Shown here piece by piece: positions 1 to 26,493 of a stretch of 26,493 nucleotides of DNA. The notes under the pieces were generated by a model. It saw only the letters and a program-made list of their open reading frames with translations, had not been told where the DNA came from and searched no databases. The stretch spans positions 1-26,493 of IMG/VR virus record IMGVR_UViG_3300032288_004167; one strand, written 5' to 3'. Positions within the stretch are counted from its first letter, which is position 1, and every line of letters starts with the position of its first letter. The DNA comes from a virus. The translations under genes and the position numbers were made by a program.

Positions 1-655
1 AAGCACACTCAAACAGTTCAAAAACCCTGAGTTACACACTGACATTGCTGGGCAGATGGATTACCTAAACAGTTGGCTACCCAGAGGTGGACTAACAGGT
101 GATGAACTCAACGATTATATGTACACAGAGTGTCTGAATCATTTAAGTGAAGACTTTTTAGTACGCAATGACAAGTTGGGTATGTCTTTTAGCATGGAAG
201 CCAGATTTCCCATGCTGTGCGATGTGTTTAAAAACTTTGTTAGAAGCATACCCAGTAAACACAAAGTTAATACTGAGAAATTTAGTCAAAACTGGAGTAT
301 GTACAACAAGGGATTATTAAAAAAATCCTTTCATAATAAACTACCAGATTATGTTTTAAATAAGACTAAGTCAGGTTGGAGAGCACCCACAGATGACTGG
401 ATCATAGGTATAAAAGATGCACCAGCACCAGATCAGGGCCCGCTCAAAGAATATGTAAGAAGTTTGTTAACACCTGAAATTTTAGACATATTTGAAATAC
501 CCAGAGAAGAAGTAGAAACTAAGTTTTTAAATAATAAGGATCATGACAGCGATTTTATGCCTGGCAAAGCAGGCATAGGGCTGCTGAGTCAGAAACATTT
601 GTTCATAATGATAATGTTTGCAGTCTGGTATAAAGAATTTAATATGAGTATGTAA
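1..655 (+). CDS. Asparagine-synthase-type amidotransferase, C-terminal part (cut by left edge)
   Basis: The reading frame is open from base 2, so the gene begins outside the window and only its last 217 codons are seen. The visible part matches the ATP-using synthetase domain of glutamine-hydrolysing asparagine synthases: a core near SMEARFPML (family form roughly S-x-E-x-R-x-P-x-L-D) and a downstream KSGWRAPTDDW segment that corresponds to the family's K-x-x-x-R-x-P motif. The ATP-pyrophosphatase P-loop and any N-terminal glutaminase would lie upstream. Enzymes of this type in sugar clusters often amidate a sugar carboxylate or make asparagine; the glycosyltransferases that follow favour a surface-glycan role, which is inference. 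The stop lies two bases before the next ATG, so the two are probably co-translated. A first ATG at 56 is internal and not the true start. Confidence 0.85.
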   Translation, partial: STLKQFKNPELHTDIAGQMDYLNSWLPRGGLTGDELNDYMYTECLNHLSEDFLVRNDKLGMSFSMEARFPMLCDVFKNFVRSIPSKHKVNTEKFSQNWSMYNKGLLKKSFHNKLPDYVLNKTKSGWRAPTDDWIIGIKDAPAPDQGPLKEYVRSLLTPEILDIFEIPREEVETKFLNNKDHDSDFMPGKAGIGLLSQKHLFIMIMFAVWYKEFNMSM

Positions 656-657
656 TC

Positions 658-1419
658 ATGGGCATGGGCGACGAATTAATGGCCTTAGGCATGGCCAAAG
701 AATTACATAATAAAACAGGCAAAAAAGTCTGCATAGTTGATGCTGCTGGTCGCCCCAGAAAGCATGAGCTGTTTGAAAACATACCTTTTGTACATCAAGC
801 CATAACCCCTCAGGTATCCATACTCAAAGCACATTCAGGGTCAGGCCGGCCTTATTTCTCAGAACTCAAACCTGATGGATTTATATTCAAACAATTTAAA
901 CCAACACCCGGGGTGTTTGCATTTAGTCCTAATGACATAGCCTTTGCAGAAAAACTACCAAGACCTACTGTAATACTAGAACCCAATATTAAAAATGCCA
1001 TAAGTGTCGATAACAAAGACTGGGGATTTGAACGCTGGGAAGAACTAGCGGCCATGTGTAAAAACGCTGGCATACCTGTACATCAGATAGGTCAAAATCC
1101 TCATCCTGCTCGTATGCTTACTCATGCTACTTACTTACATACGCCAACCTTTAAAATAGCAGCCGCAGTATTAGCCAGGACCAAGGCTGCGGTGTTGCCC
1201 GAAGGTGGATTACATCATGCTGCTGCGGCTCTGGGTCGCAGAGCTGTGGTTATATATGGTGGATTCATAAGTCCAGCACAAACAGGCTATGACCTACACA
1301 TCAATCTGTTTACAGGCGGTGAGCCCTGTGGTAGTCGCAAGTCCTGTCAGCATTGCAGAGATTCCATGGCTAAAATTACACCTGCAGAAGTGTTTGAACA
1401 CCTAAAGACTTTGCTTTAA
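658..1419 (+). CDS. GT9-like (ADP-heptose/LPS heptosyltransferase-like) glycosyltransferase
   Basis: 253 residues. The start GMGDELMALGMAKEL (residues 2-15) resembles the G-x-G-D nucleotide-sugar/acceptor loop at the N-terminus of glycosyltransferase family 9 heptosyltransferases, and PEGGLHHAAAALG (181-193) followed by VVIYGG matches the donor-binding 'G-x-x-H-x-A-x-A' region of that family. A Cys cluster (C224, C230, C233) sits near the C-terminus. The protein is shorter than bacterial WaaC/WaaF (about 320-350) and lacks the usual first beta strand; an in-frame stop at 640-642 with no start codon between it and 658 fixes the start. Likely role: adding a heptose-like sugar to a surface or phage glycan. 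It overlaps tail-to-tail with the minus-strand gene that follows by 18 bases. Confidence 0.75.
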   Translation: MGMGDELMALGMAKELHNKTGKKVCIVDAAGRPRKHELFENIPFVHQAITPQVSILKAHSGSGRPYFSELKPDGFIFKQFKPTPGVFAFSPNDIAFAEKLPRPTVILEPNIKNAISVDNKDWGFERWEELAAMCKNAGIPVHQIGQNPHPARMLTHATYLHTPTFKIAAAVLARTKAAVLPEGGLHHAAAALGRRAVVIYGGFISPAQTGYDLHINLFTGGEPCGSRKSCQHCRDSMAKITPAEVFEHLKTLL

Positions 1420-2232
1420 AATATCCCAGGCTTCGCCAGACTTAAACTCAGCAGTATTGAACTGATTGTAGGCCATGTAGTACAGCCAGGACATGCGATC
1501 AGGTTCTGTTAAATTCTCTAAATCCGAAAACTTATTACTAATAAAAAATGCAGGGCTAGCCTTATGGCTTATGACCGGTATACCTTTGCATATGGCATTG
1601 GTCAGGGTGTTACTATTATAGGCCACTACACAGTGAGCATTGGCCAGATCTGATTCAATGTTTGTACTGGACTTGGATGTTTTACCTACGATGTTACCAG
1701 CCTGATCAAAGATATGCTGGTCGGGTTTTTCTCTGACAATTATGGGTCTGTCAGTGTGTTGTTTAATCTGAGTCAGAGTTTCGTTTAACCAGGTTTCAGA
1801 CTCTGGCCAACACCATTTAACACCAGTGCTAGGTGGTAGCACTAGGATATGTTTACCAGACTTACGCCAGGGGCTTAGTTTGACAGTATTAAAATATTGT
1901 TGATATCTAGATGCCGGTCTTATTACATAACTTGTGGGCATGAATCCATTACAACTCACACGCATCCATTCAGATACTGGATTATAGCCAGAAAAAAAGT
2001 AAGCATGATCTATATAAACGAAGGGACGATTATGCTTTGTTACATACTGCATTAAATGTCCTGAGCCACGGATTATGCCCTGAAACACTACTACATCATA
2101 GGTTAACAAATCGCTTGGATTATTTTCAAACCAGGTTATATCCTTTAGGTCCCCCTTGCAGCCCTGATTAAAGTTTTGTGTGGGTCTGACCTGACTTACA
2201 TTTCTGGGATTGACTACGGTTACAATACGCAT
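1402..2232 (-). CDS. Probable glycosyltransferase (capsule/GT-B-like)
   Basis: 276 residues. I recognise the overall shape of a Rossmann-type sugar transferase: an N-terminal strand MRIVTVVNP, a central VVVFQGIIRGSG, a second half starting at HILVLPPSTGVKWCW, and a late segment reading ANAHCVVAYNSNTLTNAICKG followed by PVI. This is the typical GT-B acceptor 'hidden in a queue of N/S/T, G-x-P-V-I' region seen in capsule polysaccharide transferases. No catalytic residue can be assigned by eye. The ATG overlaps the stop of the upstream minus-strand gene by one base (TAATG), so the two form one transcription and translation unit. Donor and acceptor are unknown; family placement is moderate. Confidence 0.6.
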   Translation of the reverse strand: MRIVTVVNPRNVSQVRPTQNFNQGCKGDLKDITWFENNPSDLLTYDVVVFQGIIRGSGHLMQYVTKHNRPFVYIDHAYFFSGYNPVSEWMRVSCNGFMPTSYVIRPASRYQQYFNTVKLSPWRKSGKHILVLPPSTGVKWCWPESETWLNETLTQIKQHTDRPIIVREKPDQHIFDQAGNIVGKTSKSSTNIESDLANAHCVVAYNSNTLTNAICKGIPVISHKASPAFFISNKFSDLENLTEPDRMSWLYYMAYNQFNTAEFKSGEAWDILKQSL

Positions 2233-2897
2233 TATTCGGAATGATTGACCAAAAGTTTCTCGGCGTGCCAGAGTTCAGATTGTGTAGCATCAGTGAATCC
2301 TTCAAAACAAGGTGTGCCCAGAGTCCAGTGTAGGAGTTTAGCGTCTGGATTGGGTCCTAGTTCATCTGGCAACCAGTTCCAAACTTTGGGCAGTTCACCA
2401 ATTCTGTCATCAGGTAACCAGGTAAAACGATGTAAAAATGCACCAGTCTGTTCTTGTACAAATCCCGGGGTTAGTTTGCGATTAGGGAAACTATTACAGT
2501 TCCAGAGTATTACACTGGACCAATTCTTGCGTTGGTAATCTTCGTTTTTTGCACCCAGATACTTAACTGGCATACGAGTTTTATAGTCGTGTTTAACAAC
2601 CATGACATCTTTGTCCATTTGTTTTAGATTCCAGAGCTCAGTTATATCGGATCTGAGTATCATGTCACCATCAATATAAATGGCCCAGCCATTATACCCC
2701 ATAAGATGTGGTACCAAAAATCTACTGTAGATAAAATCGTTGGATCCATCCGTATGTTTCTCGGTATATTCCTGGAGTAGATTCAGAGCTAGCGGCACAA
2801 TACTTACAGGACTAGTGCTGTGTCTGATTATGCTATTAACACAGGTATGGTATGCTATGGCTTCTTTGGGATCGTATCCCACAAATATTGGTATCAT
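2232..2897 (-). CDS. GT8-like glycosyltransferase with DxD motif
   Basis: 221 residues from the ATG at 2897. The frame could be extended nine codons to a TTG at 2924, but the ATG precedes the conserved opening MIPIFVGYDPKEAIAYH, and the longer form would sit over promoter-like sequence. The motif YIDGDMI (D76-x-D78) is the metal/nucleotide-sugar-binding DxD of GT-A fold enzymes, and the order (opening strand, YSRF, IDGDM, a late LLHWTLGTPC) fits GT8/glycogenin-like transferases. It presumably transfers a hexose from UDP- or GDP-sugar. No Shine-Dalgarno is visible before the ATG. A TATAAT on the minus strand (2929-2924) could be its -10 box, without a good -35. Confidence 0.72.
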   Translation of the reverse strand: MIPIFVGYDPKEAIAYHTCVNSIIRHSTSPVSIVPLALNLLQEYTEKHTDGSNDFIYSRFLVPHLMGYNGWAIYIDGDMILRSDITELWNLKQMDKDVMVVKHDYKTRMPVKYLGAKNEDYQRKNWSSVILWNCNSFPNRKLTPGFVQEQTGAFLHRFTWLPDDRIGELPKVWNWLPDELGPNPDAKLLHWTLGTPCFEGFTDATQSELWHAEKLLVNHSE

Positions 2898-2902
2898 ATT
2901 GG

Positions 2903-2931
2903 TTGATTTTGTTTGAACATTCAATTATACT
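2903..2931 (+). promoter_or_regulatory. Sigma70-type promoter for the cytidylyltransferase-cupin gene
   Basis: TTGATT (2903-2908), 17 bases, TATACT (2926-2931). Expected start of transcription is near 2938, giving a leader of about 25 bases with AGGA before the ATG at 2963. The -10 box overlaps a TATAAT in the opposite orientation that may serve the divergent minus-strand glycosyltransferase operon. Confidence 0.6.
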
Positions 2932-2962
2932 ACTACATACTATTTACTATTCAGGACAAACT

Positions 2963-3733
2963 ATGAAAAACATCGTTTTAGTTACAGGCGGTTTTGATCC
3001 ATTACACTCAGGCCATATTGCTTATTTCAAAGCAGCTCGCAAACTAGGTGACGAACTCATAGTTGGACTTAATTCAGATTCCTGGCTAACACGCAAAAAG
3101 GGCAGACCATTCATGCCCTTTAACGAACGACAAAGCATCATAGAAAACCTTAACTGTATAGATAAATGCATACTGTTCAACGACGATGATGGTAGCGCCA
3201 AAGAAGCCATCAAAAATGTTCGTATGTTGTATCCCAATGACCATATCATCTTTGCCAATGGTGGCGATCGTACCGACAAAAATATTCCAGAGATGGATGT
3301 CTTGGATTCTAACCTTTCCTTTGTATTTGGAGTGGGTGGCGAGGATAAAAAGAACTCAAGTTCCTGGATTTTAACAGAATGGAAAGCGCCCAAGACTCTG
3401 AGACAATGGGGTTATTACAGAGTGTTACATGAAGTACCTGGCATGAAGGTCAAAGAGCTAACTGTAGATCCAGGTAAAAAGTTAAGTATGCAGAGACATG
3501 AACATCGTGCAGAATACTGGATAGTATCCGAAGGAGAAGCTCTGGTGCTTAGTATGCTGGACAGCGGTTATAGGCTACCTAGTAAACAGCTCAAGTTACA
3601 TGATGAATATAAGGTTCCAGTCAATGCCTGGCATCAGTTAACTAATGTATCTGACAAGCCCTGTAGAATTGTAGAAATACAGTTTGGTAGTAGGTGCGAA
3701 GAAGAAGATATTGAAAGAATAAACATTGCTTAA
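2963..3733 (+). CDS. Nucleotidyltransferase-cupin fusion (RfaE/TagD-like plus ManC-like cupin)
   Basis: 256 residues, two domains. Residues 1-140 are a cytidylyltransferase-like domain: GGFDPLHSGH (9-18) is the G-x-F-D-x-x-H-x-G-H signature, with a MPFNERQSII segment downstream. Residues 145-245 are a type II mannose-6-phosphate-isomerase-like cupin: a QWGYY lead-in, metal ligands H179, H181 and E184 in QRHEHRAEYW, and H224 in AWHQLTN. Family knowledge suggests activation of a sugar or polyol phosphate with CTP or ATP, with the cupin acting as epimerase/isomerase or sugar-binding module. The start was set at the ATG after TCAGGAC; a longer TTG-type frame from 2852 runs through the promoter and the divergent gene. 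It overlaps the next gene by eight bases. Confidence 0.8.
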   Translation: MKNIVLVTGGFDPLHSGHIAYFKAARKLGDELIVGLNSDSWLTRKKGRPFMPFNERQSIIENLNCIDKCILFNDDDGSAKEAIKNVRMLYPNDHIIFANGGDRTDKNIPEMDVLDSNLSFVFGVGGEDKKNSSSWILTEWKAPKTLRQWGYYRVLHEVPGMKVKELTVDPGKKLSMQRHEHRAEYWIVSEGEALVLSMLDSGYRLPSKQLKLHDEYKVPVNAWHQLTNVSDKPCRIVEIQFGSRCEEEDIERINIA

Positions 3734-4382
3734 TGTTTTGTGCTTATATGCTGGTACAGCCTATGACATAAGGTATGTCCAGAATCTTAAAGCATCTCTG
3801 GACAGGCTGTTAAGTACACCCTATAAGTTTAACATTTTTACTGATAGATTGGATCAGGCCACTAAGCTAAGTGAATTGGGTACTATTATTCAGTTACCCA
3901 AACTATCAGTAAAAAAGATCTGGTGGTACAAGTGCTGGATGTTTAGTGATGCGTCTGGGTTGTCAGGTAAATGTCTGTACTTTGATCTAGACATCATACT
4001 AATCAAACATCTGGATAAGTTTATTGCTGCTGACAACGAGTTTAAGATCATACATGATTTTAACCGTAGCAATACTACAAACTACAATTACAGCAATAGC
4101 AGCATCATGAGCTGGACTCATGAACAGCAAAGGCATATCTGGACTAAGTTTCAATCAGAACACAGACAGATACAAGAAAGTATGCATGGTGATCAGGACT
4201 ACATACATGTTCAGGCTCAGAACAGAAAATGGTATCCTGACGATTGGGCCATTAGTTTTAAGTGGGAATACAAGCTCAATAAATTGTTTACCCCACAAAC
4301 TAGCGCCATAGTATTTCATGGAAAACCAAAACCCCACGAGGTTACAGATACTGTCCTGGAAGGGTTTTGGCCCAAGTATTAG
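3726..4382 (+). CDS. GT-A-type glycosyltransferase, TTG start
   Basis: 218 residues. The opening LNVLCLYAG strand, a KIWWYKCWMF segment and CLYFDLDIIL (D87-x-D89, a DxD metal site) mark a GT-A nucleotide-sugar transferase. Late residues SAIVFHGKPKPHEV resemble the closing 'I-x-x-F-H-G-x-P-K-P' strand common in this phage/bacterial group. There is no ATG at the front; TTG at 3726 is the best start because it precedes the first beta strand directly and overlaps the stop of the previous gene, suggesting translational coupling. A second TTG at 3738 is a weaker choice. It belongs to the surface-glycan block; substrate unknown. Confidence 0.72.
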   Translation: MLNVLCLYAGTAYDIRYVQNLKASLDRLLSTPYKFNIFTDRLDQATKLSELGTIIQLPKLSVKKIWWYKCWMFSDASGLSGKCLYFDLDIILIKHLDKFIAADNEFKIIHDFNRSNTTNYNYSNSSIMSWTHEQQRHIWTKFQSEHRQIQESMHGDQDYIHVQAQNRKWYPDDWAISFKWEYKLNKLFTPQTSAIVFHGKPKPHEVTDTVLEGFWPKY

Positions 4383-4480
4383 CGGTTTAGGTAACGGAAA
4401 TAACGAGCTTTTACTGTCTGAGCGCGAGACTCAGCCATGATTTCGAACATTACTGTAAAGAATTTTTTAATAGTTTGCAT
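4379..4480 (-). CDS. Small basic hypothetical protein (33 aa)
   Basis: A short frame beginning MQTIKKFFTVMFEIM, then an Arg/Ala-rich helix (AESRAQTVKARYFRY) and a stop overlapping the end of the plus-strand gene. AAGGAAGG lies nine bases before the ATG, inside the 3' end of the upstream small gene, whose stop it overlaps, as in a coupled pair. The amphipathic positive helix could bind membrane, nucleic acid or another protein; I recognise no family. It lies downstream of a late promoter on this strand. Its reality rests on the ribosome site, coupling and position. Confidence 0.55.
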   Translation of the reverse strand: MQTIKKFFTVMFEIMAESRAQTVKARYFRYLNR

Positions 4481-4622
4481 GTTTAATAGCCTTCCTTTCG
4501 TATAGTTTAATTTTTGCTTCCACATCTGCTATGTCTACAGCGTTAGCTAGGATGCGTTCTAAAGGATGCTTATTAAATTTTGGACTTACTTTTCTAAATA
4601 TCTTAGCTAATTTTGTCAGCAT
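4467..4622 (-). CDS. Small hypothetical late protein (51 aa)
   Basis: Frame starting MLTKLAKIFRKVSPKF and ending KAIKHANY, mostly helical and basic with a Val/Asp/Glu central helix. It has the strongest ribosome site in this area (AAAGGAG seven bases before the ATG), and a T4-type late promoter (CATAAATA) stands about 30 bases upstream on the same strand. Its last bases overlap the start of the 33-residue gene. No family recognised. Being late and tiny, it might be a virion accessory, assembly or lysis-related factor; this is only context. Together with its partner it fills what otherwise looks like a 340-base gap. Confidence 0.65.
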   Translation of the reverse strand: MLTKLAKIFRKVSPKFNKHPLERILANAVDIADVEAKIKLYERKAIKHANY

Positions 4623-4652
4623 TTAAATCTCCTTTAGCATTGTGTGCTTGAG

Positions 4653-4660
4653 TATTTATG
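4653..4660 (-). promoter_or_regulatory. T4-type late promoter (CATAAATA) for the two small minus-strand genes
   Basis: The minus strand reads CATAAATAC, differing from the T4 late consensus TATAAATA only in the first base. The predicted start about six bases downstream would give a leader of about 25 bases containing AAAGGAG before the ATG at 4622. It points away from the TATAAATA at 4696-4703. Confidence 0.6.
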
Positions 4661-4695
4661 TGCAGGTGCAGCAATTTATCTTTATGGTTAATGAT

Positions 4696-4703
4696 TATAA
4701 ATA
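4696..4703 (+). promoter_or_regulatory. T4-type late promoter (TATAAATA) for the 422-residue gene
   Basis: An exact TATAAATA followed by C, 21 bases before the ATG at 4725. T4 late genes are transcribed from this single -10-like box by RNA polymerase carrying gp55/gp33 and the clamp. Its position immediately before a gene with a capsid-targeting-like N-terminus supports a real late promoter. Confidence 0.7.
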
Positions 4704-4724
4704 CATGATCCGCAGAAAACTACC

Positions 4725-5993
4725 ATGAAGATTACTGAACTTTTAACCGAAGCAGCCACACAAACAACAAGCAATCGTGAACTCGAAGCGTTCAAAGCCA
4801 CTATTGCTAGTCGTATCAAAGAGCTTCCACCAGATGACGCCACAATAAAAGCTCTGAAAGAGATCGAAGATTTGCTCAAGCATGTCCATGCAGGTGGTAA
4901 AATAGGCATCATCAATGGTGAATTAAAGCGCATTGAAGACCACACAGTTAAAGCAGCCCAAAAATTACTAGCTACTTATATCTTAAGCATAGATATGACT
5001 CCAGAACAGCGTGAAGAATTATTTACTTTATGGAGATCAGACAAATTAGTTAATCGTAAAAAACTAATTACTCCTGGTAAATATACCTTTGCTGATATAA
5101 TAAACAAATACGATACTAATCCTGCCATTAAAGAACTGGTGGATGAACTTATGCGTATGCCAGGCATGGGACAAGGCAAGGGCGAATTTGGTCTTAATGT
5201 ATTAAGCAAAAACATTAGTAAACCCGTAGGCAAAGGTGATTTGCTCATAGATGGTAAAAAAATAGAAGTCAAAACTACAGATGTTGCTGCGGGTCGTTTT
5301 GGGGATCAGGAAGTCCGTCCAGGTAATGGATTTGAGGCAGCAGCCATTGCACTTAAAGATTTTATTAAAAACTCAGGGGCATTAGCTTCATTGCCTCCTA
5401 AAACGGTATCTACCATAAACGAAAGTGGATTAAGTTTGACTTATGCTATAATGGTAGCAGACTTGTTAGATAAAAAAGTCCTGCCAAAGTATTATTCATT
5501 GTTGGAAAAACTTATTAACCTAATTTTTAATAGCACCCAGCCTACAGCACCCATAATGCAGGCCATTAAAGCTGGTAATTTAGGTGCAGCTCAACAACAG
5601 TATATCAGGGCCAACTTTAATTATTACATGAGCATGAAAGATGATGAGGGTGTGTTATACATTAACTTAACAAAAGAACCCATAACTACAGTATTCTTCC
5701 GTGATGCAGACGAGTTGGAAAAGAGTGGTTTACGATTACATGCTAGTGCCGTTTATCTAACTAATACTAAAGATCCAGGAAGATCAGTTTATCCCAAGGC
5801 TGAGGTAGTAGATACCACCTTTGGGGCTAATGCCAGAGCCAAAGCTGAAAAAGATATGGCAAAATCAACCAAAGCAACCACTGCACCTAAGGCCACAGCG
5901 CCCGTAGATATTAGACCTACTGCTGCTAAAGTAGCTCGTGGTCAAAGAGGCGTAGCCCCAGAACCCCAGGGCAGATCCAAAAGAAACATTTAG
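4725..5993 (+). CDS. Putative packaged internal head protein with PD-(D/E)XK nuclease motif
   Basis: 422 residues. The N-terminus MKITELLTEA resembles the capsid-targeting peptides of T4 internal proteins (for example MKTYQEFIAEA), which are cut by the prohead protease after a hydrophobic-X-Glu; here the predicted cut is LTE/A at residues 7-10. Residues 20-110 are helical. A restriction-fold motif follows: E154, then GD172 in GKGDLLIDGKK, then E181-V-K183, a well-spaced PD-(D/E)XK site. The C-terminus is low-complexity (Ala/Lys/Thr/Pro-rich) and ends basic. A TATAAATA late promoter stands just upstream. I infer that it is made late, packed in the head and possibly injected as a nuclease or DNA-binding protein. 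The nuclease call is motif-level; an inactive structural relative is possible. Confidence 0.65.
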   Translation: MKITELLTEAATQTTSNRELEAFKATIASRIKELPPDDATIKALKEIEDLLKHVHAGGKIGIINGELKRIEDHTVKAAQKLLATYILSIDMTPEQREELFTLWRSDKLVNRKKLITPGKYTFADIINKYDTNPAIKELVDELMRMPGMGQGKGEFGLNVLSKNISKPVGKGDLLIDGKKIEVKTTDVAAGRFGDQEVRPGNGFEAAAIALKDFIKNSGALASLPPKTVSTINESGLSLTYAIMVADLLDKKVLPKYYSLLEKLINLIFNSTQPTAPIMQAIKAGNLGAAQQQYIRANFNYYMSMKDDEGVLYINLTKEPITTVFFRDADELEKSGLRLHASAVYLTNTKDPGRSVYPKAEVVDTTFGANARAKAEKDMAKSTKATTAPKATAPVDIRPTAAKVARGQRGVAPEPQGRSKRNI

Positions 5994-5995
5994 GC

Positions 5996-6024
5996 TTGAC
6001 ACATAACGCAAACTAGCATATACT
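5996..6024 (+). promoter_or_regulatory. Sigma70-type promoter
   Basis: A perfect TTGACA (5996-6001), 17 bases, TATACT (6019-6024), directly after the stop at 5993. Start of transcription is expected near 6031, leaving about 24 bases before the ATG at 6055. It separates the late head-protein gene from the auxiliary block. Confidence 0.75.
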
Positions 6025-6054
6025 AACCATTCCTGTAACTTTTGAGCCTATATC

Positions 6055-6261
6055 ATGATCAAATATAAAACTGTTCAAAGTTCAAAAACTACAGATTTGA
6101 TTTATGCTAATGGTGTCCTGATAGGTACCATAGAAAATACCTGGAAAGGTTACGAAGCTTACTCAGTCACTTTTGGTTATATTGGCATTTATAGTACTCA
6201 ACCAAAAGCCTTGACATCCTTGCAAAATTTCCTGTACAATAGACTCAAAACTGCTGCTTAA
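6055..6261 (+). CDS. Hypothetical protein (68 aa)
   Basis: First gene after a consensus promoter. The protein is predicted beta-rich in its first two thirds (IYANGVLIGTIENTWKGYEAY, with a GYIGIYST strand) and closes with a helix (SLQNFLYNRLKTAA). No motif or family recognised; the G-V-L-I-G-T-I hairpin suggests a small compact binding fold. No clear Shine-Dalgarno precedes the ATG. It is followed after 14 bases by the MazG-like gene, so they probably share a transcript. Confidence 0.7.
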   Translation: MIKYKTVQSSKTTDLIYANGVLIGTIENTWKGYEAYSVTFGYIGIYSTQPKALTSLQNFLYNRLKTAA

Positions 6262-6275
6262 CCTAGGAATACTTT

Positions 6276-6644
6276 ATGACCAATCCGTTTCAAGATCAGG
6301 AAAAGTTTATGCGAGCCTGCGATCAGAGCGTGGGCTATTTAAACACTGATCAGTTTAACCTGTATTTGAACCTAATCAAGGAAGAAGCCAACGAGCTCAT
6401 GGACGCTGTGATCGCTCGTGACACGGTAGAACAGCTGGACGCACTCATTGACATCCTGGTGGTCACGATCGGTGCCATTCACAGCATGGGTGCAGATGGT
6501 GAAGGTGCCTGGACAGAAGTAATGCGTACTAACTTCGCTAAAATTGATCCTGAAACTGGTCATGTGCGTAAGCGTGGTGATGGCAAGATACTTAAGCCAC
6601 AAGGCTGGGAACCACCTAACTTAAAACCATATATCAAGGGATAA
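6276..6644 (+). CDS. MazG-like nucleoside triphosphate pyrophosphohydrolase
   Basis: 122 residues, all-alpha NTP pyrophosphatase superfamily. The metal-binding set is visible: E36-E37-x-x-E40 in KEEANELMDA and D55-x-x-x-D59 in LDALIDILVV, the E-E-x-x-E ... D-x-x-x-D pattern. The tail NFAKID...GKILKPQGWEPPNL is typical of the phage phosphoribosyl-ATP-pyrophosphohydrolase-like branch. Enzymes of this type hydrolyse (d)NTPs to monophosphate and pyrophosphate, either cleaning the nucleotide pool or lowering alarmone levels; the substrate cannot be told. TAGGA precedes the ATG. Codons are more G/C-rich than in flanking genes. It belongs functionally with the dCMP deaminase at 8789. Confidence 0.85.
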   Translation: MTNPFQDQEKFMRACDQSVGYLNTDQFNLYLNLIKEEANELMDAVIARDTVEQLDALIDILVVTIGAIHSMGADGEGAWTEVMRTNFAKIDPETGHVRKRGDGKILKPQGWEPPNLKPYIKG

Positions 6645-6645
6645 C

Positions 6646-7479
6646 ATGGGATTTCATACTAATTATTGGAGTTGTACTAAGTTTGCAACCTGGATTCGTG
6701 GCACAGAGAAGCCATCTGCTGCCACCATGGAAGGCTGGCATGACTGGCATACTAGTGCCAAAATGAAACACAATTTCCGTTATTGGTTGGCCGAAGAAGG
6801 TCTGGACTACATTCAAGACTTTGTGACCTGGCCTGTGCGTAAACTATATGACATCAAATACTACATCAACAACCGTTGGGTAACCAAAACCCACGCACTT
6901 ACTGCACATCCTCAGGATATTAAGCCAGGTACTTGGTTAGATGTAGGCAATCGCTTTTTGCCTTGTTTGTTTAATGAGCTACAGAACTATGTAGAGGTTG
7001 AACTAGCCTGGTGGCATATTGCCTGGAACTCCGAAGGACGCAAACAGTATAATGCTCCTTTCTGGGCCCGGGGTTGGTTCCGTTGGAGAACCTGGCGCTG
7101 CCCTGAAGCTGGACTAGACAATTTAGCATGGCAACGCGATCTACGCTGGACTGAAAACGAAGTTGGTGAAGACTCGGATAAAATTGGCAAGCTGACCCCA
7201 CAGGCTAAAAATGCTCAGGAAATCCTGGACTTGTATAACTGGTGGACCAAGGTTTACCGTAACAGACCAGACCCACACGACGCCAGTGGCTGGACAGCGG
7301 TTTGTGAAGAAAATCGCAAACTGCATGGTGGGTTAACATATATGCATACCGATCCATCCCTGAAGCATAAGTCCCGCAAGGCATTAAAGTTATGCGCTAA
7401 GATTGAAAAAGATTATGCCAAGGAAGACGAAGCCATGCTTATCAGGCTTATTAAAATACGCAACGCCCTCTGGACCTAA
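6646..7479 (+). CDS. Conserved Trp-rich phage protein of unknown function
   Basis: 277 residues with remarkably many Trp and aromatic residues (for example FWARGWFRWRTWRCPEAG, NWWTKVYRNRPDP). I recall similar proteins in T4-like marine phages but know no function. No P-loop, metal-binding Cys cluster or membrane segment is seen. The AAGGGAT before the ATG is a good ribosome site; the gene starts one base after the MazG-like stop and its own stop abuts the next ATG (TAAATG), so it is part of a tightly coupled operon. The position between pyrophosphohydrolase and kinase genes hints at nucleotide or nucleic-acid metabolism, no more. Confidence 0.8.
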   Translation: MGFHTNYWSCTKFATWIRGTEKPSAATMEGWHDWHTSAKMKHNFRYWLAEEGLDYIQDFVTWPVRKLYDIKYYINNRWVTKTHALTAHPQDIKPGTWLDVGNRFLPCLFNELQNYVEVELAWWHIAWNSEGRKQYNAPFWARGWFRWRTWRCPEAGLDNLAWQRDLRWTENEVGEDSDKIGKLTPQAKNAQEILDLYNWWTKVYRNRPDPHDASGWTAVCEENRKLHGGLTYMHTDPSLKHKSRKALKLCAKIEKDYAKEDEAMLIRLIKIRNALWT

Positions 7480-8241
7480 ATGAAAAAAATTCTTATAATG
7501 GGTTTACCTGGATCAGGTAAAACTACATTAGCTCAAAATTTGTTAGATTATTTACCCATACACACTCTTTGGTTAAATGCAGATGAAGTTCGTAAAGTTG
7601 CTAATGACTGGGATTTTACTACTGAAGGTCGTGAGCGCCAAGCCAAACGAATGAAAAAACTTGCTGCTGATTCTATTGAGCTGGGTAGTTATGTTTTAGC
7701 AGATTTTATTGCTCCGCTGCCCATGCATAGAAATGAATTTGGTGCAGACTTTATTATCTGGATGGATACTATTAGTAGTAGCAGATTTCCAGATACTGAT
7801 AAGTTGTTTGAAAAACCAAACAATGCAAATATAGTTATTAAAGATTTTCAATATAGTGTGTTAGACATTGTATCACAAATTAATGCTAGTTTTTTTGATA
7901 GCAAAAAGCCAACAACACAATTATTAGGTCGTTGGCAACCCTGGCATCCGGGACATCAGGCATTGTTTGAAAGAGCTTTACAGAAATCAGAGCAGGTAAA
8001 CATCCAGGTCAGAGATACTGCTGGATCTGAAGGTAATCCGCTTAACTTTTTAGAGGTTAAAACCCGAATTGAAGAAGCATTATTACCTACTTATTTTGGC
8101 AAATATCTTATAACACTTGTGCCAAATATTGTCCACATAACTTATGGACGCACAGTTGGATACACCATAGAACAAGAATATTTAGGTGCTGAAATAGAAA
8201 ATATAAGTGGTACCGAAATAAGAAAAAAAATGAATCTTTAA
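7480..8241 (+). CDS. P-loop kinase-nucleotidyltransferase fusion
   Basis: 253 residues. The N-terminal half is a small-molecule kinase like APS kinase: Walker A GLPGSGKTT (8-16), LNADEVR (32-38) as the substrate-binding segment, and a FIAPLPMHRNEF stretch like the F-I-S-P loop. The C-terminal half is an HxGH nucleotidyltransferase: RWQPWHPGHQALF (HPGH 156-159) and ISGTEIRKKM (242-251), the ISGT-x-(I/V)-R motif found in ATP sulfurylase, NMN and cytidylyl transferases. One chain could phosphorylate a substrate and also couple a nucleotide, in an order reversed from NadR (adenylyltransferase first). Candidate pathways are sulfate activation, NAD salvage or sugar activation; I cannot choose. It is AT-richer than the preceding gene. 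Confidence 0.78.
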   Translation: MKKILIMGLPGSGKTTLAQNLLDYLPIHTLWLNADEVRKVANDWDFTTEGRERQAKRMKKLAADSIELGSYVLADFIAPLPMHRNEFGADFIIWMDTISSSRFPDTDKLFEKPNNANIVIKDFQYSVLDIVSQINASFFDSKKPTTQLLGRWQPWHPGHQALFERALQKSEQVNIQVRDTAGSEGNPLNFLEVKTRIEEALLPTYFGKYLITLVPNIVHITYGRTVGYTIEQEYLGAEIENISGTEIRKKMNL

Positions 8242-8245
8242 GTAT

Positions 8246-8274
8246 TTGACATTAAACTTGTTTTGCACTAATAT
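8246..8274 (+). promoter_or_regulatory. Sigma70-type promoter
   Basis: TTGACA (8246-8251), 17 bases, TAATAT (8269-8274), five bases after the stop of the kinase fusion. Transcription would begin near 8281, about 22 bases before the ATG of the signal-peptide protein. This is why the apparent TTG start at 8246 is rejected. Confidence 0.65.
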
Positions 8275-8302
8275 ACACACTCAACCATTTTTGGAATGTA
8301 CA

Positions 8303-8788
8303 ATGAAACAAATACTAATAGCCGTAATATTTTTAGCATCGTCTGCCTTTGCAGAAGAAGGGGATATACATTTTCGTATTAACCTTCATGGTGTACACCA
8401 TCATGTACCTCCTACTAGTAAACGATACCTAAACAATGATGTTTACGGATTTAATCTGGGTTACGAACTTCCCTATAATTTTATTGTGGGTGCAGGTGTT
8501 TTTGCAAACAGCATGAAGGATTATGGAAGCAATTCAGGTCGTACAAGTAATTTTTTCCAGATAGAAAACCGTCTGTATAAAGACGAGTCCTGGGCATTTT
8601 ATGCTCGATACAGGATCGCTAACAATTATTATGCTAGTTATTATCAGCATAGCTGGAAACAAACTGTGGGTGTTGATGCATGTCACACTTTGTTCAGTAC
8701 TAAATGGGAAGGATGTATTACCCATGTACTCTGGACTGAAGGCACAAAAACTTCTGCCAGTGCCTGGGCTGTACGGACAACATTCTAA
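8303..8788 (+). CDS. Exported protein, candidate outer-membrane beta-barrel
   Basis: 161 residues from the ATG at 8303. Residues 1-17 (MKQILIAVIFLASSAFA) are a classical Sec signal peptide with an A-F-A cut before EEGD. The mature part has no hydrophobic helix, but alternating aromatic/polar strands (YGFNLGYELPYNFIVGAGVF, WAFYARYRIANNYY, AWAVRTTF) and a C-terminal Phe, as in beta-barrels inserted by the BAM complex. Two Cys (in CHTLF and GCITH) could form a disulfide. Overall layout resembles small barrels of the PagP/PagL size class, but no catalytic residue can be assigned. In an infected Gram-negative cell it could modify or mask the surface, such as superinfection exclusion (inference). 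The stop abuts the dCMP deaminase ATG. Confidence 0.7.
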   Translation: MKQILIAVIFLASSAFAEEGDIHFRINLHGVHHHVPPTSKRYLNNDVYGFNLGYELPYNFIVGAGVFANSMKDYGSNSGRTSNFFQIENRLYKDESWAFYARYRIANNYYASYYQHSWKQTVGVDACHTLFSTKWEGCITHVLWTEGTKTSASAWAVRTTF

Positions 8789-9304
8789 ATGAAAGAAAAA
8801 TTCGTCAAACTCTACATGGACATGGCCCAACGGGTCTCAGAGTTAAGTCATGCTCAGAGACTCAAAGTGGGCGCTGTTATAGTCGTAGATGATACAGTGA
8901 TCAGCTATGGTTACAACGGCATGCCTGCAGGCTGGGACAATACCTGTGAGGATGTAGAATACTCAAAGTACCATCAGGATTATGTAGATCCTGGCACATT
9001 AAGAGCAACCACAGTAGACGAGATCAAAGAGCAATTTCCATTGCAGGACGAGACTGGTCGTTATTTCAGACTGATCACAAAACCCGAGGTATTACATGCT
9101 GAATCAAATGCGATCGCAAAACTGGCTCGATCTACTAATAGGGGGCTTGGCGCTGATCTTTTTGTTACTCATAGTCCTTGCCTGGGATGCGCCAAACTTA
9201 TCTATCAGTCTGGTATACGGCGTGTATTTTATTCTCAGGATTATAGAGATGACGCAGGCATCCAGTTCCTGTGGAAGTCAGGAATAACCATAACTAAGGT
9301 ATAA
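8789..9304 (+). CDS. cd: dCMP deaminase
   Basis: 171 residues. The zinc site of the cytidine/deoxycytidylate deaminase family is complete: HAE (H103, E105) in EVLHAESNAIA and PCLGC (C131, C134). An early YGYNGMPAGWDNTCED block is the nucleotide-recognition region of phage and eukaryotic dCMP deaminases. The enzyme converts dCMP to dUMP, feeding thymidylate synthesis, and is usually activated by dCTP and inhibited by dTTP. Its length is close to that of the T4 enzyme (193). TAAATG coupling to the upstream gene and AAGG-based spacing to the next show an operon. With the MazG-like protein it is the nucleotide-pool part of the window. Confidence 0.92.
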   Translation: MKEKFVKLYMDMAQRVSELSHAQRLKVGAVIVVDDTVISYGYNGMPAGWDNTCEDVEYSKYHQDYVDPGTLRATTVDEIKEQFPLQDETGRYFRLITKPEVLHAESNAIAKLARSTNRGLGADLFVTHSPCLGCAKLIYQSGIRRVFYSQDYRDDAGIQFLWKSGITITKV

Positions 9305-9305
9305 T

Positions 9306-9521
9306 ATGTCAGGAAAAGGATCAGGTCGTAGGCCCAAACAAGTTAGCACAGAAACATTTAATGCCAATTGGGATAAAATTTTTAGTCCTCGTGAACGCGA
9401 TGATGCCAATGCCGAAGATGAAGCCTTTGAACTAGTACGCAAGAAAATGGCAGATGCACAGACCGCAGCCTGGATGAAGGACGAATATTATGACCAAGAA
9501 AAAGATAGCGACAAGTCCTGA
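9306..9521 (+). CDS. Small conserved hypothetical phage protein (71 aa)
   Basis: Starts MSGKGSGRRPKQVSTETFNANWDKIF, a basic Gly-rich opening followed by an F-x-x-N-W-D-x-I-F segment that I recognise as recurring in small phage proteins of unknown role; the C-terminal half is acidic. No enzyme motif. It begins one base after the deaminase stop, with AAGGT upstream, and its end overlaps the following gene by 32 bases in another frame. Probably a small nucleic-acid- or protein-binding factor, unproven. Confidence 0.75.
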   Translation: MSGKGSGRRPKQVSTETFNANWDKIFSPRERDDANAEDEAFELVRKKMADAQTAAWMKDEYYDQEKDSDKS

Positions 9522-10020
9522 CAGAAATACCTTCCTGAAAGAACGATATCTAGATCGGTGTAAGGAAGAAGGCAAAGAGCCCAATGAAAGTTATTTAACA
9601 ATGTTTGATAACATAGAGACTGGGCGTCAAAACTGGGAAAGTCAGGAACATACAGATAATTTGGAATACGATCTGCGTACTTCTGAATGGATCGTAGAAA
9701 AAGTAAGATCTAGTGAAAGCTATGCACAAAACATCTATGCAGCATTATGCAATAATGACTTTCAGAAGTTAGAAGCCTGGCCCATACTCAAAGATGAACA
9801 ATGGGGATGTAGTTGGCGCTATGCTGGTGGTATAGTAGCAGACCTCAGAGGTCATGGAGATTACATAGACTGGTATTGTAGTGGAAGTCGGTCTAAGGCA
9901 CATACTGAGGATAACGAATCGTTTGAAAAAGGTTTTGTATCAGAAGGTACAGTAACCAACGAAGTGTATGAAGATTTATTGAAGTTAGGTTGGAAAGTAT
10001 TAGATAATACCAACGATTAA
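9490..10020 (+). CDS. Conserved hypothetical phage protein (176 aa)
   Basis: Highly charged protein. The central block AWPILKDEQWGCSWRYAGG, followed by IVADLRGHGDYIDWYCSG, is distinctive and recalls proteins widespread in aquatic T4-like phages, of unknown function. No membrane segment, P-loop or zinc cluster. The ATG at 9490 lies inside the end of the preceding gene with AAGGA just before it, a normal coupled start. It is followed by an AAGGAG site and the Bax-inhibitor-1 gene. Confidence 0.8.
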   Translation: MTKKKIATSPDRNTFLKERYLDRCKEEGKEPNESYLTMFDNIETGRQNWESQEHTDNLEYDLRTSEWIVEKVRSSESYAQNIYAALCNNDFQKLEAWPILKDEQWGCSWRYAGGIVADLRGHGDYIDWYCSGSRSKAHTEDNESFEKGFVSEGTVTNEVYEDLLKLGWKVLDNTND

Positions 10021-10034
10021 ACCCAAGGAGAAAC

Positions 10035-10721
10035 ATGATGTTTGATAACAACACAATGACTTATCGTAGTGCAGATGCCACCATAAGTGCCATGAGTAGG
10101 GTTTACTTACACATGATGCTGGCTGTAATTACCAGCATGGTGGTTAGTTTGTATGTAGGCACTAGTCCTGATCTAGTTCGATTCTTTTTTACAGGCTGGA
10201 TGAAATGGGTAACAATCTTTGCACCACTGGCTGCTGTATTTGGTGTAGGCCTGGTGCTTGCTACCGATCCACCCAGACCGGTAGCCATCAGTTTGTTACA
10301 TGGATTCGCAGCACTAATGGGACTGAGCTTTGCTGCCATATTTGTGATTTATAAGATGGGTAGTATAGTAGGAGCCTTCATGGGTGGCGCAGTATTGTTT
10401 GGTACCCTGAGCTTTTATGGATTCTTCACTAAACGCAACCTGGACAGTATCGGACAGTTCTTGTTTGTGGGTTTAATAGCCATTGTCATAGCTAGTATTA
10501 TTAATATCTTCCTGGAAAGTTCGGCATTCCAGATGATTATCTCGGCCTGTGCCATCCTTGTGTTCCTGGGACTTACGGCCTATGATACCCAAAAGATCCG
10601 TGAAGCAGTTAGTGTAGAAGGCAATGATACGGCAGAAATTGTAGGTGCATTAACCCTGTATCTGGACTTTATTAATCTGTTCCTGAGCCTGCTGCAACTG
10701 TTTGGTGATAAAAAGGAATAA
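10035..10721 (+). CDS. Bax inhibitor-1/YccA family integral membrane protein
   Basis: 228 residues, mostly hydrophobic, with about seven membrane helices by eye and a short polar N-terminus. The family signature is clear: repeated small-residue helices, FGTLSFYGFFTKRNL midway and a final segment LTAYDTQKIREAV, then LTLYLDFINLFLSLLQLFG, which holds the conserved Asp residues of the BI-1 calcium/proton-leak channel family (the aspartyl pH sensor pair). Bacterial relatives sit in the inner membrane. A phage copy could tune membrane stress, calcium leak, FtsH proteolysis (YccA is an FtsH substrate/modulator) or lysis timing; these are inferences. A strong AAGGAG ribosome site precedes the ATG. 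Confidence 0.92.
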   Translation: MMFDNNTMTYRSADATISAMSRVYLHMMLAVITSMVVSLYVGTSPDLVRFFFTGWMKWVTIFAPLAAVFGVGLVLATDPPRPVAISLLHGFAALMGLSFAAIFVIYKMGSIVGAFMGGAVLFGTLSFYGFFTKRNLDSIGQFLFVGLIAIVIASIINIFLESSAFQMIISACAILVFLGLTAYDTQKIREAVSVEGNDTAEIVGALTLYLDFINLFLSLLQLFGDKKE

Positions 10722-10723
10722 TC

Positions 10724-11617
10724 ATGTCAGACCTTAAAGAGCAAGAAAAACTCATAGAAATTTTGAAGTTTACTCCCCGTACCTACACCCTACAGCTATG
10801 GGGTTACGGTGGCGAGTATGTCATGGGCACAGTGGATCGTCAAGTCTATGATTATTTTAGACGGCGCAGACTTGACCTGTCAGAATTTGCCTGGGATTCA
10901 GATTATGCTGAAAAGAATGATATCCCGGAAGATATGTGGCCCTTCCCACCAGGCTTATGGTATGAATGTGATGACATGGGTCATGTAGGTGGAGCAGATC
11001 GTGAGGCTGGTACCTTACAAATCTGCGATGAGAATGGTGATACTGTATACGAATGTAAACTAGAAAATATCACTGGTGGACTGGATGCAGATGGTTATCC
11101 TGAACCTGAATGGAGTAGCGGTGATGAGATCTACATAAATGAAAAGGAACCAGGTACTGTAGTGTTTATTGGTAGTAGCCATGAGAAAGGTACATTCTTC
11201 GAAGGGGAAATTAAACTAACTGCACCTCTGGATCTGAGTAAGTTAACATTGTATTACGATGAGATCGATGGTGCAGAAATTGTTAGTGGAGTATCATACA
11301 ATGATGAAGTTATAGAGAATTTTGGTGGCGGCACCGACGGTAAGAGTTCTGATTTTGGATTTTATATTGCTGGGTCCAATACAGATGGCAAATTTGAACG
11401 CTACAAGAACCTGGACGACATCGTCTATCCTCTGACCCAATGGTACCCAGCTAAAGTAAATCCTGTCAGAGTAGGCGAATATGAAATTACGGACAAAGAG
11501 GGTTATGCCCACAGAGCTTACTGGACTGGAGAAGTCTGGAACAAACTCTGGGGAGAGCCACCCGAGCAACTCAAAATTAAGGAATGGCAAGGGATATCTG
11601 TGGACCCAGATTTGTAA
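10724..11617 (+). CDS. Conserved hypothetical acidic phage protein (297 aa)
   Basis: Rich in Asp, Glu, Gly, Tyr and Trp. The N-terminal region (LQLWGYGGEYVMGTVDRQVYDYF) and the middle (FPPGLWYECDDMGHVGGAD) are recognisable in marine phage genomes without a known role. Later parts are repetitive beta-type sequence (EIYINEKEPGTVVFIGSSHEK), a pattern that suits a binding or structural protein. No signal peptide, enzyme motif or membrane helix. It starts two bases after the BI-1 stop with AAGGAAT upstream and ends the auxiliary operon just before a new promoter. Confidence 0.8.
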   Translation: MSDLKEQEKLIEILKFTPRTYTLQLWGYGGEYVMGTVDRQVYDYFRRRRLDLSEFAWDSDYAEKNDIPEDMWPFPPGLWYECDDMGHVGGADREAGTLQICDENGDTVYECKLENITGGLDADGYPEPEWSSGDEIYINEKEPGTVVFIGSSHEKGTFFEGEIKLTAPLDLSKLTLYYDEIDGAEIVSGVSYNDEVIENFGGGTDGKSSDFGFYIAGSNTDGKFERYKNLDDIVYPLTQWYPAKVNPVRVGEYEITDKEGYAHRAYWTGEVWNKLWGEPPEQLKIKEWQGISVDPDL

Positions 11618-11633
11618 AATGAATCTGAAGTAC

Positions 11634-11662
11634 TTGCTTTTTGGATTAAATTAGTGTATCAT
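11634..11662 (+). promoter_or_regulatory. Sigma70-type promoter
   Basis: TTGCTT (11634-11639), 17 bases, TATCAT (11657-11662), with the expected transcription start near 11669 and a TAGGAG ribosome site before the ATG at 11694. The -35 begins 17 bases after the preceding stop codon. Confidence 0.55.
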
Positions 11663-11693
11663 GGCATCATGTTGTTCAACTTAGGAGTAAAAA

Positions 11694-11858
11694 ATGTTTG
11701 AAGTTATCGAAATCCGTAAGGTACAGAACGGCTTTGTCATAAGCGTTGATGGTCAGGAATATGTTTTTGATGCTCAGCGCAAGGTAATCAAGTTCATTAA
11801 AGACTTTACCGATAGCAAAGCCTCCAACAAGCGTAGCCAATCCGACTCAGAGGAATAA
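11694..11858 (+). CDS. Small hypothetical protein (54 aa)
   Basis: Frame MFEVIEIRKVQNGFVISVDG, then QEYVFDAQRKVIKFIKDF and an Ser/Asp-rich tail. It reads as two beta hairpins and a helix. The ribosome site TAGGAG lies seven bases before the ATG, a promoter stands upstream, and G/C-ending codons are common, all arguing for a real, well-translated gene. No family recognised. It is followed after one base by the next small gene, whose GAGGA ribosome site lies inside its end. Confidence 0.75.
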   Translation: MFEVIEIRKVQNGFVISVDGQEYVFDAQRKVIKFIKDFTDSKASNKRSQSDSEE

Positions 11859-11859
11859 T

Positions 11860-12075
11860 ATGAACTCAGTGTTCGTGCTCCTGATCCTTTCTTCGCAGGG
11901 TGTCTACGAAGCCCAGAGCTTCGACACCATGATTAAGTGTTTGCAAACCAGCAGCCAGATCAAGAAGGCTGAGACTCTGTGCGTAGAGCGCAAGCCTCTG
12001 GACCCCGAAGCTGAGATGAAACGGGTGCTCAGGGCATTTAAAAGCCTCAGGGACGCCATGGACAAGGATCTCTAA
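11860..12075 (+). CDS. Small hypothetical protein with hydrophobic N-terminus (71 aa)
   Basis: MNSVFVLLILSSQGVYEAQSF opens with a short hydrophobic stretch, then C27 in MIKCLQ and C41 in ETLCVER, then a charged C-terminal helix. The pattern 'FVLLI-S-x-G ... F-x-x-x-x-x-C ... x-x-x-CVE' is familiar from small phage proteins; the hydrophobic part is too short for a sure signal peptide and reads better as a buried strand. Function unknown. It uses the same G/C-rich codon style as the neighbouring AAA+ gene. It is followed by 184 bases carrying two promoters. Confidence 0.72.
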   Translation: MNSVFVLLILSSQGVYEAQSFDTMIKCLQTSSQIKKAETLCVERKPLDPEAEMKRVLRAFKSLRDAMDKDL

Positions 12076-12116
12076 GTCATTGATTTCATTGAGGTTTTTT
12101 TCAGCTCAGAAAATGC

Positions 12117-12145
12117 TTGACTTTTGGGCTAAAAACCTGCATAAT
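12117..12145 (+). promoter_or_regulatory. Sigma70-type promoter P1 of the AAA+ gene
   Basis: TTGACT (12117-12122), 17 bases, CATAAT (12140-12145). It would start a leader of about 108 bases. An inverted repeat, TTGGGCT (12124-12130) and AGCCCAA (12167-12173), spans its -10 region and start and could be an operator or a leader hairpin. Confidence 0.6.
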
Positions 12146-12197
12146 ACTGACTTACTGAATAAGAAGAGCCCAACAAACCACGCAGTATAAGAAGTGG

Positions 12198-12226
12198 TTG
12201 ACAAAATGGCCCAATTAGTGCATAAT
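12198..12226 (+). promoter_or_regulatory. Sigma70-type promoter P2 of the AAA+ gene
   Basis: Perfect TTGACA (12198-12203), 17 bases, CATAAT (12221-12226). The start near 12233 leaves a 27-base leader holding TAGGAG before the ATG at 12260. P1 and P2 share the same spacing and -10 hexamer, 81 bases apart. Confidence 0.75.
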
Positions 12227-12259
12227 AGCAGCATACAAACTAATTAGGAGAGCTAGACG

Positions 12260-13297
12260 ATGAGCAGCTATATTCGTGTCAAACAAGGTACCTATGCCAA
12301 GAAAACCGTTCGTGGTGTAGTGCTTCCCCTGGTTGAACAGTTCAAAACTGGTAGCAAGGGTGGCTATGTTACCGTTAACGGTGCCTACTTCAAAGTGGAC
12401 CGTAACATCCGTGTTATGATCGACAGTCCCCGTGACTACGAATTCGTTTCTGAGTCCGAATACCTAGCTCAGAGCTCTGACTTGCAGCCCATGAACCTGG
12501 GTGTTCAGGCTGAAGTGCAGACTGAGACCGATGAGCAAATCATGGAGCGTATCGGTACCCGCTTCGAAATCCTGACTGACATGACCAAGGCTGCTACTTG
12601 CGGCGAGATCCGTGCGCTCATCGTTACTGGCCCGCCCGGAGTTGGTAAGAGCTTTGGTGTGGAAAAGGTTCTGGAAGAGCAGAGCCTGTTTGAAAAAATC
12701 GCTGGCAAGCGAGCCAAATACGAAGTGGTTAAGGGTGCAGCTACTGCCCTGGGCCTGTATCAGATCCTGTACAAGTATTCGGAGCGTGGCAGCGTGGTTG
12801 TGTTTGATGACTGCGACACCGTGCTGTTTGACGATGTAGCCCTGAACTTGCTCAAGGGTGCTCTGGACTCGGGTAAGAAGCGCAAGATTAGCTGGAACTC
12901 CGAGAGCCGTGTACTTCGCGAGGAAGGCATCCCTGACAGCTTCGAATTCCGTGGCTCAGTGATCTTCATTACCAACCTGAAGTTTGATCAGGTCCGTAGC
13001 AAGACTCTGCAAGAGCACTTGCTGGCGCTCCAGTCGCGCTGCCACTTCCTGGACCTGACCATGAACACTGAGCGCGATAAGTTTCTGCGTATCAAGCAGA
13101 TTGCCAATACTGGTGAACTGTTTGACGGCTACGACTTCAGTGACGAAGACCAGACTGAAATCCTGGACTTCATGGAAGCTAACCGTAACAAACTGCGCGA
13201 AATGAGCCTGCGTATGGCACTCAAGATTGCGGACCTGAAGCGCATGAGTGCTACCAACTGGCGTAACCTTGCACTGGCTACTGTTTGCAAGGCGTAA
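12260..13297 (+). CDS. AAA+ ATPase, probably highly expressed
   Basis: 345 residues. Walker A GPPGVGKS (124-131), Walker B VVVFDDCD (179-186), sensor-1 FITN (N239) and a QSRC segment (258-261) like the SRC motif of clamp-loader ATPases. The first 110 residues are a separate beta-rich domain (YVTVNGAYFKVDRNIRV). I recognise the family from aquatic T4-like phages; it is not a standard gp44 (the P-loop sits too far in, and the N-terminal domain is extra), so I call it only an AAA+ machine, perhaps a loader or remodelling factor acting on DNA. CTG, AAC, AAG and CGT codons dominate, unlike the AT-rich neighbours. Two promoters in front and two terminators behind make it an independent, strongly expressed unit. 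Confidence 0.85.
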   Translation: MSSYIRVKQGTYAKKTVRGVVLPLVEQFKTGSKGGYVTVNGAYFKVDRNIRVMIDSPRDYEFVSESEYLAQSSDLQPMNLGVQAEVQTETDEQIMERIGTRFEILTDMTKAATCGEIRALIVTGPPGVGKSFGVEKVLEEQSLFEKIAGKRAKYEVVKGAATALGLYQILYKYSERGSVVVFDDCDTVLFDDVALNLLKGALDSGKKRKISWNSESRVLREEGIPDSFEFRGSVIFITNLKFDQVRSKTLQEHLLALQSRCHFLDLTMNTERDKFLRIKQIANTGELFDGYDFSDEDQTEILDFMEANRNKLREMSLRMALKIADLKRMSATNWRNLALATVCKA

Positions 13298-13308
13298 TAG
13301 GTTGCTCC

Positions 13309-13343
13309 TAACCGCTGTCTAGTCTAGCTTTACAGCGGTTTTT
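13309..13343 (+). terminator. Intrinsic terminator 1 after the AAA+ gene
   Basis: Perfect 9-base stem AACCGCTGT (13310-13318) and ACAGCGGTT (13332-13340) with a 13-base loop, followed by a T run. It begins 12 bases after the stop codon. Confidence 0.85.
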
Positions 13344-13377
13344 AATGCCCCACAAAAGTTTCGTGGGGCATTTTTTT
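13344..13377 (+). terminator. Intrinsic terminator 2 (tandem)
   Basis: Perfect 10-base stem AATGCCCCAC (13344-13353) and GTGGGGCATT (13363-13372) with a 9-base loop and a run of seven T. It immediately follows terminator 1. Its T tract runs into the -35 box of the next promoter. Confidence 0.88.
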
Positions 13378-13404
13378 GACTTCTTTTTCTGTAAAATGTA
13401 GACT
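13376..13404 (+). promoter_or_regulatory. Sigma70-type promoter, start of transcription on the ATG
   Basis: TTGACT (13376-13381), 17 bases, TAGACT (13399-13404). Transcription should begin about seven bases downstream, that is at or next to the ATG at 13411. No ribosome-binding site can fit, which suggests a leaderless message. Confidence 0.6.
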
Positions 13405-13410
13405 GCTTGA

Positions 13411-14529
13411 ATGCGTGAACCACTATACCTAGAAGACTATGCTACCATGCTCTTGTATCTGGCCGATGCCAAAATCATGCCTTTGCGGTTAAGCAGAGTA
13501 GACCAATTATTCGTAGAAGGCATAGTCAATCATAATGTTTGCACAGGCATAGGACTTACTCAGCCACAGGTTGATCTGATACGCACACTTGTACTAAAAT
13601 ATAATCGACAGCTTCGTAAACATGGCATAGATTCAGAGCAAGTTAAAACAGCCAAACCCAAACATCAGATACGAATAAGTCAGGACCCAATAACACCCTG
13701 CATAGACTTTGATGGCCAGTATTTTAGGTTTCAATTCACACACAGGATTAAAAACTACAAAGATTTCTGGAACAGATTACATCAGATAAGGGGAACATTT
13801 AATCTGGATCAGGGCATGGCTTATCCAAGTCTGGCTAACATTGCTATACTAGAAAGATATGCCAAAGAGTTTCCCATGCACATAACAGACTCTGCTTCGC
13901 AAATCATAGAACAGGCTAAAGCATTTAAACAGAAGCATAAAGATTATAAACTAAAATTGTTACCCAACGGTACCATATCACATGCCAGTCCTGAATTACG
14001 AGCACACTTACGCAAAAAAACTTCTGGCATGGACCTGACACAAAAGCTATATTGGCTTTATGACAGAGCATATGAATACGGTTATACTGTGGACACGGTT
14101 AAGGATATTGTTAAAAATGCCAACTTTAAAATAGGACTTAGCTGGCACCATAATATTATGTTCCAAGTTAATGATGATTTAACTTTTGAAGACATTAAAC
14201 ACTATGCTGACGCCGTGGGTCGTAAATACATACTCTGGTGGACATCTGACCGTTCACATACTTTACCTTTTGCTTTTATAAAACACACGCATGTTGTAAA
14301 AGGAAATTATAATCATAAACCAATTTCTATACTAGATTTTGATGTAAATAAAATAAACTGTTGCCATAACTTAATTTATAGAAGAGGCGCACCCTTCGAT
14401 TCAGGTATGCAATTCATAATAGATAACGATCTGGAGTCAGAGACCTTGCTTCTTACTAACTCCTTAAAGTATAATACTAAAGCAAAGATGCTAACATTAA
14501 ATAAACCCAATGGCAAAAATAATAATTAA
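13411..14529 (+). CDS. Unknown phage protein preceding UvsW (372 aa)
   Basis: Residues 15-75 (LADAKIMPLRLSRVDQLFV ... LTQPQVDLIRTLVLKYNRQL) resemble the 'L-T-x-x-Q-x-x-L ... K-Y-x-x-Q-L' helical segment placed in front of phage helicase and primase domains. The rest has no nucleotide-binding or metal motif; it is a mixed alpha/beta protein rich in Lys, His, Asn and Tyr. It overlaps the helicase gene by 20 bases, so the two are made together and may form a complex. I suggest an accessory factor for UvsW-type branch migration or recombination; this is contextual only. Its third codon positions are very AT-rich, in contrast to the preceding AAA+ gene. Confidence 0.75.
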   Translation: MREPLYLEDYATMLLYLADAKIMPLRLSRVDQLFVEGIVNHNVCTGIGLTQPQVDLIRTLVLKYNRQLRKHGIDSEQVKTAKPKHQIRISQDPITPCIDFDGQYFRFQFTHRIKNYKDFWNRLHQIRGTFNLDQGMAYPSLANIAILERYAKEFPMHITDSASQIIEQAKAFKQKHKDYKLKLLPNGTISHASPELRAHLRKKTSGMDLTQKLYWLYDRAYEYGYTVDTVKDIVKNANFKIGLSWHHNIMFQVNDDLTFEDIKHYADAVGRKYILWWTSDRSHTLPFAFIKHTHVVKGNYNHKPISILDFDVNKINCCHNLIYRRGAPFDSGMQFIIDNDLESETLLLTNSLKYNTKAKMLTLNKPNGKNNN

Positions 14530-15964
14530 AGACGAAGTTAACTGTAAAATAGAAGGTCTAGATGTAAGTGATCGCAGAAAACTACATCAGAAGTTTAAGT
14601 ATCAGCTACCCTATGCCCGTCACTTACCAGCAGTTCGTCTAGGACGCTGGGATGGCTGTACCTACTTCTTTCAGTTAGGCGGTAGCACCTATATCAATCT
14701 GCTGCCACAGATACTTCCAGAATTAGAAAGTGCTGGCTACGACATAGAGCTAGAAGACCTCAGAGACTACAGCAACAAGTATGTATTTGAGCCAGTACAG
14801 GAAGACGATTACAGTCATTTTAAATGGCCGTCAGGACACCCTGAAGCTGGCCAGCCCATAAAGATCCGAGACTATCAGCTACCAGTCATAAACGAATTCC
14901 TAAACAATACTCAGTGTTTACAGGAAGTAGCAACTGGTGCTGGTAAAACCATCATGACTGCCATACTAAGTCATAAATGCGAAGCCTATGGGCGCACCAT
15001 AGTCATAGTACCCAATAAAAGCCTAGTAGTACAAACAGAAACAGACTACAAACTATTAGGACTGGATGTGGGGGTTTACTTTGGTGATCGCAAAGAATAC
15101 AACAAGACACATACCATATGCACCTGGCAAAGCCTGAACAATATGTTCAAGAAAACCAAGGCTGGTGAAGCTGAAGTAAACATCCTGGAATTCCTGGAAG
15201 GCGTAGTATGCGTCATGGTAGACGAAGTACATCAGGCCAAGGCAGATGCACTCAAGAGTCTGCTTACCACAGTCATGGGCACCATACCTATTCGTTGGGG
15301 CCTAACAGGAACCATACCCAAGGACGACTTTGATTTTGTAGCCATCAAAGTAAGCATTGGTGATGTAGTAGGGCATCTTAAAGCTCATGAATTACAAGAA
15401 GCCGGACACTTGTCAAACTGTCATGTTAACATAGTGCAGATGATTGATTATACAGAATACAAAGATTATCATTCAGAGATCAAGTATCTGACTACAACTG
15501 AGAAGAGGCTAGAGTACATAGCAGCCCTAATAAATAGTATCAAAGACTCAGGCAACACCCTGGTATTAGTGAATCATATTGCAACTGGTACCAAGCTCGT
15601 AGAGCTCTTGGAAGATAGTGTGTTTATTAGCGGAAAGTTAAAGACTGATGATAGGAAAGAACACTACGATGACTATGCCACAAACGATAATAAGGTTGCT
15701 GTCGCTACTTTTGGCGTTGCCAGTACTGGTATTAATATCCCTCGTATATTTAATCTGGTATTACTTGAGCCAGGCAAGAGTTTTACCCGAGTCATACAGA
15801 GTATTGGACGAGGAATCCGCAAAGCGGCAGACAAAGACTTCGTCCAGATCTGGGACTTAACCAGCACCTGCAAATTCAGCAAACGGCATTTAACCAAACG
15901 CAAACAGTACTACTCCGAAGCCAAATATCCCTTTGCCATAGAGAAGGTAGATTGGCAAAAATAA
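14510..15964 (+). CDS. uvsW: UvsW-like SF2 helicase
   Basis: 484 residues, close to T4 UvsW (503). SF2 motifs appear in order: Walker A ATGAGKT (141-147), motif II DEVH (238-241), motif III GLTGT (264-268), and motif VI QSIGRGIRK (430-438), with the R-x-Y-Q Q-motif-like start at residue 120. An N-terminal region of about 100 residues (YQLPYARHLPAVRLGRWDG) matches the UvsW double-stranded-DNA-binding domain. UvsW drives branch migration, Holliday junction and R-loop unwinding, and shifts T4 replication from origin-dependent to recombination-dependent. The ATG lies within the end of the preceding gene. Strong call; the exact orthology to UvsW over RadD/other SF2 relatives is likely given the other T4-type genes. 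Confidence 0.92.
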   Translation: MAKIIIKDEVNCKIEGLDVSDRRKLHQKFKYQLPYARHLPAVRLGRWDGCTYFFQLGGSTYINLLPQILPELESAGYDIELEDLRDYSNKYVFEPVQEDDYSHFKWPSGHPEAGQPIKIRDYQLPVINEFLNNTQCLQEVATGAGKTIMTAILSHKCEAYGRTIVIVPNKSLVVQTETDYKLLGLDVGVYFGDRKEYNKTHTICTWQSLNNMFKKTKAGEAEVNILEFLEGVVCVMVDEVHQAKADALKSLLTTVMGTIPIRWGLTGTIPKDDFDFVAIKVSIGDVVGHLKAHELQEAGHLSNCHVNIVQMIDYTEYKDYHSEIKYLTTTEKRLEYIAALINSIKDSGNTLVLVNHIATGTKLVELLEDSVFISGKLKTDDRKEHYDDYATNDNKVAVATFGVASTGINIPRIFNLVLLEPGKSFTRVIQSIGRGIRKAADKDFVQIWDLTSTCKFSKRHLTKRKQYYSEAKYPFAIEKVDWQK

Positions 15965-15965
15965 T

Positions 15966-15994
15966 TTGCATTACTAGGTCTAATATGTTAGACT
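15966..15994 (+). promoter_or_regulatory. Sigma70-type promoter with extended -10
   Basis: TTGCAT (15966-15971), 17 bases, TAGACT (15989-15994) preceded by TGT, an extended -10. It starts two bases after the uvsW stop. The predicted leader before the ATG at 16016 is about 15 bases with a weak AAGG. Confidence 0.55.
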
Positions 15995-16015
15995 GACCCA
16001 AACAAGGTTTTATCA

Positions 16016-16516
16016 ATGAACATACTAACTGTAGAGAATACAAGTTTTGAAATAGACAACATTCCAGACGAAGTAGAAGATTTAAGATTCTGTGTTTTGG
16101 ATAACAGCAATCCTAAAAATCCCGATTACTTTTTCTTACCATTAATTTTTTTGGAGAGTTTCAATACCCCAGCCCTGGTCCTCAAGATTGGCGAATACAC
16201 TCTGAAAATGCCTGTGGATTGGCAGATACTTATTGGTGAACCTGATCTGGGAGACTTAGAAGTAGTACCGCTTACTAGCGTAAACGATAGAGGTTTCAAA
16301 GCATTTAGTTTTAATCCGCTAAGTAGTTTTAGGCCTAGATTTTTAGACATTGAAATTTTAGATGTCTATCAGGATGTTAAATGGTACTTTCCCAAGTTAA
16401 AGAATAATCATTTACTTACAGTACCACTCAGCAACGGCCCTAATCCTGACTGCATCTACTTCATTAAAGATGTAAGCAGACAGAGTGAAATCGTTGATAT
16501 TGGAAAGGTATGGTAA
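16016..16516 (+). CDS. Conserved hypothetical phage protein (166 aa)
   Basis: Mostly beta by eye, with the conserved-looking ending HLLTVPLSNGPNPDCIYFIKD, then SRQSEIVDIGKVW, and a FFLPLIFLESFNTPALVLKIG stretch near residue 40. I recall related proteins near uvsW in aquatic T4-like phages but not their function. No enzymatic motif. It heads a chain of coupled genes (its TAA abuts the next ATG) that ends in the DnaE-like gene, so a replication or late-transcription role is possible but unproven. Confidence 0.75.
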   Translation: MNILTVENTSFEIDNIPDEVEDLRFCVLDNSNPKNPDYFFLPLIFLESFNTPALVLKIGEYTLKMPVDWQILIGEPDLGDLEVVPLTSVNDRGFKAFSFNPLSSFRPRFLDIEILDVYQDVKWYFPKLKNNHLLTVPLSNGPNPDCIYFIKDVSRQSEIVDIGKVW

Positions 16517-16813
16517 ATGAAGTTTTTGAACATAACAGACATCGAAGGCAACCTTGTAGACGAAGACATTAATGGGCGCACCTGGCGAGCCAACGGCGAC
16601 TATGGTACAATTACCAAACAAGTTATCTTTAGAGGTAAAAAAGTATCGTATAATGTAGGAACTTTTGTTAATATATTGTTTATCAGAGGCATGGGTAAAG
16701 TAAATGATACTCATAATGTCTGGAGCAACGACATTATACAGCTCAAAGAAGGTGATGTCTGTGAAATTGAAAACATCGGAGACACTAACCTGGTGTACTT
16801 AATTTTTGCATGA
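16517..16813 (+). CDS. Hypothetical protein, possible cupin-like fold (98 aa)
   Basis: Beta-rich small protein. The closing half, NDIIQLKEGDVCEIENIGDTNLVYLIF, has the rhythm of a cupin second half (E-G-D ... N-x-G-D-x-x-L-x-x-x-F), but the metal ligands of a true cupin are absent. It starts directly after the previous stop, and its own stop overlaps the next ATG (ATGA). No family assigned. Confidence 0.7.
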   Translation: MKFLNITDIEGNLVDEDINGRTWRANGDYGTITKQVIFRGKKVSYNVGTFVNILFIRGMGKVNDTHNVWSNDIIQLKEGDVCEIENIGDTNLVYLIFA

Positions 16814-17043
16814 TTAAAAGTACTACCGAATATATCATTTATGAAAGCCCTGATGGTGGCGAAACAGTTTATCAGCGTCGCAGCGGTGACTCTTTTAGAG
16901 AAATTGTCAGAGAAAAACAGAAGTTGATCATGGGCTATCATGAATGGCATGACATTATTAAACTAAGTGAAACTAATATAGCCATACGCGATTGTTTGGA
17001 ACAACTTAAAGTAATCTATGAGCTCAGCAAAAAAGACAACTAA
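16810..17043 (+). CDS. Small conserved hypothetical phage protein (77 aa)
   Basis: Opening MIKSTTEYIIYESPDGGETVYQR is a recurring start in phage small proteins: a beta hairpin with DGGETVY, followed by helices (EWHDIIKLSETNIAIRDCLEQLKVIYELSK). No known function. It overlaps both neighbours (ATGA with the previous gene, 26 bases with the next) and so belongs to one tightly coupled operon. Confidence 0.75.
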   Translation: MIKSTTEYIIYESPDGGETVYQRRSGDSFREIVREKQKLIMGYHEWHDIIKLSETNIAIRDCLEQLKVIYELSKKDN

Positions 17044-17497
17044 ACCCAAAGCACCAGCCATACCCATCACAGACTTACTGAAAGCTCTGGATCGTAAGGA
17101 CCGAGATTTTTATGATAATCTGGGTCCTGAACTACAGAAGAAGTTTTCGGGTTACATGGGCCTGCGCTGGGGTAGTAGCGTAAAAGGTGGCACTGATCTG
17201 GAAAGTTATTATCTGGCTAGCGCCAACATCAACGCCAATTACAAGTTTTTCAACATCCCCAAGGAGCACGCCAAACTGCAATGGCTTGTTTTAACAACCA
17301 TAAGTCCAGGCATGGGCTCGCAGTATCATGAATGGATTCCCAAACCCAGCAACCTCAAAGAAGAAGGTAAACGGCGCCATAGTGCATTGTGTAAAATCTA
17401 TCCTAGTGCTAAGTTAGCAGACATAGATGTCATGGCACAAATCCTGACTGAGGAAGAATTTCTTAAACTCGTTGATGATCATCACATAGACGAATGA
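17018..17497 (+). CDS. Conserved phage protein, possible clamp-loader small subunit
   Basis: 159 residues with a basic N-terminus, a helical region and a conserved-looking core, SYYLASANINANYKFFNIPK followed by EHAKLQWLVLTTISPGMGSQYHEW. In several aquatic T4-like phages a protein with this core is labelled clamp-loader small subunit (gp62-like), but it does not align with T4 gp62 by eye, so I leave it as possible only. No P-loop. The stop overlaps the next gene's ATG (ATGA). Its neighbourhood (UvsW, DnaE-like, primase, helicase) supports a DNA-replication role. Confidence 0.65.
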   Translation: MSSAKKTTKPKAPAIPITDLLKALDRKDRDFYDNLGPELQKKFSGYMGLRWGSSVKGGTDLESYYLASANINANYKFFNIPKEHAKLQWLVLTTISPGMGSQYHEWIPKPSNLKEEGKRRHSALCKIYPSAKLADIDVMAQILTEEEFLKLVDDHHIDE

Positions 17498-18168
17498 GTT
17501 ATATCTGTAAGTATTGCGACAAGAGCTTTAGTAGAGAAAGCACTCTGAGTGTTCATGTCTGTGAACCCAAGCGCAGGGCTCAGCAACAATCTGACCCTGC
17601 TGTACAGATCGGCTTCAAAGCCTATCTGCGTTTCTATGAGACCACACAAGGCAGCGCCAAACTAAAAACCTATGAGGAGTTTAGCAGCAGCCCATACTAT
17701 ACAGCATTTGTAAAATTTGGTCGCCATGTCAGAGCCATTAGAGCTCTGGGCGTAGCACAATTCATAGACTGGCTATTAAAGAACAACAAGAAGCTGGATC
17801 AGTGGTGCAAGGATGTGTATTATGCTGAGTTTATGCTAGGGCTGATTAAGACCGAACAGGCGTCGGATGCTTTAACTAGATTTTTAGAAACAGCGCAAGT
17901 CATAGCTGATGATAATAACATAGAGCTCAGGGACATATTTAGATCTGGTCCCAGAAATACCTTGTGTTATGAGATAACGCAGGGTCGTATTAGTGCCTGG
18001 GTAGTGTATAATACTAACTCAGGTTTGGAGTTTTTAGAAAATCTGAATCCAGAGCAAGAAGCCATCATAATAGCATTTATTGATCCAGACTTCTGGGGTA
18101 AAAAGTTCAAGGACTACATGGCTGATGCTGAATGGATTAAACACATCTTAACTGAGGCTGGGTTGTAA
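17494..18168 (+). CDS. Zinc-finger protein of the replication cluster
   Basis: 224 residues. The first 25 hold a C2HC-type finger, C5-x2-C8 ... H21-x-C23, in YICKYCDKSFSRESTLSVHVC, unusual in looking like a eukaryotic classical finger. The body is helical: a KAYLRFYETTQGSAK segment, SSPYYTAFVKFGRHV, an IDPDFWGKKFKDY near the end. The same arrangement occurs in marine phages, without a known role. Probably a DNA- or RNA-binding factor. It is coupled at both ends (ATGA before, TAATG after) to the possible gp62-like gene and to the DnaE-like gene, so these three are almost certainly used together. Confidence 0.78.
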   Translation: MSYICKYCDKSFSRESTLSVHVCEPKRRAQQQSDPAVQIGFKAYLRFYETTQGSAKLKTYEEFSSSPYYTAFVKFGRHVRAIRALGVAQFIDWLLKNNKKLDQWCKDVYYAEFMLGLIKTEQASDALTRFLETAQVIADDNNIELRDIFRSGPRNTLCYEITQGRISAWVVYNTNSGLEFLENLNPEQEAIIIAFIDPDFWGKKFKDYMADAEWIKHILTEAGL

Positions 18169-18737
18169 TGGATATTGACATCGACTTTGGTAATCGTGAT
18201 AAAGCTCTGGCAGTATTGAAGCATATACCAGCTACCATTATCCGAGACGACAAACCCACCAAGCATAATTCAGGTATCTATGTACAGAACATTCCTCAGA
18301 ATCCCATAACTGGGCTATGTACTCTGGACTACAAGGAAGCCGAAGAGCGTGGCTACATGAAGCTGGACTTCCTTAACATGCACATCTACAATCTGGTTGA
18401 ATCTGAAACTGAGCTTGTGGAACTCATGACACAAGAGCCAGACTGGGCAAAGCTATTAGATCCTGAAATTTGTTCCAAGCTAGTGCATATTTCGGAACAC
18501 CAGGATGTTGTGGCCAAAGTAAAGCCCCAGAGTGTAGAAGACTTAGCCATAGTACTAGCACTCATTCGTCCTAGCAAACGCTACTTGTTAAACAAATCCT
18601 GGGCTGAAATTAAAGAGCACATCTGGACTAAACCACAGGACGAGGGGTACGCTTTTAAACATAGTCACGCAATTTCCTATGCACTTTTAGTGATTATACA
18701 CCTGAATCTGCTCTGTAAATCAGAGCTTCTTTACTAG
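18168..18737 (+). CDS. Miniature DNA polymerase III alpha (DnaE)-like protein
   Basis: 189 residues, about one sixth of a normal DnaE. Conserved blocks appear in the DnaE order: DIDIDF (D2, D4, D6; E. coli PDFDVDF, catalytic D401/D403), KHNSGIYV (residues 33-40; KHAGGVVI), GYMKLDFLNM (62-71; GLVKFDFLGL, catalytic D555), DLAIVLALIRPSK (125-137; the V-A-L-x-R-P-G motif) and YAFKHSHAISYALLVI (161-176; YGFNKSHAAAYALV). All three catalytic aspartates are thus present, while the PHP, thumb and most finger parts are missing. Whether it polymerises, binds primer ends or regulates is unknown. The last codons overlap a minus-strand gene. Confidence 0.8.
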   Translation: MDIDIDFGNRDKALAVLKHIPATIIRDDKPTKHNSGIYVQNIPQNPITGLCTLDYKEAEERGYMKLDFLNMHIYNLVESETELVELMTQEPDWAKLLDPEICSKLVHISEHQDVVAKVKPQSVEDLAIVLALIRPSKRYLLNKSWAEIKEHIWTKPQDEGYAFKHSHAISYALLVIIHLNLLCKSELLY

Positions 18738-19088
18738 CGTTATACTACGACGCTTTACTCGCTTATTAGCTAATTCCCTGAGGTTTATTTTAGGGCCGTA
18801 GGCTATGTTTACATCTTTGGTATTAAAAGTCTTTAAACAATAGCGAAAGTCTACCCAGTCAGTCTTAAGGAAGATATTGATGGGTATGAGTCGATTGCTT
18901 TCCCACCACCATTGTTCGCCCAGTTCCAGGTAGCGAGTTTTATGCGTGGCCACTAGTCTACCGTAGTCGTAGAAATTAGTGAAAAATTGATCTGAGTTCT
19001 GCACGATGCCTATGTATTCATTCCCTCCATAGGTCAGAAAGCTCAAAAATGGGTATTGGTCTAATAGTTTTTTCAGGTCTTTGTCCAA
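18720..19088 (-). CDS. Conserved hypothetical phage protein (122 aa), TTG start
   Basis: The sequence FLTYGGNEYIGIVQNSDQFFT and later WWWESNRLIPINIFLK with YCLKTFNTKDVNIAYGP is characteristic of a protein family spread in T4-like aquatic phages, function unknown. The C-terminus is strongly basic (ANKRVKRRSITLVKK), suggesting nucleic-acid binding. No ATG is available before the conserved part and a stop lies five codons upstream, so TTG at 19088 is the start. It is tail-to-tail with the DnaE-like gene (18-base overlap) and divergent from the tail-type gene. Confidence 0.75.
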   Translation of the reverse strand: MDKDLKKLLDQYPFLSFLTYGGNEYIGIVQNSDQFFTNFYDYGRLVATHKTRYLELGEQWWWESNRLIPINIFLKTDWVDFRYCLKTFNTKDVNIAYGPKINLRELANKRVKRRSITLVKKL

Positions 19089-19114
19089 AATAGCTTTTAA
19101 CTAAATATAATGAT

Positions 19115-19570
19115 ATGCAATCACTCAAACTCTATTTATATGACAATATAATTGAGATCCAAATTATGGATCTGAGTATCTTCACTGTAAGGAACAGACA
19201 AGTGTACAGCCGCAACATCAAATTATATCAGGGCATAGATAATCCTGTTCAGGTTTTGATAAAAAACCAGGACCAAAAATCAGTCAATCTCACAGGATAT
19301 ACTGTAGAAGCACAGTTGCAAGATCCAGTAACGAAAACCATAGTTTATACTTTCCCATGCATCTGGGTTGACATAACCAAGGGTGTTGGCACTGTAACAT
19401 TTGAAAAAACGGTCATAGACACTCTGGAACAACGAGTTTATCAGGTTATTTTTAGTGTTATTCAATACTCTGATGGCTCAACAATAAACACCCAAGAAGT
19501 CTTGTACGCTGATGACAATTATCAGTTACCCATTGGACTAGAGATCCTGCCTGGTTTCTATAGTAACTAG
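19115..19570 (+). CDS. Phage tail/baseplate structural protein (BppU N-terminal-like)
   Basis: 151 residues. The block RQVYSRNIKLYQGIDNPVQV, then KNQDQKSVNLTGYTVEAQL, is typical of the immunoglobulin-like N-terminal domain that attaches phage receptor-binding or baseplate upper proteins, and the chain is all-beta to its end. Such proteins sit in the virion tail. It has no ribosome site; an ACTAAATATAATG stretch (19100-19112) just before the ATG resembles a degenerate late promoter (ACTAAATA) but differs at two positions from TATAAATA. It lies apart from the other late genes, between replication genes, which is notable. The start at 19115 is kept because LYLYDNIIEIQ appears conserved in relatives. 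Confidence 0.7.
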   Translation: MQSLKLYLYDNIIEIQIMDLSIFTVRNRQVYSRNIKLYQGIDNPVQVLIKNQDQKSVNLTGYTVEAQLQDPVTKTIVYTFPCIWVDITKGVGTVTFEKTVIDTLEQRVYQVIFSVIQYSDGSTINTQEVLYADDNYQLPIGLEILPGFYSN

Positions 19571-19620
19571 TCATCATCACTTGAGGTGGAGTAAAGTGTT
19601 ATTGATACTGGAACCATATA

Positions 19621-19716
19621 ATGCCAGTAGCAATTACTTGTGTAACCAGATATGCCGATGCCATACCGCCCAATCCAGGCGGAAAGTTTGAAGAAAGCAT
19701 CTGTCTAATAGACTAA
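19621..19716 (+). CDS. Possible small ORF (31 aa)
   Basis: A frame MPVAITCVTRYADAIPPNPG, then GKFEESICLID, in the 188 bases between the tail gene and the primase. Composition is protein-like and codons fit the neighbours, but no good ribosome site precedes it. It may be a real mini-gene or the remnant of one. Confidence 0.3.
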   Translation: MPVAITCVTRYADAIPPNPGGKFEESICLID

Positions 19717-19723
19717 ATCAGTA

Positions 19724-19752
19724 TTGATTTGCTTTTGTTCGTATGTTACAAT
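19724..19752 (+). promoter_or_regulatory. Sigma70-type promoter with extended -10, start on the primase ATG
   Basis: TTGATT (19724-19729), 17 bases, TACAAT (19747-19752) preceded by TGT. The expected start of transcription, about seven bases on, coincides with the ATG at 19759, again implying a leaderless message as at 13411. Confidence 0.6.
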
Positions 19753-19758
19753 AGCAAT

Positions 19759-20793
19759 ATGGCAAATACTGTACAAGACACACTAATGAGACTCTGGTCT
19801 CAGAGTCGCAAGACCAAAGCCACTCCATCTGGTTGGATAAGTGGCAATGCTCCGTGCTGTGTACATAACGGTGAAAAGTCTGATACCCGTGGCCGTGGTG
19901 GCATGATGACCACAGAAGATGGTGGAATCACTTATCATTGTTTTAACTGCCATTACAAGACTGGCTGGAGGCCAGGTCGTGGACTGGGTCTAAAATTACG
20001 CAAGTTACTTAAATGGATGAATGTTTCAGATTCTGAAATCAATCTGCTCAGATTTGAAACACTTAAGCACATACATCAGGGCCAACACAGGCAGCCCGAA
20101 GCACAGATTACTTTTGAACCCAGAAATCTACCAGCCGAAGCCAGACTGGGTAACGAGCTAGCGGCCTGGTACAGATTGGCTACATCTGAAGACAAGCAAA
20201 CCATAACTGCTCCTGAGGACTTTGAAGAAGTGGTTATGTATGCCCTGAACAGGGAAATTAATTTAAAAAAATATAGCATAGCCTGGACTCCAGAGACTGA
20301 CTTAAAGCTGAATCGTAGGATCATTATACCGTTTTATTATAAGTCAGAGCTCATGGGTTATACGGCCAGAGCCATAGATCAGAACATAAGGCCCAAGTAC
20401 CTGAGCAATCATCCACCGCACTTTGTATTCAATCTGGACCAACAAACATCCGACAAGAAGTTTGTGATTGTAACAGAGGGGCCATTTGATGCCATGAGCA
20501 TAGATGGTGTAGCACTCAACGGTTCAGAAATTAATGAAACTCAGGCCACACTAATTAATCAACTCAATCGCAGAGTTATTGTAGTACCTGATGCTGATGC
20601 TGCTGGACGCAAGATGATTAAACGGTGCATAGAACTTGGCTGGGAGGTTAGTTTTCCAGTCTGGCAAGAAACTTGTAAGGATGTCAACGAAGCCGTCCTG
20701 AAGTATGGGAAGTTATTTACCTTAAAATGTATTCTGGAAGGCAGTATCAGGAGCAAACTTAAAATAGAACTAAAACTCAAGGGAATCAGCTAA
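19759..20793 (+). CDS. 61: DNA primase (T4 gp61-like)
   Basis: 344 residues. An N-terminal zinc ribbon: C33-x2-H36 in PCCVHNGE and C61-x2-C64 in YHCFNCHYKTGW. The middle holds the RNA-polymerase basic patch. The TOPRIM core is clear: VTEGPFDAMS (E240, D244) and VVPDADAAGRK (D278, D280). Primases of this type synthesise RNA primers for lagging-strand DNA and work with the gp41-type hexameric helicase, the next gene, 18 bases later. T4 gp61 is 342 residues, so the size fits exactly. The ATG at 19759 is chosen over a TTG 30 bases upstream because the latter lies within the promoter. Confidence 0.93.
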   Translation: MANTVQDTLMRLWSQSRKTKATPSGWISGNAPCCVHNGEKSDTRGRGGMMTTEDGGITYHCFNCHYKTGWRPGRGLGLKLRKLLKWMNVSDSEINLLRFETLKHIHQGQHRQPEAQITFEPRNLPAEARLGNELAAWYRLATSEDKQTITAPEDFEEVVMYALNREINLKKYSIAWTPETDLKLNRRIIIPFYYKSELMGYTARAIDQNIRPKYLSNHPPHFVFNLDQQTSDKKFVIVTEGPFDAMSIDGVALNGSEINETQATLINQLNRRVIVVPDADAAGRKMIKRCIELGWEVSFPVWQETCKDVNEAVLKYGKLFTLKCILEGSIRSKLKIELKLKGIS

Positions 20794-20811
20794 CAAGGCT
20801 ATATACGAAAC

Positions 20812-22212
20812 ATGCAAACAGAACACAACGCAGAAGTACAAAAACTATTTTTAGAGATCATGATGCAAAATCCTGAGAGTTTTCTCAGGGTACAAAACAT
20901 CTATAATGCTGAAAACTTTGACCGAGATCTCAGATCAGCAGCAAAGTTTATTGCTGAACACACCGAGCAATTCAAGACATTGCCTGATGTAAAACAAATC
21001 AAAGCCATAACTGGCATTGATCTACAGCCCATACCTGATTTAAATGAAGGACATACTGACTGGTTCATGTCTGAGTTTGAGAACTTTACTCGCAGACAGG
21101 AACTAAGCAGAGCTATCCTAAAGAGTGCTGACTTGTTGGAAAAGGGTAACTATGATCCTGTAGAGAAGCTCATCAAGGATGCGGTGCAGATCAGCCTGAC
21201 CAAGGACATGGGCACAGACTATTTTGAAGACCCCAGAGCCAGACTCATGAGACTCAAGGGTAATAATGGTCAGATTAGTACTGGCTGGCCCAGCATGGAT
21301 AAGAGACTGTTTGGTGGTATGAATCGTGGAGAACTTAACATATTTGCTGGTGGCTCAGGCTCAGGTAAATCATTGTTCATGCAAAACCTTAGTCTTAACT
21401 GGGTCCTGGCTGGGCTCAATGGCATTTACCTGAGTCTAGAACTGAGTGAAGACTTGTGTGCCATGCGTCTGGATAGTATGTTAACCAGTGTACCCAGCAA
21501 AGACATATTCCGTGAACTTGATACTGTGGAAATGAAGGTTAAGGTCATAAGCAAAAAAGCTGGCAATCTCTGGATCAAGTATATGCCAGCACAGAGCAAT
21601 GTAAACCACTTCAGAGCCTATATCAAAGAGCTACAAGTACAGCACAATGTCAAGCCAGACTTTATTTGTGTGGATTATCTGGATCTGGTAATGCCTGTAA
21701 GTGCCAAGGTTAGTCCCAATGATTTGTTCGTCAAGGACAAGTATGTGTCAGAAGAACTTCGTAATTTAGCCAAGGAACTAAACATTCTGTTGGTTACAGC
21801 CAGTCAGTTAAACCGTAGTGCTGTGGAAGAAGTTGAGTTTGATCATAGTCATATTTCGGGTGGTATTAGTAAAATTAACACAGCAGATAATGTGTTTGGT
21901 ATCTTTACAAGTCGTGCTATGCGTGAGCGTGGTCGTTATCAGTTACAGTTAATGAAAACTCGTAGTAGTTCAGGGGTTGGTAGTAAAATTGACTTAGAAT
22001 TTAACTTAGAAAGTCTTAGAATCATAGACACTGAGCAGGAAGGTGATGCTGGGTACAGAGCACCACAGACACAGAGCTCGGGTATTCTGGATCAGATTAA
22101 AAACAAATCTACTGCATTGCCAGCACCAGAAACAGGCAAAATTAATGCAGAAGTTAATAGTTCCAGGCTCAAAGGCATGTTAGCTAGCCTAAGACAGGGT
22201 AATCAGCAGTAA
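20812..22212 (+). CDS. 41: Replicative DNA helicase (T4 gp41/DnaB-like)
   Basis: 466 residues (T4 gp41: 475). RecA-type hexameric helicase: Walker A GGSGSGKS (180-187), LYLSLELSED-like H1a segment at about 205-213, Walker B FICVDYLDLV (284-293), the Q-motif TASQLNRSA and a DNA-binding loop region HISGGISKINTADNVFG. The N-terminal 130 residues are the helical collar domain. It unwinds DNA 5'-3' ahead of the fork and recruits the primase encoded just upstream. It is followed by convergent minus-strand genes, whose first partner overlaps its end by ten bases. Confidence 0.94.
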   Translation: MQTEHNAEVQKLFLEIMMQNPESFLRVQNIYNAENFDRDLRSAAKFIAEHTEQFKTLPDVKQIKAITGIDLQPIPDLNEGHTDWFMSEFENFTRRQELSRAILKSADLLEKGNYDPVEKLIKDAVQISLTKDMGTDYFEDPRARLMRLKGNNGQISTGWPSMDKRLFGGMNRGELNIFAGGSGSGKSLFMQNLSLNWVLAGLNGIYLSLELSEDLCAMRLDSMLTSVPSKDIFRELDTVEMKVKVISKKAGNLWIKYMPAQSNVNHFRAYIKELQVQHNVKPDFICVDYLDLVMPVSAKVSPNDLFVKDKYVSEELRNLAKELNILLVTASQLNRSAVEEVEFDHSHISGGISKINTADNVFGIFTSRAMRERGRYQLQLMKTRSSSGVGSKIDLEFNLESLRIIDTEQEGDAGYRAPQTQSSGILDQIKNKSTALPAPETGKINAEVNSSRLKGMLASLRQGNQQ

Positions 22213-22541
22213 GTACTATGATCGTATAGCAACCATCCGCGACCTGTTACAACATGACGCCAGCTATAAAAGGGTCTGGTTATGTTGACAACAACATCGG
22301 TATCGGTGTAAACAATGTCTAAGGTTTTGTGTTTAAATGCTGGGTATATTTCTATTTGATCTATCCATATTTTTAAATCAGTATGGGCTAGGTGTACCCG
22401 AATCCTAAATGGTTGTAGTAACAATGGTAAAGTCATGGAATTGTCGTATAGATTATCATTGATGTACAAGTATCCTGAACTTGCTGTAACAGTAATATTT
22501 GCGTTATTTCTAATAACCGTAGTGTCTGAGAAATTGTTCAT
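22203..22541 (-). CDS. Small beta-rich protein coupled to the radical SAM gene (112 aa)
   Basis: A mostly beta chain (NANITVTASSGYLYINDNLYD, IRVHLAHTDLKIWIDQIEIYP, VVVNITRP) ending WLLYDHSTYC with a terminal Cys. No signal peptide or family recognised. Its ATG lies inside the end of the radical SAM gene, 32 bases upstream of that stop, so it is translated with it. It may be the modified substrate, a partner or a structural protein; no evidence separates these. Its other end overlaps the helicase gene by ten bases. Confidence 0.6.
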   Translation of the reverse strand: MNNFSDTTVIRNNANITVTASSGYLYINDNLYDNSMTLPLLLQPFRIRVHLAHTDLKIWIDQIEIYPAFKHKTLDIVYTDTDVVVNITRPFYSWRHVVTGRGWLLYDHSTYC

Positions 22542-23817
22542 AATCAGGTAAGTAATCTAAAATTTTGTTATGTCTTATGGATTCAAGTTCGTGCAAAAAT
22601 TGTACTAACTTTTGTTTTAGTGGTATATCTTCTGTAACAGGCTGCTCTAATAGTTTAATAATAGCCAGTGTATCTTGTATTAATGCTGATTCAAATTGTT
22701 CAGAATGTCTGGCATTGGGGTTATTTGTAATGTTACTATTAGGTAAAACTCTTAATAATTTTTTAGCTGCTTCTGCTCTTAGGTCCACTGGTAAAACTTT
22801 AAATTGTAACCATTCAGGTTTCATTAGTATATGACAACTTTCTGAATATAGTTTATGTTCCAATTGAAACTTAATAAGATCATCCAGATGCCAAACACTC
22901 AGAGCATTGGGAGTGGTTCTGAGCTGTATACTTATATTAGGAGATTGTAGACTTAGTTCTTTAAATTTTAAAATGTTAGTTTTAATTTCGGTGATATTTC
23001 CAGGATATCTTATATAGTCATTTACAGGATGTGTAGTTTCTATGCTTATACCTAAATTCACACTCTGAAACTTAGATAATAAATCTTTTAGATCATCACG
23101 CCAGATAGTGCCGTTGGTTGTAAGCCCCAGAGTAATGTGTTCATTTATACCTGTTTTAATTAGTTCCTGACATATGGCATAAAAACTAGGCATAGCCAGA
23201 GTCTCTCCACCTAGTAAGTGTATGTACCGCAGTTCAGGCATTTGGGATAATTCTGTTATAAATTTTTGTAGTGCAGTTTTGTCTGAAGTCCAATCATAAA
23301 TGCCTGAGAATTTATCTCTGTACAGATTATGTTTGGGGTCTAACCAGTTAAGTTTTTTATAAGTATTACCGAGTTTAGCACTAAATCTAGGACTGCACAT
23401 TATGCATTCGGAATTACAATAATTTCCTAGATCTATTTGTAAATCAGCCAGTTCTGAATTAGTTTTTCCAGAATGCTGAGCACTAAAATTAAAGTAACCA
23501 TAGTGTGGACTACTAGCTATGCTTTGTTCAAAATGATCCAGATCAATGCCGCTTTTGCATAATTGTCTGGCTCTGCCTGATATTTTATTGACTTTGTCCT
23601 GGTCATAGCATAGACTACAGCTTGTAATTTCAGTACCATCCAACATCTGAGCACGAATAGAACTTAATTCAGAGCTATTGAAATAAGTTTTTATGGGTAT
23701 ATTTTTAATGTTTTGAGTTGTGGATTGCTTAGGAGCCCAACGACAGTAGTGCATTTCACCGTCGGATTCAACTCTGACATGAAACCAAGGACTGCTGCAA
23801 AAAGTGTTTTTCAACAT
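22510..23817 (-). CDS. Twitch-type radical SAM protein
   Basis: 435 residues. The [4Fe-4S] cluster motif CxxxCxxC is C134, C138, C141 in GNYCNSECIMC, followed by GGE (203-205) in LLGGETL, the S-adenosylmethionine-binding signature. Four further Cys before it (C7 in FCSSPWFH, C25 in HYCRW, C67 and C70 in CSLC) form an auxiliary, twitch-like iron-sulfur ligand set. Enzymes of this type make a 5'-deoxyadenosyl radical and modify a protein, nucleoside or sugar. The start MLKNTFCSSPWFH is conserved in other phage members. It is AT-richer than the replication genes beside it and runs opposite to them, so it probably entered as a unit with the 112-residue partner. Confidence 0.82.
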   Translation of the reverse strand: MLKNTFCSSPWFHVRVESDGEMHYCRWAPKQSTTQNIKNIPIKTYFNSSELSSIRAQMLDGTEITSCSLCYDQDKVNKISGRARQLCKSGIDLDHFEQSIASSPHYGYFNFSAQHSGKTNSELADLQIDLGNYCNSECIMCSPRFSAKLGNTYKKLNWLDPKHNLYRDKFSGIYDWTSDKTALQKFITELSQMPELRYIHLLGGETLAMPSFYAICQELIKTGINEHITLGLTTNGTIWRDDLKDLLSKFQSVNLGISIETTHPVNDYIRYPGNITEIKTNILKFKELSLQSPNISIQLRTTPNALSVWHLDDLIKFQLEHKLYSESCHILMKPEWLQFKVLPVDLRAEAAKKLLRVLPNSNITNNPNARHSEQFESALIQDTLAIIKLLEQPVTEDIPLKQKLVQFLHELESIRHNKILDYLPDYEQFLRHYGY

Positions 23818-23847
23818 ATACAGTATTTAAGTTTATATTAAAAAGCT

Positions 23848-23855
23848 CATAAATA
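23848..23855 (+). promoter_or_regulatory. T4-type late promoter (CATAAATA)
   Basis: CATAAATA, identical to the minus-strand box at 4653-4660 and one base from TATAAATA, 20 bases before a GTG start at 23876 with an AGGA between. It would drive the late unit that includes the mosaic repeat protein. Confidence 0.55.
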
Positions 23856-23875
23856 ATCAGTTAGGACCCTAAAAA

Positions 23876-24136
23876 GTGCAAAAAAAGACTCGAAGCCTAT
23901 TAGCAGAACTTGACCAGCATTATCTGGTCAGGGACAAAGAAAATTTTGTAGAAAGTAAAGCCCTGAACATCATACAGGGTGCTATTAATCTTTTAACCTA
24001 TATCAAAGAAAATTACGATACTGAGTCAGCAGCTGAGTTAGAGCGCAGACTGCTCAATAGTATCCGAGCACAGGACAGTAGCAAATTTAGCCGCGGGCTT
24101 AAAAAATTGAAAGAATCAGGGAATGAAACTATCTGA
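23876..24136 (+). CDS. Conserved hypothetical late protein (86 aa), GTG start
   Basis: Helical protein: QKKTRSLLAELDQHYLVRD, LNIIQGAINLLTYIKENYD, then AELERRLLNSIRAQDSSKFSRG. It resembles a small protein common in T4-like aquatic phages, usually near head-related genes; role unknown. The GTG start has AGGA nine bases before it, and no ATG exists in frame earlier. It overlaps the long mosaic gene by 14 bases, so the two are coupled. Confidence 0.72.
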   Translation: MQKKTRSLLAELDQHYLVRDKENFVESKALNIIQGAINLLTYIKENYDTESAAELERRLLNSIRAQDSSKFSRGLKKLKESGNETI

Positions 24137-26493
24137 AATCAAAGCGCAGCAACAAAATGTGGCAGAAGGTAAAGTAAAAGATTATTTACTACAAATTGCC
24201 GAAAAATCCAGTCGTGAGAAATTTATAGCACATGCTGCCAAATATGGCATGGATGCTAATGCAGCTGGTAACTTTTGGGATGATACACATGGTGTGGCGG
24301 AGATGAACATTGGTAAAAGAAAACCACAACCAGACACATATCACATTGTCAACAAAGACGGTACGCCAGCCTCATTGGCTAGTTATGCTGATAAAGATAG
24401 TGCTATCAAAGACCGTGATGCCAAACACAAAGATGCTGAAGTTAGACAACTTGGTCCAAGAGGCAAAGTCAAAGGTGTGGCGGAAGGCTTGATATCACAA
24501 GCAGACGAATTTAGAGTTGAATTAGATGATGACGGTCAGGTTCACTTACTGGATGGAGAAAATACGATTAGAGTCAGTATGCCATTAGATATATGGAAAA
24601 AGATGGCGGGTAAAAAAGGACGCACAGATGAATTCAGTGTAGAAGTAGATAACGGACAAGTTCATCTATTGGATGGTGAAGGAACCATTAGAGTTAGTAT
24701 GCCCGTAAATGTATGGAAACAACTTGGCAAGCAAGGTGTGGCGGAAGGAGTTGAGCCTAATAAACAAGCAGGACAAGCTCTTCAGGCATTGCAAAACATT
24801 GCCATCAGTAACCCAACATTAACCTATCAGCACTTTGTAAGATCAAATAAAGAGTCAATAATCAATAATGCTATTATGGCGTGTAAGCAGTTAAAAAACC
24901 AATTCCTTCAAAATAAACAACAAGGAAATGCTCAGTTCATGTATAATTTAGAAAATCAGATAGATGATTTCAAACGAGGTTATAATAGCAGTCAGGAAGA
25001 ACTCGACACATCCGATTTGTTGAGAGGTGTTCTTGGTAAAGTTAAATTCAACAGTTCAAGCAAACTGGGAGAAGGCAATATACCACAGCAAGGTGTGGCG
25101 GAAGGCTCGGAAACAGAATGTCCTCGTTGTCATAGCACCGATATTAAAACCTACAGCGACGGTGAAAAAAAATGCCATCAATGTCATAAAACCTGGGATG
25201 AGCAAGGTGTGGCGGAAGGTTTGACTAAAAACAGGAACCTTAGTCCTGAAACAAAAAAATATATTCAGAACCATAAATGGAAGTTAACCACAGTTGATCC
25301 TATGAGCCTTGATATTGATAGTTTCGATGATCCTTTCAACAGGGTTATAGATATTGATACTGAATATAGTGTTAACTTTAAAGACCCTATTATTGTACAT
25401 GGTAATGGTACTACTATAATAGATGGTGCTCATAGAGTATACCAAGCACAACGACAAGGACTTAAAAAGATACCTGCCTATGTTCCTGTAGAACAAGGTG
25501 TGGCGGAAAATAATTTACATAAATGGTTTAAAGAGAAGTGGGTTCGTTTTGGTCCCGACGGTAAAATTCGTGGAGATTGTGCTCGGGGTGATGATAGTGA
25601 AGGCAAACCAAAGTGTTTACCACAAGCCAAGGCTTATGCACTAGGTAAAAAAGGTCGTGCTACAGCAGCAGCAAGAAAACGCAGACAAGACCCTAATCCA
25701 GAGCGTCAGGGCGCAGCTATTAATGTAGCTACAAAAAAGAAAACTAACGAACAAGTTTGTCCTGAGTGTGGTGGCGCAATGTATCCTGACACCATGATCA
25801 ATGAAAAGAAGGACGCCTGCTATTACAAAGTCAAGAGTCGCTACAAGGTATGGCCCAGTGCCTATGCCAGTGGTGCTTTGGTTAAGTGCCGCAAAAAAGG
25901 TGCCAAGAACTGGGGTACTAAATCTGAGAGTGCTGAACAACGATTTAGTGAACCATTAACCGGCTATCATATTATCTATCGCAAAACTGGTAACCCTGTT
26001 ATCAATACTCCGAGTTTTGAAACCAAAGATCAAGCTCAGAAATATCTAATGACTAAAATGTTTGCCAATCATCAGGACTACAAGGTAGTTCATACTGCTG
26101 ATGTAGGACTGAAAGAAAACTGGTCAGAAAAATACAAACGCAGTATCAATTGCAACAACCCCAAGGGATTTAGCCAAAGAGCTCACTGCCAGGGTCGTAA
26201 GAAAAATGAAGCCATTGATCCTGCACAACCAGGTACAAACACTATGTCACGCACTGAAATGATTAGAGCATTACACCAAGCACATGGTTGGGGTACAGCA
26301 GAACTAAACCTAGCTTCAGATGCAGAACTCAAGGCTGAATATAGTAAATTACAAAATCAGGCTACCAAAGAAGATGTTGAATACACTCGTGATCCTGAAC
26401 TATATAGATCCAAAGAAAAAGCTCGTCAACATTATACCAGCGTAAGCCCCAAGGATGCGTTTGATAAACTTACTCAACGCAGACTAGATCATG
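24123..26493 (+). CDS. Modular polyprotein-like protein with GVAEG linkers (cut by right edge)
   Basis: Open for 790 codons with no stop. Start MKLSEIKAQQQNVAEG resembles a T4 capsid-targeting peptide ending in VAE/G. Then modules separated by (Q)GVAEG (residues 57, 118, 205, 324, 362, 459): a segment with NKDGTPASLASYADKDSA; two copies of a 35-residue domain (128-163, 169-202); a helical module (210-322); a zinc ribbon C333-x2-C336, C351-x2-C354; a ParB-like DGAHRVYQAQ (434-443); after 463 a GPDGKIRGDC ... KCLP module (C486, C498), a Cys module C546-x2-C549 with KDACYYKVKSRYKVWP and C589, and a KYKRSINCNNPKGFSQRAHC module (C677, C689). The last three recur in many marine phage proteins. Inferred: late internal-head polyprotein; function unknown. 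The start overlaps the preceding gene. Confidence 0.8.
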   Translation, partial: MKLSEIKAQQQNVAEGKVKDYLLQIAEKSSREKFIAHAAKYGMDANAAGNFWDDTHGVAEMNIGKRKPQPDTYHIVNKDGTPASLASYADKDSAIKDRDAKHKDAEVRQLGPRGKVKGVAEGLISQADEFRVELDDDGQVHLLDGENTIRVSMPLDIWKKMAGKKGRTDEFSVEVDNGQVHLLDGEGTIRVSMPVNVWKQLGKQGVAEGVEPNKQAGQALQALQNIAISNPTLTYQHFVRSNKESIINNAIMACKQLKNQFLQNKQQGNAQFMYNLENQIDDFKRGYNSSQEELDTSDLLRGVLGKVKFNSSSKLGEGNIPQQGVAEGSETECPRCHSTDIKTYSDGEKKCHQCHKTWDEQGVAEGLTKNRNLSPETKKYIQNHKWKLTTVDPMSLDIDSFDDPFNRVIDIDTEYSVNFKDPIIVHGNGTTIIDGAHRVYQAQRQGLKKIPAYVPVEQGVAENNLHKWFKEKWVRFGPDGKIRGDCARGDDSEGKPKCLPQAKAYALGKKGRATAAARKRRQDPNPERQGAAINVATKKKTNEQVCPECGGAMYPDTMINEKKDACYYKVKSRYKVWPSAYASGALVKCRKKGAKNWGTKSESAEQRFSEPLTGYHIIYRKTGNPVINTPSFETKDQAQKYLMTKMFANHQDYKVVHTADVGLKENWSEKYKRSINCNNPKGFSQRAHCQGRKKNEAIDPAQPGTNTMSRTEMIRALHQAHGWGTAELNLASDAELKAEYSKLQNQATKEDVEYTRDPELYRSKEKARQHYTSVSPKDAFDKLTQRRLDH
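24156..25508 (+). repeat. Dispersed in-frame repeat caaggtgtggcggaagg (seven copies)
   Basis: Copies of GGTGTGGCGG begin at 24291, 24474, 24735, 25092, 25206 and 25497, plus a diverged first copy (AATGTGGCAGAAGG at 24156). The full 17-base form caaggtgtggcggaagg is identical at 24732, 25089 and 25203; a truncated form is at 25494-25508. Spacing is irregular (183, 261, 357, 114 and 291 bases), always a multiple of three, so every copy reads GVAE in the same frame of the long gene. The unit is neither palindromic nor flanked by obvious target duplications. Confidence 0.92.
24504..24728 (+). repeat. Tandem 35-residue domain duplication
   Basis: Two tandem copies inside the mosaic gene, 24504-24611 and 24627-24728. 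They share DEF-x-VE-x-D-x-(D)GQVHLLDGE-x-TIRVSMP-x-x-x-WK. Protein identity is roughly three quarters, whereas the DNA has diverged at many third positions, so this duplication is older than the sharply conserved GVAEG linkers that flank the pair. Confidence 0.85.

Follow-up and report, generated by a model that had tools for sequence, protein, structure and literature searches.

A 21-bp coding unit at the module borders of putative head polyproteins in T4-related phages: predicted prohead protease site and DNA joint

The polyprotein locus

The window analysed here, meaning the whole stretch of viral DNA, is a 26.5-kb IMG/VR fragment with the phage replication genes of a DnaB-like helicase, a second DNA helicase and a primase. 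Its 3' end contains, on the plus strand, an open reading frame of 790 amino acids (24123-26492) that is still open at the end of the window, so that the encoded polyprotein is incomplete. A small ORF of 86 amino acids with a GTG start (23876..24136, plus strand) overlaps the start of the polyprotein by 14 nt and matches phrog_11854, a 'virion structural protein' (E 2.6e-15). About 20 nt upstream of this ORF, and thus of a putative operon, lies ATAAATA (23849..23855, plus strand), the core of T4-type late promoters. As a supportive feature only, it may mark the late promoter of the polyprotein operon; the enrichment of late promoters at genes of this kind is weak (23% vs. 15%).

The ATAAATA core also precedes, at 4697, a second ORF with a targeting-type peptide. 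This gene (4725-5993, plus strand) begins with the targeting-like sequence MKITELLTE/A, has no family match and is preceded at a distance of 28 nt by the T4-type late promoter TATAAATA (4696-4703); it may encode another head cargo protein. Just before the putative cargo operon, the minus strand of this viral DNA encodes a radical SAM protein with a SPASM domain (22510-23817), and a plus-strand gene at 658-1419 encodes a protein with weak similarity to LPS heptosyltransferases.

The polyprotein contains seven in-frame V-A-E sites, which bears out the original prediction, made from the DNA letters, of a long gene with an N-terminal peptide ending in VAE/G and repeats of GVAEG. The putative capsid-targeting propeptide, MKLSEIKAQQQNVAE, is encoded by 24123..24167 on the plus strand, as are all features described below, and is followed by /G at joint 1 (NVAE/G; 24150..24170, Glu codon 24165-24167), the DNA of which is divergent, with three mismatches. 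The last six sites share a near-exact DNA repeat, of which GGTGTGGCGGAAG occurs in four identical copies. Joint 2 reads GVAE/M (24285..24305, Glu codon 24300-24302) and joint 7 QGVAE/N (25491..25511, Glu codon 25506-25508), whereas glycine, predicted to follow each VAE, is present at the other five sites, including NVAEG at the first. The 21-bp unit described below forms joint 3, KGVAE/G (24468..24488, Glu codon 24483-24485), and joints 4, 5 and 6, all QGVAE/G (24729..24749, 25086..25106 and 25200..25220, with Glu codons at 24744-24746, 25101-25103 and 25215-25217, respectively). Cuts after the Glu of each V-A-E would yield a 15-residue propeptide followed by products of 45, 61, 87, 119, 38, 97 and at least 328 residues. 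Two further hydrophobic-x-Glu borders lack the GVAEG unit, MINE/K (25794-25805, Glu codon 25803-25805) and LKE/N (26109-26117, Glu codon 26115-26117); they precede a DUF5872-type and a WSEKYKRSINC module, as in cyanophages.

The modules of the window protein

No confident Pfam or NCBIfam domain was found in the window protein. The search with single modules covered all but the first, 45-residue module (24168..24302). The 61-residue module (24303..24485) recurs with 78-86% identity in the linker genes L111, L152 and L091, always beside other neighbours. The 87-residue module (24486..24746) consists of two repeats of about 40 residues and matches phrog_29763, of unknown function, in two stretches (E 6.8e-24). 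The 119-residue module (24747..25103) is homologous from its first residue to modules of the linker genes L090 and L175 (E 2.8e-13). The 38-residue module (25104..25217) resembles a four-cysteine zinc ribbon, with a weak TFIIB-type match, and recurs in L068 at 81.6% identity with different neighbours. The homology of the 38- and 61-residue modules in other viral contigs starts or ends at a joint, in agreement with the proposal that the linkers sit at module borders.

Structure prediction of each module alone had been suggested as a check. The 97-residue module (25218..25508) was modelled with AlphaFold2 at a pLDDT of 75.6, and the top Foldseek matches of the model were ParB, Noc and sulfiredoxin proteins, with a probability of up to 0.99 and an E value of 0.016. 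This fold search was clearer than a sequence search of the PDB, in which the best match was a ParB protein at just E 0.43. With moderate confidence, the module is predicted to fold like a ParB N-domain or sulfiredoxin. The incomplete C-terminal part of 328 residues (25509..26492) contains the DUF5872-type and WSEKYKRSINC modules. The original picture of tiny cysteine-rich, zinc- and DNA-binding-like proteins thus holds for one zinc ribbon and one ParB/sulfiredoxin-like fold, while the rest belong mostly to unknown families.

The proteins of 58 genes with the joint contain acetyltransferase, ParB_N, nucleotidyltransferase, 5'-nucleotidase, LysM, DUF6321 and DUF5872 domains. Each of these Pfam families occurs in one to three proteins, so that most of the polyprotein sequence has no known match. 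Peptidase families were not among the Pfam matches of the 58 proteins, a search in which divergent peptidases could be missed. The variety of the modules fits a varied set of proteins that may be directed at the host. A stretch of about 31-46 residues from the DUF6321-type region of one polyprotein also occurs in small T7-like phages, namely cyanobacterial and pelagibacter podophages such as S-RIP2 and HTVC168P.

A 21-bp unit conserved as DNA

Conservation of the joint extends to its DNA and even to its rare codons, a fact more striking than the peptide repeat observed earlier. The consensus of the unit, AAGCAAGGTGTGGCGGAAGGC, comprises 21 bases, and its information content drops to background within 1-2 bases on either side. 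Ten matches with up to three mismatches occur in the 26.5-kb window, a number reached by none of 100 shuffles. The 17-mer CAAGGTGTGGCGGAAGG was found in at least 120 viral contigs and its reversed-letter control in none. Shuffles and control together rule out a chance repeat. In the fetched loci, all 245 copies of the 13-base core use the GVAEG frame.

Plain protein conservation as the cause of the DNA identity was examined by scanning for the peptide KQGVAEG in any codons, which avoids selection by DNA. The 88 matches outside the loci of the exact scan encode Val by GTG in 81% (background 21%), Ala by GCG in 84% (background 10%) and Lys by AAG in 86% (background 31%). An exhaustive scan revealed KQGVAEG with neither GTG nor GCG in 18 contigs, and in about eight of these the ORF is unrelated. 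Codon use and the rarity of such sites rule out plain protein conservation. Roughly 240 contigs would contain KQGVAEG, as extrapolated from the proportion in the sample. Frequent homologous recombination between copies would suffice to keep the unit uniform.

A blastn search of isolates did not find the unit; the eight matches all had E values of 2-8. Two matches, both in ordinary bacterial contigs, were obtained from 84,980 bacterial and archaeal genomes, which rules out a host or prophage origin.

The joint sequence and the prohead protease rule

The T4 prohead protease gp21 cuts after L/I-X-E, and a T4 targeting peptide with Asp at position 10 still directs targeting but is no longer processed (PMC9026906). 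When up to four mismatches are allowed, 187 distinct joint sequences are obtained, of which 182 have Glu at P1 and 186 have V, M, L or I at P3, whereas P2, P4 and P1' vary widely, so that the Glu at P1 and the hydrophobic P3 alone are strongly constrained. The ratios of nonsynonymous to synonymous changes are 5:18 for E and 22:44 for V, 35:29 for A, 41:13 for the G at P4, 77:36 for the G at P1' and 79:4 for Q. Asp, the mildest substitution for Glu, was seen in just one of about 230 variants when up to five mismatches were allowed. Off-frame matches of the same similarity are almost absent. The variants show that the constraint on the putative cleavage sites matches the rule of gp21-type (S77) prohead proteases, to which VAE/G had been assigned; the match is to a relaxed form of the rule, the P3 residue being mainly Val where T4 has L/I.

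Module exchange at the joints

Splitting of 193 joint genes at recognised joints resulted in 763 pieces that form 354 families. A single gene contains up to ten joints, the inner pieces have a median length of 77 residues and each of the commonest families is found beside about 10 to 19 different partners on a side. Protein homology between these genes ends within eight residues of a joint in 29% of the cases, compared with 10% at random. At the DNA level, 32% (left) and 35% (right) of the homology ends fall no more than 6 nt from the joint's outer edge vs. 2.6-2.9% at random, so that breakpoints at the outer edge of the unit are about 12 times commoner than at random, in counts that include many pairs with a common history and hence are not independent. 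Roughly two in three breakpoints lie away from any recognised joint. BLAST alignments naturally extend across the common 21 bp; the telling fact is that homology stops there.

The clearest picture of an exchange is provided by L090 and L175, which are 98.9% identical over 1,046 nt on one flank and 100% identical over 891 nt on the other, and between these flanks contain different modules of 448 and 655 nt, respectively, each border falling at a joint. A further 12 candidate swaps were detected, and in most of these one border or both coincide with a joint. The comparison of linker and module order within the family, which had been proposed as a check, thus revealed near-identical polyproteins that differ by whole modules between joints. 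At the module borders of many phages lies a 21-bp coding DNA unit at the edges of which modules are exchanged. Beside an inserted module that is absent from L090, the joint of L175 at ORF position 1021 has Ala in place of Glu (GVAAG); it may be an inactivated cut site, which would leave two modules fused.

Targeting peptide, virion proteins and the protease

A hydrophobic-x-Glu motif occurs within the N-terminal 20 residues of 66% of the joint genes vs. 21% of control ORFs, figures in which some N-termini may be wrong because start codons were chosen by a simple rule. The genes start with peptides of the M-(K/R)-x-x-(E/D)-(L/F/I) type. By sequence pattern, they have the N-terminal targeting peptide ending in hydrophobic-x-Glu that is typical of T4-type internal proteins.

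A connection to the virion is suggested by cyanophage relatives. The window polyprotein and the T4-GC119 proteins of cyanophages have the DUF5872-type module in common, and the T4-GC119 genes lie in the late gene region near gp15-gp17. The records of P-SSM2, S-SM2 and P-RSM4 contain the note 'similar to Synechococcus phage S-SM1 protein', which in the stretches read is attached to gp3, gp13-15, gp18-21, gp23, GC403, GC190 and GC119 and to no replication genes. The S-SM1 virion is reported to contain 41 proteins identified by mass spectrometry, among them gp14, gp21 and GC190 (PMC3037559); we infer that this set includes GC119. GC190 starts with MKSFFQFLSEA and, by inspection, has a GRFNPP-type domain in common with the linker genes L121 and L153. 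In all 12 cyanophage relatives, which are mutually related and not 12 independent cases, V/I/L/F-x-E occurs at most 14 residues before the common module, compared with 14-32% expected at random anchors. The border rule is thus seen in cyanophages even though they lack the DNA unit. These relatives, reported or marked as virion proteins, lack the GVAEG unit, and it is by analogy with them that the polyprotein would be linked to the virion as cargo.

Among 25 large records with the unit, gp21 (PF03420) was found in nine and gp23 (PF07068) in exactly those nine, so that a gp21 protease gene accompanies gp23 in every gp23-bearing record; the window covers neither gene. The gp21 proteins contain conserved LDHP- and SSRGSG-type motifs. 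In the records read, gp21 and gp23 flank a gp22-like gene, and in all nine major capsid proteins an L-x-E followed by N/S/T occurs shortly before the capsid body. In all nine records the joints are on the gp21-gp23 strand, and nearly all joints of a record are on one strand. The other 16 records contain neither gp21 nor gp23, one of them having a portal gene at its very end. Four joint-bearing records of 200-343 kb (G006, G008, G009 and G012) have no match to gp20, gp21 or gp23; they are fragments or else come from phages with a different set of head genes. A nucleotide search with a capsid gene produced no match. The nearest isolates in a capsid protein search were jumbo phages at 67-70% identity, namely Vibrio 2.275.O, Sinorhizobium Phosso and the Pseudomonas PA5oct/Paride types.

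A model of the polyprotein and its alternatives

These observations point with fair confidence to a head-cargo polyprotein that would be cut by the prohead protease at sites that double as DNA joints for module swapping. The prediction that a gp21-type protease cuts a head polyprotein at V-A-E sites passed the sequence tests applied; it had not included that the joint also acts as a conserved point of DNA exchange. In the proposed sequence of events, the carrier is a large T4-related phage and a short N-terminal targeting peptide would bring the polyprotein into the prohead core. The gp21-type protease would then cut after the Glu of each hydrophobic-x-Glu joint, which would release several small proteins inside the capsid. 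With less certainty, these would be ejected into the host together with the DNA, like the internal proteins of T4. The comparison of genes shows the 21-bp joint to be a site of module gain, loss and swap between related phages. Since recombination between identical joints keeps the frame and regenerates the cut site, an imported module would be released as a protein of its own.

Synonymous-site conservation, the sharp edges of the 21 bp and the breakpoints at the joint need no protease. They would also be obtained if the joint were only a DNA recombination site and flexible spacer in a protein that stays whole and is injected as a 'polyvalent'-type protein without internal cutting. We regard this explanation as unlikely because a spacer does not explain why Glu and the hydrophobic P3 are kept while their neighbours vary, nor the hydrophobic-x-Glu borders of cyanophage relatives that lack the DNA unit. 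The short, near-identical and dispersed unit, mostly on one strand in the records checked, might even be a selfish repeat that enters late genes in frame and persists because the peptide it encodes does no harm. Such a repeat is very improbable; it would not be expected to lie at homology borders more than at random places, to use one frame in 245 of 245 copies and to keep the protease rule in its variants.

Cutting may also occur with a different outcome, in which the products would chiefly be scaffold or core material removed from the head, as happens to gp22, gp67 and gp68 of T4, and would not reach the host as cargo. In T4, gp21 breaks core proteins down into several fragments (PMC9026906), and some of the modules are short and simple. 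However, acetyltransferase, ParB-like, nucleotidase, nucleotidyltransferase and LysM modules are enzyme-like, and modules swap between close relatives, both of which are expected of host-interaction proteins, and the records read already have a gp22-like gene between gp21 and gp23. A scaffold role is thus quite unlikely. The preferred model, in which the polyprotein is cargo, can be extended to a gene-internal, integron-like cassette system. The 21-bp joint would admit any small protein and guarantee its release, recombination or a dedicated enzyme would keep the joint uniform, and the injected effectors would be common to many environmental T4-related phages. This extension is tentative, and we consider it possible rather than probable.

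Relation to known systems

The internal proteins of T4 are injected and block GmrSD restriction (PMC12373910; PMC9026906). IPI, IPII, IPIII and Alt, which have a capsid-targeting sequence and are processed by gp21, resemble the putative polyprotein in the short N-terminal targeting-type peptide that ends in hydrophobic-x-Glu, the gp21-type protease of the related phages and the variable cargo, but T4 uses one gene per cargo protein, whereas here up to ten joints occur in a gene and the putative cut site is always encoded by one and the same DNA unit. Like the polyvalent proteins of phages and conjugative elements (Iyer et al. 2017, PMC5512222), in which many unrelated domains, ParB-like ones included, are thought to be delivered together, the joint genes combine several unrelated domains in one phage protein, as the 354 families of their pieces illustrate. 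Polyvalent proteins have metallopeptidase domains of their own that are proposed to separate the parts (PMC5512222), whereas none were seen here and the head protease is proposed to act at repeated joints. Inner-head proteins of the large phages phiKZ and SPN3US are likewise cut after x-x-Glu by a diverged gp21, with the motif A-X-E in SPN3US (PMC5694885), but there propeptides are removed from single proteins, while the polyproteins are arrays of exchangeable modules.

PeSL motifs mediate gene shuffling in T4-like phages (Arbiol 2010 and Comeau 2014, as cited in PMC4503421). They are likewise repeated DNA motifs that help to shuffle small modules in T4-type genomes; they differ in being composite promoter-terminator motifs that shuffle genes, whereas the joint is a coding, in-frame unit that joins modules within a gene. 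The unit is no intergenic promoter-terminator motif, given its single ORF frame and the 21 bp to which conservation is limited. The cyanophage T4-GC119 and T4-GC190 proteins resemble the polyprotein in having homologous modules or domains, a late-region or virion location, hydrophobic-x-Glu module borders and, in GC190, a targeting-like start, but their border sequences vary and the 21-bp unit was not found in isolates. A literature search for 'GVAEG' or a head polyprotein of this kind retrieved no relevant paper and no earlier description.

If the model is correct, the small proteins that hundreds of uncultured T4-related phages deliver from the head could be read off as a catalogue, each protein bounded by a recognisable joint, and the quick change of the injected set in such phages would be explained. 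As most of the modules have no known family, the joint would serve as a sequence tag for finding unknown effectors. It would also represent a natural design in which one DNA word is both recombination joint and protease site.
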